Assembly (NCBI RefSeq): GCF_000422985.1
Contig: NZ_AUHC01000008.1
Coordinates: forward strand, 1 to 64,000
DNA length: 64,000 nucleotides
Direction: 5' to 3'
Origin: Erythrobacter cryptus DSM 12079
GTDB taxonomy: Bacteria > Pseudomonadota > Alphaproteobacteria > Sphingomonadales > Sphingomonadaceae
Under the pieces are notes generated by a model that made no database searches, was not told the origin of the DNA, and worked only from the letters and a program-made list of their open reading frames with translations. Position 1 is the stretch's first letter, and each line of letters opens with the position of its first letter. Of this stretch, positions 1 to 64,000 are shown in pieces. A program made the translations under genes and the position numbers.

Positions 1-316
1 CGATCCGCTGCTCGAGGCCGTGCCGGAAGGCAGCATCTTCCTCGCCGACAAGGCCTATGACAGCGACGCCATCCGCGACAAGGTCGAGGCGCGCGGCAGC
101 TTCGCCAACATCCCGCCAAAGGCCAACCGCAAGAAGGGCTTCGCCTTCAGCTCCTTCCTCTACCGCTATCGCAACCTGATCGAGCGCTTCTTCGGAAAAC
201 TCAAGCACGCCAGAGGCTTGGCCACGCGATACGACAAACGCGCCGACAACTTCCTCGCCGCTGCCAAACTCTTCTCAACTCGCCTATGGATCGCAGCTAA
301 TGAGTCCACGGCTTAG
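1..316 (+). mobile_element. Right-hand end of an IS5-family insertion sequence (left part outside window)
   Basis: The window opens inside an insertion sequence: the first gene is the C-terminal part of a DDE transposase, and the native gene recF begins immediately after its stop codon on the other strand. The right end is placed near base 316 only because recF occupies the sequence beyond it. No terminal inverted repeat can be confirmed, since the left end is not in the window. Confidence 0.6.
2..316 (+). CDS. IS5-family transposase, C-terminal fragment (5' end cut by window edge)
   Basis: About 104 residues of a DDE transposase, open from the window edge (reading frame starts at base 2) to a TAG at 314-316. 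The catalytic-domain signature Y-x2-R-x3-E-x6-K is fully present in YRNLIERFFGKLK and its preceding residues, which supplies the last acidic residue of the DDE triad. The upstream LADKAYDSD segment matches the second-aspartate region. The C-terminal STRLWIAANESTA resembles IS5-group transposases common in sphingomonads. The fragment looks intact as far as it is visible. Its stop codon overlaps the recF stop on the opposite strand. Confidence 0.85.
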   Translation, partial: DPLLEAVPEGSIFLADKAYDSDAIRDKVEARGSFANIPPKANRKKGFAFSSFLYRYRNLIERFFGKLKHARGLATRYDKRADNFLAAAKLFSTRLWIAANESTA

Positions 317-1401
317 AGCGGCGCGGCGCTGCCGGCGCTGACCTGCCACACCGCCGCTTCGTCGCGGATTGCCGCGAAGGGGGCCAGTTCGGTGCCGGTC
401 ATCCACACCTGCGCGCTGCCGGCGGCAAGGCGGCTCAGCAGCGCGGCGCGGCGGCGCGGATCGAGATGGGCGGCCACCTCGTCGAGCAGCAGCACGCTTG
501 GCCGCCCGGCCGCGGCGAGCGCGCTGTGGGCAAGGGTGATGGCGATCAGCATCGCCTTCTGTTCGCCGGTCGAACAGGCCGCTGCCAGCTGGCCGCTCCC
601 CGCCATGCGCACCTCGAGCTCGTCGCGCTGCGGCCCGGTGAGCGCGCGGCCCGCCGCCCGATCCCGCGCCCGGCCGCGCGCGAGCGCCTCGGCGAGCGCG
701 CCCTCCTCCATCGGGCCGCCGGGGCGGTAGGTGAGGAGCGGGCGGGCGAAGGGTTCGCTCGGCAGGGCGGAAAGCTCATCGGCGAGGCGCTGGACGAGTT
801 CGGCGCGGGTGCGCGCCAGCGCCGCGCCATGGGCGGCGGCCCTGTGCTCGAGCGCCTCGAGCCAGCGCGGATCGCCCCCGCTTTCGAGCAAGCGGGCGCG
901 CTCGCGCAGCGCGGTTTCAAAGGCGCTCACCTCGCGGGCATGATCGGGCGCGATGGCGAGGGCCATGCGGTCGATGAAGCGCCGCCGCGCCCCGGCGCTG
1001 TCGGTGAACAGGCCATCCATCGCCGGGGTGAGCCAGGTGAGCGCCAGCCACTCGGCCAGCCGCGCCGCGCTGGCGGGCGCGCCGTTGATGCGCACCAGCC
1101 GCCGCCCGCTCTGCCCCGGCTCGGAATAGGTGCCAAGCCGGGCCGTGACCGCGCCCGCTTCGGTAAGGCTCGCACCGATGGCAAAGGCAAGGGGCGCCGC
1201 ATCGGGCGCGGTGCGGCGGCCGAGTTCGCCCAGATTGGCGCGCCGCAGGCCCCGGCCTGGCCCGAGCAGCGAAAGCGCCTCGATGAGGTTGGTCTTGCCC
1301 GCGCCGTTCTCGCCCACCAGCAGGTTGAAATGGGCCGTCTCGCCGAGCGTGGTGGCGGCGTGGTTGCGGAAGTTTTCAAGCGTGATGCGGCTGAGGCCCA
1401 T
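313..1401 (-). CDS. recF: DNA replication/repair ATPase RecF
   Basis: A 362-residue SMC-like ATPase that loads RecA at gapped DNA during recombinational repair and replication-fork restart. Residues 1-12 give the typical RecF N-terminus (SRITLENFRN). Walker A is VGENGAGKTN with Lys36. The signature region TGEQKAMLIAITLAH and the Walker B LLLDEVAAHLD lie near residues 280-315. Length is normal for the family. The usual dnaA/dnaN neighbours are absent: downstream is an insertion sequence whose transposase stop overlaps the recF TAA, and upstream is a divergent psp-like operon. The last few residues may have been altered by the insertion. Confidence 0.95.
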   Translation of the reverse strand: MGLSRITLENFRNHAATTLGETAHFNLLVGENGAGKTNLIEALSLLGPGRGLRRANLGELGRRTAPDAAPLAFAIGASLTEAGAVTARLGTYSEPGQSGRRLVRINGAPASAARLAEWLALTWLTPAMDGLFTDSAGARRRFIDRMALAIAPDHAREVSAFETALRERARLLESGGDPRWLEALEHRAAAHGAALARTRAELVQRLADELSALPSEPFARPLLTYRPGGPMEEGALAEALARGRARDRAAGRALTGPQRDELEVRMAGSGQLAAACSTGEQKAMLIAITLAHSALAAAGRPSVLLLDEVAAHLDPRRRAALLSRLAAGSAQVWMTGTELAPFAAIRDEAAVWQVSAGSAAPL

Positions 1402-1466
1402 GGCGTGGGCGCGGGGTTAGCACAGGCTGGCGATTTGGCCAGAGCGCGCGGGGCAAAAAGGTGCTC

Positions 1467-1479
1467 GCCAATCCTTGGC
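1467..1479. promoter_or_regulatory. Perfect palindrome, candidate enhancer site for the downstream sigma-54 promoter
   Basis: GCCAA-TCC-TTGGC is a perfect 13-bp palindrome about 100-125 bp upstream of the expected sigma-54 start site, the usual place for an enhancer-binding protein. A second related dyad (CTGGC-N6-GCCAG) lies near 1430-1445. That it binds PspF or a similar activator is inference only. Confidence 0.35.
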
Positions 1480-1565
1480 AAAAAATCCCAAGCTTTCGGA
1501 TGGCTGAATGGGGCGTTGGCCGCCTGAAAGCATGGGAATGGCGCAAATCCGGCGTTTTTCGGGTT

Positions 1566-1581
1566 TGGCACGGCTCGTGCA
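1566..1581 (+). promoter_or_regulatory. Sigma-54 (RpoN) promoter of the micropeptide-pspC operon
   Basis: TGGCACG-GCTC-GTGCA matches the -24/-12 consensus TGGCACG-N4-TTGCA at all but one position and keeps the invariant GG-N10-GC spacing. The expected start is near 1592, giving a leader of about 50 nt before the first 37-codon gene. Sigma-54 control fits the phage-shock theme, since psp operons of enterobacteria use this sigma factor with PspF. Confidence 0.7.
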
Positions 1582-1643
1582 GAAGGTTGGGCATCCCCGG
1601 GATGGTCCCGGATCGGATCGAAAAGACCAAGGAGATGGCCACC

Positions 1644-1757
1644 ATGTTCGCCACCGAAACCACCGCCCGCCTGTCCGCCGCCGCCTTCGCCATCGTGCTC
1701 TCGGCGCTGTCCTTCGCCTACGCGATCATCCCCGCCACCCCCGCGCTGGTTGCCTGA
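1644..1757 (+). CDS. 37-residue single-span membrane peptide, first tandem copy
   Basis: A tiny protein whose middle (residues 10-31) is one hydrophobic helix, preceded by a short polar N-terminus with one Arg. AGGAG at 1630-1634 is well spaced for the ATG at 1644. An in-frame ATG at 1635 is too close to that site. It shares the pattern TARL-x-xAAFA-x-VL and the motif AYAIIPA-x-P with the next gene, so the two are paralogues from a tandem duplication. It lies in a sigma-54 operon ahead of pspC. No named family is recognised. A regulatory or structural role at the inner membrane, like PspB/PspD, is inference. Confidence 0.7.
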   Translation: MFATETTARLSAAAFAIVLSALSFAYAIIPATPALVA

Positions 1758-1792
1758 TGGCCCCGCGCACACAGCAACAGAAAGGAATGTCC

Positions 1793-1906
1793 ATGTTCGG
1801 CTCCGACAACACCGCCCGCCTCGCTTCGGCTGCTTTTGCCGTGGTCCTCACCATCGCCAGCCTTGCCTATGCCATCATCCCGGCCAGCCCCGGCATGATC
1901 GCCTGA
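1793..1906 (+). CDS. 37-residue single-span membrane peptide, second tandem copy
   Basis: Same length as the preceding gene and the same architecture: residues 7-17 (TARLASAAFAV) and AYAIIPASP near 26-34 align without gaps to copy one. AAAGGA at 1781-1786 suits the ATG at 1793; an in-frame ATG at 1787 is too near. The gap between the two genes is 35 bp and pspC follows 31 bp later, so one transcript is likely. Conservation of the AYAIIPA motif between copies argues that both are translated and under selection. Function unknown. Confidence 0.7.
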   Translation: MFGSDNTARLASAAFAVVLTIASLAYAIIPASPGMIA

Positions 1907-1937
1907 CCACAACGCTCGCACAGGAGACTGAAGGACC

Positions 1938-2153
1938 ATGAACGACATCGTCGGCAACACCCCCGGCAAGCCGCCCCGCGGCAGCTTCCGCCTCGACAAG
2001 GGCAAGGCCAAGGTGTTCGGGGTGTGCGCCGGGATCGGCAATTATTTCGGCATCGACCCGATGCTGGTGCGGATCGGCTTTGTCGCCGCCACGCTGCTCG
2101 GCTTCGGCAGCCCGGTGCTGATCTACCTTGCGATCGCCTTGATCGCCGATTGA
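1938..2153 (+). CDS. pspC: PspC-domain membrane protein
   Basis: A 71-residue protein that is essentially one PspC domain: a basic stretch (FRLDKGKAKVFGVCAGIGNY), the conserved FGIDPMLVRIGFV, then a C-terminal hydrophobic helix. In enterobacteria PspC is an inner-membrane partner of PspA/PspB that senses envelope stress. Here neither pspA nor pspB is in the window, and the partners are the two 37-residue peptides upstream. AAGGA precedes the ATG at 1938. The E. coli protein is longer (about 119 residues), so only the core domain is present. A terminator follows at 2218. Confidence 0.85.
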   Translation: MNDIVGNTPGKPPRGSFRLDKGKAKVFGVCAGIGNYFGIDPMLVRIGFVAATLLGFGSPVLIYLAIALIAD

Positions 2154-2217
2154 CTGCAGCCTGCCTGAGGCCCGACCCGGTTGCCGGGCGGCTGCACACC
2201 GATCCCAATCAACCGGG

Positions 2218-2243
2218 AGGGGCCGCAAGGCCCCTCTTGTGTG
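2218..2243 (+). terminator. Rho-independent terminator after pspC
   Basis: A perfect 8-bp stem (GAGGGGCC paired with GGCCCCTC) with a GCAA tetraloop, followed by TTGTGTGT. It lies between pspC and the convergent SDR gene. Confidence 0.75.
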
Positions 2244-2262
2244 TCAGGGGCCCTCTTGCCTT

Positions 2263-3045
2263 TCACATCGCCGAAATGCCGCCGTCGATCTTGAGTTCGG
2301 CCCCGGTGACGAAGCGGCTTTCATCGCTGGCGAGATAGACCACCGCCTGGGCGATGTCATTGGGCTCACCCACAAAGCCAAGCGGGATCTGCCGCGCCAG
2401 CTTGTCCATCAGCACATCCTTGTCGAGCGCATGGGCGCGCGCCGTGCCATCGAGGATCGGGGTATCGACAAAGGTGGGGTGGATCGAATTGCAGCGGATG
2501 TTCATGCGCTTCTTGGCGCAGTGCAGCGCGATCGACTTCGAGAGCATCCACATCGCCGCCTTGCTGGCATTGTAGGCAGGCATGGTGTCGCTGGCGATCA
2601 GCCCGGCGATCGAGGAGATGTTGATGATCGATCCCGGCGCGTGTTCGCGCATCAGCGGCAGGGCCTTCTGGCAGCCGTGGAAGATCGAATTGACGTTGAT
2701 GTCAAAGCAGCGCTGCCAATCGGCAAAGGTGCAGGTCTCGATATTGCCGGGAACCCCGATCCCGGCATTGTTGACGAGCACGTTAAGACCGCCGAGCTTG
2801 TCGCGCGCGGCATCGATGGCGGCTTCCCATTGCTCGGGGCTGGTCACATCATGGGCGAGGGCAAAGGCGGTGCCATCGCCGAGTTCGGCATTGATCATGG
2901 CCGCGGTTTCCTCGGCCCCGGCGGCGTTGATGTCAGTGGCCAGCACCCGCGCGCCCTCGCGCGCGAGCGCCAGGCAATGCGCCCGTCCCAAACCCTGCGC
3001 CGCGCCCGTCACCAGCGCCAGCTTGCCCGATACCCTTCCCGTCAT
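2263..3045 (-). CDS. SDR-family NAD(P)-dependent oxidoreductase
   Basis: A 260-residue classical short-chain dehydrogenase. It has the cofactor motif TGAAQGLG (residues 13-20), an acidic residue after strand 2 (ATDIN) that favours NAD over NADP, NNAG near 92, and the catalytic Ser...YNASK pair near 145-162. The C-terminus GGISAM is typical. The substrate cannot be told from sequence; relatives are annotated as cyclohexanol, 3-oxoacyl or glucose dehydrogenases. Its ATG overlaps the stop of the upstream Nudix gene (3042-3045), so the two are translationally coupled. Confidence 0.9.
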   Translation of the reverse strand: MTGRVSGKLALVTGAAQGLGRAHCLALAREGARVLATDINAAGAEETAAMINAELGDGTAFALAHDVTSPEQWEAAIDAARDKLGGLNVLVNNAGIGVPGNIETCTFADWQRCFDINVNSIFHGCQKALPLMREHAPGSIINISSIAGLIASDTMPAYNASKAAMWMLSKSIALHCAKKRMNIRCNSIHPTFVDTPILDGTARAHALDKDVLMDKLARQIPLGFVGEPNDIAQAVVYLASDESRFVTGAELKIDGGISAM

Positions 3046-3668
3046 GTCTCATCCCCTTGCAAGAATAGTGGTGTGAGCAGCATTGCGATGCGCACGTCCA
3101 CCCCGTGCCCGGCGCGGCGCCAGTCCGCAACGAAATCGGCAAGGCCGGCAAGCGCCACGCGGTGGACGGTGATGTTCTCGCCCGCGGTGCCTCCGCCGGC
3201 GCTCACCCGGGTGAGCCCGGTGGCCTTCAGAAGCGTGAAGCATTCGGACACCATCCCGGGCGAGGAATAGAAATCGCCCAGCACCTCGAGCCGCGCGGCG
3301 CGGTAGCCGGTTTCCTCCTCGAGCTCGCGCGCCGCGGCGCTCAGCGCATCCTCGCCCTCGCCCCCGGCCTCGTCGCCCACCAGCCCGGCCGGGATCTCGA
3401 GGCAGAAGCGCGCGAGCGGCACGCGATACTGGCTCACCAGGATCACGTGGCGCGTGCCATCGGGATCGGTGTCGAGCGCGATGATCGCCGCGGCGCGGAT
3501 GCCCCGCGCGCGCCCGACATATTCCCAGCGCCCGCGGCGCTTGGCGGTGATGAAGCGGCCTTCCCACATCACTTCCTCGGGAAGGTCGGCATCTGTGTCT
3601 GTGATCACGCGCGGCTCCGTTGCGGGCAGGTGTGGCGCCCTTCGACAGGCTGGCGCGCGGCTGGTCAA
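3042..3668 (-). CDS. Nudix hydrolase, ADP-ribose pyrophosphatase-like
   Basis: A 208-residue Nudix hydrolase. The catalytic box appears as E-x7-RELEEETGY (metal-binding glutamates in REL-EE). A glycine-rich insertion replaces its first Gly. The preceding FCLEIPAGLVG and the following LGDFYSSPGMVSE are the marks of the ADP-ribose pyrophosphatase (NudF-like) group, which hydrolyses ADP-ribose to AMP and ribose 5-phosphate. Pairing with an NAD-type SDR may point to nucleotide-sugar or NAD-metabolite clean-up, but this is inference. The first 20 residues look poorly conserved and the real start could be internal. Confidence 0.88.
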   Translation of the reverse strand: MTSRAPACRRAPHLPATEPRVITDTDADLPEEVMWEGRFITAKRRGRWEYVGRARGIRAAAIIALDTDPDGTRHVILVSQYRVPLARFCLEIPAGLVGDEAGGEGEDALSAAARELEEETGYRAARLEVLGDFYSSPGMVSECFTLLKATGLTRVSAGGGTAGENITVHRVALAGLADFVADWRRAGHGVDVRIAMLLTPLFLQGDET

Positions 3669-3681
3669 GCCCCTGATTGCG

Positions 3682-4356
3682 TCAGACCTCGATCAGCCGG
3701 TCGGGCAGTTCGTTGACGTCCTCGGCCCCGCGCGGGAAATGCTCGGCCAGCACGTGGCCGACATCGCGCACGCCCGCGGCCAGCCCCTCGGCCACGCGGC
3801 CCTTGCGGATATGGGCGAGCATGTCGGCCATGGCCTCGCCCCACACCTCTGCCGAAACCTTGGCCGCGATGGCCTCATCGGCGACGATCTCGGCGCGGTG
3901 TTCGGCCATCGAGAGATAGATCAGCACCCCGGTGCGCCCGGTGGTGCGGCGATCGGCACCCACCTTGAACTGGCGCACCGCCTGGGCGTGGACGCGCATG
4001 GTCTTGACCGGGCCGGGCACCAGCAGCCACTTGAGCGGCTGCCATTGCTGGATCAGCCACACGCCAAGAAACTTCACGAGCCCCAAGGCGATCACCATGC
4101 TGGCAAGCTCGCCGGTGGTCCACTGGTGGTCCCACCCACCAAAGGCCGCGTCCCAGGCCTCGAGAAAGGGCAGGGGAAAGGCCGCAAAGAGGCTCATCGC
4201 GGTGAAGGCCGCCCCCGCCGCCCACAGCAGCGCGACATCGGTATAGCCATCCGAACTGTCGGCCAGCACGGTGACGATCTCGCCCGCGGTCTGCGCCTCG
4301 GCCGCGGCCACGGCCTCGCTCACCAACTGGCGTCCGGCATCATCAAGATAGGCCAT
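3682..4356 (-). CDS. TPM-domain membrane protein (second of pair)
   Basis: A 224-residue protein with the start of a TPM domain at its N-terminus (ETV/AGEIVTVLADSSDGYTDVALLW), two hydrophobic segments around residues 38-65 and 80-105, and a C-terminal half containing AEHRAEIVADEAI and GMADMLAHIRKGRVAEGL, which is typical of YgcG/TPM proteins. Family members are linked to envelope assembly and photosystem maintenance; biochemical roles are poorly known. It follows the first TPM gene by 3 bp and completes a lemA-TPM-TPM operon. Confidence 0.85.
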   Translation of the reverse strand: MAYLDDAGRQLVSEAVAAAEAQTAGEIVTVLADSSDGYTDVALLWAAGAAFTAMSLFAAFPLPFLEAWDAAFGGWDHQWTTGELASMVIALGLVKFLGVWLIQQWQPLKWLLVPGPVKTMRVHAQAVRQFKVGADRRTTGRTGVLIYLSMAEHRAEIVADEAIAAKVSAEVWGEAMADMLAHIRKGRVAEGLAAGVRDVGHVLAEHFPRGAEDVNELPDRLIEV

Positions 4357-4359
4357 GGC

Positions 4360-5193
4360 TCACCACCCCCCGGAGGCGCCGCCGCCCCCGAACGATCCGC
4401 CTCCGCCGGAAAAGCCGCCGCCGCCCCAGCCGCCCCCGCCGCTGCGGCCGCCGCCCGACATCATCCCCCGGGCAATGGCGCTGCCCACTTCCCACAGGAT
4501 GATGTCGCGCGCGGTATCGCCAAGGTCGCGGCTGCCCCAGGGGCCGGCGCCGCGGGCACGATAGCGCCGCCGCCGCCCGCGCCCGGCGAGCGCAGGCAGG
4601 ATGAAGAAGAAGAATAGGAAGGCAAGCCAGATCAGCACGCCCACCGGAAAGCCGCCATCGCTCTTGCGCTTCTTGCCGGCCTCGGCCGCGACCTTGGCAG
4701 CCTCCTCGGGCGGAAGCTGCAATTGCGCGATGATCGCGTCGGTCCCGGCCTCGATCCCCCCGGCAAAGTCGCCATTGCGGAAGGCGGGCAGGATGGTGTT
4801 CTGGATGATCAGCGCCGCAAGCGCATCGGTGAGGTAGCCTTCCAGCCCATAGCCGACCTCGATGCGCACCTTGCGCTCGTTGGGCGCAACCAGGAGCAGC
4901 GCGCCATCGTCACGCTCCTTGTCGCCAAGGCCCCAGTGCCGGCCGAGCTGGTAGCCATAATCGGCAATGTCATAGCCGTTGAGATCGGGCACGGTCGCCA
5001 CCACCAGCTGGCGCTGCGACTGGGCCTCGAGCGCCTCGAGCTTGGCGGTAAGGCGCGCCTCGACCTCGGGCGGGAGGAGATCGGCGGCATCCACCACCCG
5101 CCCGGTGAGCGGGGGAAATTGCGGCTCGGCGGCAAGGGGCGCGGCGAGCCACGCCCCCACCAGTGCCAGCGCCAGGGCAAGGAGCCGGATCAC
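4360..5193 (-). CDS. YgcG-type TPM-domain protein with glycine-rich tail
   Basis: A 277-residue protein with an N-terminal signal peptide (LALALALVGAWLAAPLAA), a complete TPM domain at about residues 28-150 (GRVVDAADLLPPEVEARL, VRIEVGYGLEGYLTD), a transmembrane helix near 190-208 followed by an RGRRRRYRARG stop-transfer, and a cytosolic tail of GGGG/S repeats. This is the standard YgcG layout. It sits 6 bp after lemA, a pairing seen widely in bacteria. The glycine-rich tail is low complexity and not diagnostic. Confidence 0.9.
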   Translation of the reverse strand: MIRLLALALALVGAWLAAPLAAEPQFPPLTGRVVDAADLLPPEVEARLTAKLEALEAQSQRQLVVATVPDLNGYDIADYGYQLGRHWGLGDKERDDGALLLVAPNERKVRIEVGYGLEGYLTDALAALIIQNTILPAFRNGDFAGGIEAGTDAIIAQLQLPPEEAAKVAAEAGKKRKSDGGFPVGVLIWLAFLFFFFILPALAGRGRRRRYRARGAGPWGSRDLGDTARDIILWEVGSAIARGMMSGGGRSGGGGWGGGGFSGGGGSFGGGGASGGW

Positions 5194-5199
5194 GGCTGA

Positions 5200-5802
5200 T
5201 CAATTCGTCGTCATGTCGATCTTGGGCGCGGCCTCGGCGCCTTCGGTCACCGCCTTGTAGGGCACCATCGGCTCGGCCCCGTGGATCACCTTGGCGCCGA
5301 TGATATCGGGGAAGGTGCGGATCGTGGTGTTATACTTGCGCACCGCCTCGTTGTAGTCGCGGATGGCCACCGCAATGCGGTTCTCGGTGCCTTCAAGCTG
5401 GCTTTGCAGCGCGAGGAAGTTCTGGTTCGACTGGATCTGCGGATAGGCCTCGAAGCTGGCGAGCAGCCGCCCGATCCCGGCGCCAAGCTGGCTCTGCGCC
5501 GCGGCGAAGGCCTCCATCTTGGCCGGATCGGTAAGATCATCGGGGGTGATGTTGATCGCGGTGGCCTTGGCGCGCGCCTCGGTCACTTGGGTGAGGATGG
5601 TGCGCTCGTTCTCGGCCGCGCCCTTGGCCACCTCGACGAGATTGGGGATGAGATTGGCGCGGCGCTGGAACTGCGCCTCGACATCGGCCCACTTGGCCTT
5701 GGCCTCTTCTTCCGCCGCCGGCACCGAGTTGATCCCGCAGGCGGCAAGGCTGAAGGCGAGCGCCGCGGCAAGGGCGCCGCGCAGCATGGTGGCAAATGGC
5801 AT
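5200..5802 (-). CDS. lemA: LemA-family lipoprotein
   Basis: LemA family protein: a lipoprotein signal with lipobox LAAC (Cys22), then a long helical region with INSVPAAEEEAKAKWADVEAQ, RRANLIPNLVEVAKG (the family signature) and AVRKYNTTIRTFPDIIG near the C-terminus. The ATG at 5802 is preferred over upstream in-frame starts because AGGAGGG lies 9 nt upstream of it and the signal peptide begins there. First gene of a three-gene envelope operon with two TPM proteins. The cellular role is not established; the family is associated with membrane remodelling. Confidence 0.92.
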   Translation of the reverse strand: MPFATMLRGALAAALAFSLAACGINSVPAAEEEAKAKWADVEAQFQRRANLIPNLVEVAKGAAENERTILTQVTEARAKATAINITPDDLTDPAKMEAFAAAQSQLGAGIGRLLASFEAYPQIQSNQNFLALQSQLEGTENRIAVAIRDYNEAVRKYNTTIRTFPDIIGAKVIHGAEPMVPYKAVTEGAEAAPKIDMTTN

Positions 5803-5859
5803 GAAGCAATCCCTCCTGTTTGCGCGCGGGGGGAGAAGGCCCCGGCACTGTGTATTGCG

Positions 5860-5887
5860 GATATAGCACACCCCGGCCCCCATTCAA
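5860..5887 (-). promoter_or_regulatory. Sigma-70-type promoter of the lemA operon
   Basis: On the minus strand TTGAAT (5882-5887) and TATATC (5860-5865) are separated by 16 bp, about 60 bp upstream of the lemA start. Good agreement with the housekeeping consensus; not experimentally supported. Confidence 0.5.
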
Positions 5888-5985
5888 GCGGGGCAAGGGG
5901 GTAAAGTTATGGCTTGGCAGGGCCTTGCGCGGGTGCCACAAGCGCGGCTGCAACCAAGTCTTGCAAGCCAATCAGGGGGATCGCC

Positions 5986-6408
5986 ATGCTTTCGGAATTT
6001 CGGGCCTTCATCGCCAGAGGCAATGTCATCGATCTGGCTGTCGGGGTGATCATCGGCGGCGCCTTCGGCACGATCGTCACCTCGCTCACCGAGGAGATCA
6101 TCATGCCGATCGTCGGGGCGATCTCCGGCAATATCGACTTTTCGGATCGCTATATCGTGCTTTCGGGCGAGGTGGCGCCGGGCACGCCGCTCGCCGCCGC
6201 GCGCGAGGCGGGGGCCAATGTGATCGGCCTTGGCGCCTTTGTCTCGAGCGTGATCAATTTCCTCATCCTTGCCTTCATCATCTTCCTGATGGTGCGCTAT
6301 GTGAACCGGCTCACCGCGCAATTTGCCAAGCCCGAGGAGCCGGCCGCGCCTGCGGGGCCGAGCGAGATCGACCTGCTCACCGAGATCAGGGACGCGCTCA
6401 AGAAATAA
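5986..6408 (+). CDS. mscL: Large-conductance mechanosensitive channel MscL
   Basis: A 140-residue MscL. The N-terminus [22 protein letters not shown] is the conserved S1/TM1 entrance, followed by the TM1 pore helix. A periplasmic loop spans about residues 42-76, TM2 about 78-102 and the C-terminal bundle carries [15 protein letters not shown]. It forms the pentameric channel that opens under hypo-osmotic shock. The ATG at 5986 with AGGGGGAT upstream is chosen over earlier in-frame starts. It is divergent from lemA. Confidence 0.95.
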
Positions 6409-6448
6409 GGCGCCTTTGTTTTGCGCGCCCCCATCCGGGGGCGCGTCC

Positions 6449-6520
6449 TCGGTGCAGTTCCCTTCGCTTTGCTGTGGGGCACCTGCGGGCGGGCGGTCGC
6501 CCTTGCGGTCGCTGCGCGAC
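6449..6520 (+). repeat. Dispersed repeat, copy 1 (3' of mscL)
   Basis: A roughly 70-bp stretch containing GGGGCACCTGCGGGCG that is similar over its length to a stretch at 60446-60515 downstream of the aldehyde dehydrogenase gene. Both lie just after a C4-5/G4-5 hairpin at the 3' end of a gene. Immediately upstream is a GCGCCCCC/GGGGGCGC stem (6423-6444) that lacks a T tract. Confidence 0.5.
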
Positions 6521-6556
6521 CGAGGCGTGCCATTGGATACCGCGGTCCGCATCCAC

Positions 6557-6584
6557 TTCACATTCAGGAATGGATCGCTATATC
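6557..6584 (+). promoter_or_regulatory. Sigma-70-type promoter of ssrA
   Basis: TTCACA (6557-6562) and TATATC (6579-6584) are spaced by 16 bp, close to the TTGACA/TATAAT consensus, and sit just ahead of the tmRNA acceptor piece. Predicted start is near 6591. Confidence 0.55.
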
Positions 6585-6590
6585 AGCTCT

Positions 6591-6955
6591 CGCCGGTTTC
6601 GGTCGGCTATGGCGATAAATGGCTGCGTGCAATAGGCACAACGGACCCGGGGGCAGTACCCGGCGGCTCCACCATCTGCGCCGCACCCGGCATGCCGCAA
6701 GCGTGCCGGGCCGGCGGCTCAGCTGATGGGGCCGAACCAGGATCGACGTGTGTTGAAAAGCGTGGTTTTCGCCCGGGCTGAGTAACCCGTCAAAGGCTCA
6801 CATCCACAAGTGCCAACGACAACGAAGCACTTGCTCTGGCTGCGTAATCTGACGGCCTAGCGGCCTGAACTTACAAAGCCTTGAGCGCGGTTGGACCGAC
6901 CGGTCAACAGAACGGATTCCGGGGGCCCGGGGGAGCCTAGCAACAGAATCCCCCA
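6591..6955 (+). ncRNA. ssrA: Circularly permuted two-piece transfer-messenger RNA
   Basis: tmRNA rescues stalled ribosomes. Here the 3' acceptor half comes first: a T-arm with stem CCGGG/CCCGG and loop GGCAGTA, then acceptor strand CGGCTCC and ACCA ending at 6674. After a roughly 53-nt intervening loop containing a CCCGGCA/TGCCGGG hairpin, the 5' half begins at 6728 with GGGGCCG, which pairs over 7 bp with the acceptor strand. It continues with GGATCGACG and the tag frame at 6812-6847 encoding ANDNEALALAA and TAA. This order is the alphaproteobacterial permutation. The 5' and 3' limits of the precursor are estimates (promoter at 6557; last stem near 6951). Confidence 0.9.
6812..6847 (+). other. 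tmRNA proteolysis-tag reading frame (ANDNEALALAA)
   Basis: Twelve codons from GCC to TAA encode ANDNEALALAA. The AND-start and LAA-type C-terminus are the hallmarks of tmRNA degradation tags recognised by ClpXP/ClpAP. The resume codon is taken as GCC at 6812. Confidence 0.88.
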
Positions 6956-6985
6956 CCTTCGCGCCGCTGCCGCTTGCCCTTGCGA

Positions 6986-7240
6986 TCAGCCCTGCTGCTT
7001 GCCGGCCTGCGCGCGCAAGGCTGCCACTTCCTTTTCAAGCTTGAGGCAATCGAGGATCTTCGCGCCCCCGAGGAACACCGCGCCGGTGGTGGCAAGGAAC
7101 AACAGCTTGCCGCCGAAGCCGGGATATTGGTGGAGATAGGCGGTGCCGCGCGCGGTGGCGCCCAGCGCCAGGGCATAGATGATCAGGAACGCTTCAAAGC
7201 GCGTCTTGATCACGAACAGCCTTGAGAGCTTGCGCAGCAT
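6986..7240 (-). CDS. Small two-span membrane protein, conserved hypothetical
   Basis: An 84-residue protein with a basic N-terminus (MLRKLSRLFVIKTRFEAF), two hydrophobic segments (about residues 15-33 and 44-60), and a charged C-terminal helix (KLEKEVAALRAQAG) that could form a short coiled coil. GGGAG lies 6 nt before the ATG. Proteins like this occur in sphingomonad genomes without assigned function. It is downstream of astB on the same strand but separated by about 95 bp, so membership of that operon is uncertain. Confidence 0.7.
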   Translation of the reverse strand: MLRKLSRLFVIKTRFEAFLIIYALALGATARGTAYLHQYPGFGGKLLFLATTGAVFLGGAKILDCLKLEKEVAALRAQAGKQQG

Positions 7241-7334
7241 GGCATCTCCCGCTCAGGCGCGACTCGGTTGCCTTTCCGCGCCGCCTTAGGATTTCGGAAA
7301 GGTTACGCCCGAAAGCCGCCGCCGCGCAAATGCG

Positions 7335-8585
7335 TTAACCAAGTGCGGCAAGATCGAGCGCCTCGAGCAGCGCCTGCCGGGCGGCGATCACGCTCCTTGC
7401 CAATGGCTCTGTCCCGATATCGGACGGATCGATCTGTTCGGGCCAATGGGCCTCGATTACCGCGGCGATGCGATCGGCCTTGGCCTCATCGAGCAGGAAG
7501 CGCGGATCGACCGTGGCCGGATCGCAAACCACCCGCAGGCGCAGACAGGCCGGGCCCCCGCCATTGGCCATCGACTGGCGCACATCGACCGGGATCACCT
7601 GACGGATCGGGCCGTTGCCGGCCAGCATCGCGGTGCACCAGCCCCATACCGCCGGGCTTTCGCGGCATTCCTCGGGCACCACCAGCGCCATCTCGCCGCT
7701 CGGCAGGGTGAGAAGCTGGGCGTTGAACAGATAGGTGCGGATCGCCTCGTCAAGGCTGACCGCGCTCGCGGGCACCTCGACCACCTCGAGCGCGGGGAAG
7801 GCGCGCCGGATTGCCTCATAGGCCGCCTCTTGATCGGCAAAGGCCTCGGCATGGGTAAAGAGCACCCGCTCGTTCGCCACCGCCACCACGTCATTGTGGA
7901 AGGCCCCGGCGGCTATCGCGGCGGGGTTCTGCTCGATGAAGAGGGTGCGTTCGGGCGCGAGCCGGTGCGCGCGGGCGATGAGGCGGCTGGCCTGTTCGTG
8001 CTGGCGCGCGGGGAAGGGCCCGCCGCTCTTGCCATAGACGAACACCTCGACCCCGACGTCTGCATGGCTTTGGCACAGGCGCATGTGATTGGCCGCGCCC
8101 TCATCGCCCAGGCTCGGCGGCACGGGATCGTGGATGACGAAATGGTCGCGGCTGGCAAAGGCCAGCTCGAGCTGGCGCCTGGTATCGGGCCATTCCTGCG
8201 CGCGGTGGAGCATGGTGACAAGATTGGCCGGAGTGAGGTGGCACTTGCCATCGGCCGTATCGGGCGCAGGGGAAACGGTGGCGGCATTGGCGGTCCACAT
8301 CGCCGAGGCCGACCAGGGCGCCGCGCGCAGTTGCGGCGGCTCGCTCCCATCAAGCGCCAGCGCCGCTTGAAGCGCGCGGTTGGGGCGGGGCAGGGGAACG
8401 AAGAAGCCCTGCACCCCGAGCCGGGCGAGATTGCCGCGCATCTTGGCCAGCCCCTGCAGCGCCGCGGCGCGCGGATAGGAAGGATCGCCGGCGTGCGCCG
8501 CGCTGGCGATATTGCCGAGGCTGAGCCCGGCATAATTGTGGCTGGGGCCGACGATCCCGTCGAAATTGATCTCAACAAGGCTCAT
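7335..8585 (-). CDS. astB: N-succinylarginine dihydrolase AstB
   Basis: A 416-residue member of the amidinotransferase fold. It removes two ammonia and CO2 from succinylarginine to give succinylornithine in the AST arginine-degradation pathway. Visible signatures are EINFDGIVGPSHNYAGLS at the N-terminus, the catalytic His in GAFHNDVVAVANE, and the nucleophile Cys in SMANGGGPACLRLRVV near the C-terminus. The ATG at 8585 overlaps the astA stop (ATGA at 8585-8582), which decides the start against an upstream in-frame ATG. Slightly shorter than enterobacterial AstB (about 447). Confidence 0.95.
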   Translation of the reverse strand: MSLVEINFDGIVGPSHNYAGLSLGNIASAAHAGDPSYPRAAALQGLAKMRGNLARLGVQGFFVPLPRPNRALQAALALDGSEPPQLRAAPWSASAMWTANAATVSPAPDTADGKCHLTPANLVTMLHRAQEWPDTRRQLELAFASRDHFVIHDPVPPSLGDEGAANHMRLCQSHADVGVEVFVYGKSGGPFPARQHEQASRLIARAHRLAPERTLFIEQNPAAIAAGAFHNDVVAVANERVLFTHAEAFADQEAAYEAIRRAFPALEVVEVPASAVSLDEAIRTYLFNAQLLTLPSGEMALVVPEECRESPAVWGWCTAMLAGNGPIRQVIPVDVRQSMANGGGPACLRLRVVCDPATVDPRFLLDEAKADRIAAVIEAHWPEQIDPSDIGTEPLARSVIAARQALLEALDLAALG

Positions 8586-9598
8586 CGCGCCACGCTCCAC
8601 ACCTCATCGCCCTCGCGCACGTCGAGCAGGTCGGCGCTCGCCGCATCGATCGCGATCCCGCCTTCCTCATCGAGCACCCTCACGCCGAAACAGGCGCGAA
8701 AGGCGCCGAGGCGCCCGGTGGCAAGGATCGCCTTTTCCCCTTCGCTCACGTCAAGACGCCGCACCTTGGCCTTGCGGCTGGCCTTGATGCTGGCGACCTC
8801 GTCGGTGCGCGCGGTCATCGTCGGGCCGCCATCGAAGATGTCGAGGTAGCCCTCGAAGCGGAAGCCCTCGTGCTCGAGCATCCGCATCGCCGCGCGCCCG
8901 CTGGGATGGGGCACGCCGATGGCGCTGCGCGCTTCCTCGCCCAGCATCGCCACATAGACCGGGTGCTTGGGCATCAGATCGGCGATGAACTGGTTGCCGT
9001 TGATGGCGTTGAAATAATCGGCCTCCTGAAAGCTCATCCCGAAGAAGCGCCCGGCCACCCCGTCCCAAAAGGGCGAGCCGCCGCGCTCATCGATGATCCC
9101 GCGCAGCTCGGCCAGGATGCGCTCGGCAAAGCGGGGGCGGTGCATGGCGATGAACAGATAGCGTGAGCGCGCCAGCAGCAGCCCCAGCCCCCCGGCGCGC
9201 TCATTGGGGTGGAGGAACAGCCCGCCGACCTCGCTCGAGCCTTCCAGATCGGTGACGAGGCTGAGCATCTCGGCCCGGACGGTGCGGTCAAGCTCCTTGG
9301 AATATTGGGTAAGGGTGTTGAGGCGGTAGGAATAGAACGGCCAGCGCTGGCCCACCTGGCTCATCAGCTGGCAGGTGCCGCGCACCGCACCGGTGCGCAC
9401 GTTCTCGAGCACCAGCACGAACAATTCGTCGGCAAGGCTCTCCTCGGTGCGGGCAAAGGCGGCCTCGGCGCGCTCGAGCTTGGCGCGCAGCGCCGCACGG
9501 TCGGGCGGCAGGTTGGTAAAGCCCCCGCCGGTGAGCTTGGCCATCTCGTAGAGCGCTTCAAGATCGCTCGGGCGCGCGGCGCGCAGTCGAAAACTCAT
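8582..9598 (-). CDS. astA: Arginine N-succinyltransferase AstA
   Basis: A 338-residue acyltransferase that starts the AST pathway by transferring succinyl from succinyl-CoA to the alpha-amino group of arginine. Typical segments are FRLRAARPSDLEALYEMA at the N-terminus, SYRLNTLTQYSKEL, GLFLHPNERAGGLGLLLARSRYLF (the CoA site) and GYLDIFDGGPTMTARTDEV. Its ATG overlaps the stop of the upstream M20 hydrolase (9598-9595) and its stop overlaps the astB start, so the three genes are tightly coupled. Confidence 0.95.
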   Translation of the reverse strand: MSFRLRAARPSDLEALYEMAKLTGGGFTNLPPDRAALRAKLERAEAAFARTEESLADELFVLVLENVRTGAVRGTCQLMSQVGQRWPFYSYRLNTLTQYSKELDRTVRAEMLSLVTDLEGSSEVGGLFLHPNERAGGLGLLLARSRYLFIAMHRPRFAERILAELRGIIDERGGSPFWDGVAGRFFGMSFQEADYFNAINGNQFIADLMPKHPVYVAMLGEEARSAIGVPHPSGRAAMRMLEHEGFRFEGYLDIFDGGPTMTARTDEVASIKASRKAKVRRLDVSEGEKAILATGRLGAFRACFGVRVLDEEGGIAIDAASADLLDVREGDEVWSVAR

Positions 9599-10791
9599 GC
9601 CAGGGCTCCTTCGGCCAGCCGTTCGATCACCCGGGCCGAAAGCGCGGCGCGTTGGGCAAGGCTGGGGACGATCAGATATTCATCGGCGGAATGGATCGCC
9701 CCGCCGCACACCCCCATGGTATCGACCACCGGCACCCCGCAGGCGGCGATATTGTTGCCATCGCACACCCCGCCGCTCGGCCGCCAGGCGATCGCCTGGC
9801 CAAGCTCGGCCCCGCAGGCGCGCACGAGATCAAACAGGCGCTGCGCGCGCGCATCGACCGGCTTGGGCGGGCGGGTGACGCCGCCGTGGGTGTCGATCAC
9901 CACCTCATGCGCGGCGGCGATCCGGGCGGTGAGCGCGGCAAGATCGCGGGCAAAGCCCTCCATCGCCGCCTCACTCCTGGGGCGGATGTTGAAGCGCAGC
10001 ACCGCCAGATCGGGCACCACGTTGTTCGCCGATCCGCCATCGACGCGCGCCGGGTTGATGGTGAGATCGTCGCGTTCGAGCGCCTTCAGCCCCAGGATCA
10101 GATCGGCCGCGGCAACGATGGCGTTGCGCCCCTCGTGTGGGTTGCGCCCGGCATGGGCGCTGCGGCCGCGGATGGTGAGGGCGTAATTGCCCGTGCCGCC
10201 GCGCGCATGGGCGAGCGTGCCATCGGGCAGGGCCGCCGGCTCATAGGTGAGCGCGGCGAGCTTGCCCGCGGCAAGCTCGGCGATCAGCGCGGCGCTGGCG
10301 AGCGAGCCGGTTTCCTCATCGGAATTGATGAGCACGTCATAGCCCATGAGCGCCGCGGCGGGCCGGCTTTCGAAGGCGAGCAGCGCGTGGAGCATCACCA
10401 CGATCCCGCCCTTCATGTCGGCAACCCCGGGGCCGTTCAATGTCTCGCCATCGATCCAGCGCTGCGCCTGGAAGGGGTGATCGGGCGCGAACACCGTGTC
10501 CATGTGGCCGGTTAGGAGAATGCGCCGCGCGGCCTCTGGCCGCACCTTGACCACCAGGTGCTGGCCGTGGGGCTGGTCAAACGCGCGGCCATCGGCGCCG
10601 ATCGCGCTGACCGGGGCGGGATCGACCAGTTCCACCGTGCCGGGCAGGGCGGCGAAGGCCTCGGCGAGCTGGGCGGCCTGGCGCGCCAGCCCGGCGAGAT
10701 TGCCGGTGCCGGTGTTGATCGCGCTCCAGCTTTCCACCGCGGCGAGCATCGCGGGCGCATCGAAGGCGACAGGGGGCAGGGGGGCTTGCAT
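9595..10791 (-). CDS. M20-family metallopeptidase/hydrolase in the ast operon
   Basis: A 398-residue zinc hydrolase of the M20 (carboxypeptidase G2/ArgE/DapE) family. Metal ligands are visible in [30 protein letters not shown] and the C-terminal [11 protein letters not shown]. The dimerisation domain carries [17 protein letters not shown]. The ATG at 10791 is preceded by GAGGGGG. As first gene of an operon with astA and astB, it could hydrolyse an N-acylated amino acid of this pathway, such as N-succinylglutamate, replacing AstE. That is inference; plain peptidase activity is the alternative. A longer upstream open frame is a high-GC artefact. Confidence 0.88.
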
Positions 10792-10911
10792 CCGTCCCCC
10801 TCTAGCCGCCCGCGGCGCTGCGGCCAAGGCGTTGCAATCCCAGCGCGGCTCGGCCATAGGGCCTGCCGTCCTCTCCTCCCCGGGGCGCTTGAGAACCCAC
10901 GAGGACAAATG

Positions 10912-13014
10912 ATGACCGAGATGACCACCCGCGCCGGCCTTGCGATCGATTCGCGGCTCGCCGCCTTCCTCGAGACCGAGGTGCTTGGCCCCCTCGGGCG
11001 CGATGTGGGCGCCTTCTGGCAGGGCTTTGCCGCGCTCCTCGCCGAGCTTGCGCCGCAAAACCGCGCGCTCCTCGCCAGGCGCGAGGAATTGCAGGCCAAG
11101 ATCGATGCCTGGCACATGGCGCGCGCGGGCCAGCCGCATGACGCCGCCGCCTACCGCGCGTTTCTCGAAGAAATCGGCTATCTCGTGCCCGAGCCGGGCG
11201 CTTTCACCATTGGCACCCAGAACGTCGATCCCGAAATCGCCACCATGGCCGGGCCGCAGCTGGTGGTGCCGATCCTCAACGCCCGCTTCCTCCTCAACGC
11301 CGCCAATGCCCGTTGGGGGAGCCTTTATGACGCGCTCTATGGCACCGATGCGCTCGATGCGCCGCCGCCGCGCCCGGGCGGCTATGACGCGGCGCGCGGG
11401 GCCGCGGTGATCGCGCGGGCGCGCCGCTTCCTCGATGAAACCTTCCCGCTTGCCGATGGGGCAAGCTGGGCTGACCTTGCCGGGCGCGAAGAGGTGCAGC
11501 TTGCCGATCCGGGGCAATTCGTCGGCACCACCGACAAGGGCCTCTTGCTCAAGAACCACGGCCTTCATGTCGAGGTGGTGTTCGATCGCACCGCCCCAGT
11601 GGGGGCGAGCGACAAGGCCGGGATTGCCGACATCATCATCGAGGCCGCGCTCACCACTATCGCCGATTGCGAGGATTCGGTTGCCGCGGTCGATGCCGAG
11701 GACAAGCTTGCCGCCTATCGCAACTGGCTTGGCATCATCCGCGGCGATCTTGAAGAAACCTTTGCAAAGGACGGGCGCACCATCACCCGGCGCCTCAATG
11801 AGGACAAGCGCTACACCGCGCCCGATGGCAGCGTGCACCACCTTCCCGGGCGCAGCCTGATGTTCGTGCGCAATGTCGGCCACCTCATGACCAATCCGGC
11901 GATCCGCCTGCCCGATGGCAGCGAGGTGCCCGAAGGGATCATGGACGCGGTCTTCACCGCCGCGATCGCCACGCTGGGGCTTGAGGGCCATGGCCGCTTT
12001 TCCAATTCGCGCACCGGCAGCATCTATATCGTCAAGCCCAAGATGCACGGGCCGGAAGAATGCGCCTTTGCCAACACCCTGTTTGACCGGGTGGAGGATC
12101 TCCTCGGCCTTGCCCGCCACACGCTCAAGGTCGGGGTGATGGACGAGGAGCGCCGCACCAGCGCCAATCTTGCCGCCTGCATCCACGCGGTGAAGGACCG
12201 CATCGTGTTCATCAACACCGGCTTTCTCGATCGCACCGGGGATGAAATCCACACCTCGATGCGCGCCGGGCCGATGCTGAGGAAGGGCGCGATGAAGGAG
12301 AGCGCGTGGCTCAAGGCCTATGAGGCGAGAAATGTCGCCATCGGCCTTGCCCACGGCCTTTCGGGCAAGGCGCAGATCGGCAAGGGCATGTGGGCCGCGC
12401 CTGATCTGATGGGGCAGATGATGGTGGAGAAGATCGCGCACCTCAAGGCCGGCGCCAACACCGCCTGGGTGCCCTCGCCCACCGCCGCGACGCTCCATGC
12501 GCTGCACTATCACCAGGTTGACGTGTTCGAGGTGCAAAAGCACCTGCCCGCGCCGCCGGGGCTCGAGGCGCTGCTTACCATTCCGCTGGCCGAGGGCGCG
12601 AACTGGTCGGAGGAGGAGATCAGGGAGGAGCTGGACAATAATTGCCAGGGCCTGCTCGGCTATGTGGTGCGCTGGATCGACCAGGGGGTGGGCTGCTCCA
12701 AGGTGCCCGACATCAATGATGTGGGCCTGATGGAAGACCGCGCGACTTTGCGCATCTCCTCGCAGCACATCGCCAACTGGCTGCTGCACGGGGTCATCAC
12801 CGAGGAACAGGTGATGGATTCGCTGCGCCGCATGGCCGCCAAGGTCGACGCGCAGAATGCTTCCGATCCGCTCTATGTGCCGCTCACCGGCAACGAGAAC
12901 GGCCCCGCCTTCAGCGCCGCGAAGGACCTGATCTTCAAGGGCGTGGAACAGCCCAGCGGCTACACCGAGCCGCTGCTCCACCACTGGCGACAGGTGAAGA
13001 AGGCGCAAGCCTAG
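10912..13014 (+). CDS. glcB: Malate synthase G
   Basis: A 700-residue malate synthase of the large G type, condensing glyoxylate and acetyl-CoA to malate. Diagnostic stretches are [83 protein letters not shown], and [17 protein letters not shown]. Two ATGs lie at 10909 and 10912 behind GAGG (10901); the second has better spacing. No isocitrate lyase is next to it. It is divergent from the ast operon and ends 30 bp before the convergent rsmA. Confidence 0.95.
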
Positions 13015-13045
13015 CCGCGCCACCGGAACGCGGGGCGGCAATGCC

Positions 13046-13870
13046 TTACCGGCCGAGCGCGCGGGCCAGCGCCACGAACTCGGCGACGCTGACCGTCTCG
13101 GCGCGGCGGGTCTTGTCGATGCCGAGGGCCGCGAGGGCTTCCAAGGCGCCCGGCACGCCCTTCAAGCTCTGGCGCAGCATCTTGCGGCGCTGGCCGAAGG
13201 CGGCTTCGGTGAGCCGTTCGAGGGTGGCCGCGCTGACCCCTTCGGGCATGGCCCCAGGGACGAGATGCACCACCGCGCTCATCACCTTGGGCGGGGGGGT
13301 GAAGGCGCTGCGGTGCACCTTCATGGCGATGCGCGCCGCGCTGCGCCACTGCGCCAACACGGCGAGGCGGCCATAGGCAGGGCTGCCGGGAGCGGCAACG
13401 ATCCGCTCGGCCACCTCGCGCTGGAACATCAGGGTGAGCGAGCGCCACGGCGGTGGCCAGGCCTCCCCCGAAAGCCAGCCGACGAGCAGCGCGGTGCCGA
13501 CGTTGTAGGGCAGGTTGGAGAGGACATGGAAGGGCTGGCCCTGCATCAGCGCGGCGTGATCGAGCTTGAGCGCGTCACCTTCGATGACGGTGAGCTGGCC
13601 GGGGAAGCGTTCCCCAAGTTCGGCGAGCGCGGGCAGACAGCGCCGGTCCATCTCGATCGCCGTCACCTGCGCCCCGGCGCGCAGCAGCGCGCGGGTCAGC
13701 CCCCCGGGGCCGGGGCCGATCTCGAGCACCCGGGCGCCCGCCAGATCGCCCGGGATCGCGGCGATGCGGGCCAGCAATTGTTCATCGAGCAGGAAGTTTT
13801 GCCCCAGCGCCTTGGACGCCGAGAGGCCGTGGCGCGCGATCACCTCGCGCAGCGGGGGAAGCTCAGCCAC
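13046..13870 (-). CDS. rsmA: 16S rRNA (adenine(1518/1519)-N6)-dimethyltransferase RsmA (KsgA)
   Basis: A 274-residue S-adenosylmethionine-dependent methyltransferase that dimethylates A1518 and A1519 in helix 45 of 16S rRNA. Seen: [10 protein letters not shown] near the N-terminus, SAM motif [16 protein letters not shown], acidic AIEMD, and catalytic NLPYNV. The chosen start is GTG at 13870, which overlaps the pdxA stop (GTGGCTGA) and gives the expected N-terminus [19 protein letters not shown]. Last gene of lptD-surA-pdxA-rsmA, an arrangement conserved in proteobacteria. Confidence 0.95.
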
Positions 13871-14876
13871 CGCCCGCCGCCCGGCGTTCCGCCATCTCGG
13901 CGGCAAGGGTGATCGCCGCGGCCATCGCCCCCGGATCAGCCAGGCCCTTGCCGGCGATGTCGAAGGCGGTGCCGTGATCGGGCGAGGTGCGCACCAGCGG
14001 CAGGCCGAGCGTGACATTGACCCCTTCATCAAAGGCCAGCGCCTTGACCGGGATCAGCGCCTGATCGTGATACATGGCCAGCGCCGCATCATAGGTGGCG
14101 CGCGCGCGCGGGGTGAACAGGGCATCGCCCGGCACCGGGCCGAAGGCGGCGATCCCTTCGGCCCGAAGCGCGGCGATGGCAGGGGCGATGATCCGCGCCT
14201 CCTCATCGCCGAACTGGCCGCCTTCGCCCGCGTGAGGGTTCAGGGCGGCGATCGCCAGGCGCGGGGCGGCGATGCCGAAATCGCGGCGCAGCGCCGCGGC
14301 GGTGATGCGTGCCTTGTGGCAGATGAGATCGACCGAAATCAGCCGCGGCACCTCGGCAAGCGCGACATGCACCGTCAGCGGCACGGTGCGCAGGCCCGGC
14401 GCGGCCAGCATCATCACCGCATCGCGATAGGGCCGGGCGCAGGCATCGGCGAGAAACTCGGTCTGGCCGGGATAATCCCAGCCGATCGCGGCGAGCGCGG
14501 CCTTGGCGATCGGGGCGGTGACAAGCCCCCCTGCCACCCCGGACAGCGCGAATTTCGCCCCCCATTGCAGCGAGGCCAGCGCGAGCCGCGCACCCTCGGG
14601 CGAGGGCTGGCCAGGCATGAGCGGCGCATCGAGCCCGGCCAGCACCGGCAGGCCCGCCGCGCTGGCAAGGTGTGCCTCGGCAGGCTCGGCAATCGGCACG
14701 ATCGGGCAATCGATCCGCAATGCCTCGGCCACTCCGGCCAGCAGCTGCGCCCCCCCGACCACGAAGGCCGCCGGCGCATGGCCCTCGGCCACGAGGCGCG
14801 CCCAGGCGCCGAGGATCACCTCGGGCCCGATCCCGGCCGGATCGCCGATGGTGATGGCCAGCGGCGCGCGCGCCAC
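13863..14876 (-). CDS. pdxA: 4-hydroxythreonine-4-phosphate dehydrogenase PdxA
   Basis: A 337-residue NAD-dependent enzyme of the DXP-dependent pyridoxal phosphate pathway. Seen: N-terminal [13 protein letters not shown], and metal-ligand histidines in [24 protein letters not shown] and [13 protein letters not shown]. The start is GTG at 14876, 2 bp after the surA stop. Overlap with rsmA at the 3' end points to coupled translation. Confidence 0.95.
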
Positions 14877-14878
14877 GA

Positions 14879-16261
14879 TCAGTTGTATTCGATATAGGCG
14901 TCGTTGCGCAGGTCGCGCAGATAGCGCTGGGCGCGCTTGTTGACGCGTTCGTCCTCGAGATCCTTCATCACCGCGGCAAAGCTCGGCGCCCCGGCATCAG
15001 GCGGATCGTCGCGCCCGCACAGCATCAGCACCCGCACCCCTTCCTTCACCCCGCCAAAGGGCGGGGTGGTCTGGCCGATCTGGAGGTTGAGCAGGATCGC
15101 GCGCAGCTGTTCGGGCAGGTTGGCGGCCTTGATCTGGTCGTTGGAGATCACCTCCGCCCCGATCCGCGCCGCCCCGGCCTCGACATCGCCGCAGCCGCGC
15201 AGGGAGCTGAGGAAATTGCTGAACTCGGCCACCTTCGCCTCGGCCTCGGCCTGGGTCACATTGGGCGGGAAGGCGATCGAGATCTGCTTGAGGCTGAGGA
15301 TCGCCTCGTTGGGATCGGCGCTCAGCACCTTGCGCTTGTTGATGAGGTAGAGGATCGAGAAGCCGCCCGGGATCTCGATCGGCCCCACCAGCTGGCCCGG
15401 CACCATGCTGCGCGCCGCGGCGGCAAGCTGCGGCGGCAATTGCCCCAGCCGCACCCAGCCCAGATCGCCCCCCACCACCGCGGTGGTGGCCTCGGAGAAC
15501 TGGCGGGCATAGGCGACGAAGCTGCCGCCCTGTTCAAGCTGCTGCATGATCGCCTGGGCATTGGCGAGCACGCGCTCGCGGTTCTCGGTGGTGGCCGAGA
15601 GGAAGATCTCACCCAAACGGTATTCCTCGGTGCCCTTGGCTTCGGTGAGACGCTTGAGCACGTCATTCACTTCCTCGGCCGAGACATTGACGAAGGGCAT
15701 GATGTTGCGGCGCAGCAGGTTTTCCCAGGCGATCTCGCCCTCGATCTGGCGCTTGAGCGAGGCCGGCGAGGACCCGATCGAGACGAGATATTCGTCCATC
15801 TTGCGCGTATCCCCGCCGAAGTTCTGCCCGGCGAGCTGCGTGTAGGTTTGTTCGATCTCCTCGCGCGCAGGCGCGAGCTTGGCTGCCTCGGCCGCCTGGA
15901 TCTTGAGCGTCTCGTCGATGAGGTTGCGCAGCACCTGCACCCGCAGGCGCAAGAGTTCCTCAGGCGAAAGCTGGGCATCGGAGGCCGAGATCACCAGCGC
16001 GAGGCGCTGATCGATATCCGATCCGGTGATGACATAGCCGTTGACGATCGCCGTGGCGGTGCGCCGGTCGGGATCGTTTCTGCCGAACAGGGTGATGTCG
16101 GCAGGCAGGCCAAAGGGATTGTCGGCGGTGGGCACCGCCACGGTCTGCGCGGGCGCGGCCACCGGTATCGCCGCCAGCGCCACCAGCCCCGTCGCCGCCA
16201 GCGCCGCGGCGGTGCGGGCGAGGGGGCCCCTTGAAAACGTCATCATGTTCACTCGCATCAT
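14879..16261 (-). CDS. surA: SurA-like periplasmic chaperone / peptidyl-prolyl isomerase
   Basis: A 460-residue protein with a signal peptide ending near residue 39 (PVAAPAQ). The N-terminal chaperone module follows (TATAIVNGYVITGSDIDQRLAL, LIDETLKIQAA), then a parvulin-type domain at about residues 190-310 (GEIFLSATTENRE, GGDLGWVRLGQLPP, PIEIPGGFSILYLINKRK), and a degenerate second domain. SurA escorts outer-membrane proteins such as LptD through the periplasm, which fits its place right after lptD. Two closely spaced ATG groups at the N-terminus leave the exact start open by a few residues. Confidence 0.92.
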   Translation of the reverse strand: MMRVNMMTFSRGPLARTAAALAATGLVALAAIPVAAPAQTVAVPTADNPFGLPADITLFGRNDPDRRTATAIVNGYVITGSDIDQRLALVISASDAQLSPEELLRLRVQVLRNLIDETLKIQAAEAAKLAPAREEIEQTYTQLAGQNFGGDTRKMDEYLVSIGSSPASLKRQIEGEIAWENLLRRNIMPFVNVSAEEVNDVLKRLTEAKGTEEYRLGEIFLSATTENRERVLANAQAIMQQLEQGGSFVAYARQFSEATTAVVGGDLGWVRLGQLPPQLAAAARSMVPGQLVGPIEIPGGFSILYLINKRKVLSADPNEAILSLKQISIAFPPNVTQAEAEAKVAEFSNFLSSLRGCGDVEAGAARIGAEVISNDQIKAANLPEQLRAILLNLQIGQTTPPFGGVKEGVRVLMLCGRDDPPDAGAPSFAAVMKDLEDERVNKRAQRYLRDLRNDAYIEYN

Positions 16262-16521
16262 CCCGTCTTGCGGCCCTCATCGATGGGCGCAACATTCACC
16301 CGGCGCAGCACGCCGCATTGATCTGGCGCAGCGCACCACGCCGCCGCGCGCCGCCTAGCTTCGCCCGGCTGAATGGAAGCTGAGCCTCGCCCGATCCCGC
16401 ATGGCCGGCACGCATCCATTTAACGGGGCCCTTAACCCGATTTGCGCGCGGTGCCAATTGTGCGCCGGGCCTGCGCCGGGGATGGTGGGCGGGGATGGCG
16501 GCGGAGCGGGGCAGGCGAGGT

Positions 16522-18879
16522 TCAGCGAAAGCCGAGATTGCGCAGCGCGAAGAACACCTGGAAGGCATTGCCGCGCCGGGCATCGCCCGCATCGATGAAG
16601 TCGCGCCGCCAGGTGGCGCCGAACTCGATGCAGTCATCGGCATAGGCAATCCCCAGCCGGGTGCGGATCGGCTGGAAGCCATCGGGCTGGAACACCGGGT
16701 CTTCCTCCTCGTCGGTGAGGTTGAACACCCCCGAGCCGAACACCGACCACTTGCGCCCGAGGGCGATGCGCGCCGCGGCGCGCAGCTCCTCGCGGTCGCG
16801 CAGATCCTCGACCGTGGCGATGTTGCGATCGAGCCGCAGGTAGCCGACCTCGAGATAGGTGCGGCGGGTGCCGATCGCCGCGTCGATCTCGTTGCGGCGT
16901 ACCGCGAGGCTGTCCTTGTCGAGCCGGAAGCGGTGGGTGAACTGGATGAGGTTGCGCAGGCGCACCTCGGTGCGACCGACGAAATCGCTCACCCTTTCGG
17001 ACAGGCCCGTGCCCTCGGGAAACAGCCCGGGGCGCGGCGCCTCGAGCCGGTAGGACTGGCCGATGGTGGTCTTGACCCGCCAGCCGGGGCGCTGCAGCTC
17101 CCAATCGACCCCCCAGGTCACGCGGCTGCCGTCCTCGACCCGGTCATAGCCGGGAAAGCGATTGAGCGCGAAGAGGTTGGAATCCTCAAGGTCGATCGCG
17201 CGGGCGTCCTCGTTGGGCACGGCCAGATTGCGCAGCCGGGGGCTGGCCACCAGTTGCAGGCGCGGCTTGAACACCTGGGTGCCGCCCAGCGCCGGGCCGA
17301 TGAAGGGCCATTCGATATCGAGCGCGGCGGTGGCGATGGCGCGCGCGCTCCAGCCCTCATCGCCGCGATAGCTGGGCGTGGCGGTCGAAAGGGTGTTGCG
17401 GGTGTTGTAAACGTCCCCGCGAATGAGCGCGGTCAGCGTCACCAGCTGGCCAAGCCCGGTCAGCCGCCGCATGTCCCAACGCGCCCCGGCAAAGGCGCGC
17501 TGCGTGTCCTGCCCGTCGTTGCGCAAGAGCGCGAGGCTGTTGGCCTGGAGTTCCAGCTCGCCGCCCAGCACCTTGCCGACGAGCCGCTGGCGGTAGTCGA
17601 TCGCCGGCAGGGCCAGCGGCACCTGTCCCTGATCGGCGTTGAGCCTCAGTGTCTGGGTCGCCCAGCCGGCGATCGAGAGATAGGAACGCGCGGTGATCCG
17701 CTCGAGATTGAAGGTCGAACGCAGCCGGTCATCGCGGCTCAGGTCATAGCGGCGCAGGAAGGTGCGGTCGCTTGCCAGTCGGATCGAGGAGGCAAAGCTC
17801 CATTCGGGTGAGAACTGGAAGCGACCATTGGCATCGAGATAGCCGCGCGGATCGCTGCGGAAGCTCTGCCCGCCGGTGAAATCGGTGGCGCGGTCGGAAA
17901 AGGTGCCAAAGGCGCTGACCTGATAGGCGCCGGTGCCGGTGAGATGGCGCCACTTGGCGCTCGCCATCGGCGCGACGTTGGAAAAGACATAGGCGCCCAG
18001 CATCAGATCGCGGTTGTCCGCAAGGCGCCAGTAGTATTCGCCCGAAAGCTCAAGGCCATTGACCTGGGTGATGCGGATGTCCGGCACCAGAAAGCCGGAT
18101 TCGGCCCGGCCATCGGTGCGGATCGACAGGCCCGGCAGGGGCAGAAGCCGCGCCCCGAACAGCTCGAGCACCGCGCCCTCGAACCGCACCCGGCTTTGCT
18201 GCTGGTCATAGATCACCTTGTCGGCGGTGATGCGCCAGCTCGGCTCCTGCGCGCAGCCGGCCGCATCGACCACCGCGCAGGCGGTGTAGGCGGCATCGGT
18301 GAGCACCGCGAGGCCATCTTCGCCGCGCTCGGCCGCGCGGGCAGCGAGCCGCCCCCCCGCGCGCAGCGCGAGCAGAAGCTCGCTCATCGCCCCGGTCTCG
18401 AAGGTTTCGCTGAGTTCGAGGCTTTCGGTGAAAAGCTGGTTGCCGGCCTCGTCCACCAGGCGGATATTGCCGGTGGCGAGGATCCGGCCGCTGCGGCGAT
18501 CCCACGAGACCTCGTCGGCGCGCACCGAGCGGTCCTCGGAGCGCAGCACCACATCGCCGCGGGCGGTGATGGTGTCGGTTTCGGAATTGTAGCTGAGCTC
18601 GCGCGCCTCGAAATCGATCTGCCGACCGGTTTGCGTTGCAGGTTGGGCCGGGGCAGGTTGGGCCGGGGCAGGTTGGGCCGGGGCGGGTGCGGGCGCGGCA
18701 GCATCAGGCGCGGTGGCCGGCGGCGTCTGCGCCGCACGCGCTGCATCCTGTGCCGCCAGCGCGGCCGGGCTGCCGGCGAGCGCCAGCGCCAGCACCGCGC
18801 GCGACAGGCCGCCCCGCGCCGGGAGGCTGGGGTTGAGGCACACGGCGCGGCGCAATCCGTAAAACGGGCCTCCCGACAT
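16522..18879 (-). CDS. lptD: LPS-assembly outer-membrane protein LptD
   Basis: A 785-residue outer-membrane protein that inserts lipopolysaccharide with LptE. A signal peptide lies near residues 25-45, followed by a Pro/Ala linker built from QPAPA repeats, the OstA/LptA-like periplasmic domain (IDFEARELSYNSETDTITARGDVVL, VRADEVSWD), then the 26-strand barrel ending in an aromatic residue followed by Arg (FFALRNLGFR). Cysteines in YTACAVVDAAGC and ADDCIEF could form the family's disulfide link. The ATG at 18879 is chosen because the frame upstream is antisense to pepA and lacks signal-peptide character. Confidence 0.93.
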   Translation of the reverse strand: MSGGPFYGLRRAVCLNPSLPARGGLSRAVLALALAGSPAALAAQDAARAAQTPPATAPDAAAPAPAPAQPAPAQPAPAQPATQTGRQIDFEARELSYNSETDTITARGDVVLRSEDRSVRADEVSWDRRSGRILATGNIRLVDEAGNQLFTESLELSETFETGAMSELLLALRAGGRLAARAAERGEDGLAVLTDAAYTACAVVDAAGCAQEPSWRITADKVIYDQQQSRVRFEGAVLELFGARLLPLPGLSIRTDGRAESGFLVPDIRITQVNGLELSGEYYWRLADNRDLMLGAYVFSNVAPMASAKWRHLTGTGAYQVSAFGTFSDRATDFTGGQSFRSDPRGYLDANGRFQFSPEWSFASSIRLASDRTFLRRYDLSRDDRLRSTFNLERITARSYLSIAGWATQTLRLNADQGQVPLALPAIDYRQRLVGKVLGGELELQANSLALLRNDGQDTQRAFAGARWDMRRLTGLGQLVTLTALIRGDVYNTRNTLSTATPSYRGDEGWSARAIATAALDIEWPFIGPALGGTQVFKPRLQLVASPRLRNLAVPNEDARAIDLEDSNLFALNRFPGYDRVEDGSRVTWGVDWELQRPGWRVKTTIGQSYRLEAPRPGLFPEGTGLSERVSDFVGRTEVRLRNLIQFTHRFRLDKDSLAVRRNEIDAAIGTRRTYLEVGYLRLDRNIATVEDLRDREELRAAARIALGRKWSVFGSGVFNLTDEEEDPVFQPDGFQPIRTRLGIAYADDCIEFGATWRRDFIDAGDARRGNAFQVFFALRNLGFR
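18638..18682. repeat. Three exact 15-bp tandem repeats inside lptD
   Basis: The unit GCAGGTTGGGCCGGG occurs three times in a row and encodes QPAPA repeats in the periplasmic linker of LptD. The count may vary between strains. Confidence 0.85.
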
Positions 18880-19011
18880 GGCCTTGCCTATTGCACCGCG
18901 CGGGCCTAATCGCAATCGCCATTGCGCCGGCTGCACGCAGCCTGCCGCAGAGCGCCGGCGCCTTGCGGCAGCGCCCCTACGCGGCCCCATCATCAAGCCT
19001 TGGGAGATTCC

Positions 19012-20472
19012 ATGAAGATCGATCTTGTTGCGAGCCCACCCAGCGATGTTCGCCTGCAGGCGCGGGTGGTCAATCAGGGGGCGGCGCTTGCCGGGCTCGA
19101 TCAGGCGCTGATCGAGGGCGCGGCGGCCTCGCGCTTCAGCGGCAAGGCCGGGCAGCTGTTCGAGGGCTTTGCCACTATTGCCGGGAGCGTGCGGCGCGTG
19201 GCGCTGGCCGGCGCGGGCGAGGCGGGCGCGGCCGAGCGCCGCCGCAATTGCGAAAGCGCCGGGGCGGCGCTGGCGGCCAAGTATCTGACCGCGGGCGAGA
19301 GCGCGATGGTGCTTGACCTTGGGCAAGCGGGCCTGTCGGCCGAAGACGCCGCGGCGGTGCTGCTCGGCCTGCGCCTGCGCGCCTGGCGCCACGATGCCTA
19401 TCGCACCCGCTTGAAGCCCGAGCAGCGCCCCTCGCTCGCGCAGGTGCACGTGATCGGCGCGCCGGCGGGCACGGATGAGGCCTGGGCGCGCGAGGCGGCG
19501 CTGGCACGGGGTGTCGAGTTCACCCGCCAGCTCGTCACCGAGCCGGCCAACCGGCTCTATCCGGCCACTTTCGTGGCTGCCTGCGAGGAGGCCTTCGCCG
19601 GCACGGGCGTGGAGATCACCGTGCTTGGCGAAGCCGAGATGCAGGCGCTCGGCATGGGGGCGCTGCTCGGCGTCGGGCAAGGCTCGGCGCGCGAATCGAA
19701 GCTGCTGGCGATCCGCTGGAACGGCGGCAAGGAGGGCGAGAAGCCCACCGTCTTCGTCGGCAAGGGTGTCACCTTCGACACCGGCGGGATTTCCCTGAAG
19801 CCCGGCCCGGGGATGGAGGACATGAAGTGGGACATGGGCGGCGCCGGGGCGGTGGCCGGAGCGATGCTGGCGCTCGCGCTCCGCAAGGCGAGGGCCAATG
19901 TCATCGGGGTCATGGGCCTCGTTGAGAACATGCCCGACGGCAAGGCCCAGCGCCCGGGCGATATCGTCACCACCATGAGCGGGCAGACGGTCGAGGTGCT
20001 CAACACCGATGCCGAAGGCCGGCTGGTGCTGTGCGATGCGCTGCACTGGGCGCAGCAGCAGTATGATCCGGCGCGCATCGTCGATCTGGCGACGCTCACC
20101 GGCGCGATGATCATCAGCCTCGGCAATGAATTTGGCGGGATGTTCGCCAATGACGATCAGCTCGCCGCGCAGCTTGCCGCCGCGGGCGAGGCGAGCGGTG
20201 ACAGGCTGTGGCGCATGCCGCTTGGCCCCAATTACGACAAGCTGCTCGATTCGCCCGTCGCCGACATGAAGAACATCGGCCCGCGCGAGGCCGGATCGAT
20301 CACCGCGGCGCAGTTCCTCCAACGCTTCATCAAGGAAGGCACCCCCTGGGCCCATCTCGACATTGCCGGAATGGTCTGGGCAAGCAAGCCCGGCCACACC
20401 TGGGACAAGGGCGCCACCGGCTATGGCGTGCGGCTGATCGACCGCTTCGTGCGCGATGTGGTGGAAGGTTGA
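19012..20472 (+). CDS. pepA: Leucyl aminopeptidase (M17 family) PepA
   Basis: A 486-residue M17 aminopeptidase. The N-terminal regulatory domain (about 1-165) is followed by the catalytic domain with metal/active-site segments FVGKGVTFDTGGISLKPGPG, MKWDMGGAGAV and NTDAEGRLVLCDAL. PepA releases N-terminal residues from peptides and in some bacteria also binds DNA in recombination and regulation. GGGAG lies ahead of the ATG at 19012. It is divergent from lptD and upstream of holC, a conserved neighbour pair in proteobacteria. Confidence 0.95.
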   Translation: MKIDLVASPPSDVRLQARVVNQGAALAGLDQALIEGAAASRFSGKAGQLFEGFATIAGSVRRVALAGAGEAGAAERRRNCESAGAALAAKYLTAGESAMVLDLGQAGLSAEDAAAVLLGLRLRAWRHDAYRTRLKPEQRPSLAQVHVIGAPAGTDEAWAREAALARGVEFTRQLVTEPANRLYPATFVAACEEAFAGTGVEITVLGEAEMQALGMGALLGVGQGSARESKLLAIRWNGGKEGEKPTVFVGKGVTFDTGGISLKPGPGMEDMKWDMGGAGAVAGAMLALALRKARANVIGVMGLVENMPDGKAQRPGDIVTTMSGQTVEVLNTDAEGRLVLCDALHWAQQQYDPARIVDLATLTGAMIISLGNEFGGMFANDDQLAAQLAAAGEASGDRLWRMPLGPNYDKLLDSPVADMKNIGPREAGSITAAQFLQRFIKEGTPWAHLDIAGMVWASKPGHTWDKGATGYGVRLIDRFVRDVVEG

Positions 20473-20642
20473 TCGCACACGAGCATTTCGGCCCGCAGGG
20501 CCGCAAGGCCGCACGGCCGCCCGCAGCGACGCGGCCTCCAGGCCGTGTGAGCGAGGATAGCCAAGGGCGCGGATGCGCCCGCCGGCGCTTGAGGCAAACA
20601 AGAATGCCTCGGGCCGCAAGGCGCTAGGCGCTGGGCTGCGAC

Positions 20643-20792
20643 ATGCCGAAGATGCGCCGCAAGGCCGATCTGCCGACCAAGACCTGCCTTGCCTGCGGCC
20701 TGCCCTTCACCTGGCGCAAGAAGTGGGCGCGCGATTGGGACAATGTGAAATATTGTTCCGAACGCTGCCGCAGGGGTAGAAAGGCGCCATGA
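20643..20792 (+). CDS. DUF2256 zinc-ribbon-like micro-protein
   Basis: A 49-residue basic protein with [19 protein letters not shown] followed by [11 protein letters not shown]: a C-x2-C ... C-x3-C arrangement that probably binds zinc. This matches the DUF2256 family, which is often encoded beside cryptochrome/photolyase genes. Here it stands between pepA and holC, and the photolyase gene lies about 24 kb away. The ATG at 20643 has no strong Shine-Dalgarno sequence. Function unknown. Confidence 0.8.
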
Positions 20793-20841
20793 CCTCATCC
20801 CTCTTTCATTCCATGCGCAAGCAGCGAAGCGGGTGAACGGG

Positions 20842-21282
20842 ATGAAACAGAAACTCGATTTCTGGCAGGTCACCGCCGACCCTCTCGAGAAGGTCGTCGC
20901 CCTCATCGCCCGGCGCGTGCTGGGCGAGGGCGAAAGGCTGCTGGTGGTCGCGGGTGATCCGCAAGCGCGCGCGGCGATCTCGCAGAGCCTGTGGCAGGCC
21001 GGGCCAGAGAGCTTCCTTGCCCATGGCGAGGCCGGGGAGCCGGGGGCCGAGCGCCAGCCGATCCTGCTGGCGGGCGAACCAGTGGCGGCCAATGGGGCAA
21101 GCCACGTGGTGCTGGCCGATGGGCAATACCGCGAATGCCCCGGCTTTGCCCGCGTGTTCCTGCTCTTTCCCCCCGCGCTTGCCCCCGCCGCACGCGCGGC
21201 CTGGGCAGCGCAGGACGGGCGCGCCGAGATCGAACGGGCCTATTATGCGCAGGAAGAAGGGCGCTGGGTGAAGAAGCGTTAG
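20842..21282 (+). CDS. holC: DNA polymerase III chi subunit HolC
   Basis: A 146-residue HolC: the N-terminus KLDFWQVTADPLEKVVALIARRVL and the core RLLVVAGDPQARAAISQSLW and HVVLADG match the family. Chi bridges the clamp-loader to single-strand binding protein. Start at ATG 20842; an in-frame GTG nine bases earlier is possible. It follows pepA, as in many proteobacteria, though the usual valS is not present here. Confidence 0.88.
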   Translation: MKQKLDFWQVTADPLEKVVALIARRVLGEGERLLVVAGDPQARAAISQSLWQAGPESFLAHGEAGEPGAERQPILLAGEPVAANGASHVVLADGQYRECPGFARVFLLFPPALAPAARAAWAAQDGRAEIERAYYAQEEGRWVKKR

Positions 21283-21343
21283 GGCCTTGCGCGGTGCGGG
21301 CCGATCAGGGATGCTGGCGCGCACACGGGAGAAGGGGTAAGCG

Positions 21344-21853
21344 ATGCGGCAGGCATTTTTGGTGATGGCAGGCGCGGCGCTGACGCTCGGCCTTGCAGGC
21401 TGCGGCTCGGAAAAGAGCGGCGAATTCACCACGCCCGAGGGCGGCAAGGGCGAATACACCATTGATGAAAAGAGCGGCGAGACCCGCATGACGATCACCA
21501 GCAAGGAGGGCAAGGCCACCTTGCGATCGGGTGCGGACGTGCCGCTGAGCCTTCCCGAAGGCTTCAGCCTCTTTCCGGGATCGAAGGTTGTCACCAACAC
21601 CGTGGTCGATCAACCTGATGGCAAGGGCACGCTGGTGAGCTTCGAGGCCGCCGCCCCGGCCGAAAAGGTGATCGCGCATTACCGGGACGAGGCCAAGGCC
21701 GCGGGCTTTGCCATCGAGCTCGAACTGACCACCAACGGCACCACCATGCTCGGCGCCCAGCGCAAGGAAGATGGCACCACGCTGTCGGTCACCGCCAGCA
21801 ATGGCGAGACAACCACTGGGCAGATCATCTTCGGCACCAAAAAGGCCGGCTGA
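21344..21853 (+). CDS. Conserved secreted lipoprotein, function unknown
   Basis: A 169-residue protein with a clear lipoprotein signal (lipobox LAGC, Cys20). The middle part ADVPLSLPEGFSLFPGSKVVTNTVV and the later VIAHYRDEAKAAGFAIELELTTNGTT resemble small periplasmic domains seen in sphingomonad lipoproteins. There are no catalytic motifs. Likely anchored in the inner leaflet of the outer membrane. It lies between holC and ndk, with its own short upstream gap of 61 bp. Confidence 0.8.
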   Translation: MRQAFLVMAGAALTLGLAGCGSEKSGEFTTPEGGKGEYTIDEKSGETRMTITSKEGKATLRSGADVPLSLPEGFSLFPGSKVVTNTVVDQPDGKGTLVSFEAAAPAEKVIAHYRDEAKAAGFAIELELTTNGTTMLGAQRKEDGTTLSVTASNGETTTGQIIFGTKKAG

Positions 21854-21996
21854 ACCTTAGCCTCACGCGCGCCCGTTCGGGCGGCTCGCGGGCGCGCCTT
21901 GCGCCTCCCACGCGCGTGCTTGCCATTTTGCAGCGCAGCATCTAGGGGGCGCGCCAAAACATCCCCCATACAACCAAGGTTCACAGGAGCACGTCG

Positions 21997-22419
21997 ATGG
22001 CGGTCACCCGCACCTTTTCGATCATCAAGCCCGATGCCACCCGCCGCAACCTCACCGGCGCGGTCACCAAGATGCTGGAGGAGGCCGGCCTGCGCGTCGT
22101 CGCTTCCAAGCGCATCCGTATGACCCGCGAACAGGCCGAGGGTTTCTATGCCGTGCACAAGGAGCGCCCCTTCTTCGGTGAACTCGTCGAATTCATGACG
22201 AGCGAGCCCGTGGTGGTGCAGGTGCTCGAAGGCGAGGATGCCGTGGCCCGCAACCGCGCGGTGATGGGCGCGACCAACCCGGCCGAGGCCGCGCCGGGCA
22301 CCATCCGCCGCGAATATGCCCTCTCGATCGGCGAGAACACCGTCCACGGTTCGGACTCGGACGAGAACGCCGCGATCGAGATCGCCTTCTTCTTCAAGCC
22401 CGAGGAAATCGTCGGCTAA
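21997..22419 (+). CDS. ndk: Nucleoside diphosphate kinase
   Basis: A 140-residue Ndk that transfers the gamma phosphate among nucleoside triphosphates through a phosphohistidine. Seen: N-terminal [17 protein letters not shown], and the active-site region [20 protein letters not shown] with the catalytic His near residue 117. AGGAG lies 8 nt before the ATG. A terminator follows closely. Confidence 0.97.
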
Positions 22420-22445
22420 GGCTTTCCGACTGGCCGAAAGGCAAG

Positions 22446-22472
22446 GGGCCGTCCCGCCGGGGCGGCCCTTTT
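22446..22472 (+). terminator. Rho-independent terminator after ndk
   Basis: GGGCCG and CGGCCC arms enclose an 11-nt GC-rich loop and are followed by TTTT. It lies between ndk and the convergent sulfotransferase gene. Confidence 0.75.
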
Positions 22473-22476
22473 GCTG

Positions 22477-23679
22477 TCAGGCGCCGGCAAAGCGGGCCAA
22501 TTGCGCGGCGTGGGCGTGGTGGTGGCCATCCGCGCTGGCGGCCATCACCTTGCGCATCGCGGCGAGCGCTTCGGGCGTGAGCGCAAGGCCAAGCTCGGCA
22601 TAGCAGCGCCTGATCGCGCCCTCCCAATCGGCTTCGAGCGCGTCGAAGGCAAGCCGCGCCACCGGCCCCTGCCAGCCTGCGAGCGCCGCGGCCATGCGCG
22701 CTTCGCGCAGCGCAATCTTGTGCCGCCAGCGCGCCTCGATCTTGGCAAGATCGCAGGAATCGGATTGCAGCGCCATCTGGTTGGCCGCGAGGCTCACCGC
22801 ACTGCGCAGCACCGCCGCATGGTCGCGCTCGGCGATCACCAACCGGGCATCGGGAAAGAGGGCAAGCAGGGTGGCAAGATCCTCGGCAAAGGCGGGGACC
22901 TTGAGGACGCGGGGTCGCTCGGCAAGGCCGCGGGTGGCAGCATCGGTTTTGAGGATGCGGAGAAATTCGCGGTAGATCGGGGCGGGATCGCGCCCCTCGC
23001 TCCAGGCTGAATAGGCCGGGATGTGCCACTGGCTTTCATAGATCGAATGGTGGAGCGCGGCCGAGATCCACGCCAACTCCTCCTCCACTGCGCTTGCCTC
23101 CATCGGGTGGATGGTCTGCATCCAGGGGTTGAGCCAGCCCAGCAGCGCCAGTTCCAGCGCGGCCTTCACGCGGTTCAGGCCCAGCGGCGCGGGCACCGGG
23201 TGATAGGCATCGCAATAGCGGGTGTGCGCATGCGCCGGATCGGCGGCGAGCAACTGGTGGATGCGGGTGGTGCCCGAGCGCATATGGCCCACGACAATGA
23301 TCGGCGGCGCGAGCCGGGTGTCGCGCAGTTCGGGCCGCGCCTGCCACAGCGCGCCAAGGGCAAGGCGGTTCTTCACCACCCGCGACAATTGCCCCCAGGC
23401 CATCGCCCGGCCGAGGGGGTTGAGGTCCGCCTCGGCCTGAAGCGCGGCGCACAGCCGCTCGAGCCGCACGCGGAAATCGGCGACGTCCTCGGCGCTGCGC
23501 CCGCCCTGCTCGGCCGCCTCGGCCCGCGCGCCATGGGGCTTGGCGGCGAGCGCCCAGAGCGCATCGGGATCGAGATCGGGCGCCGGCAGCCAGCCGCGCG
23601 CCCAGGCCCGCCCGAGAAAGGCGCTCGCCCTTTGCGCCAGCGGGCTGCGCGCGAGCAGGTGATCGCGCGGCGGCGCCAT
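22477..23679 (-). CDS. Sulfotransferase-family protein
   Basis: A 400-residue protein with the PAPS 5'-phosphosulfate-binding loop IIVVGHMRSGTTRIHQLLA near residue 140 and the 3'-phosphate region RLVIAERDHAAVLRSAVSLAANQ near 280. The acceptor is unknown. Its ATG overlaps the purN stop (TGATG at 23681-23677), so it is co-translated with purine genes; a functional link is not obvious. Related proteins in sphingomonads are annotated only as sulfotransferases. An upstream in-frame start would give a C-terminal-extended shadow of purN and is rejected. Confidence 0.88.
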   Translation of the reverse strand: MAPPRDHLLARSPLAQRASAFLGRAWARGWLPAPDLDPDALWALAAKPHGARAEAAEQGGRSAEDVADFRVRLERLCAALQAEADLNPLGRAMAWGQLSRVVKNRLALGALWQARPELRDTRLAPPIIVVGHMRSGTTRIHQLLAADPAHAHTRYCDAYHPVPAPLGLNRVKAALELALLGWLNPWMQTIHPMEASAVEEELAWISAALHHSIYESQWHIPAYSAWSEGRDPAPIYREFLRILKTDAATRGLAERPRVLKVPAFAEDLATLLALFPDARLVIAERDHAAVLRSAVSLAANQMALQSDSCDLAKIEARWRHKIALREARMAAALAGWQGPVARLAFDALEADWEGAIRRCYAELGLALTPEALAAMRKVMAASADGHHHAHAAQLARFAGA

Positions 23680-24644
23680 CAGAACTGCTCCGCCACATCC
23701 ATCAGCCGGGTGAGGCGTTTGGGTGCCGCGCTGCGCCAGCTGCGCCTCAGCCAGGCGGCGATATCCTGCCAATCAAGGTCGCGCCGGTCGAGCACGATCC
23801 CCACCCACCCGCTCGCCCCATAGAAGGCCGGGCGGAAATAGGCCTCGGGCCGATCTTCGACCAGCGCGGCAAGCTCGTCTGGCCCGCTGGTCTTGACGAG
23901 GAGAGCAATGCCCTGGTGCCCATGGTGGCGATCGGCGAAATAGGCGAAATACTTGCCCGCCTTGCCTGTGCCGACGCGAAAACCGGCAGCGCCGAAGCTC
24001 TCCTGCTCGCTGGTTTCGGGCAGGGCCAGCGCAAGGCTGCGCACCTGCGCCAGCAGCCAGGCAGGGTTGCGCCAGCGGCTGACGTAATCGGCAAGCGCGC
24101 GCGGATAGAGCTGGTGCTCGGCGAGCTTGACCCGCGCGGCGAGGCTCTCTGCCGTTTCGCCCGGCGTGATCGGCACGGCGATCTGGGCCAGCACCTCGCC
24201 GGCATCGAGTTCGCTTGTCACCAGATGAACGCTCGCCCCGCCGTGGCTCTCCCCGGCGGCAATGGCGCGGGCATGGGTGTCCAGCCCCTTGTATTTGGGC
24301 AGGAGCGAGGGGTGGATGTTGAGCATCCGTCCGGCCCAGCGCGCCGCGAACCCGGCCGAAAGGATGCGCATATAGCCGGCCAGCACGATATATTCCGCGC
24401 CTGCCTCTTTCGCGGCGGCTTCCATCGCCGCATCATGGGCCTCGCGCGTCATCCCCTTGTGCGAAAGCGCGAAGGTGGCAATCCCCTCGGCCTCGGCCAG
24501 TTTCAGCCCTGCGGCGGCGGGATCGTTGCTCGCCACCAGCACCAGCTCATAGGGGCATTCCGGCATCCGGCTGGCATAGAGCAGCGCGGCCATATTGGTG
24601 CCCGCGCCGGAAATGAAGACGGCGATGCGCGCCCTTTCAGCCAA
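23679..24644 (-). CDS. purN: Phosphoribosylglycinamide formyltransferase PurN fused to a MmcQ/YjbR domain
   Basis: A 321-residue two-domain protein. Residues 1-190 are a full PurN (formyl-THF + GAR to FGAR): [22 protein letters not shown], catalytic Asn-His-Asp set in [41 protein letters not shown]. Residues about 198-315 are a MmcQ/YjbR (DUF419) domain ([44 protein letters not shown]), normally a separate small DNA-binding-like protein. No stop or frameshift lies between them. The gene overlaps purM by 8 bp and the sulfotransferase start. Confidence 0.92.
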
Positions 24645-25758
24645 GGTGCGTCGCGCTCCAATCGCCCTTGGCCGCCCAGGTGCCGCGCGACCCGCGCACG
24701 GTGCAGCCCCTTTCGCCCGGCGTGATCGTGCCGATGCGCCACACGGTCTCGCCCGCCGCCGCGAGCCGCTTGGTGACCTCGTCCACCTTCGCTTCGCTCA
24801 CGGCCAGCACCATGCCGATGCCGCAATTGAAGGTGCGCGCCATCTCCTCCGGCTCGATATTGCCCTGGGCCTGGAGGAAGGCCATCAGCCGCGGCAGGGG
24901 CCACAGATCGGCATCGATCCGGGCATGGGCGCCCGCGGGCAGGATGCGCGGGACATTCTCGAGCAGGCCGCCCCCGGTGATATGGGCAAGGCCGTGGACC
25001 AGCCCCGCGCGGATCAGCGGCAGCAGGCTTGCGACATAGATGCGGGTGGGGGCGATCAGCGCATCGATGAGCAGGCGTTCCTGATCGAACAGGGCGGGGC
25101 GGGCGAGCTTCCAGCCCTTATCTGCCGCGAGCCGCCGCACCAGCGAATAGCCGTTGGAATGGCCCCCCGAGGAAGCAAGCCCGAGCAGCACATCACCGGG
25201 TGCCACCTTGGCGCCGGTCAGCTCCTCGCCGCGCTCGACCGCGCCGACGCAGAAGCCGGCAAGATCATAATCGCCCGGCGCATACATCCCCGGCATCTCT
25301 GCCGTCTCGCCGCCGATGAGCGCGCAGCCGGCGATCCGGCAGCCCTCGGCAATCCCGGCGATGACCCGCTCGGCAACGACGTTGTCGAGCTTTCCGGTGG
25401 CAAAATAGTCGAGGAAGAACAAGGGCTCGGCGCCCTGGACGATGAGATCGTTGACACACATGGCAACCAGATCAATGCCCACGGTGTCGTGCCGGTCATG
25501 CTCGATCGCGAGCTTGAGCTTGGTGCCCACCCCGTCATTGGCCGCCACCAGCAGCGGATCCTTGTAGCCGGCCGCGCGGGGATCGAAGAAGCCGCCAAAG
25601 CCGCCCAGCTCGCTCGTGGCCCCGGGGCGCGCGGTGGCCCGGGCGAGCGGGGCGATTGCCTTGACCAGCGCATTGCCCGCCGCGATCGAAACCCCGGCCC
25701 TGGCATAGGTGTAGCGGCCATCTTCGGGCCGGTCGGTGGCGTCTGTCCCCGCAGTCAT
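24637..25758 (-). CDS. purM: Phosphoribosylformylglycinamidine cyclo-ligase PurM
   Basis: A 373-residue AIR synthetase (ATP-dependent ring closure of FGAM in purine synthesis). Seen: [15 protein letters not shown] at the N-terminus, [14 protein letters not shown], the [19 protein letters not shown] signature, [11 protein letters not shown], and [16 protein letters not shown]. The ATG at 25758 gives the standard N-terminus; the open frame continues upstream antisense to the next gene but is not coding. Purine genes purM and purN overlap, as is common. Confidence 0.96.
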
Positions 25759-25827
25759 GCCCGGTGCTTTAGCGGTTCGCGCTTGGAATTCCACTCGCCA
25801 TTGGGCAAAGGAGGGGCGATTTTCCCC

Positions 25828-27120
25828 ATGAGCGCGCCACTGTCTCCTCCCGCCCCCCGGACGATCCTGCCGCCCGCGCTGCGGCGCGCTGCTGGCGCCG
25901 CGGCGCTGGCGCTGGGCCTGGTGGGCGGCGCCTATGGCCTTTACGCGCAGGTGGCGGGGGAGCGCGGCATTGCCCCCACCGCAGCGAGCGCGGATATCGA
26001 GGTCAAGGGGCTGCGCGTCGATGTGCGGGGCAAGAGCGCCGAGGAAGCGCGCAGCAACGGCTGGCGCGAGGCCCAGCGCCAGGCCTGGGCCAAGCTCGGC
26101 GGGCCCAAGCTGTCGGACAGCCAGCTTGATGGCCTCGTCTCGGCGATCGTGATCGAGCGCGAACAATTGGGGCCGCGGCGCTATATCGCCACGCTCGGGG
26201 TGATCTTCGATCGCCAGCGCGCCTCGGCCTATCTCGGCGGGCCGGCTCAGGCCTCGCGCTCGGCCCCGTTGCTGCTCATCCCGGTGATGGAAAGCGCGGG
26301 CGCCTATATCACCTTTGAACAGCGCAATCCCTGGCAGCGCGCCTGGGCCGAGTTCAACCCTGGCACCAGCCGGATCGACTATGTCCGCCTTTCGGGGGCA
26401 GGGGGCGATTCGCTGCTGGTCAATTTCGGCCAGACCACGCGCCGCAGCCGCGCCTGGTGGCGCACCATGCTCGATCAATATGGCGCCACCGATGTGCTGA
26501 TGGCGCTGGCCCGGCTCGATCACCAGTTCCCCGGCGGGCCGGTGCGCGGCACCTTCACCGCGCGCTATGGCCCGGATGATCGCATGCTTGAAAGCTTCAC
26601 CCTCACCGCCGAAAGCCCCGAGCAATTGCCCGCGATGCTCGCTCAGGCGGTCGAGCGCATGGATGCGATCTTCACCGCCGCGCTCGCCGCGGGCAAGCTC
26701 AAGCCCGATCCCACCTTGCGCCTCGGCGCCATGGGCGAGATCGACCCGGCGATCCAGCGGCTGATCGAGATCGGCCGCGCGGCCGAGGCGCGCCGCGCGG
26801 CCGAGGCCGCCGCGGCGGCAGCAGCGGCGACGCCGCGGATCGAGGCCCAGCCGGTCACCGGGATCGAGCCGGGCGAGGTGGCGGTGCGCAGCTTCACCGT
26901 GCAGTTTGCCACCCCCGATGCCGCCGCCTTCGATGCCGCGCTCGCCGGGGTGCGCGCCGCCTCCGGGGTGCGCGGCGCCAGCGTCACCAGCACCGCGATC
27001 GGCGGCACCTCGGTGATGAGCGTCGCCTTTGCCGGCACGCTCGAGGAGCTTGCCGCCGCGCTCGAGGCGCGCGGCTTTGCGGTGCGGCGTGGGGCCAACG
27101 CGCTCGCCATCAGCCGCTAG
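25828..27120 (+). CDS. DUF2066-like secreted protein upstream of hdaA
   Basis: A 430-residue protein with an N-terminal membrane anchor or signal (about residues 20-42), then a domain resembling DUF2066 ([74 protein letters not shown]). After an Ala-rich linker near residue 330 comes a C-terminal HMA-like alpha/beta domain ([22 protein letters not shown]). AAAGGAGGGG precedes the ATG. It is divergent from purM and 13 bp from hdaA, an arrangement also known from other sphingomonads. Role unknown. Confidence 0.8.
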
Positions 27121-27133
27121 GGGGCAAGGCCCG

Positions 27134-27796
27134 ATGATGCCCGATCATGGCCCCAGCCAGATCGCCCTGCCGCTTGCCCCCCGCGCCCCGGCAGGGGCGG
27201 AGCGGATCGTGACGGGGGCGGCCAATGCGGCGGTGGTGGCCGCGCTCGAGAAGCCCGAGAGCTGGCCCTTCCATGTCGCGGTGCTCACCGGCCCGCCGCG
27301 TTCGGGCAAGAGCCTGCTCGGGCGCTGGGCGCTGGCGCGGCACGGGCCCGAGCGGCTAGAGGTGATCGACGATGCCGAGGGCATCGATGAAACCGCGCTG
27401 TTCCACCGCTGGAACGCGGTGCAGCAGGGCGGCAGCCGCGAGGGCGCATCGCTGCTGGTAATCGCCAATGCCGATCCCGAGGCCGGCGGCTGGCGCATCG
27501 CCTTACCCGATCTCGCCTCCCGGCTTGGCGGCTCGCTCCAGCTTGTGATCGGCCCGCTCGATGATGCCATGGCCGCCGATCTCATCCGCGCCCATGCCGA
27601 GGCGCGCGGGCTTTCCCTGCCCGAGGGCGCGGCGGAATATCTGGTGCCGCGCACCACCCGCAGCTTTGCCGCGATCGAGGCGCTGGTGGCAGCGATTGAT
27701 CGCATCTCCCTTGAACGCCAGAGCCCCGCCACCATGTCTGTCTGGCGCGCCGCGCTCGAAGCCCTGCACGGCCCCGAACAGCAGCGCCTGCTTTGA
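27134..27796 (+). CDS. hdaA: DnaA-related regulator HdaA
   Basis: A 220-residue AAA+ protein that works with the sliding clamp to hydrolyse DnaA-bound ATP after initiation. The N-terminal clamp-binding motif QIALPL is plain at residues 9-14. A P-loop follows in [16 protein letters not shown], then [22 protein letters not shown] (Walker B-like) and sensor/lid residues [18 protein letters not shown]. It lacks the DNA-binding domain of DnaA, as expected. Two adjacent ATGs (27134, 27137) leave the first residue uncertain. Confidence 0.9.
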
Positions 27797-27848
27797 TGCG
27801 CCGCGTTCCCGATTGCATCGGGCGCGCTTTGGTGGGAAGGGATGAGCG

Positions 27849-28580
27849 ATGTTCGAGCGGCTGATCGCCTATCTGGATTCGGTGCGTGCCCGCGATCCGG
27901 CGCCGCGCTCGCGCTGGGAAATCCTGCTCTATCCGGGCGTGTGGGCGCTCGGCTTTCATCGCATCGCCCACTGGCTGTTCGAGGCGCGGCTCTATTTCCT
28001 CGCCCGGCTGGTCAACCACATCTCGCGCCTCTTGACCGCGATCGACATCCACCCCGGCGCGCGCATCGGCAAGAACTTCTTCATCGACCATGGCTTTACC
28101 GTGATCGGGGAGACGGCGGAGATCGGCGACAATGTGACGATCTACCAATGCGTCACGCTGGGTGGCACCAACCCTGCCAATGGCAAGGGTGGCAAGCGCC
28201 ATCCCACCATCCGCGACAATGTCATCATCGGTTCGGGCGCACAGATCATCGGCCCGATCGTGGTGGGCGAGCGGGCGCGGGTGGGGGCCAATGCGGTGGT
28301 GACCGATGATGTGCCCGCGGGCGCGACGATGATCGGGATCAAGGCCCGCTCCACCCTGGTGCCGGCCGAGGAGTGGCTCAAGGAATTCATCCCCTATGGC
28401 ACGCCGTGTGACGATCCGCCCTGCGATGACCAGGGCCGGCCGCGGCGCGATTGTGTCGAGAAGCTCGAGGCCGAGGTCGCCGCGCTGCGCGAGGAAGTGG
28501 CGGCGATGCGCGCGGTTCTGGCCGAGCGCGAAGCCCCGGTGGGCGCGGCCCGGCGCCGCAAGAGCGGGACCGAGGATTGA
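27849..28580 (+). CDS. cysE: Serine O-acetyltransferase (CysE/EpsC type)
   Basis: A 243-residue left-handed beta-helix acetyltransferase that makes O-acetylserine, the carbon skeleton for cysteine. N-terminal helices span about 1-65. The hexapeptide-repeat domain carries DIHPGARIGKNFFIDHGFTVIGE, the LGGTNPANGKGGKRHPTI catalytic loop and VVGERARVGANAVV. A predicted coiled-coil tail (KLEAEVAALREEVAAMRAV) extends beyond the usual catalytic core. Short N-terminus compared with E. coli CysE (273), as in the EpsC type. Confidence 0.93.
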   Translation: MFERLIAYLDSVRARDPAPRSRWEILLYPGVWALGFHRIAHWLFEARLYFLARLVNHISRLLTAIDIHPGARIGKNFFIDHGFTVIGETAEIGDNVTIYQCVTLGGTNPANGKGGKRHPTIRDNVIIGSGAQIIGPIVVGERARVGANAVVTDDVPAGATMIGIKARSTLVPAEEWLKEFIPYGTPCDDPPCDDQGRPRRDCVEKLEAEVAALREEVAAMRAVLAEREAPVGAARRRKSGTED

Positions 28581-28942
28581 CGCGCGCAGCCCAAGGCCCC
28601 GATGCCGCCTGCCAGGTGGTGAGCTTTCCCCGCCGGGGCGCCGATCAGGTCGGGTTTGAACGGGCCGAGCTGATGCGCATTCTCGATCTATACGGCCGCA
28701 TGGTCGCCGCCGGCGAGTGGCGCGACTATGCGATGGACTTCACCCGCCACGCCGCCACCTTCGCCGCCTTCCGCCGCACCGCGGAAAGGCCCCAGGCGCG
28801 CCTCGAAAAGCGCCCCGCGCTCAGGGCCAAGCAGGGCATGTGGACGCTCTATGGCGAACACGGCCAGGTCTTGAAGCGCGGCCATGACCTCGCGAACGTC
28901 CTCGCGCCCATGGAGCGGCGGCTGCTGAAGGCGGTGGACTGA
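28577..28942 (+). CDS. DUF2794 domain-containing protein
   Basis: A conserved alphaproteobacterial protein of about 120 residues. The family core is visible: FERAELMRILDLYGRMVAAGEWRDYAMDF, FRRTAERPQARLEKRPAL and QGMWTLYGEHGQVLKRGHDLANVL. The start is uncertain: TTG at 28577 overlaps the cysE stop and is preceded by GAGG, while GTG codons at 28616/28619 are alternatives. Function unknown. Convergent with the next SDR gene. Confidence 0.85.
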   Translation: MTRAAQGPDAACQVVSFPRRGADQVGFERAELMRILDLYGRMVAAGEWRDYAMDFTRHAATFAAFRRTAERPQARLEKRPALRAKQGMWTLYGEHGQVLKRGHDLANVLAPMERRLLKAVD

Positions 28943-29046
28943 GCCTTTCTCCCGTCCGAAGGGGAGAGTGCTGAAGGGCTGGGTGCTTTGCCCTATCGGA
29001 CCTCGAACACCCAGCCCCAACCCCTTCCCTCGAGGCAAGGGGCTTG
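28943..29046. repeat. Composite inverted-repeat element between convergent genes
   Basis: Three nested hairpins fill the gap: TCTCCC/GGGAGA (28948-28967), a perfect 10-bp pair GGGCTGGGTG/CACCCAGCCC (28976-29017) and CCCCTT/AAGGGG (29021-29042). It may act as a bidirectional terminator or be a REP-like dispersed element; no second copy was recognised in this window. Confidence 0.6.
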
Positions 29047-29052
29047 AACAGT

Positions 29053-29982
29053 TCAGCCCCGCGCGCTCGAGGGGCCGGTGCCGGTCACCTTCTGCATCGC
29101 CTTCAAGATATTGGCCGATTGCTCGGAGCCCGATTGCGGGGCGATGAGGTTGGTAAAGGCGCTGATCTCCTCCCAGTGCTTGGCGAAGCCTTCGACCGTG
29201 CGCTCATCTTCGGGCAGCCACACCGGCTCGTTCATCACCGTCCAAGCGCTGTGGAAGCCGCCCGCCCCGGCGCCGACGATGGCGTTGGTGGGGGCATCCT
29301 CGGACACCAGGAACAGCGCGGCGGGCACCACGTTTTCGGGCGCGAAGAGCTTGAAGGCTTCTTCAGGGAAAAGGTCCTCGGTCATGCGCGTGCCCGCCAC
29401 CGGCGAGAGGGTGTTCACCCGCACGTTGTACTTCGCGCCTTCAAGCGCGAGGGTCTTGGTCAGGCCCGCAAGCCCGAGCTTGGCCGCGCCGTAATTGGCC
29501 TGGCCGAAATTGCCGAACAGCCCGGTCGAGGAGGCGGTCATCAGCACGCGGCCATAGCCCTGCTCGCGGAAGGTTTCCCAGCAGGCCTTGGTGGCAAAGG
29601 CCGAGCCGGTGAGGTGCACCTTCACCACGAATTCGAAATCGGCCGGGTCCATCTTGGCGAAGGTCTTGTCGCGCAGCACCCCGGCATTGTTGATGAGGAT
29701 GTGGACGCCGCCCCACTTCTGCTTGGCATCGGCGACCATCTTTTCCATCTGCTCGAACTCGGTGACCGATGCGCCATTGGCCATGGCCTCGCCGCCCATC
29801 GCCTCGATCTCGGCGACGACCTGCGCGGCGGCATCGGAAGTGCCGGTGCCATCGCGCGCCCCGCCGAGATCATTGACGACGACCTTGGCGCCGCGGCGCG
29901 CGAGTTCGAGCGCATAGGCCTTGCCCAGCCCCCCGCCCGCACCGGTGACGATCGCGACCTTGTCCTTGAAGCTGATGGTCAT
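29053..29982 (-). CDS. SDR-family dehydrogenase, (3R)-hydroxyacyl-CoA dehydrogenase-like
   Basis: A 309-residue short-chain dehydrogenase. Seen: cofactor motif [29 protein letters not shown], which with the inserted DGTGTSDAA resembles the N-terminal domain of peroxisomal multifunctional enzyme type 2, then NNAG near 101, and catalytic Ser and YGAAK near 150-168. The extra C-terminal 45 residues continue past the usual SDR end. A role in fatty-acid or steroid side-chain degradation is plausible, but no pathway partners are adjacent. Confidence 0.88.
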
Positions 29983-30110
29983 GGCTGTTCTCCTGTCTGT
30001 GGCTGTGCGGCGCGCGCTTTACGCGCGCGTCAATGCTGTTGCGCGGCGCTGCGTGGCACTTTCATGCGCCGCTTGCAACCGCCATACTGACAGGGGCCGA
30101 TGCCGTAGGG

Positions 30111-30806
30111 TCAGGGGCGTGGGGAGAGCCCTTCGAGCGCGGGGATGAGCGCCGGAAACGAATCGATCACCGCATCGGCGCCCATTTCCTGCGGCGGCCC
30201 ATCGCCATAGCCATAGCTCACCGCCACCACCGCCACGCCCGCGGCCCTTGCGGCGCGCACGTCATAGCTCGAATCGCCCACGAAGACGAAGCGCCCGCCC
30301 CCCAGCCTCGCGCGTGCGGCATGGATCGGGGCGGGGTGGGGCTTGGCGAGGAATTGCCCGTCCGGCCCGCGGCCGAGACTGTCGCCCCCGATCACCGTCT
30401 CGAAGCAGCCGACAAGGTCGAGCGCGGCGAGGATGCGCCGGGCGAAGCCTGCAAACTTGTTGGTGACCACGCCGAGGCGGATGCCGCGCGCGGCCAGCTC
30501 TGCAAGGGTCTCGCGCACCCCCGGATAGGGCGCGGTGTGAACCGCGCAATGATCCTCGTAATAGGCGAGCATCGCCTTGTAGAGCGCCCGGAACTCGGCC
30601 TCGGGCAGGCCGCCTTGCGCCTCGACCGCGCGGGCGAGCATGATCTTGGCCCCGCCGCCGATGAGATCCTTGCTGCTTTCCACCGACACCTCGGCAAAGC
30701 CGCCGAGCCTGAGGGCATGGTTCACCGCCGCGCCGAGATCGCGGAAGCTATCGATGAGGGTGCCGTCAAGGTCAAAGCCGATGGCATCGAAGGGGATGGT
30801 GTGCAT
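30111..30806 (-). CDS. gph: Phosphoglycolate phosphatase (HAD family)
   Basis: A 231-residue HAD phosphatase: motif I FDLDGTLIDSF at residues 10-19, motif II near VVTNKFAG, Lys in FLAKPHPAP and motif III FVGDSSYDVRAARAAG. Gph removes phosphate from 2-phosphoglycolate formed by DNA repair. Divergent from glmU with an 78-bp gap. Substrate is assigned from family resemblance only. Confidence 0.88.
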   Translation of the reverse strand: MHTIPFDAIGFDLDGTLIDSFRDLGAAVNHALRLGGFAEVSVESSKDLIGGGAKIMLARAVEAQGGLPEAEFRALYKAMLAYYEDHCAVHTAPYPGVRETLAELAARGIRLGVVTNKFAGFARRILAALDLVGCFETVIGGDSLGRGPDGQFLAKPHPAPIHAARARLGGGRFVFVGDSSYDVRAARAAGVAVVAVSYGYGDGPPQEMGADAVIDSFPALIPALEGLSPRP

Positions 30807-30884
30807 GGCCCCAAGGCCGTGGCGCAGCGATCATCAAACCGCAAGCATTTGCTGGCAGGCGCGGCTTTGCCTAGAGAGAGCCGC

Positions 30885-32258
30885 ATGACCACCAGAGCCA
30901 CCCATCCTTTCGCCGCGATCATCCTTGCCGCGGGCAAGGGCACCCGCATGAACAGCGCGCTCCACAAGGTGCTCCACCCGATTGCCGGGCGGCCGATGCT
31001 CGAGCACCTGTTCGAAAGTGTCGCCGCGCTTGGCCCCGAACGCCTCGCCGTGGTGGTGGGCGCCGGGCGCGAACAGATCGAGGCGGCGGTGGGGTCGCGC
31101 GCGGCGATCTGTGTGCAGGAGCCGCAGCTTGGCACCGGCCACGCGGTGCAGCAGGCCGAGGGCGCGCTTGCCGATTTTGCCGGCGATGTGCTGGTGCTCT
31201 ATGGCGATGTGCCCTTCGTCCGGCCGGAGACCATGCGCGCCATGCTCGCGCGGCTGCATGGGCCCGATGCGCCCGCCGCGGTGGTGCTGGGCTTCGAGCC
31301 GGAAGACCCTGGCCACTATGGCCGCATCATCGCCGATGATGACGGGCGCATTGTGCGCATGGTCGAATACAAGGATGCCGACGAGGGCGAGCGGGCCTGC
31401 CGCCTGTGCAATTCGGGCCTGCTGGCGGCGCGCGCGGAAGACCTCTTTGGGTTGCTCAGGCGGGTCGGCAATGCCAATGCCCAGGGCGAATATTACCTGC
31501 CCGATATCGTCAACATCGCCATTGCCGATGGCCGGCCCTGCGCGGTGATCATCGCTGCGAGCGCGGACGAGGTGGCGGGGATCAATTCGCGCGCCGAGCT
31601 CGCCGCCGCGGAAGGCCGCTGGCAGGCGGCGCGGCGCCGGCGGGCGATGGACGAGGGCGCCACCCTGATCGCGCCCGAAACGGTGTTCTTCGCCCATGAC
31701 ACGGTGCTGGGGCGCGATGTCACGATCGAGCCCAACGTGTTCTTCGGCCCCGGGGTGGTGGTGGGCGATGGGGTGCTGATCCGCGCCCATTGCCACATCG
31801 AGGGCGCGCGGCTTGAACGCGGGGTCAAGGTCGGCCCCTTTGCCCGGCTGCGCCCCGGCACGGTGCTCGAGGAAGACAGCTTCATCGGCAATTTCGTCGA
31901 GGTCAAGAACGCCGTGCTCCACCCCGGGGCCAAGGCCAGCCACCTAACCTATCTCGGCGATGCCACGATCGGGGCCAAGGCCAATATCGGCGCGGGCACG
32001 ATCACCTGCAATTACGATGGCTATTTCAAATATCGCACGGTGATCGGCGAGCGCGCCTTCATCGGCTCCAATTCGGCGCTGGTGGCGCCGGTGACGATCG
32101 GGGCCGATGCGATCGTGGCGGCGGGCAGCACGGTGAGCCGCGACGTGGCGCCGGGCGAGCTGCGCATGGTGCGCGCCGAGCAGCTGGTCAAGCCCGGCTG
32201 GGCCGATCGCTTCCACGACACGATGAAAAAGAAGAAGGCGGCGGAGAAGAAGGGGTGA
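30885..32258 (+). CDS. glmU: Bifunctional UDP-N-acetylglucosamine pyrophosphorylase / glucosamine-1-phosphate acetyltransferase
   Basis: A 457-residue GlmU making UDP-GlcNAc for peptidoglycan and LPS. The N-terminal uridylyltransferase has AAIILAAGKGTRMNS, QLGTGHAVQQAE and VLYGDVPF. The C-terminal beta-helix domain from about residue 250 has repeated hexapeptides and the active-site region ASHLTYLGDATIGAKANIGAGTITCNYDG. It ends in a lysine-rich tail (MKKKKAAEKKG). The ATG at 30885 is preferred to a long upstream open frame. Its stop overlaps the next gene. Confidence 0.96.
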   Translation: MTTRATHPFAAIILAAGKGTRMNSALHKVLHPIAGRPMLEHLFESVAALGPERLAVVVGAGREQIEAAVGSRAAICVQEPQLGTGHAVQQAEGALADFAGDVLVLYGDVPFVRPETMRAMLARLHGPDAPAAVVLGFEPEDPGHYGRIIADDDGRIVRMVEYKDADEGERACRLCNSGLLAARAEDLFGLLRRVGNANAQGEYYLPDIVNIAIADGRPCAVIIAASADEVAGINSRAELAAAEGRWQAARRRRAMDEGATLIAPETVFFAHDTVLGRDVTIEPNVFFGPGVVVGDGVLIRAHCHIEGARLERGVKVGPFARLRPGTVLEEDSFIGNFVEVKNAVLHPGAKASHLTYLGDATIGAKANIGAGTITCNYDGYFKYRTVIGERAFIGSNSALVAPVTIGADAIVAAGSTVSRDVAPGELRMVRAEQLVKPGWADRFHDTMKKKKAAEKKG

Positions 32259-32557
32259 GCGCGCCGGGCGAGGGTGAGGACGAGGCGCAGGCGCTGGCGC
32301 CGCTTGCCTGCTGGCTCTGCGAGCGCCCGCTGGGGCGGATCGTGCAGTGGCATCACCCCGTGCCCAAGTCGAAGAAGGGCAAGATCAAGGTGCCGGTCCA
32401 CCCGATCTGCCACAAGACCATCCACGCCAATTTCACCAACAGCGAGCTGGCGCGCATCGGCAATGATCCCGAGGCGATCCGCGCCCATCCGCCGATGGCG
32501 CGCTTCATCGCCTGGATCGCAGGCAAGCCTGCTGATTTCGACGCGCCGACGCGCTAG
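32255..32557 (+). CDS. Small HNH-type protein coupled to glmU
   Basis: A 100-residue protein with CWLCERPLGRIVQWHHPVP, then a lysine-rich loop, then HPICHKTIHANFTNSEL: the HH ... H arrangement and paired cysteines of a small HNH/treble-clef nuclease fold. The GTG start overlaps the glmU stop (GTGA at 32255-32258), so it is translated with glmU. Similar stand-alone HNH proteins occur in sphingomonads with no known role; DNA or RNA cleavage is possible but unproven. Confidence 0.8.
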   Translation: MSAPGEGEDEAQALAPLACWLCERPLGRIVQWHHPVPKSKKGKIKVPVHPICHKTIHANFTNSELARIGNDPEAIRAHPPMARFIAWIAGKPADFDAPTR

Positions 32558-32573
32558 GTCGCGCAGGCGCGGC

Positions 32574-32822
32574 TCAGGCCTCCTCGAGCCGCCCCTGGGC
32601 TGCGCCGCCGCCGGTGGCGATGTAATCGGCCTCCCAGGCGGCAAATTCATCGCGGCTCAGGAGATAGCGCGCCCGGGCCTCGTGAAAGCTGATCAGCCCT
32701 TCGTGCACGGCGCGCACCACTTCGTCCTTGCGCGCCTTGGACCAGTGGACCCGGTGGTTGCGGGGCAGGTGGCGGTAGCGCTTGATCGCCTCGGCGATCG
32801 AGATGTCCTTCGGGTAGGCCAT
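32574..32822 (-). CDS. sciP: SciP-type CtrA inhibitory protein (DUF1153)
   Basis: An 82-residue helix-turn-helix protein of the DUF1153 family. The core LPRNHRVHWSKARKDEVVRAVHEGLISFHEARARYLLSRDEF matches SciP of Caulobacter, which binds CtrA and blocks transcription from CtrA promoters in G1. GAGGAGC lies about 7 nt ahead of the ATG at 32822. Convergent with the HNH gene. The upstream intergenic region (32823-33041) holds two TTAA boxes 20 bp apart, not the 7-bp spacing of a CtrA site. Confidence 0.85.
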   Translation of the reverse strand: MAYPKDISIAEAIKRYRHLPRNHRVHWSKARKDEVVRAVHEGLISFHEARARYLLSRDEFAAWEADYIATGGGAAQGRLEEA

Positions 32823-33041
32823 TGCTGGTGCTCCTCGTCGCATGTCGCCCCCGACGCTGCGCGAGGATTGGGCCAAAGGCTTAACGAGGCCCTGCCGGAC
32901 AGGGTTAAGGTCGGGTTGAGCAACCGCTCCGTGCTGCACCTGCGACGAGCCGCGGCCAGGTGTCGGGCGGGTTGACACATGGCCTCGATGGCATGACTGC
33001 AAGCGCCCCGCCGCGGCGGGCGGGGCGCGCGCGCAAGGGCG

Positions 33042-35183
33042 CTATTTCGCCGCCGGCGCGTCCATCAGCCGCTGCATCAGATAGACGAATTGCAGCGCCT
33101 GGAGCTTGGCGCGCTGGGCATTGTCCACCCCGCCCGAATGGCCCCCGGTGGTGTCCTCGAAATAGAGATAGGGGTGGCCCTGTTCATTCAGCCGCGCGGC
33201 CGCCTTGCGCGCATGGGCAGGGTGGGTGCGGTCATCGGCGGTCGAGGCCCAGAGGAAGGGCGAGGGGTATCGGGCGCCGGGGACGATTTTCTGATAGGGC
33301 GAATAGGCCTCGATCCAGGCGCGCTCCTCGGGAATGCGCGGATCGCCATATTCGCCGATCCACGAGGCCCCGCGCCCGATCAGGTGATAGCGCAGCATGT
33401 CGAACAGCGGGATCTGCACGATCGCCGCGCCGAACAGGTCGGGCCGCTGGGTGAAGGCGGTGCCCACCAACAGGCCGCCCTGCGAGCCGCCGATGATGCC
33501 GAGGCGTTCAGGCCGGGTGAAGCCGCGCTGCACCAGATCCTCGGCCACGGCGATAAAATCATCCCAGGTGCGCTGCTTGTTCTCGCGGATTGCGCTCTGG
33601 TGCCACTGGGGGCCGAACTCACCCCCGCCGCGCAGGTTGGCGAGCACATAGGCGCCGCCCTTTTCCAGCCACAGCTTGCCGGTGGTGCCGAGATAGGCGG
33701 GCAGGCGCGGCACCTGGAAGCCGCCATAGCCGGTGAGCAGCGTGGGGGTGGAGCCGTCGGCCTTCATGCCCTTGGGCTTGACGATGAAGTAGGGGATCAG
33801 CGTGCCGTCCTTGCTCGTGGCTTGGTGCTGTTCCACGCTCATGCCCGTGGGGTCGAAATAGGCCGGGCTGGTCTTGATCACCTGCGGATCGGAGCTGCCA
33901 TCGGAATAATAAAGCGTGGTGGGATTGAGAAAATCGCTGACCGTGAACATCACCTCGTCGGTCTCGTCCGAGGCGGCGGCAATCCCGATGGTGGCGTTGT
34001 CGGGCAGGGGCACCGGGCGGCTGACCCACTGGCCATTCTCAAAATTGAAGCGCAGCACCCGGCCCACGACATTGTCGAGCAGCGCCACGTAAAGGCCATT
34101 GGCAGTGATCGCGCCGCCCTGCTTGGTCTGGCGCTCGCCCGGCGCCCAGACGAGGGTCTTGCGCGCGCCGTTGGGATCGGCCTTCCATTCCTCCAGATCG
34201 ACCGCGATCAGGCTGTCGGCGGGGAAGGTCTGGCCATCGACCTGCCAATCGACATCGGTGGAAAACAAGAGGTGCCCATCGACGATGCCATAGGGCGCAG
34301 CCTTGGTGGGAATGTCGAGCTGGAGCCAGGCGTCATCCTTCCACACATAATAGAGCGTTTCGTGGAAGCTGATGCCGCGAAAGGCGGTGCGGGCGTGGAT
34401 CGTGCCCTTGGCATCGCGCAGCAGGCTGGCCCCGGCCCAGACATCGCTGGGCGCGCCGCGGAAGATTTCGGGCGCATCCTCGATCCGCGTGCCGCGCTGC
34501 CACACCCGGCTGGTGAAGGGATATTCGCTTTCGGTGAGCGTGCCCTCGCCAAACGAACGGCCGACCAGCAGGGTGTTCTCGTCGATCCATTGCACCCCGC
34601 CCTGGCTCTTGCGATCGAGCACGAAGCCGCCTTCGACGAATTGCTTCGTGGCGGTGTCGAATTCGCGCAGGATCGTCGCATCCTCGCCGCCATCCGAAAG
34701 CGCGATCATGCAGCGCGTGAGCTTGGGCGGCAGGCAGGTTGATCCCTGATAGACCCATTCGCGCCCCTCGGCCCTGGCGAGCGCGTCGATATCGAGCACG
34801 GTCTCCCATTGCGGGGTGGCGCTGCGATAGCTTTCAAGGCTGGTGCGGCGCAGCACTCCGCGCGGGTTGGCCTTGTCCTGCCAGAAATTGTAGAGCCCAT
34901 CGGGGCGGAAGGAGACGAAGGGGATGCGGTCTTCGGCATCGAAGATCGCCAGCGCCTCGGCCGCGAGCTGCTCATAGCGCGGATCCTGGGCGAGCACCGC
35001 AAGGGTGCGCTCGTTTTCCCTGGCGACCCATTCGAGCGCTTCGGGGCTGCGGGCCTGTTCGAGGAAGATATAGGGGTCCTGCTCGGGGCCGGGAACGCCG
35101 GGGGCGGCGGTCTCCCCGGCCGCGGCGGGGGTGGCAGAAAGGCTCATGACAAGCGCCAGTGCAAAAGTGGAGACAAGTTTCAA
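33042..35183 (-). CDS. Prolyl oligopeptidase family serine peptidase (S9)
   Basis: A 713-residue secreted S9 peptidase: signal peptide at residues 1-22, N-terminal beta-propeller to about 420, then an alpha/beta-hydrolase domain with the nucleophile in GIIGGSQGGLLVG, the aspartate in WASTADDRTHPAHA and the histidine in FEDTTGGHSGG. GYGGFQVP and NLRGGGEFGPQWH are typical of the prolyl oligopeptidase branch. It cleaves short proline-containing peptides, probably in the periplasm. It lies downstream of the atp operon terminator, same strand. Confidence 0.93.
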   Translation of the reverse strand: MKLVSTFALALVMSLSATPAAAGETAAPGVPGPEQDPYIFLEQARSPEALEWVARENERTLAVLAQDPRYEQLAAEALAIFDAEDRIPFVSFRPDGLYNFWQDKANPRGVLRRTSLESYRSATPQWETVLDIDALARAEGREWVYQGSTCLPPKLTRCMIALSDGGEDATILREFDTATKQFVEGGFVLDRKSQGGVQWIDENTLLVGRSFGEGTLTESEYPFTSRVWQRGTRIEDAPEIFRGAPSDVWAGASLLRDAKGTIHARTAFRGISFHETLYYVWKDDAWLQLDIPTKAAPYGIVDGHLLFSTDVDWQVDGQTFPADSLIAVDLEEWKADPNGARKTLVWAPGERQTKQGGAITANGLYVALLDNVVGRVLRFNFENGQWVSRPVPLPDNATIGIAAASDETDEVMFTVSDFLNPTTLYYSDGSSDPQVIKTSPAYFDPTGMSVEQHQATSKDGTLIPYFIVKPKGMKADGSTPTLLTGYGGFQVPRLPAYLGTTGKLWLEKGGAYVLANLRGGGEFGPQWHQSAIRENKQRTWDDFIAVAEDLVQRGFTRPERLGIIGGSQGGLLVGTAFTQRPDLFGAAIVQIPLFDMLRYHLIGRGASWIGEYGDPRIPEERAWIEAYSPYQKIVPGARYPSPFLWASTADDRTHPAHARKAAARLNEQGHPYLYFEDTTGGHSGGVDNAQRAKLQALQFVYLMQRLMDAPAAK

Positions 35184-35251
35184 GCGTCCTCTCCATCGGG
35201 ATGGGCAGGGCGCCCTTGTGCCCGCCGCGTGCGCGCTTGGAAAGGGGCGTC

Positions 35252-35282
35252 AAGCACAAAGGGCGAGCCAGCGGCCCGCCCT
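35252..35282 (-). terminator. Rho-independent terminator of the ATP synthase operon
   Basis: On the minus strand a 10-bp stem (AGGGCGGGCC with GGCTCGCCCT, one G-U pair) and a GCT loop (35260-35282) is followed by TTGTGCTT. It lies 30 bp after atpC. Confidence 0.8.
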
Positions 35283-35312
35283 CGTTGGCAATTCGTCGAT
35301 CGGTCGCGGGGC

Positions 35313-35570
35313 TCAGCCCTCGACGTGCTCGGCAAGGATGGTGAGGCCCGCCTCGCTCACCTCGGCAAAGCCGCCGCGCACTTCGATCACCTCGGGCGCC
35401 GCGCCTTCCCTGGCATAGACCTGCACCGCGCCGTCGCGGATCGTGCTCATGAAGGGCGCATGGCCCTCGAGCACGCCGAATTCGCCCTCGGTGCCGGGGA
35501 CGACCACCATGTGGACATCCTGCGAGCGCACCAGCCGTGCCGGGGTGACGAGTTCGAAGTGGAGCGCCAT
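35313..35570 (-). CDS. atpC: ATP synthase epsilon subunit, short form
   Basis: An 85-residue epsilon subunit of F1. It contains the N-terminal beta-sandwich ([58 protein letters not shown]) and stops there; the C-terminal two-helix inhibitory hairpin present in the roughly 138-residue E. coli protein is absent. It therefore should couple rotation but not provide epsilon-type auto-inhibition. It is 6 bp after atpD and last in atpHAGDC. Confidence 0.93.
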
Positions 35571-35576
35571 TTCCGC

Positions 35577-37055
<1,479 letters not shown>

Positions 37056-37925
37056 TTACAGCGCCTCGGCGCCAGCAATGATTTCGATGAGTTCAGTGGT
37101 GATCGCGGCCTGGCGGCTGCGGTTGTACTGGATGGTGAGCTTGTTGATCAGCTCGCCCGCGTTGCGCGTGGCATTGTCCATCGCGGTCATCGAGGCGCCC
37201 TGTTCGGAGGCCTCGCGCTCGAGCAGCGCGCCGAACAGCCGGGTGCGCACATAGCGCGGCAGCAGTTCGGCGAGGATCTCCTCCTCGCCCGGCTCGTATT
37301 CGACCACGGCATCGCCCTTGCCGGCCTCGGCCGGGGCGGGGACGGGGATCAGCTGGGTGACGGTCGGCTCCTGGGCGAGGGCCGACTTGAACACGGGAAA
37401 GATAAGGTGCGCGACATCGAAGCGGCCCGCCTCGAACAGGCCGATAAGCTCATTCGCGATCGCCTCGGCCTCGGCAAAGCCCGGGGTCTTGACCGTGCTG
37501 GTATCGAAGCCGCCGGTGATGAGGCCGGGAAATTCGCGGCTGAGCGGGGCGCGGCCCTTCTTGCCGACGAGGAAGAAGGTGACCTGCTTGCCGGCGGCCT
37601 GCAATTCCTGCGCCTTGGCCTTGGCGGCCTTGACGAGGTTGGAATTGAGCCCGCCGCACAGGCCCTTGTCGGTGTTGACCACCACCAGAAGGTGGCGCTG
37701 GTCGGCGCCGGTGCCGGCGAGGAGGCGGGGCGCGCTGTCCCCTGCGACCTTGGCCGCAAGGCTGGCCATCACCGCGGTCAGCCGTGCGGCATAGGGGCGC
37801 GCCGCCTCGGCCGCGGCCTGGGCGCGGCGCAGCTTGGCCGCCGAGACCATCTGCTTGGCCTTGGTGATCTTCTGGGTCGACTTGACCGAGTTGATCCGGC
37901 CTTTGAGTTCCTTGAGCGAGGGCAC
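37056..37925 (-). CDS. atpG: ATP synthase F1 gamma subunit
   Basis: A 289-residue gamma rotor subunit: N-terminal helix [35 protein letters not shown] and C-terminal helix [47 protein letters not shown] are the conserved ends forming the central shaft. The start is GTG at 37925 behind GAGGGAGCAGG. The globular part is normal in length. It lies 13 bp after atpA. Confidence 0.96.
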
Positions 37926-37938
37926 CGGACCTGCTCCC

Positions 37939-39507
<1,569 letters not shown>

Positions 39508-40062
39508 TCACGCCCGCATTGCCTGGGCGAGCGCGTTGAGACGGGTGCGGATCGAGCCGTCGATGCGCTGCGATCCGATGGTGACGACAAGGCCGCCCAG
39601 AAGCTCGGGATCGACCTTGGTGGTGAGCATGACGGTGCGCCCCTCGCGCTGGGTGAGCTTTGTCTTGAGCGCGGCCAGCTGCTCCGCGCTCAAGGGGTGG
39701 GCGCTGGTGACGGTGGCGGCAACCTCGCCGCGCTGGGCCGCGGCAATCGCCTTGAAGGCGCTGATGATCCCGGGCAGCTTGGCAAGGCGGCGGTTGGCGG
39801 CGAGCACGCCGAGGAACTTGCCGACCAGCGGGGCAAGGCCCATGGCCTCGGCCACCGCGGCGATCGCCTTGCCCTGCGCGGCGCGCGAAAGCTCGGGATT
39901 GGCGATCAGGCCGGCCAGCTCGGCCGATTCGCCAAGGGCCTTGGCGAGGGCATCAAGATCGCTTTCGACCGGCCCGACCACGCCGCTTTCGCTGGCAAGA
40001 TCGAACAGGGCCGCAGCATAGCGCCCTTCGAGGCTGGCCTTGATTCCGGCGGAATTATCCAC
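39508..40062 (-). CDS. atpH: ATP synthase F1 delta subunit
   Basis: A 184-residue delta subunit, the stator link between alpha and subunit b. Seen: N-terminal [17 protein letters not shown] and C-terminal [36 protein letters not shown]. The start is GTG at 40062 with GAGAGG upstream; an upstream open frame has no RBS. First gene of the F1 operon. As in other alphaproteobacteria, the F0 genes are elsewhere. Confidence 0.95.
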
Positions 40063-40255
40063 GCGCGCTTCATCCTCTCGGATCGTGAAAAGGCAACAAG
40101 GGGTGCGATGTATGGCCCGCGGGGAGGCTTGCCCCCGGCGAGGCTGGCGCGCGCCTAGCACCGGCTCTGCCAGAGTGCAAGAAAGCGCCGGGGATTTTGT
40201 TGCAGCTGCGAGAAAAAGCCTGGGCCCGGCGCGCCCGGCCCGAGGCTGGGGGGCA

Positions 40256-41230
40256 TCAGGGGGCAGGCCCGGTGACCTCGCAGGTGCCACCCTCAAGCGC
40301 GCATTCCTCCTCGTAAAGCGCCATGACCTTGGCGGCGAGTGGTTTGCCCAGCGCCTCGCCATTGAGCGCATGGAGCGCGGCGAGATAGGCGCGGTCGAAC
40401 TCGGTGAGACCATCGGGCGCGGCCTTGGGCCCATCGCGAAACAGCGTCATCAGCGTCGGCACGGTGATGCCTTCGAGGTCAGCCCCGGGGCGCGGCCCGC
40501 CCAGCAGGTGGAGCGTGGCGAAATCGGCCAGCTGGCCCACCTCGACATCGACCAGCCGGCGTCGATCGAACAGCACCACCGCGGTGTCCTTCTGCATCAT
40601 CACCGTGGGGCGCAGCCGGGGGATGGAATTGGTGCGCAGCTCATTGCCATCAAGATTGCCGAGCAGCACGCCATTGGTGGGGCGCTGGGTCATCTGGCTC
40701 CACGAAACCGCCGGTTGCCCGGCAGCCAGCTCGGCGCGGACGGTGCCGAGCGGGCGGTCACGAAACTCGTAGGTCCCGATCAGCGAGGGGCGCTTCTTGA
40801 GCAATTGCTCGAAGATCTTCGCCGGCTCATCGACCACGATGATGAAGGCATTGGGGCGGCAATCGGGCTTGGCCGGGGGCAGCTTGGCAATCGCGCCATT
40901 GGCGCGGATGCGCGCGGCGATGCGTTCGGCCAGCGGTGGATCGAGACCGGCGACCACCGGGCAGAGCGGATCGAAGAAGCGCGGCGGACGCTCGGTGAAC
41001 TTCTCGCGGACGGTCAGCCGGCGCAAATCGGTGGTGATGGCGCGGGGGGCAAGCACGCGGTTGCCGGGCACGACGATCTCGCGCGGGCCGTTCGCGGCGG
41101 GGCTTTGCCCGGCGGGATCGGGCACCGCGCCGGCATGATCCTGCGCCGCGCCGGGAGCGGCCACAAGCGCCGCGGCCAGAACCGGCCAGAGGCGCCTGGC
41201 GCGCGTCCAGAGGGCTTGGGAAAGCATCAC
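40256..41230 (-). CDS. Secreted conserved hypothetical protein
   Basis: A 324-residue protein with a signal peptide (about residues 12-29, [14 protein letters not shown]). The mature N-terminus contains [13 protein letters not shown], reminiscent of the beginnings of TonB-dependent receptor plugs (EIVVTG), but no barrel follows. The rest is a soluble-looking domain with four Cys ([16 protein letters not shown]) and a C-terminal helical region [29 protein letters not shown]. Proteins of this shape appear in sphingomonads. Function not known; a separate transcript from atpH is likely, given the 193-bp gap. Confidence 0.75.
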
Positions 41231-41277
41231 AGATCAACATCGTCCTTCGCGCGGCTGAACCCTGGGTGAACGGGTGC

Positions 41278-42873
41278 TCAGCGGCGCGGGGCGCAGGAAT
41301 AGACCAGCCTTTCGTTGGGGCGCTCCGGCAGCAGCGCGATGAGCGCCGATTGCTGTTCGCCCAGGATGCGCGCCCCGTCGCTGACCCCGCAGGCCGGCGG
41401 GCTATAGGCCGCGCGGGCGGCGCGCGCCTGCTCCAGCGCTTCCTGTCCCAGGAGATAGCGATCGGTGCGCAGGGTGCGGGTGGCCGGATCGAAGGTGTTG
41501 ACCGCCACCGCCGCATCCTCGCGCGCGGCAAACACCCTTTGCCAGGCGCCGCCGGGGCCAAGCCCATACTGGGTGCGCCCGTTGACGCAGCCATCGGCGG
41601 ACCATTCAAAGGCGACATCATCGGTGCGCGCGCTCGTCACCCGGCTGCGCTCGGGCACGAGGGTGCAGATGAGCGCGCCCTCGGCGGCGGCGCTGGCACT
41701 GGGGGAAGGGGCGGGCGCATCCTCGGCTTCGGCGAGCGCGGCGGCGACCTTGTCCTCGATCGCGGCAAGGCCCGGGCGGGTCAGCCACAGCACCGCCGCA
41801 GCGATGAAGGCAAGGCCCGCCACAACGCCGGCGATCGCGGCGCGCCGTCTTGGTGCCGCCGCCTCGGCATCGGTAGCCGTGCCGCGCCAGCGCAGCCCGG
41901 CGGCTGCGGCGCCGAGGCCGATGAGCAGCGCGACGAGCGCCAAGGCCATGCGGTTCTCGCGCGCGGCGAGCACCTCCATCTGCGCGGCAAGCTGCGCCTT
42001 CTCGCGCAGCGCGCGCTGGCGCTCGGCGCGCTCGGCCAGGCGCGCGCGGGCGGCGGCCTGCTCGGCCTCGAGCCGCTGGCGCTCGGCCGCGTCAAGCTCG
42101 TCGAGCGAGCGGCAGGGCAGGGCATTCATCACCGGCTCGACCCCATTGGCCTTGAGAAAGGGCACCAGCTCGCGCAGCGAGACGGCAAAGTAGAACTCGC
42201 CATCGCCGCTGCCCGAATCGGTGCTGAAGGAATTGACCCCGACCACCCTGCCGCAGGGATCGAGCAGTGGCCCGCCCGAATTGCCGCGGGCGATGGGGGC
42301 GGTGTGGAGGATCGTGTCAAACTGCCGCGCGGGCCGCTCGCCAGAGACGAAGCCGCGCGAGGTCACCGGCGGCTGGGCGCGAAATATGTCTGACATATCA
42401 AGCCCCTGGGCAAGGTCGACGGTCATCGGATAGCCCACCGCCGCAACTTCCGCGAGGCCGGTGCCGCCCGCGCCTCTGCCCGCGGCCCCGGCCCCGCTGG
42501 CAAGCGCCAGCGGCGGCAGGGCGAGCCTGCCCCCGGTGATCTCGAGCAGGGCAAGATCGTTGCGCGGGCTCACCGCCACCACGCGGGCAAAGGCCCCGCC
42601 GGCGCCCTCGGGCGGGACGATGCCGATGCGCAGCGTGTCATCCTGCACCGCCTCGCGCACCACATGGGCATTGGTGACGATCCGAGTGGGGCTGACGGCA
42701 AAGCCGGTGCCGTGGCTTACCGGCGCGGGCGCGCCGCCCTCCTCGGCGATGATCACCACCCGCACCACCCCGCGCGCGGCCGCGGCAAGATCGCCCGGAT
42801 CGGCCGCGGCGGGCGCGGCAAGGCAGACAAGGCAGGCAAGGAGCGCCGCAAGGGCGCGCAGCAGCAGCGGCAT
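41278..42873 (-). CDS. Membrane-anchored trypsin-like serine protease
   Basis: A 531-residue protein. A signal peptide (LLLRALAALLACLVCLAAPAAA) is followed by a chymotrypsin-fold protease domain with the triad His (IVTNAHVV), Asp (RNDLALLEI) and Ser (APIARGNSGGPLLDP). There is no PDZ domain. A charged coiled coil (ELDAAERQRLEAEQAAARARLAERAERQRAL) near residues 265-305 leads into two transmembrane helices (about 318-336 and 352-372) and a C-terminal domain of about 150 residues. The start is ATG 42873, where the signal peptide begins. Divergent from ada across the parS site. Confidence 0.88.
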   Translation of the reverse strand: MPLLLRALAALLACLVCLAAPAAADPGDLAAAARGVVRVVIIAEEGGAPAPVSHGTGFAVSPTRIVTNAHVVREAVQDDTLRIGIVPPEGAGGAFARVVAVSPRNDLALLEITGGRLALPPLALASGAGAAGRGAGGTGLAEVAAVGYPMTVDLAQGLDMSDIFRAQPPVTSRGFVSGERPARQFDTILHTAPIARGNSGGPLLDPCGRVVGVNSFSTDSGSGDGEFYFAVSLRELVPFLKANGVEPVMNALPCRSLDELDAAERQRLEAEQAAARARLAERAERQRALREKAQLAAQMEVLAARENRMALALVALLIGLGAAAAGLRWRGTATDAEAAAPRRRAAIAGVVAGLAFIAAAVLWLTRPGLAAIEDKVAAALAEAEDAPAPSPSASAAAEGALICTLVPERSRVTSARTDDVAFEWSADGCVNGRTQYGLGPGGAWQRVFAAREDAAVAVNTFDPATRTLRTDRYLLGQEALEQARAARAAYSPPACGVSDGARILGEQQSALIALLPERPNERLVYSCAPRR

Positions 42874-42957
42874 GGCGGTGCTTATAGCGGCAATTTCGCC
42901 GCGCGCGAGATTGAACGCAAGGCCGGGGGGTGCGCCGCGGCGCGCAAGCTGGCACAA

Positions 42958-42973
42958 TGTTTCACGTGGAACA
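42958..42973. other. parS: parS chromosome-partitioning site (ParB-binding centromere)
   Basis: TGTTTCACGTGGAACA reads TGTTCCACGTGAAACA on the other strand, the canonical 16-bp parS sequence bound by ParB. It lies in the 110-bp gap between the divergent protease and ada genes and would encode MFHVEHF if the ada frame began earlier, a peptide often mis-called at parS sites. parS sites usually cluster near the replication origin. Confidence 0.9.
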
Positions 42974-42983
42974 TTTTACGAAC

Positions 42984-44015
42984 ATGGATGACGAAGCGCG
43001 CTGGCAGGCGGTGAGGACGAAGGACCGGCGGTTCGACGGGGCCTTTGTCACCGGCGTCCATTCGACCGGAATCTATTGCCGCCCTTCGTGCCCGGCGCGC
43101 CTGCCGCATCGCTGCAACGTGCGCTTCTACGCCACCCCTGCCGATGCGGAGGCGGCGGGGCTGCGGCCGTGCAAGCGCTGCGCGCCCGATCGCCAGAGCG
43201 CTGCCGAAACCTGCGTGCGCGCGGCGATAGCGGCGATCACGGCGCAGGGGCGCATGAGCCTTGCCGAGCTGGCGGGGCTCACAGGTTATAGTGCGACGCA
43301 TTTTCAACGTATCTTCACCCGCAGCACCGGGCTTTCGCCTGCCGCCTATGCGCGCGCGCTGCGGCAAAGCCGCGCCGAAGCGGCGTTGATTGCGGGGCCA
43401 AGCGTGGGCGAAGCGATTGCCGCGGCAGGCTATGCCAAGCCCGATCACTTCTATGCCGAAAGGAAGGGGAGAGAGGGGATGAGCCCCAATGATTGGCGCC
43501 GCGGCGGCGCGGGCCGGCGGATCTTCTGGGCGGTGCTGGCGACCTCGCTCGGCGAGATGCTGGTCGCCGCGACCGACAAGGGCGTGTGCTGCCTCGCCTT
43601 TGGCGAGGGCGAGGCGCAGTTGCGGGCAAGGTTCCCCAAGGCCGAGCTGGTCGCGGCGGGCGCCGAGATGCGCGATCTGTTTGCCCGGGTGGTCGAGGCG
43701 GTCGAGCAACCCGGGCCGCTCAGCGCCGCGATCCCGCTCGATGTTGCGGGCACCGCCTTCCAGCAGCGGGTGTGGGAGGAGTTGCGCCGCATCCCCTGCG
43801 GCGAGACGCGCAGCTATGGCCAGCTTGCCGCCGCGCTCGGCCAACCCGGCGCGGCGCGCGCGGTGGGCGGGGCCAATGCCGCCAACCCGGTGGCGGTGCT
43901 CACCCCCTGCCACCGGGTGATCGCCGCCGATGGCTCGCTCGGCGGCTATGCCTGGGGGCTTGAAATCAAGGCCGAACTGCTGCGGCGCGAACGCGCGGCG
44001 CGGGAGCCGGGGTGA
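42984..44015 (+). CDS. ada: Ada: methylphosphotriester sensor, AraC-type activator and O6-methylguanine-DNA methyltransferase
   Basis: A 343-residue multidomain protein. Residues about 10-75 are the zinc domain with the methyl-acceptor Cys set (GIYCRPSCPAR, LRPCKRCAPD). Residues 85-170 form an AraC-type HTH (MSLAELAGLTGYSATHFQRIFTRSTGLSPAAYARALR). Residues 180-335 are the MGMT domain, with TAFQQRVWEELRRIPCGETRSYGQLA and the active-site PCHRVI. It repairs alkylated DNA and activates its own regulon when methylated. The ATG at 42984 is preferred because earlier in-frame ATGs lie inside parS. Confidence 0.95.
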   Translation: MDDEARWQAVRTKDRRFDGAFVTGVHSTGIYCRPSCPARLPHRCNVRFYATPADAEAAGLRPCKRCAPDRQSAAETCVRAAIAAITAQGRMSLAELAGLTGYSATHFQRIFTRSTGLSPAAYARALRQSRAEAALIAGPSVGEAIAAAGYAKPDHFYAERKGREGMSPNDWRRGGAGRRIFWAVLATSLGEMLVAATDKGVCCLAFGEGEAQLRARFPKAELVAAGAEMRDLFARVVEAVEQPGPLSAAIPLDVAGTAFQQRVWEELRRIPCGETRSYGQLAAALGQPGAARAVGGANAANPVAVLTPCHRVIAADGSLGGYAWGLEIKAELLRRERAAREPG

Positions 44016-44040
44016 CGGTTGGGCGCTAACGGCATCGCGT

Positions 44041-44143
44041 CGTCACCCCGGGCTTGACCCGGGGGCCTGCTTTCCTTTCCGCCGCCCGATGGCACGCGCC
44101 GCAGGCCAAGGCAGCGAGGCCCCGGATCACGTCCGGGGCGACG
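44041..44143. repeat. REP-like inverted repeat pair after ada
   Basis: CGTCACCCCGGGCTTGACCC... (44041-44068) is mirrored by an inverted copy at 44117-44143 ending CCGGGGCGACG, separated by 48 bp. Each arm is itself a CCCCGG/CCGGGG hairpin. Such paired palindromes are widespread between genes of alphaproteobacteria. Confidence 0.7.
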
Positions 44144-44148
44144 GGTGG

Positions 44149-44784
44149 TCAATCGAGTTTCGGCGGCATTCCGGGCTCGCACCTGGCCATGGCGCGTTGG
44201 TAGGCCGGGCGTTCCCCGATGCGCTTGAGGTAGGCCTTGAGGTTGGGCAGGTGGTCGATGCTCATGCCGCTCATCGCCCGGGCGGTGGTGAGCTGGAAGC
44301 CCATCATGATGTCCGCCGTGGTGAGCTGGCTGCCGCCGAAATAGGCAGCCTTGCCGAGCCGCTCCTCGACGATCTGCCAGCCCTTGGCCACCCGCTCGGC
44401 GACGAAGGGGGGCAGCTCGGATGCGCCCATGAACTGCGCCACCAGCGCCATCATGCCATTGGTCATGAAGGTGGCATTGGCCCAGTGATAGAAGAACAGG
44501 TGATCGGCAAAATCGGGGTGATCGGGGCCGGGCACCAGCGGTGTGCCGGGCGCATATCTGGCCACGATATAGTCGATGATCGCCCCGCTCTCGCCCAGCA
44601 CCAGATCGCCATCGGTGATCACCGGGGCAATCCCCATCGGGTGCAGCGCCTTGTAATCATCGGGCGCAAGGCGGTTGTCGGCGCGGCGGGTGTAGAGCTT
44701 CAATTCATAGTCCAGCCCCAGCTCCTCGGCGAGCCAGACGATGCGTTCGGATTGCGACAGGCGCAGGTGGTGGATGGTGAGCAC
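44149..44784 (-). CDS. Glutathione S-transferase family protein
   Basis: A 211-residue GST. The thioredoxin-fold N-terminal domain (about 1-80) begins TIHHLRLSQSERIVWLAEELG with a Ser-rich active-site loop, and has the glutathione-binding cis-Pro and Ser motifs in MGIAPVITDGDLVLGESGAIIDYI. The helical C-terminal domain holds LTTADIMMGFQLTTA. The start is GTG 44784 preceded by GGGAGAGA. It follows the photolyase gene by 10 bp and probably shares its transcript. The substrate is unknown. Confidence 0.9.
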   Translation of the reverse strand: MLTIHHLRLSQSERIVWLAEELGLDYELKLYTRRADNRLAPDDYKALHPMGIAPVITDGDLVLGESGAIIDYIVARYAPGTPLVPGPDHPDFADHLFFYHWANATFMTNGMMALVAQFMGASELPPFVAERVAKGWQIVEERLGKAAYFGGSQLTTADIMMGFQLTTARAMSGMSIDHLPNLKAYLKRIGERPAYQRAMARCEPGMPPKLD

Positions 44785-44794
44785 GGCTCTCTCC

Positions 44795-46354
44795 CTATTC
44801 GTTTCGCGCCCAGCCTTTGCGCGCAGGCACGAGCGAGTCGAGAAATTTCTCGGCCGTTTCCAGATATTGCGCCTGCTTGGCTTGGCCCATCCGGTCCCAG
44901 GTGGCATAGATCCGCCCGATGCGGTGATTGCTTTCAAGCCTCGCGCGGTTGCGCGCCATGAAGTGCCAGTAGAGCGCGTTGAAGGGGCAGGCATCGGGGC
45001 CGGTTTTCTGCGCCACCTTGTAGCGGCAGGCAGAGCAGTAATTGCTCATCTTGTTGATGTAATTGCCGCTCGCCGCATAGGGCTTGGTCGCCAGGCGGCC
45101 GCCATCGGCATAGAGCACCATGCCCGCGACATTGGGCAGTTCCACCCATTCAAAGGCATCGGCATAGACGGCCAGATACCAGTCGGCGACTTCCTGCGGG
45201 TTGATCCCGGCGATGAGGCAGAAATTGCCGAGCACCATCAGCCGCTGGATGTGGTGGGCATGGGCATCTTGGCGGGTGGTGCGGATGCAATCGGCAAGGC
45301 AGCGCATCGGGGTCTCCCCCGTCCAGAAGAATTCGGGCAGGGGGCGGTGGGCGGCGAGTTCATTGGCCTCAGCGAGGCCCGGCATCAGGTGCCAGTAGAA
45401 GCCGCGCACATATTCGCGCCAGCCGATGATCTGGCGGATGAAGCCCTCTACGGAATTGAGCGGAGCCGTGCCCGCAAAATAGGCAGCCTCGGCCCGGCGG
45501 CACAGCTCAAGCGGCTCCAGCAGCCCGATATTGAGGCTGGTCGAGAGCAGCGAATGATAAAGGTCATCCTCGCCCGCGATCATCGCGTCCTGATAGGGGC
45601 CAAAAAGGGCAAGGCGCTCGGTGAAGAAGGCCTCGGCGGCTTCGAGCGCCTGAGCGCGCGTCACCGGCCAGGTGAAGGGTTCCAGATCGCCGAAATGATC
45701 GGCAAAGCGCCTGGCGACAAGGCCGATCACCTCGCGGGTGATGGCATCGGGGGCGAATTTGGGCGCGGGCGGGGGCCTCAGCCCGGCGCGCGGCGGCTCG
45801 CGGTTTTCGGCATCATAGTTCCACTGCCCGCCCACGGGCCGCGCGCCCTCCATGAGAAGGCCGGTCTTGCGCCGCATCTCGCGGTAGAAATGCTCCATGG
45901 TGAGGTGCCGACGCCCTGCGGCAAAGCGGGCAAATTCGGCGCGGCTGGCGATGAAGCGGGTGTCGGCAAGGATGGTGACGGGGCAGGCAAAGCGGCCCTG
46001 CCATTCCTGCATCGCCTGCTCCACGCGCCACTCGCCGCTTTCGGTGACGCGGATTTCCCGCGGGGCATGGCGTTCGACGGCGCGGGCGAGCTCGCCAGTG
46101 AAGCTGCCGGTGTTCTCGGGATCCTCGAGCGTGACGTAATCGACCGCAAAGCCCCGGGCGCGCAGTTCTGCGGCAAAGTGGCGCATGGCCGCAAAGATCA
46201 GCACGATCTTCTGCTTGTGGTGCTTCACATAGGTTGCCTCGTCCCACACCTCCATCATCAGGATGCGGGCATCGGCGGGGCAAAGGCCCTCAAGGCTCGA
46301 TAGACCATGCGAAAGCTGGTCGCCGAGGATGGGGACAAGGATGGGGCTCAGCAT
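44795..46354 (-). CDS. FeS-bacterial cryptochrome / (6-4) photolyase PhrB family
   Basis: A 519-residue photolyase-like flavoprotein of the FeS-BCP type. The N-terminal alpha/beta antenna domain begins ILVPILGDQLSHGLSSLEG. The FAD domain contains GWREYVRGFYWHLMP, TRQDAHAHHIQRLMV and KPYAASGNYINKMSNYC. Cysteines in LADCIRTTRQ, MSNYCSACRY and GPDACPFN supply four iron-sulfur ligands as in Agrobacterium PhrB. Probably repairs (6-4) photoproducts. It is in an operon with a GST gene. Confidence 0.93.
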   Translation of the reverse strand: MLSPILVPILGDQLSHGLSSLEGLCPADARILMMEVWDEATYVKHHKQKIVLIFAAMRHFAAELRARGFAVDYVTLEDPENTGSFTGELARAVERHAPREIRVTESGEWRVEQAMQEWQGRFACPVTILADTRFIASRAEFARFAAGRRHLTMEHFYREMRRKTGLLMEGARPVGGQWNYDAENREPPRAGLRPPPAPKFAPDAITREVIGLVARRFADHFGDLEPFTWPVTRAQALEAAEAFFTERLALFGPYQDAMIAGEDDLYHSLLSTSLNIGLLEPLELCRRAEAAYFAGTAPLNSVEGFIRQIIGWREYVRGFYWHLMPGLAEANELAAHRPLPEFFWTGETPMRCLADCIRTTRQDAHAHHIQRLMVLGNFCLIAGINPQEVADWYLAVYADAFEWVELPNVAGMVLYADGGRLATKPYAASGNYINKMSNYCSACRYKVAQKTGPDACPFNALYWHFMARNRARLESNHRIGRIYATWDRMGQAKQAQYLETAEKFLDSLVPARKGWARNE

Positions 46355-46396
46355 GGCGGCGATACGCTTGGGGGCCGGGCGCGGTTTCAGGCGGGG

Positions 46397-48577
46397 TCAG
46401 ACGAAGCTGTAGGGATCGATATCGATCCCCACCCGCACCCCGGGGGGGAAGGGGACGCGCGCGATCCAGGCGCGCAGCACCTCTTGCAGCGGGGCGCTGC
46501 GGCGCGCGTTGATGAGGAAGCGAAAGCGATAGCGCCCCCGCAGCAGCGCGAGCGGTGCCGGGGCGGGGCCGAGGATGGCGATATCGGGCAGCTGCGGGCG
46601 CGCCTCGCCGAGGCGCGCGGCGGCCTCGCGCGCTTCCTTCTCGTCCTCGGAGGAGAGGATGATCGCCGCCCAGCGCCCGAAGGGCGGGGCGCCCGCAGCG
46701 CGGCGATCCTCGGTCTCGGCGGCGTAGAAGGCATCGCGATCCCCGCTCGCCAGCGCCGCGATCACCGGCGCGTCCGGGTGGCGGGTCTGGATCAGCACCT
46801 CGCCCGGCTTGGCCGCGCGCCCGGCGCGCCCGGCGACCTGGGCGATCTGGGCATAGGTGCGCTCGGCCGCGCGCAGATCCCCGCCTTCAAGGCCGAGATC
46901 GGCATCGACCACGCCGACCAGCGTGAGTTCGGGAAAGTGGAAGCCCTTGGTCACCAGCTGGGTGCCGATGATGATGTCGATCGCCTTGTTCTCGGCCGCG
47001 GCGATGAACTGCGCGGCGCGTTCGGGGCTGCCAAGCGTGTCCGAGGTGGCGATGGCCAGCCGCGCCTCGGGGAACAGGCCGCGCACCTCCTCGGCGATGC
47101 GTTCGACCCCGGGGCCGCAGGCCACCAGGCAATCGGCCTCGCCGCATTCGGGGCAGGCGCCGGGCACGCCGGTTTCAAAGCCGCAATGGTGGCAGGCCAG
47201 CCGCTCCGAGAGGCGGTGCTCGACCAGCCAGGCGCTGCACGCCGGGCATTTGAAGCGGTGCCCGCAATTGCGGCACAGGGTGAGCGGGGCATAGCCGCGG
47301 CGATTGAGGAACAAGAGCGCCTGTTCGCCCCGCTCGAGCCGTGCGCTGAGGGCCTCGATAAGCGGTGCGGCCAGCCAGCGCTGGCGCCCCGGCTGATCGC
47401 GGGTGAGATCGATCAGGCGCACGCCGGGCAGGCTTGCCCCGCCAAAGCGGCGCGGCAATTCGCAGCGCTGATAGACGCCGATCGCGGCCATGTGCAGGCT
47501 TTCAAGCGCCGGGGTGGCGCTGGCGAGGATCACCGGCACACGCTCGAACCGGGCGCGCATCACCGCCACGTCGCGGGCGTTGTAGCGCACCCCGTCATCC
47601 TGCTTGAAGCTGACCTCGTGGGCCTCGTCGACCACGATCAGCCCGAGCCGGGCATAGGGCAGGAACAGTGCCGAACGCGCGCCCACCACCACCTGCGCCC
47701 CGCCATCCTCGGGCGGCTGCACGATCGCGCGCCAGGCGCGGCGGCGCTGGCTCGACTTGAGCGAGGAATGCCACAGCACCGGGGCAGTGCCGAAGCGCGC
47801 GGCAAAGCGGGCGAGCACGTTTTCGGTAAGCGCGATCTCGGGCAGCAGCACCAGCACCTGCCGGCCCATGGCAAGCGCGGCGGCGATGGGTTCGAAATAG
47901 GTCTCGGTCTTGCCCGATCCCGTCACCCCGTCGAGGAGGAAGGGGGCAAAGTCTGCGGCCCTGACCGCGGCGGTGAGCCGCGCGGCGACCGCGGCCTGCT
48001 CGGCGGACAGCGCGGGCGGGGCGTGATCGGGATCGAGCCGGGGGAAGGGCCGGTCGATCGCGACGCTGACCGGCACGATCAGCCCGGCCCCGATCATGCC
48101 GCGCAGCACGCCTTCTGACACCCCGGCACTGGCGGCAAGCTCGCGCAGGCTGCCCTGCGCGCCCGCCAGCCGTTCCAGCGCCGCCTTGCGCTTCGGCGTG
48201 AGGCGGGCGGGCGCCGGGGCGGCGGCGAGCCGGTATTCGGTGACGCGGCGCGGCCCGGCCAGCGCGCCGCCGCTCGCCAGCGCCATGCGCGCAACGCTGG
48301 CAAGCGGCGCGCAATAATAATCCGCGGTCCATTCGATCAGGCGCCGCAGCGGCGCTTCGAGCGGGGGGACGTCGAGCACTTCGAGGATCGGGCGCAGCCG
48401 TTCCGGCGCCACCGGATCGCCGGGCAGCACGCCCTCGTCCCACACGATCCCCGTGACCTTGCGCGGCCCGAGCGGGGCCACCACCACGCTGCCCGGCGGC
48501 GCCTCCACACCCTCGGGCAGGCGATAATCGAGCGGGCCGAGCGCGGCATTGAGGACAAGAAGGCGCACGCGGTTCAT
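46397..48577 (-). CDS. priA: Primosomal protein N' (replication-restart helicase PriA)
   Basis: A 726-residue 3'-5' helicase that restarts collapsed forks. The N-terminal DNA-binding domain (residues 1-110, LNAALGPLDYRLPEGV...GPRKVTGIVWD) is followed by Walker A LDGVTGSGKTETYFEPI, DEAH box LIVVDEAHEVSFKQDDGVRYNARDV, the zinc-binding cysteine array CRNCGHRFKCPAC and HHCGFETGVPGACPECGE, and helicase motifs DIIIGTQLVTKGFHFPE and YAQIAQVAGRAGRA. The ATG at 48577 gives the normal N-terminus; the frame stays open well upstream, antisense to the next gene. Confidence 0.95.
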   Translation of the reverse strand: MNRVRLLVLNAALGPLDYRLPEGVEAPPGSVVVAPLGPRKVTGIVWDEGVLPGDPVAPERLRPILEVLDVPPLEAPLRRLIEWTADYYCAPLASVARMALASGGALAGPRRVTEYRLAAAPAPARLTPKRKAALERLAGAQGSLRELAASAGVSEGVLRGMIGAGLIVPVSVAIDRPFPRLDPDHAPPALSAEQAAVAARLTAAVRAADFAPFLLDGVTGSGKTETYFEPIAAALAMGRQVLVLLPEIALTENVLARFAARFGTAPVLWHSSLKSSQRRRAWRAIVQPPEDGGAQVVVGARSALFLPYARLGLIVVDEAHEVSFKQDDGVRYNARDVAVMRARFERVPVILASATPALESLHMAAIGVYQRCELPRRFGGASLPGVRLIDLTRDQPGRQRWLAAPLIEALSARLERGEQALLFLNRRGYAPLTLCRNCGHRFKCPACSAWLVEHRLSERLACHHCGFETGVPGACPECGEADCLVACGPGVERIAEEVRGLFPEARLAIATSDTLGSPERAAQFIAAAENKAIDIIIGTQLVTKGFHFPELTLVGVVDADLGLEGGDLRAAERTYAQIAQVAGRAGRAAKPGEVLIQTRHPDAPVIAALASGDRDAFYAAETEDRRAAGAPPFGRWAAIILSSEDEKEAREAAARLGEARPQLPDIAILGPAPAPLALLRGRYRFRFLINARRSAPLQEVLRAWIARVPFPPGVRVGIDIDPYSFV

Positions 48578-48632
48578 CCTGGCGCCATATGGGGCGCGGC
48601 AAAGCGGTGAGGCAAGGAGGGATGCCCGACTT

Positions 48633-49343
48633 ATGACCATGCCCATTTCCCCGCCCATTGCCCGCCCCATCGCCCGCCGCCAGCTCATCGCCGGGGCCGC
48701 GGCGCTTGGTGGCCTGGTGCTGCTGCCTGGCTGCGCCGGCACCGCCGGGCCTTTGAGCCTTGAGGAAGCGGTGCGCCGCCTGCTGCTGGTCGCCAGCGAG
48801 CGCGCCTTTGCCCGGCTGACTGCGCCGGGGGGCGTGTGGGACGAGCAGATCGCCCGGCTCGATCTGCCCGCGCTCCTGGGCGGGCGCGGCGAGGTGCTCG
48901 CGCGCATCCTCGGCTCGGCGCGTGTGCGCGGCGCGCTCGAGGCGCGGCTCGCCGATCTGGCCATCGATGCCTCCTATCGCGCTGCCCCGGTGGTGGCCGA
49001 TGCGGTGCGGGTGATCGGGGTGAGGAACGCGCTGGCCATCATCCGCGGCGGGCCCGATGCGGCGAGCGCCTACCTGCGCGCCGAGATGGGCAGCGCGCTC
49101 ATCGATGCGATCCTGCCCGAGTTGGGCGAGGCGCTCCGCCTCAGCCGCGATCCGCTGATCGGCGATGTGGTCGCGCTGCTCGCCGGGCCCGAGGTTGCGG
49201 GGATGGCCGAACGATTCGGCCGCGCGGTCGAGGATGCGATCTGGGACGAGATCGCGCGCGAGGAAGCCGCGATCCGCGCCGACCCCGAGGCCACCCGCGA
49301 TCCGCTGCTGATCGGCGTCTTCGGCGCGGGCCAGCGGCTCTAG
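48633..49343 (+). CDS. DUF4197 domain-containing lipoprotein
   Basis: A 236-residue protein with a twin-arginine-like start (ARRQLIAGAAALGGLVLLPGC) whose last residues form a lipobox, so it is likely a lipoprotein. The rest matches DUF4197: SLEEAVRRLLLVASERAFARL, IRGGPDAASAYLRAEMGSALIDAILPEL, VVALLAGPEVAGM. Helical throughout and without catalytic motifs. AAGGAGGG lies upstream. Divergent from priA. Function unknown. Confidence 0.85.
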   Translation: MTMPISPPIARPIARRQLIAGAAALGGLVLLPGCAGTAGPLSLEEAVRRLLLVASERAFARLTAPGGVWDEQIARLDLPALLGGRGEVLARILGSARVRGALEARLADLAIDASYRAAPVVADAVRVIGVRNALAIIRGGPDAASAYLRAEMGSALIDAILPELGEALRLSRDPLIGDVVALLAGPEVAGMAERFGRAVEDAIWDEIAREEAAIRADPEATRDPLLIGVFGAGQRL

Positions 49344-49346
49344 CGG

Positions 49347-50006
49347 CTAGAAGCGGTAGGTGATGGCTGCCTGCGGGATATGGCTGGTCTTTGCCGGGCG
49401 CGCGCCACGCGGGAAGATCACGAGCCAGTAGATCGCCCCGACATCGAGATTCTTGCTGAGGCGGTGGATCAGGCTTGCCTGCATCCGCCACTGCTCGGTC
49501 GAGGCGCCCTGGCCTGATCTGCGCCCCTGCAACAGGCCAAGCCATTCGACCCCGGCGGTCGCGCGCCAATCCTTGGCCAGCGGCTGGCCGTATTGCACCC
49601 GCTGGCGCAGGCGCAGCTCCATCCGATCGGCGCCGTCGAAGAAGCGCTGCTCGAGCCGGGTGCGCGCCTCGATCCGCCCGAGCGTGAAGCTCGCCTGCTG
49701 GTGGGTGCGCAATTCGGTCAGCCCCGCAGCTTCGACCAGCATCACGCCCCCGCCGATCCGGGTGTTTTCGCCCACCTGCTCATCGATCGCGATGCGGATG
49801 GTCTGCTGGTCGGCGCCCACCTCGCGCGCGGAGCGCCAGCGCTGGGAGGCATCGAGCGTGAGCGTGGTGCCATCACCGATCTTCCCGGTGGCCACGGTAT
49901 TGAGCCAGAATTGCGAGTCCTCGTCCGCGGCGCGCGCTTTGGATGGTTGCCAAGCGGCAAAGCTGGCGGCAAGCAGGAGCAGGCATCGCGCGGCGGGCTG
50001 AGTCAC
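49347..50006 (-). CDS. DUF2490 outer-membrane-like protein
   Basis: A 219-residue secreted protein with signal peptide [22 protein letters not shown], followed by [28 protein letters not shown] and alternating hydrophobic/polar strands ending in an aromatic (PQAAITYRF), the pattern of a small outer-membrane beta-barrel. This fits DUF2490. The start is GTG 50006, giving a proper signal peptide. Convergent with the DUF4197 gene (3-bp gap) and divergent from the transaldolase gene. Role unknown. Confidence 0.8.
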
Positions 50007-50066
50007 GCCGCGGCGCTTAGCCGCCGCGAAGCCCGGTCGCCACAGGAATCCGAAAAGAGAGCTTGC

Positions 50067-50720
50067 ATGAAATTCTTCGTCGACACTGCCGAAATCGAGG
50101 CGATCCGTGATCTTGCCGCCACCGGGCTGCTCGATGGGGTGACGACCAACCCCTCGCTGATCGCCAAGTCGGGCCGCGATTTCAAGGAAGTGACCGCCGA
50201 GATCTGCCGCATCGTCGATGGCCCGGTGAGCGCCGAGGTGGTGGCGCTCGATCACGCCACGATGATGAAAGAGGCCGAGGTGCTGCGCAAGATCGCCGAC
50301 AATGTCTGCATCAAGGTGCCGCTCACCGTCGATGGCCTCAAGACCTGCAAGGCGCTCACCGGCGATGGCACCATGGTCAATGTCACGCTGTGCTTTTCGG
50401 CCAATCAGGCGCTGCTTGCGGCCAAGGCCGGGGCGACTTTCGTCTCGCCCTTCGTCGGGCGCCACGATGACAATGGCTTTGACGGCATGGAGCTGATCCG
50501 CGACATCCGCCTCATCTATGACAATTACGCCTTTGCCACCGAGATCCTGGTGGCAAGCGTGCGCCACACCAACCACGTGCTCGAGGCCGCGCGCATCGGC
50601 GCCGATGTGATGACCGCGCCCCCTGCGGTGATCCACGCGCTGTTCCGCCACGTGCTCACCGACAAGGGGATCGAGGGCTTCCTTGCCGATTGGGCCAAGA
50701 CCGGCCAGAGCATCCTCTAG
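50067..50720 (+). CDS. Transaldolase / fructose-6-phosphate aldolase-like
   Basis: A 217-residue small-type transaldolase (TalC/FSA family). It begins [36 protein letters not shown]; the Schiff-base Lys is in [11 protein letters not shown], and [33 protein letters not shown] is the family block. Small transaldolases shuttle dihydroxyacetone units in the pentose-phosphate pathway; true FSA cannot be told apart here. AAAAGAGAG precedes the ATG. Confidence 0.94.
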
Positions 50721-50736
50721 CGCGCGCACGAAGCCC

Positions 50737-52575
50737 ATGGCCGAACAAACCCCGCTCGATCGCTTCAAGCAGGCGCTGACCAGCGCATCGCGGGCGATCG
50801 CGCGTGATGGCGAGGTCGAGATCGCCTGGAGCGCCGATGCCCCGGGAAGCGCGGGCAACCGCTTTCGCGTGCCGCTGCCCGGGCGCGATCTGCCGCCCGA
50901 GCAGGTGCGCGAGGCGCGCGGCTTTGCCGACAGCTTCGCGCTGAAACTGCGCCATCACGATCCTGCGCTTCATGCCCGCGGCGCGCCGCCCGAGCCGATC
51001 GCGCGGGCGTGCTATGACGCGATCGAACAGGCGCGTTACGAGGCGCTGGGGGCCAACCGCTTCGGCGGGATCAAGGCCAATCTCGATGCCGCCACCGAAC
51101 TGCGCACCGCCTCTGACCAGATCGTGCGGGCGCAGAACTCCGCCGAAGTGCCGCTGCAGACCGCGCTGGCGCTGCTGGTGCGCGAGGCGCTGACCGGGGA
51201 GGCCGTGCCCGAAAAGGCGCGCGGCGGGATTGCGCTGGTGCGCGACTTTCTCGAAGAGAAGGTCGGCGGCGATCTTGCCGGCCTTGCCGAGCGCATGGGC
51301 GATCAGGCGGCCTTCCAGAAGCTCGCGCTCGAGATGCTGCGCGAGCTTGACCTGACCCGGCCCGCCGATGCCCCCGATGCCGGCGAGAATGACACCCCCG
51401 ATGACGAGGACGCGCCCAGCGACGAGAGCGCGGGCGAGGACGAGAGCGAGGGCGCGGGCGATCCCCAGGCCGCCGAGATGGCCGGCGAGATGGCCGAAGG
51501 CGAGGGCGATGGCGAGCAGAGCGCCGAGGCCGAGGCCCAAAGCGAGATGGGCGAGGGCGATCCGGGCGAGGAGGGCGATGGCGCCAAGGCCCCGGTGCGC
51601 CCCAACCGGCCGCAAGGCGAGATCCCGGCGGGGCTCGACTACCGCGCCTACACCACCCGCTTCGACGAGGAGGTGGCGGCGAGCGACCTGTGCGATCCGG
51701 ATGAGCTTGATCGCCTGCGCGCCTATCTCGACAGCCAGCTGACCGGCCTGCAAAGCGTGGTGACGCGGCTTGCCAACCGCTTGCAGCGCCGGTTGATGGC
51801 GCAGCAAAACCGCAGCTGGGATTTCGATCAGGAGGAAGGCGTGCTCGATGCCGCGCGGCTTGCCCGGGTGATCGTCTCGCCCGGCACTGCGCTCTCCTAC
51901 AAGGTCGAGCGCGATGTCGAATTCAAGGATACGGTGGTCACCCTGCTCATCGACAATTCGGGCTCGATGCGCGGGCGGCCCATCAGCATCGCCGCGATCA
52001 GCGCCGATATCCTTGCCCGCACGCTCGAGCGCTGCGGGGTGAAGACCGAGATCCTGGGCTTTACCACCCGCGCCTGGAAGGGCGGGCAGAGCCGCGAGGC
52101 CTGGCTCGCCGATGGCAAGCCGCCCAATCCGGGGCGGCTCAATGATCTCAGGCACATCATCTACAAGCAGGCCGACGAGCCCTGGCGCCGGGCGCGGCGC
52201 AATCTCGGGCTGATGATGCGCGAGGGGCTGCTGAAAGAGAACATCGACGGCGAGGCGCTGATGTGGGCCCATGCCCGCCTGCTCGCCCGGCCCGAGGAGC
52301 GGCGCATCCTGATGGTGATTTCGGACGGCGCGCCGGTCGATGATTCAACCCTCTCGGTGAACAGTGCCGGTTATCTCGAAGCGCACCTCAGAAGCGTGAT
52401 CGCATGGATCGAACGCGCTTCGCCGGTTGAACTGGTGGCGATCGGCATCGGCCACGATGTCACCCGCTACTATCGCCGCGCGGTGACGATCATGGACGTC
52501 GAGCAATTGGGCGGCACGATCATCGAGCAGCTCGCCGAGCTGTTCGAGGATGAAAAGGGCGGCAAGTCTCGTTGA
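50737..52575 (+). CDS. cobT: Cobaltochelatase subunit CobT
   Basis: A 612-residue CobT, partner of CobS and CobN in aerobic cobalt insertion into hydrogenobyrinate diamide. Its N-terminal helical part (about 1-220) is followed by a long acidic linker (residues 225-305, runs of D/E/G/A), then [21 protein letters not shown], and a C-terminal von Willebrand A domain with the MIDAS motif [14 protein letters not shown] and [13 protein letters not shown]. cobS and cobN are not in the window. It starts 16 bp after the transaldolase gene. Confidence 0.93.
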
Positions 52576-52660
52576 CACCGGTGCGCGCTTCCCATGAAGC
52601 ATTGACGCATTGCCGCGTTTGCCTCATATCGTCTTCTCACACCGTTTCTGGGGCGCTCAC

Positions 52661-53272
52661 TTGAAATCATTCCTGTTCGTGCTGCTGCTCCAGGCAGCTG
52701 CGCCCGAGATTACGCAGAGCGGTGAAAACCCCGCTGTCGATGCCATTCCTGCTGAAGCGGCACCTGATGCTGCGCCCCATACCGCAACCGAGGTCCTGCT
52801 TCCCAAGGCCACCCCGGTCGTGATCGCTGTCGACAAGGAAGTCGGCTCGAAGATCAGCGTGGCCGGCGAGATGTTTCCGATCCGCCTTGCCCAACCGGTC
52901 GAGCTTGACGGAGTGAGCCTGCTGCCCGCCGGAATCACCGGAGAAGGACAGGTCGTCCACGCGAAGAAAGCCGGCATGGCAGGCTCGGCGGGCGAACTGA
53001 TCCTTGCCGCGCGCTATCTCGATTACCACGGCCGACGGATTGAACTCAGGAGCTTCAAGTTCATCGAGGAAGGCGACGAGATTCTCTCGCGCGGGAAAAA
53101 CAATGTTGATCTCGCCTCGGCCACCAACGCTGCGATCGGGCCGCTCGGCTTCTTCATCAGCGGGGGCAACACCACCATCGCGCCGGGCACGCTCGCCTCG
53201 GCGAAGACCAAGAATGACGAGACCTTTGCCGTGCCGGCGGAAACCGCCGCCGCCCCGGAAGAAGTCAAGTGA
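52661..53272 (+). CDS. Secreted conserved hypothetical protein
   Basis: About 203 residues, beginning with a short signal-like segment (LKSFLFVLLLQAAA), then a Pro/Ala stretch and a compact domain with PVVIAVDKEVGSKISVAGEMFPIRLAQPVELDGVSLLPAGITGEGQVV, reminiscent of TrbI/VirB10-type beta domains. A TTG start at 52661 is chosen so that the protein begins with the signal peptide; TTG at 52610 is an alternative, and neither has a strong RBS. GC is a little lower than in neighbours. Function unknown; close spacing (12 bp) suggests transcription with the next gene. Confidence 0.7.
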   Translation: MKSFLFVLLLQAAAPEITQSGENPAVDAIPAEAAPDAAPHTATEVLLPKATPVVIAVDKEVGSKISVAGEMFPIRLAQPVELDGVSLLPAGITGEGQVVHAKKAGMAGSAGELILAARYLDYHGRRIELRSFKFIEEGDEILSRGKNNVDLASATNAAIGPLGFFISGGNTTIAPGTLASAKTKNDETFAVPAETAAAPEEVK

Positions 53273-53284
53273 CAGGAGAATAGA

Positions 53285-53782
53285 ATGAAGAAGTTTCTGG
53301 TGGCACTGGCTTTCGCGGCGGCAGCGCCGGTGGCGATGACCGCTTCGGCTCCGGCCGCTCTGGCGCAGGACAAAGCTGAAGGCGAGTTCAAGATCCCCAC
53401 GCCGCCCGAAGGCAAGGGGCAGGTGATCTTCTATCGCACCGGCGGCATCAGCGGTGCGGCGCTCGGCTGTGCGGTGTTCGACGCTGGGGCCGAGGACAAG
53501 CTATCCTCGCTCGGCGCGGGCAAGTATTTTGTGCTGGTGTCCGACCCCGGCCCACGCAGCTTTACCGTCAAGTCGCTCGAGGCCAAGGACGCGATGACGC
53601 TGGAGATCGAGGAAGGCGAAACCCAGTTCGTGCGCTGCAAGATCAAGGCCGGTTTCATGTCCGGCCGCGCCGACATTGCTCCGAGCAATGAAAGCGAGTT
53701 TCGCAGCAAGTACAAGACCGCCAAGCTGGTCGATGCCGACGATATGTCGGCCGAGGTCAAGGCCATGAACTATCCCCAGTAA
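53285..53782 (+). CDS. DUF2846-like secreted protein
   Basis: A 165-residue protein with a signal peptide cleaved near residue 28 (APAALAQ). The mature part GKGQVIFYRTGGISGAALGCAVFDAGAEDKLSSLGAGKYFVLVSDPGPRSFTV with EEGETQFVRCKI fits the DUF2846 beta-sandwich. Typical for small periplasmic or lipoprotein-like domains of unknown role. AGGAGAA precedes the ATG, and the spacing suggests co-transcription with the upstream secreted protein. Confidence 0.85.
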   Translation: MKKFLVALAFAAAAPVAMTASAPAALAQDKAEGEFKIPTPPEGKGQVIFYRTGGISGAALGCAVFDAGAEDKLSSLGAGKYFVLVSDPGPRSFTVKSLEAKDAMTLEIEEGETQFVRCKIKAGFMSGRADIAPSNESEFRSKYKTAKLVDADDMSAEVKAMNYPQ

Positions 53783-53904
53783 CGCGCGATCCGGTCGGGG
53801 ATCGGGGTAGGCGGCGCCGCTGGCGATTTTGTCGCTTGCGGCCCTTGCCTTGGGCGCGGATGAAGGCGTCCGTCCCGAATGCCAATGATCGGAAGAATCA
53901 CGTC

Positions 53905-54567
53905 ATGACTGTTACCGAAGCTGTCACCACCCGCCGTTCCGTCCGCCAGTTTCTTGATAAGCCGGTGCCCTATGAGGTGATCCACCGGGTGATGGACAAG
54001 GCCCGCTGGGCACCTTCGGGGTGCAATTACCAGCCCTGGCAGGCCACCATCCTCACCGGCCAGCCGCTTGCCGACCTGCGCGCGCGCATCGCCGGCCAGC
54101 CGCTGGGTGAGCTCGAATACAGCTGGGACGCACCGGCTGCGCACGAGGAATACAAGGCCCGGCTCGGCGGGGTTTCGGCCAAGATGTTCGAGGCGCTCGG
54201 CATCGCGCGCGACGACACCGCCGGGCGCATGGCGGCGATGGCGCGCAACGCCACCAATTTCGACGCGCCGGTGCTGCTCTTGTGCTATTTCCCGCGCTTC
54301 ATGCTCGAGCCGCAATGGTCGGACACCGGCATGTGGCTCCAGACCATCGCGCTCCTGCTGCGCGAGGAGGGGCTGGATTCGTGCTTCCAGGAATTCATGG
54401 CCTTCTATGCCAAAGAGATCCGCGCGTTCCTCGGCCTCGATCCCGAAAGCACGATGTTCTTCTGCGGCATGGCGATCGGCTATCGCGATCCGGATGCGCC
54501 GGTGAACAATTTCGCGCGCGAGCGGGTGCCGCTCGAGGAGCAGGTGCGCTTCCTCGGCTGGGATTGA
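53905..54567 (+). CDS. Nitroreductase family protein
   Basis: A 220-residue FMN-dependent oxidoreductase: AVTTRRSVRQFLDKPVPYEVIHRVMDKARWAPSGCNYQPWQATILTG is the FMN-binding N-terminal block, and DTGMWLQTIALLLREEGLDSCFQEF and CGMAIGYRDPDAPVN complete the fold. The substrate is unknown; these enzymes reduce nitroaromatics, quinones or enones with NAD(P)H. GGAAGA lies upstream of the ATG at 53905. Followed 37 bp later by cysS. Confidence 0.93.
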   Translation: MTVTEAVTTRRSVRQFLDKPVPYEVIHRVMDKARWAPSGCNYQPWQATILTGQPLADLRARIAGQPLGELEYSWDAPAAHEEYKARLGGVSAKMFEALGIARDDTAGRMAAMARNATNFDAPVLLLCYFPRFMLEPQWSDTGMWLQTIALLLREEGLDSCFQEFMAFYAKEIRAFLGLDPESTMFFCGMAIGYRDPDAPVNNFARERVPLEEQVRFLGWD

Positions 54568-54604
54568 CGCGGCGCGCCGGCGCAAGCAAAGGCGCACACG
54601 CGCC

Positions 54605-56080
54605 ATGACCGACACCCCGCTCAAGCTGTTCAACTCGCTCACCCGCCGGCTCGAGGTGTTCGAACCCGTCCACCCTGGTGAGGCGCGGGTCTATACCTGC
54701 GGGCCGACGGTCTATAACTATCCCCACATCGGCAATATGCGTGCCTATGTCTTTGCCGATGTGCTGGGGCGCACGCTCAGCTGGAAGGGCTACCGCCTCA
54801 CCCATGTGATCAACATCACCGATGTCGGCCATCTTACCGATGATGCCGATGCGGGTGAGGACAAGATGGAGAAGATGGCGGCCGAGAAGGCCCAATCGAT
54901 CTGGGACATCGCCGAACATTACAAGCAAGCCTATTGGGCCGATGTGCGCGCGCTCAACATCCGCGGGCCGATGAAGGAGGGCCGTCCCGAGCCTGCGCAT
55001 TGGACGGTGGCGACCGATTATGTCCCGCAGATGATCGCCTTTGCGCAAACCATTGCCGAGAAGCACTGCTACGAGCTTGAAAGCGGGCTTTATTTCGATG
55101 TTTCAACCGTGGCCGATTATGGTCGGCTTGCCCGGGCGCAGACCGATCAGGGCGAAAGCCGGATCGAGCCGGTGGCGGGCAAGCGCAACCCGGCCGATTT
55201 TGCCATCTGGCGCAAGACCCCGCCGGGCGAGAAACGCCAGATGGAGTGGGACAGCCCCTGGGGCCGCGGCGCCCCGGGCTGGCACCTCGAATGCAGCGTG
55301 ATGAGCGGGGCGGTGCTGGGCTTTCCCTTCGACATCCACACCGGCGGGATCGATCACCGCGAGATCCACCACCCCAACGAGATCGCCCAGAACCAGGCCC
55401 ATTGCTGCACCAACGGCCTTGATGAGCCGAAAAATTCGGGCGCAAGGTTCTGGATGCACAACAATTTCCTGGTCGAACGATCGGGCAAGATGTCGAAATC
55501 CTCGGGTGAGTTCCTGCGCCTTCAATTGCTGATCGACCGGGGCTATCACCCGCTTGCCTATCGGCTGATGTGCCTTGCTGCGCATTATCGCTCGGAACTC
55601 GAGTTTTCCTGGGAGGGCCTCGGCGCCGCGCTCACGCGCCTCAAGCGCATGGTGATGGCCGCCGCCCCGCTCGCCGATGTGGCGATGCAGGCGGGCGCTG
55701 CCCATCCCAGGCTCGCGCCGGCCATGGCAAGGTTTGCCGAGGCGATCAGCGATGATCTCAACACCCCGGTGGCCCTGACCGCGCTCGAGGAGGTGCTGGG
55801 GATGAAGAAGGTCGATCCCGCCGCCAAGCGCGCGGCCATCGCCGAGATCGACAGCGTGCTCGGCCTTGATCTTCTCACCCTCACCCGCGAGGGTCTGCGC
55901 ATCCGTCCCAAGGATGCGGCCATCACCGAGGATGAGATCGCAGCCGCGCTCGCCCGCCGCAACGAGGCCCGCGCCGCCAAGGATTTCGCCAGCGCCGATG
56001 CCATCCGCGCCGAGCTGGCCGCTGCGGGCGTCGAGGTGATGGACGGCGATCCCCTGGGCTGGGAGTGGAAATTGGGGTGA
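54605..56080 (+). CDS. cysS: Cysteinyl-tRNA synthetase
   Basis: A 491-residue class I synthetase. The HIGH equivalent is PHIG in YTCGPTVYNYPHIGNMRAYV, the zinc ligands lie in YTCGP, WHLECSVMSG and GIDHREIHHPNEIAQNQA, and KMSKS is in ERSGKMSKSSGE. The C-terminal domain ends RAAKDFASADAIRAELAAAGVEVMDG. Full length and intact. Confidence 0.97.
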   Translation: MTDTPLKLFNSLTRRLEVFEPVHPGEARVYTCGPTVYNYPHIGNMRAYVFADVLGRTLSWKGYRLTHVINITDVGHLTDDADAGEDKMEKMAAEKAQSIWDIAEHYKQAYWADVRALNIRGPMKEGRPEPAHWTVATDYVPQMIAFAQTIAEKHCYELESGLYFDVSTVADYGRLARAQTDQGESRIEPVAGKRNPADFAIWRKTPPGEKRQMEWDSPWGRGAPGWHLECSVMSGAVLGFPFDIHTGGIDHREIHHPNEIAQNQAHCCTNGLDEPKNSGARFWMHNNFLVERSGKMSKSSGEFLRLQLLIDRGYHPLAYRLMCLAAHYRSELEFSWEGLGAALTRLKRMVMAAAPLADVAMQAGAAHPRLAPAMARFAEAISDDLNTPVALTALEEVLGMKKVDPAAKRAAIAEIDSVLGLDLLTLTREGLRIRPKDAAITEDEIAAALARRNEARAAKDFASADAIRAELAAAGVEVMDGDPLGWEWKLG

Positions 56081-56116
56081 GGCCGTGCGGGGGGATACGA
56101 TGAAGGGGACAAAGCC

Positions 56117-57067
56117 ATGACCACGCGCCCGGTGATCCTGGCCATTTCCGGCCTCATCCGCCCGCTGCTCGAGCCGCGCCTGCCGCAAGGCCTCGAAGTG
56201 CGCTGGTTCATGACCAAGGAAGAGGCGCTCGCGGCGGTGGCCGATGCCGAAATCGGCTGGTTCGACATGAACGATCAGGCCGCCATGGCCGAAACCCTGC
56301 GCGCGGCAAAAAAGCTCAAATGGCTCAATTCGATCTATGCCGGGCTCGATTTCCTGCCGATGGAGGTGCTGATCGAACGCGGCATCATCGTCACCAACGG
56401 GGCCGGGATCAACGCCATCACCATCGCTGAATATGTGGTGATGGGGATGCTCACCATCGCCAAGGGCTACCGCGAGGTGGTGCGCGCGCAGGATCGCCGC
56501 GAATGGCTGACCGATTCGCCCGGCAAGCGCGAACTCGCAGGATCGAAGGCGCTGCTGCTGGGCTATGGCGCGATCGGGCGGCTGATCAAGCCGCGGCTCG
56601 AGGCCTTCGACGTTGCGGTGAGCGTGGTGCGCCGTTCGGGCGGGCCGGGCACGCTCGGCCCTGATGAATGGCGCGCGCGGCTGGGCGAGTTTGACTGGGT
56701 GATCCTCGCCGTGCCGGCGACGGCAGAAACCGAGGGCATGATCGGGGCCGAGGAACTCGCGGCGATGAAGCGCGAGTGCGTGATCGTCAACATCGCCCGG
56801 GGCAGCGTGATCGATCAGGAGGCGCTGGTCAAAGCCCTTGAAGCCAAGGCGATTGCCGGCGCCTTTCTCGATGTCACCACGCCCGAGCCGCTGCCCGCCG
56901 ATCACCCGCTCTGGGCGCTTGAGAACGCGCACATCACCATGCACCTTTCCGGCCGGGCGCAGGACAAGATGTTCGTCCGCTCGGCCGAGCGCTTCCTCGA
57001 CAATCTCGGCAAGTATCTCGCCGGAGAGCCGCTCGCCCCGCTGTTCGACCCGCGCAAGGGCTATTGA
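56117..57067 (+). CDS. D-2-hydroxyacid dehydrogenase family protein
   Basis: A 316-residue NAD-dependent dehydrogenase: NAD-binding GSKALLLGYGAIGRLIKPRL, catalytic Arg in IVNIARGSVIDQ, Glu in TTPEPLPADHPLW and His in ITMHLSGRAQ. The N-terminal substrate domain (WFMTKEEALAAVADAEIGWFDMND) is divergent from well-studied phosphoglycerate or glyoxylate enzymes, so the substrate is open. It lies 36 bp after cysS and upstream of the acetolactate-synthase-like gene; a metabolic link is possible but unproven. Confidence 0.9.
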   Translation: MTTRPVILAISGLIRPLLEPRLPQGLEVRWFMTKEEALAAVADAEIGWFDMNDQAAMAETLRAAKKLKWLNSIYAGLDFLPMEVLIERGIIVTNGAGINAITIAEYVVMGMLTIAKGYREVVRAQDRREWLTDSPGKRELAGSKALLLGYGAIGRLIKPRLEAFDVAVSVVRRSGGPGTLGPDEWRARLGEFDWVILAVPATAETEGMIGAEELAAMKRECVIVNIARGSVIDQEALVKALEAKAIAGAFLDVTTPEPLPADHPLWALENAHITMHLSGRAQDKMFVRSAERFLDNLGKYLAGEPLAPLFDPRKGY

Positions 57068-57214
57068 GCCGGCCTGTCGCCACGGCGTTTTGCACCTTGG
57101 CGCTTTTCTGCAATACTCGCTGCGCGTGATGCGCCATCACGTGGGCGCGGCCGGGCAGCGCCGGGGGGCGCGCCGGGCCGCAACTTCAGGCTCGGCCAGC
57201 AAGGGGGGTAAGGC

Positions 57215-58897
57215 ATGAGCAAGACGCAGAAGGCATCGGACCTCTTCATCGAGTGTCTCGAGGCCGAGGGGGTGGAATATATCTTCGGGGTGCCGGGGGA
57301 GGAAAACCTCGATTTCCTCGAGAGCCTGTCCAATTCCACCAAGATCAAGCTGATCCTCACCCGCCACGAACAGGGCGCGGGCTTCATGGCGGCGACCTAT
57401 GGCCGCCACACCGGCAAGACCGGGGTGTGCATCGCCACACTCGGGCCGGGGGCCACCAATTTCGTCACCGCCGCGGCCTATGCCCAGCTTGGCGGCATGC
57501 CGATGCTGATGATCACCGGGCAAAAGCCGATCAAGAAATCCAAGCAAGGCCGCTTCCAGATCCTCGATGTGGTCGGGATGATGACCCCGATCACCAAGTT
57601 CACCCACCAGCTGGCGAGCGCCGACAACATCCCCAGCCGGGTGCGCGAGGCGATCCGCCTGGCCGAGGAGGAAAAGCCCGGGGCGGTGCATCTCGAATTT
57701 CCCGAGGACATCGCCGAGGAGCATACCGCCAGCCGCCCGATCGCCGCGAGCCTTGCCCGGCGCCCATCGGCCGAGCAAAAGGCGGTGCGCCAGGCGGTGC
57801 TGGCGATCGAGGCCGCCCAGCGCCCGCTGCTGGTGATCGGCGCCGGCGCCAACCGCAAGATGTGCGGGCGGATGCTGCGCCAGTTCATCGACAAGACCGG
57901 GATTCCTTTCATCACCACCCAGATGGGCAAGGGCGTGGTCGATGAACGCCACCCGCTGTTCCTCGGCTGCGCGGCGCTTTCGGCGGGCGATTTCGTCCAC
58001 CGCGCGATCGAGGATGCCGATTGCATCGTCAATATCGGCCACGACGTGATCGAAAAGCCGCCCTTCTTCATGAAGAACGATGGCGAGGGTGCGGTGGGAT
58101 CGGACAGCCCGCCCACGGTGATCCATGTCTCGACCCGCACCGCCGAGGTCGATCCGGTCTATTTCCCCCAGATCGAGGTGATCGGCGACATCGCCAATGC
58201 GATCTACCAGATCAAGGAGGACATCGTCCCCCAGGGCAAGTGGGATTTTCGCCGGATGCGCGAATATCGCGCCGCCGAGGTGGCGCACACCGAGGCGCTG
58301 GCGGCCGATGCCCGCTTTCCGATCTTCCCCCCGCATCTGGTGGCGCAGGTGCGCGCGGCCATGCCCGAGGACGGGATCATCTGCCTTGACAACGGGGTTT
58401 ACAAGATCTGGTTCGCGCGCGGCTACACCGCCTATCTGCCCAACACCGTGCTGCTCGACAATGCGCTGGCCACCATGGGGGCGGGCCTGCCGAGCGCGAT
58501 GATGAGCGCGATGCTCTATCCGGCGCGCAAGGTGATGGCGATCTGCGGCGATGGCGGGTTCATGATGAACAGCCAGGAGCTGGAGACCGCGGTGCGCCTT
58601 GGTCTCAATCTCACCATCCTCATCCTGCGCGATGATGCCTATGGCATGATCCGCTGGAAGCAGGCCAACATGGGCTTCAAGGATTTCGGCCTCACCTATG
58701 GCAACCCCGATTTCGTCAAATATGCCGAAAGTTATGGCGCGATCGGGCACCGCGTGACCAGCGCCGAGCACCTTGCCGATCTCTTGCGCCACTGCCTTGC
58801 CGAACCGGGGGTGCACCTCATCGACTGCCCGGTCGATTACAGCGAGAACGACCAGATCCTCAACCGCGACATCAAGCGGCTGAGCAAGGAACTGTGA
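57215..58897 (+). CDS. Acetolactate-synthase-like thiamine diphosphate enzyme (large subunit)
   Basis: A 560-residue ThDP enzyme. Catalytic Glu lies in RHEQGAGFMAATYGRHTGKTGVCIATLGPGATN, and the ThDP motif in AICGDGGFMMNSQELETAVRLGLNLTILILRDDAYGMI. It lacks an adjacent small regulatory subunit, and it is followed by an aldehyde dehydrogenase. This pair is common in proteobacteria under the name acetolactate synthase, but catabolic decarboxylation to an aldehyde would fit the neighbour better; that is inference. GGGGGG lies upstream of the ATG. Confidence 0.9.
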   Translation: MSKTQKASDLFIECLEAEGVEYIFGVPGEENLDFLESLSNSTKIKLILTRHEQGAGFMAATYGRHTGKTGVCIATLGPGATNFVTAAAYAQLGGMPMLMITGQKPIKKSKQGRFQILDVVGMMTPITKFTHQLASADNIPSRVREAIRLAEEEKPGAVHLEFPEDIAEEHTASRPIAASLARRPSAEQKAVRQAVLAIEAAQRPLLVIGAGANRKMCGRMLRQFIDKTGIPFITTQMGKGVVDERHPLFLGCAALSAGDFVHRAIEDADCIVNIGHDVIEKPPFFMKNDGEGAVGSDSPPTVIHVSTRTAEVDPVYFPQIEVIGDIANAIYQIKEDIVPQGKWDFRRMREYRAAEVAHTEALAADARFPIFPPHLVAQVRAAMPEDGIICLDNGVYKIWFARGYTAYLPNTVLLDNALATMGAGLPSAMMSAMLYPARKVMAICGDGGFMMNSQELETAVRLGLNLTILILRDDAYGMIRWKQANMGFKDFGLTYGNPDFVKYAESYGAIGHRVTSAEHLADLLRHCLAEPGVHLIDCPVDYSENDQILNRDIKRLSKEL

Positions 58898-58907
58898 GCA
58901 GGGGTGT

Positions 58908-58971
58908 CATCCCCGCGCGCGCGGGGATCCAGTATTACGCCGGGCGCAAAGCCCGGCCTGCGCGGGGATGA
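58908..58971. repeat. REP-like palindromic element between the ThDP enzyme and ALDH genes
   Basis: TCATCCCCGCG (58908-58918) is the inverse of CGCGGGGATGA (58961-58971). Inside lie a 20-bp palindrome ATCCCCGC-GCGC-GCGGGGAT (58909-58928) and a GCCGGGC/GCCCGGC hairpin (58939-58957). The right arm contains the predicted start codon of the next gene. Confidence 0.75.
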
Positions 58972-60416
58972 TGGATGTGAAACTGAAGGATACCTACCCG
59001 CTCTATCTCAACAACAAGGCCTTGCAGCCCAACGCCGATCTTGCCGTGACCGACAAATATACCGGGAAGATCGCGTTCCGCACCGCGTTGGCGACGCCCG
59101 ACATCATCGAGGAGGCGATCGCCGGGGCGGTGCGCGCGGCCGAGCCGATGGCGCGGCTGGCCGCCTATGAGCGGCAGGATGTGCTGATGCACTGCGTTGC
59201 CCGTTTCCGCGAACGCTTCGACGAGCTTGCCCATGCCCTGTGCGTCGAGGCGGGCAAGCCGATCAAGGATGCCGAGGGCGAGGTCACCCGCCTCATCGAC
59301 ACCTTCCGCATCGCCGCCGAGGAGGCGGTGCGCAACTATGGCGAGGTGCAGCCGCTCGACATCTCCCCGCGCGCGCGCGGCTATCAGGGGATGTGGAAGC
59401 GCGTGCCGATCGGCCCGTGCAGCTTCATCAGCCCCTTCAACTTCCCGCTCAACCTCGCCGCGCACAAGATCGCACCGGCGATCGCGGTGGGCTGCCCCTT
59501 CGTGATGAAGCCCGCTTCCAAGACGCCGCTGGGCGCGCTCATCATGGGCGAGGTGCTGGCCGAATGCGACGTGCTGCCCGAAGGCGCCTTCTCGATCCTG
59601 CCCGCGAGCCGCGACGGGGCTGACCTGTTCACCGAGGACGAGCGGCTGAAGCTGCTCTCCTTCACCGGCTCGCCCGCCGTCGGCTGGGAGTTGAAGGCCA
59701 AGGCCGGCAAGAAGAAGGTGGTGCTCGAACTGGGCGGCAATGCCGCGGTGATCATCGACAAGGACGCTGATCTTGCCGATGCGCTCGAACGGGTGATCTT
59801 CGGCGCCTTCTACCAATCGGGCCAGTCCTGCATCGGGGTGCAGCGCATCCTCATCCATGCCGAGGTTTACGAGGCCTTCAAGGCGATGCTGGTGGCAAGG
59901 ACCAAGACGCTGGTGGCGGGCGATCCCAAGGACCGGGCGACCTTCATCGGCCCGATGATCTCCGAAGGCGAGGCGCGGCGTTTGAAGGGCTGGATCGACG
60001 AGGCGATCGCGGCGGGCGCGACGCTGCTGTGCGGCGGGGGCCTGAGCCGCGGCAACATGCTTGAGGCGACGCTGCTTGAGAATGTCCCCACCGATGCCAA
60101 GGCGAAGAACGAGGAGGCCTTCGGCCCGCTCGCGATCCTGCAGAAGTTCGACCACTTCGACGAGGCGCTGGAAGAGGTCAACAATTCCAAGTTCGGCCTT
60201 CAGGCCGGGATCTTTACCCGCGACCTCTTCCAGATGTTCGATGCCTGGGACCGGCTCGAGGTCGGCGGTATCGTCATCAACGACGTGCCGAGCTACCGGG
60301 TGGACAACATGCCCTATGGCGGGGTCAAGGATTCAGGGCTGGGGCGCGAGGGCGTGCGCTTTGCCATGGAGGACATGAGCGAGATCCGCAATCTGGTGAT
60401 CCGGCGCACGTCCTGA
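58968..60416 (+). CDS. NAD(P)-dependent aldehyde dehydrogenase
   Basis: A 482-residue ALDH-superfamily enzyme: SPFNFPLNLAAHKIAPAIAVG substrate/NAD region, LSFTGSPAVGW, the general-base Glu in VVLELGGNAAVIID, the catalytic Cys in FYQSGQSCIGVQRI, and the C-terminal MPYGGVKDSGLGREG. It oxidises an aldehyde to an acid, or acyl-CoA if related to the acylating branch. Starts at ATGATG (58968/58971) inside a palindromic repeat arm; GTG at 58977 is possible. Co-oriented with the ThDP enzyme, 70 bp upstream. Confidence 0.93.
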   Translation: MMDVKLKDTYPLYLNNKALQPNADLAVTDKYTGKIAFRTALATPDIIEEAIAGAVRAAEPMARLAAYERQDVLMHCVARFRERFDELAHALCVEAGKPIKDAEGEVTRLIDTFRIAAEEAVRNYGEVQPLDISPRARGYQGMWKRVPIGPCSFISPFNFPLNLAAHKIAPAIAVGCPFVMKPASKTPLGALIMGEVLAECDVLPEGAFSILPASRDGADLFTEDERLKLLSFTGSPAVGWELKAKAGKKKVVLELGGNAAVIIDKDADLADALERVIFGAFYQSGQSCIGVQRILIHAEVYEAFKAMLVARTKTLVAGDPKDRATFIGPMISEGEARRLKGWIDEAIAAGATLLCGGGLSRGNMLEATLLENVPTDAKAKNEEAFGPLAILQKFDHFDEALEEVNNSKFGLQAGIFTRDLFQMFDAWDRLEVGGIVINDVPSYRVDNMPYGGVKDSGLGREGVRFAMEDMSEIRNLVIRRTS

Positions 60417-60445
60417 TGGCAAGGCCCCCTTTTGGGGACTTGTTT

Positions 60446-60515
60446 TCGGGTGCTGTTGCTTCTGCATTGCTAAGGGCACCTGCGGGCGCGCGCCTTTGCG
60501 CATGCGGGCTGCTGG
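60446..60515 (+). repeat. Dispersed repeat, copy 2 (3' of ALDH)
   Basis: Contains GGGCACCTGCGGGCG and is alignable by eye over about 70 bp to 6449-6520 near mscL. It follows a CCCC-TTTT-GGGG hairpin with a T-rich tail (60424-60446) that could terminate the aldehyde dehydrogenase transcript. Confidence 0.5.
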
Positions 60516-60554
60516 CGGCGCGGGGGAAGCGCGCCGCCGGGCCGCTCGTCAGGC

Positions 60555-60962
60555 TCACCCCTCTTCGAGCAGCAGCAGCACGCAGGTCACCTCGAGCCGC
60601 TCGATCGCCCCGAAGCGGTGATCGACCTTGGTGATGCTGGCATCGGCGACCAATTGGCCGGGAATGGCAAATTCGTGCTCGGGCAGGCGCTCGATCAGCT
60701 CCTCGCCGGCGGCCACCGCCTCGGGCCCACAGAATTCGAGCACGATCTCGTGGCGGGTGCCGGAAAAGGTGATCGAGGCCCAGGCCCGCTCCTCGTGGCA
60801 GAGCACGGCGCCGTGCCCGGCGGTGAGCTGCATCAGACTGCGGCGCAGGCGGTCGGCAAGGCTCGGGCGGGGGCGCAAGGCCCGCCCGCGCGACTTGGCC
60901 TCGAACCGCGCCGGGCCGGGCCAGCGATCGGCGAAGGGATCGCGCAGCGACTCGGTCAGCAT
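60555..60962 (-). CDS. Conserved hypothetical protein coupled to a Cro-like regulator
   Basis: A 135-residue protein with a basic N-terminus (EAKSRGRALRPRPSLADRLRRSL) and a compact alpha/beta region (ASITFSGTRHEIVLEFCGPEAVAAGEELIERLPEHEF ... VDHRFGAIERLEVTCVLLLLEEG). Proteins of this kind are found in sphingomonads beside the small regulator gene upstream. Its ATG overlaps that gene's stop (TGATG at 60964-60960), so they are co-translated. There are no catalytic motifs. Function unknown. Confidence 0.75.
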   Translation of the reverse strand: MLTESLRDPFADRWPGPARFEAKSRGRALRPRPSLADRLRRSLMQLTAGHGAVLCHEERAWASITFSGTRHEIVLEFCGPEAVAAGEELIERLPEHEFAIPGQLVADASITKVDHRFGAIERLEVTCVLLLLEEG

Positions 60963-61165
60963 CAGGCGCGCTCCTTCTTCTCGGCGGCGACGCGGTCGGC
61001 ATAGCCCTGCATCCAGGCGCGGGTGCGCAGCTCGGTTTCGGGGCGGGGGGTGCGGCCCATCCTGAGGTCGAGCACGAAGCGCGGATCGTGGGCGGCGAGG
61101 CGCCCGAACTTGGTGGCGGGCAGCTTGTGCTCGCGCAGGAAGGTTTCGATGGATCGAAGCAGCAT
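60962..61165 (-). CDS. 67-residue Cro/CI-like DNA-binding protein
   Basis: Sequence IETFLREHKLPATKFGRLAAHDPRFVLDLRMGRTPRPETELRTRAWMQGY has the helix spacing of a small helix-turn-helix repressor (KFGRLA... helix 2, FVLDLR recognition helix). It is divergent from the S24 regulator, with palindromes in the 124-bp gap. The start at ATG 61165 is chosen because upstream codons carry no HTH-like sequence. Probably a transcription factor; DNA-binding and targets are unproven. Confidence 0.7.
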   Translation of the reverse strand: MLLRSIETFLREHKLPATKFGRLAAHDPRFVLDLRMGRTPRPETELRTRAWMQGYADRVAAEKKERA

Positions 61166-61246
61166 GGTTTCGCGTCCCTGTTGGTTGCCGGATCGAAGGC
61201 GGTGCACCGGGTGATTCGCCCGATGTTCCTGTTTTGTTTCATCACA

Positions 61247-61266
61247 TTTCCTACTTGTCTAGGAAA
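61247..61266. promoter_or_regulatory. Perfect palindromic operator candidate (O1)
   Basis: TTTCCTA-N6-TAGGAAA is a perfect 7-bp-arm dyad between the divergent Cro-like and S24 genes. Its half-site (TCCTA/TAGGA) recurs at 61269-61282, near the S24 start codon. Confidence 0.55.
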
Positions 61267-61268
61267 AA

Positions 61269-61282
61269 TCCTTCACGTAGGA
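61269..61282. promoter_or_regulatory. Second, weaker half-site pair (O2) overlapping the S24 ribosome-binding site
   Basis: TCCT ... TAGGA in opposite orientation, overlapping AGGA (61279-61282) that serves as the Shine-Dalgarno of the S24 gene. Arm spacing differs from O1 (9 versus 11 bp offset), so it may be a degenerate or half site. Confidence 0.4.
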
Positions 61283-61289
61283 TGTTGTC

Positions 61290-61970
61290 ATGCTTCCTTC
61301 CCCGGCAGCCAGGCCCGCAATCCCTCCCGGCCCGCGCGCGCGGCTGCTGGAACTGGCGCGCGCGCGCGGGGTGAGCCTCGCCGCGCTGTCCGACATGATC
61401 GGGCGCAACCCTTCCTATCTCCAGCAATTCATCCGCAAGGGCTCACCTCGCAAGCTCGAGGAGCAGGACCGCGCCCGGCTCGCCCGCTTCTTCGGCGTGG
61501 ACGAGGCGGAATTGCGCGAGGTGCAGGAAAATTCCTACGCACAAGTCCCTGGAGGGCGGAGCGCCGCCGAGTGGGTGGAGGTGCCGCGGCTCGATCTCGG
61601 CGCCGCGGCCGGGTTGGGGCGCCTGGCGCGCGATGAGGCCGCCTTCGACACCTTCCGCTTCTCGCGCCGCTGGCTCGCCGAACAGGGGCTCGATCGCGCG
61701 CGCCTCGCCGCGCTCAGGGTCGAGGGCGATTCGATGGAGCCGCTGCTCAATGATGGCGATGAGATCCTCGTCGATTGCACCCCGCGGCCCTTGCGCGATG
61801 GCATCCACGTGGTGCGCCTCGGCGAGACGCTGATGGTCAAGCGCCTCGCCAGCGCCGGGCCGGGGCGCATCGCGCTGCTCTCGCAGAACCTCGCCTACCC
61901 CCCGCGCGAGGTGGCCGCCGAGGAGCTGGCGATCATCGGCCGGGTTGTGTGGAAGGGGGGGCGGGTGTGA
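61290..61970 (+). CDS. S24/LexA-like repressor with HTH domain
   Basis: A 226-residue protein. Residues about 17-65 form an unusual HTH (RARLLELARARGVSLAALSDMIGRNPSYLQQFIRKG) and residues 125-220 a LexA/UmuD-type S24 peptidase fold: the Ser in LRVEGDSMEPLLNDGDEILVD and the Lys in LGETLMVKRLA, with the IIGRVVWKG C-terminal strand. The Ala-Gly cleavage site of RecA-responsive LexA is not clear. A self-cleaving or heat/DNA-damage-responsive repressor is possible. AGGA at 61279-61282 is 7 nt from the ATG and overlaps O2, suggesting autoregulation. Confidence 0.88.
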   Translation: MLPSPAARPAIPPGPRARLLELARARGVSLAALSDMIGRNPSYLQQFIRKGSPRKLEEQDRARLARFFGVDEAELREVQENSYAQVPGGRSAAEWVEVPRLDLGAAAGLGRLARDEAAFDTFRFSRRWLAEQGLDRARLAALRVEGDSMEPLLNDGDEILVDCTPRPLRDGIHVVRLGETLMVKRLASAGPGRIALLSQNLAYPPREVAAEELAIIGRVVWKGGRV

Positions 61971-62016
61971 GCGGTATGTGTCTTGCCGAAGAAAGCATTT
62001 AAACTAACCTGCGCGC

Positions 62017-62784
62017 ATGCAGACCATTATCATCCTTGCCTTGCTTGCATGTGCCGGATTGATCTTGATCGGCATCATCAGACTGGTTGATGGAATCACC
62101 CGCCAAATTTGGCGGAAAGTCAGACCTTTTCTGGTTGCGCTCGTAGCAGCCCTCGTTGCGTTGATCGGCGGGGCGGTTGTTTTTGGATCATTGCTGGCAG
62201 CCGATGACGCTGCGCTGGCGGGTTTGGCCCTTTCCATCGCTGCTTTCATTGCAGCCTACATGATCGCCCGTGGATGGTTCGCACGGAACTGGTCCGGCAA
62301 GATTGATCGCGTCACCGAATTGCGATTTCAGGCAGAGCGTCAAGGTGACCTCCCGCCCCCAAAGCCGCCTGCGCCCTTCAAGCGTCTGCCCGTCAGAAAC
62401 CCGCGCCCTTGGCGGCGTGGTGACATGCGTGAGCAGGCCCGATTTCTTCATGTTGTGGCCTATCTGCGGTCAGTCTTGCCGGAGCATAGCGAGAGCATCG
62501 CTTTTTCAGAGAAGGCGATCCTTGCAATGTGGGGCCGCGCTGCCAATTCGATGGACATGACGTTTCATGATATCGAGACCGACATCACCGTTTGGCTGGG
62601 CCATTGCGAGGCATCACTCGAAGAAACGCAAACCCTTAGTCGCATCCAGCATATGGCCCTCTGCGAAAGGCTGGTTCACAGTTTGGAAGCAAAGGCAATC
62701 AAGGCACGGCAAGTTTTGTTGCAGCATGGCGATGCGGCAATCGACACTCTGAAGGACCGCACGGATCGGATCGCGAAGCTGTGA
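62017..62784 (+). CDS. Lower-GC membrane protein of unknown function
   Basis: A 255-residue protein with three hydrophobic segments at about residues 4-24, 36-58 and 64-84, a proline-rich linker (PPPKPPAPFKRLP), then a cytosolic helical domain (FLHVVAYLRSVLPEHSESIAFSEKAILAMWGRAANS ... IETDITVWLGHC). Base composition and codon use are visibly AT-richer than every neighbour, with TTG/TTT/AAA codons common, so it may have been acquired by transfer. No family recognised. It stands between the S24 regulator and an MBL hydrolase. Confidence 0.75.
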   Translation: MQTIIILALLACAGLILIGIIRLVDGITRQIWRKVRPFLVALVAALVALIGGAVVFGSLLAADDAALAGLALSIAAFIAAYMIARGWFARNWSGKIDRVTELRFQAERQGDLPPPKPPAPFKRLPVRNPRPWRRGDMREQARFLHVVAYLRSVLPEHSESIAFSEKAILAMWGRAANSMDMTFHDIETDITVWLGHCEASLEETQTLSRIQHMALCERLVHSLEAKAIKARQVLLQHGDAAIDTLKDRTDRIAKL

Positions 62785-62821
62785 GCTTGCACAGAGACAA
62801 TCAAGCCGCCACATCCCGGTC

Positions 62822-63493
62822 ATGACCGACACCCCCAAGCCCACGCCCCCCATGCGCGCCGCGATTATCCCCGTGACGCCGCTCCAGCAGAACTGCTCGC
62901 TGATCTGGTGCACGAACACCATGAAGGGCGCGCTGGTCGATCCGGGCGGGGATTTGGGCAGGCTCAAGGAGGCGGTCGCCAAGGCGGGCGTGACGCTCGA
63001 GAAGCTGCTCGTCACCCACGGGCACCTCGATCATTGCGGGCAGGCAGGGATGCTGGCCGAGGAACTGGGCCTGCCGATCGAAGGCCCGCACGAGGATGAC
63101 CGCTTCTGGATCGAGCGGCTCGATGAGGACGGGGCGCGCTGGGGGATGGTGGCGAAAAGCTTCACCCCGACCCGCTGGCTGAAGCACGGCGACACGGTGA
63201 GGGTGGGCGAACTCACCTTGGACGTGATCCATTGCCCCGGCCACACGCCGGGCCACGTGGTGTTCTTCCACGCGCCCAGCCGCTTTGCCATCGTCGGCGA
63301 CGTGATCTTCCAGGGGAGCATCGGCCGCACCGATTTCCCGCGCGGCAACCACAAGGACCTCATCAATTCGATCACCCAGCGCCTCTGGCCCCTGGGCGAG
63401 GATGTGCTGTTCGTCCCCGGCCACGGCCCCACCAGCACCTTCGGCCAGGAGCGCAAGACCAACGCCTTCGTGAGCGATTACGCGCTCTCCTGA
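62822..63493 (+). CDS. MBL-fold metallo-hydrolase (glyoxalase II-like)
   Basis: A 223-residue metallo-beta-lactamase-fold enzyme: metal motif VTHGHLDHCGQAG, later ligand His in HCPGHTPGHVVFF, Asp in FAIVGDVIFQGSIGRTDFP, and His in FVPGHGPTSTFGQE. The N-terminus PVTPLQQNCSLIW is like the YcbL/GloB group, which hydrolyse thioesters such as S-lactoylglutathione. The actual substrate is not proven. ATG at 62822. Confidence 0.93.
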   Translation: MTDTPKPTPPMRAAIIPVTPLQQNCSLIWCTNTMKGALVDPGGDLGRLKEAVAKAGVTLEKLLVTHGHLDHCGQAGMLAEELGLPIEGPHEDDRFWIERLDEDGARWGMVAKSFTPTRWLKHGDTVRVGELTLDVIHCPGHTPGHVVFFHAPSRFAIVGDVIFQGSIGRTDFPRGNHKDLINSITQRLWPLGEDVLFVPGHGPTSTFGQERKTNAFVSDYALS

Positions 63494-63575
63494 AGGCCGC
63501 TGCTGCGCCGCGGGCTGGCGCGCCCCTCGCAACGCCCCCCTCTGGCGGGCCGTGCCGCGGGCAAGGGCGGGGGTT

Positions 63576-63971
63576 CTACATCACCCCCATCACCGTCAGC
63601 ACCGCGACCGCCGCAAGGCCAAGCTGCACCAGCATCGTCACCAGCGTGCCGACCATCCGGCCGACCTGCGCCTTGCCCCCGTCCATGCCGAAGCCATGCG
63701 CCACCCGGCCCACAAAATAGGCCGCCGCGACATAGGCGAGCCAGCCCCCGCCGCGCCCGGCCAGCTCGATTCCCGCAATCAGCACCAGCACGAAGGCGGT
63801 GTTCTCGACATAGTTCAATTGCGCGCGCATCCGCCGCTGCAGGCTTTCCTTGCCGCCATCGCCGACGCTGATCTGAAGCGCATTGCGCAGCGCCGCGATG
63901 CGCAGGCCCAGCCAGATGTTGAGCACCGCCGCAGCGGCCGCAGCGGCGAGCGTAACCGGAAGCATGATCAT
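63576..63971 (-). CDS. MAPEG-family membrane protein
   Basis: A 131-residue protein with four hydrophobic segments and the family motif RRMRAQLNYVENTAFVLVLIAGIEL (the E-R-x-x-x-N-type segment of MAPEG glutathione-related membrane proteins), plus YFVGRVAHGFGM. Members conjugate or process glutathione and eicosanoid-like lipids; bacterial roles are mostly unknown. Start at ATG 63971; an in-frame ATG at 63965 is equally possible. Convergent with the MBL gene. Confidence 0.85.
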   Translation of the reverse strand: MIMLPVTLAAAAAAAVLNIWLGLRIAALRNALQISVGDGGKESLQRRMRAQLNYVENTAFVLVLIAGIELAGRGGGWLAYVAAAYFVGRVAHGFGMDGGKAQVGRMVGTLVTMLVQLGLAAVAVLTVMGVM

Positions 63972-64000
63972 TGGTGATGAGACCCCTCTTGTTTAATGCC

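Follow-up and report, generated by a model that had tools for sequence, protein, structure and literature searches.

What does a sigma-54 promoter control in Erythrobacter cryptus DSM 12079 when it leads into two tiny open reading frames and a gene with a PspC domain, with neither pspA nor pspB beside them? The original prediction, made on a 64,000-nucleotide stretch of the genome (the window), read this locus as an operon for two tandem membrane peptides and PspC, and proposed that the peptides may be new partners of PspC in envelope-stress sensing. Erythrobacter and its relatives carry here a second, previously undescribed operon for very small membrane proteins, between one and three in number, along with a shortened PspC in most cases. 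It appears to be switched on by PspF, the regulator of the phage-shock response to membrane damage, and would extend a well-studied bacterial stress response by new components.

Layout of the operon

All elements of the operon lie on the forward strand. The -24/-12 promoter, the consensus sequence TGGCACGGCTCGTGCA at 1566-1581, keeps the GG-N10-GC that marks sigma-54 promoters, and its position is kept in relatives as well. Among the 30 loci first read, the first ATG lies 77-84 bp downstream of the promoter in 28, the exceptions being L021, where the contig end cuts the locus, and L028, whose first peptide has ATA instead of AYA. A few bases 3' of the predicted transcription start, the 5'-UTR contains the stem-loop CCGGGA-TGG-TCCCGG (1597-1611). 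A leader stem-loop near the predicted 5' end of the mRNA recurs across 95 related leaders despite their very different sequences, and single-sequence folds of these leaders are more stable than shuffles (mean z -1.95); RNAalifold on a MAFFT alignment gave no consensus structure for the 5'-UTR.

Each of the two peptide genes, MFATETTARLSAAAFAIVLSALSFAYAIIPATPALVA for peptide 1 (37 aa, 1644-1757) and MFGSDNTARLASAAFAVVLTIASLAYAIIPASPGMIA for peptide 2 (37 aa, 1793-1906), has its own ribosome-binding site, AAGGAG at 1629-1634 and AAAGGA at 1781-1786, respectively. We collected 99 distinct operons, each with one to three such peptides. Their spacing is regular and they are provided with ribosome-binding sites: peptide 1 follows a GGA-type site in 98 operons, and among the 90 that have a second peptide, 86 have a site before it. 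The last gene, at 1938-2153, encodes a PspC-type protein of 71 aa, hereafter mini-PspC, the start of which overlaps the stop of peptide 2 (ATGA) in several genera. As for the terminator that had been proposed behind it, a GC-rich hairpin is indeed present at 2217-2236 (GAGGGGCC-GCAA-GGCCCCTC followed by TTGTGTGT), but its 8-bp GC stem is followed by a weak T tract and a terminator scan did not call it, making it a possible weak terminator.

The operon is flanked on one side by a minus-strand gene that we take to be recF (313-1401), and on the other by a convergent minus-strand gene, presumably for a short-chain dehydrogenase (2263-3045). Of the 94 peptide operons for which the sequence extends far enough, 71 have an opposite-strand NNAG (SDR-like) motif within 1.8 kb downstream, which suggests that the operon has been inherited vertically at a fixed place. 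At the very start of the window, directly downstream of recF, we noticed by eye the C-terminal part of a transposase-like ORF (20-316).

The micropeptides are genuine genes

Peptide matches were found in 57 of the 61 genomes of the same genus, mostly in tandem, and both the motif and the start codons are conserved in relatives. This conservation is far beyond chance. In our named collection the hosts are Erythrobacter/Porphyrobacter and Qipengyuania, and some genomes have as many as six copies, spread over two or three sites. Of the four genus genomes that gave no match, three are incomplete (70-82%) and one is 99% complete; given the latter, the peptides are dispensable. Variability in the peptide genes is highest at third codon positions and dN/dS amounts to 0.25-0.29. 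The peptides are therefore under purifying selection at the protein level and are genuine genes.

While the two peptides resemble each other, as originally predicted, they are not recent copies: identity is 0.78 within each peptide position versus 0.54 between peptides 1 and 2 of one operon, and the nearest neighbour shares the peptide position in 73 of 74 cases. By these comparisons, they are two distinct ancient paralogues. That the peptides fall outside known families was borne out for Pfam and NCBIfam, in which neither window peptide matches any model, and the Pfam models of the known small Psp families PspB, PspD and PspG match none of 37 members of the peptide family. The one weak match in the PDB, subunit H of complex I at E 0.05, was dismissed as chance.

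Each peptide opens with a short polar stretch whose net charge is close to zero; an Ala-rich helix of 20 residues comes next, then a neutral tail. AlphaFold2 predicts a single helix over residues 2-28 and places a break at residues 29-32 (mean pLDDT 84), and the N-terminus of peptide 1 is predicted to lie inside. The helix terminates in the motif A-x-A-I-[IV]-P-[AG]-[ST]-P. Counting back from this motif, residues -16, -12 and -8 are nearly all A/S, S/A and S/T, in a set of sequences that are related and were chosen in part by the motif. A small-xxx-small spacing is typical of packed membrane helices, and the small-residue face hints at helix packing, although this is suggestive only. Among 152 first ORFs located at enhancer sites, 133 terminate in a hydrophobic residue followed by Ala.

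A PspF-type enhancer links the operon to the main psp locus

The original prediction overlooked an enhancer. A PspF-type upstream activating sequence, CCAATCCTTGGCAAAAAATCCCAA at 1468-1491, precedes the -24 element by 98 bp, a conserved distance, and the upstream regions of relatives have the pattern CCAA-N3-TTGG-N9-CCAA in common. In the 2.95-Mb genome, this pattern has exactly two matches: the one in the window, and one on contig 3, in the gap between pspF and pspA. As a control, the reversed pattern was searched, with no match in this genome. The 61 genomes of the genus contain 87 matches, of which 34 belong to peptide operons, 41 are of the pspA type by sequence and 12 lie elsewhere. When 30 enhancer loci were fetched, all 30 proved to be at pspA or at peptide operons, and in 29 the distance to the sigma-54 site is exactly 78 or 98 bp. 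When 298 genomes of the order were scanned for the enhancer together with a sigma-54 site, 137 had the combination, with only three matches in total for the reversed-pattern control. Across 150 sites among the matches listed, the spacing between enhancer and sigma-54 site peaks at 78 (57 sites), 88 (8 sites) and 98 bp (45 sites). These peaks are one helical turn apart; in other words, the spacing changes by whole turns of the DNA.

The remaining components of such a system are encoded in the genome. RpoN is present (Sigma54_DBD, E=3.9e-65), and the gene divergent from pspA encodes PspF, scoring 481 bits against TIGR02974, above the equivalog cut-off of 443.6. At this pspF locus, PspA, PspB and a full-length PspC each score above their own equivalog cut-off. 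The reported absence of pspA and pspB thus holds for the operon's own locus, but not for the genome, in which pspF-pspABC and rpoN are found elsewhere and the pspA promoter shares the enhancer. When the promoters of pspA and of the second operon are aligned on the -24 element, their CCAA and GAAA.tT.CCCAA blocks are equidistant from it. A similar TAGTGtAATTcgCtAA block can be matched by eye in the upstream region of E. coli pspA. Considering the shared enhancer, the same register, RpoN and the pspF-pspABC genes in the genome, a second PspF operon is the simplest reading. Membership of the operon in the PspF/sigma-54 regulon is strongly supported by these sequence features, and PspF itself probably binds the enhancer at 1468-1491.

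We also considered whether the operon depends on sigma-54 but answers to an enhancer-binding protein other than PspF. The genome encodes five other genuine sigma-54 activators, and the middles of the enhancers differ, with TTGG at the window operon versus TATAG in the -98 unit at pspA. Against this, the sole other copy of the enhancer in the genome sits between pspF and pspA, in the same register to the -24 element, and we regard control by another activator as improbable. Read this way, the DNA of an alphaproteobacterial family reveals a Psp regulon, with its enhancer motif, the helical phasing of this motif, and a second operon for new small membrane proteins and a truncated PspC.

Distribution across the order

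As judged from profiles and position, the peptide family, including diverged homologues, spans the Sphingomonadaceae. We read 20 diverged loci from other genera, 19 of which have an enhancer with at least 10 of 12 matches at 97-99 bp together with a sigma-54 site. One or two peptides of 35-45 aa come next in almost every one, L253 being a locus in which no peptide ORF was read, and most continue into a short PspC. In genera missed by the peptide profile, an enhancer at the same distance often leads into a short PspC preceded by one or two peptides of 41-48 aa, and in other genera the same-distance enhancer drives a peptide and pspA. A profile comparison of the window family (A2) with the peptides of the genera missed by the profile (A4) indicates that they are homologous (probability 96.4%, E 1e-9). 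Outside the order, no credible peptide match was found in 289 genomes of the class.

Mini-PspC and the likely role of the operon

For the third gene, the original call of pspC proved right as to the domain and too generous as to the protein. Pfam PspC (PF04024) matches the 71-aa ORF with 59.6 bits against a cut-off of 25 (E=2.5e-16), so that a PspC-domain gene does lie next to the peptides. TIGR02978, however, gives 51.6 bits versus a cut-off of 104, covering model positions 7-59 of 121, which places the protein below the full-length PspC equivalog. In an alignment with the genome's own 124-aa PspC, which is encoded elsewhere, mini-PspC stops at ...LIAD, and the whole C-terminal half is missing. 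In enterobacterial PspC, the C-terminus binds and recruits PspA upon stress (PMC6003685). By analogy, mini-PspC, having lost this PspA-binding half, cannot perform the canonical signalling step of recruiting PspA in the known manner. A natural PspC of this kind would separate the sensing and the membrane roles of PspC.

Taking these observations together, we think it rather probable that the locus is a second operon of the Psp regulon, making two non-redundant inner-membrane micropeptides and a mini-PspC that most likely serve as an output or modulator of the Psp response. Membrane stress would free PspF from PspA, and PspF at the enhancer (1468-1491) would loop onto sigma-54 RNA polymerase at the promoter (1566-1581), switching on the operon together with pspF-pspABC at its separate locus. 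The two single-helix micropeptides would enter the inner membrane with the N-terminus inside and the short, neutral, Pro-containing tail outside, to be joined there by mini-PspC, with its membrane domain kept and its PspA-recruiting half gone. The small-xxx-small-xxx-small face may let the helices pack against one another and against helices of the PspC type. In the membrane, the peptides and mini-PspC would act as output or modulator, in the direction of either protection or damping. Topology, packing and this effector or modulator role are inferred from sequence, as is the biochemical role that we propose for the peptides. The operon supplies candidate effectors through which the Psp response may affect the membrane other than by PspA. 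Since the operon lies downstream of PspF, output or modulation is more likely than sensing, and the envelope-stress sensing originally proposed finds no support. The suggested partnership with PspC fares better in that the association is real, but mini-PspC is missing from 26 of the 99 peptide operons, so the peptides are not strict partners of PspC.

The same features can be read differently. One such reading is that the peptides are exported pre-peptides, in which the N-terminal 27 residues form a Sec signal peptide, signal peptidase I cuts after A-x-A, and a periplasmic stretch of about 10 residues, I[IV]PASPxLxA, is the effector or signal. Alanines at -3 and -1 with a freely varying residue between them (Y/T/A/F/V/M) occur in the peptides of the Erythrobacter clade and also in diverged peptides picked by profile and position, although the A-x-A count is partly circular, as the ORF picker demanded A-x-A-I-x-P. 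The i, i+2 pattern is better suited to a protease site in extended form than to the face of a helix, and the first ORFs at some related sites (L336, L334) resemble a signal peptide with a tail. A weak Pfam match to PhrC_PhrF (PF11131) in 4 of the 37 members (best E 0.0054) points the same way but is not significant over 37 tests. The N-terminal net charge of about 0 and the small-xxx-small pattern kept inside the helix, which is unusual in signal peptides, speak against export, and A-x-A is absent from the homologous peptides of other genera. For this last reason, we prefer an uncleaved membrane helix, retaining cleavage as an unlikely rival. The further step, that the Psp response of Sphingomonadaceae releases the conserved peptide of about 10 residues into the periplasm as an effector or stress signal, seems to us quite unlikely; if true, it would be an arm never described for phage-shock systems.

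The truncation of mini-PspC, in turn, invites the idea of a feedback damper: PspF-induced mini-PspC and micropeptides would take up the PspB/PspC partners but, unable to recruit PspA, would shut the response down. The loss of precisely the half that binds PspA (PMC6003685) and the overlap of the mini-PspC start with the peptide 2 stop in several genera are consistent with this, but given the 26 peptide operons without mini-PspC, damping by mini-PspC cannot be the general role, and we consider damping possible, if doubtful. Those 26 operons, which carry peptides only, also weigh against the two ORFs being leader ORFs that tune PspC translation rather than functional peptides. Such leaders would explain why the ORFs are short, lie upstream of pspC and overlap its start in some genera; in view of the protein-level selection and the two distinct paralogues as well, we hold this explanation to be highly improbable.

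Comparison with known systems

YohP-type stress-induced small membrane proteins are not known to be controlled by PspF. They resemble the window peptides, for which a single helix and a stress link are predicted, in having fewer than 50 residues, one membrane helix and a link to stress (PMC12719787). The PspF regulon of E. coli consists of pspABCDE and pspG, with PspG an effector (PMC2763126, PMC9239133), and PspF control of psp genes is described only in Enterobacteriaceae, with pspG as the sole target outside the main operon (PMC9239133). E. coli pspG is the closest known arrangement, being a separate PspF/sigma-54 operon for a small inner-membrane Psp protein. The operon in the window differs in encoding, in its family, one to three peptides of about 37 aa without a Pfam match along with mini-PspC, and in belonging to Sphingomonadaceae rather than enterobacteria. 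Small proteins encoded with Psp genes are covered in comparative surveys (LiaI, PspM, PspN and PspD; PMC11237479, PMC9239133), and the window peptides are likewise small and encoded with a Psp gene. By a word search of these surveys, neither Sphingomonadaceae nor such micropeptides are mentioned.

Additional features of psp loci

The main psp locus holds small genes of its own. On contig 3 (L033, 8176-8359, minus strand), the sigma-54 promoter and pspA are separated by a small membrane ORF of 60 aa (MQHRNTTPGFW...VEIA), and counterparts of 50-61 aa, without a family match, occur in most relatives read. Homology of these pspA-upstream peptides (A3) to the 37-aa peptides was rejected (hhalign probabilities of 0.6% with A2 and 2% with A4); both end alike in a hydrophobic residue and Ala. 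Further small membrane or coiled-coil genes follow pspC (L033, 5145-6467, minus strand), some of which weakly match PspB or the PspC tail. In the pspF-pspA intergenic regions (L033, L130-L143), pspF may have a sigma-70 promoter (TTGCCA-N18-TATAGA in L130). This candidate overlaps the enhancer and is so near the ATG that the pspF mRNA may be leaderless; if this promoter is real, the overlap would imply autoregulation by PspF. In another genus of the family (g2), the place upstream of pspA that the 50-61-aa peptide takes in other genera is taken by a 161-aa exported protein, itself preceded by a sigma-54 site (L145). At two further loci of this genus (L339, L340), the spacing is 88 bp, and the PspF-type site drives an exported-looking protein of 83-86 aa, a possible further member of the regulon.
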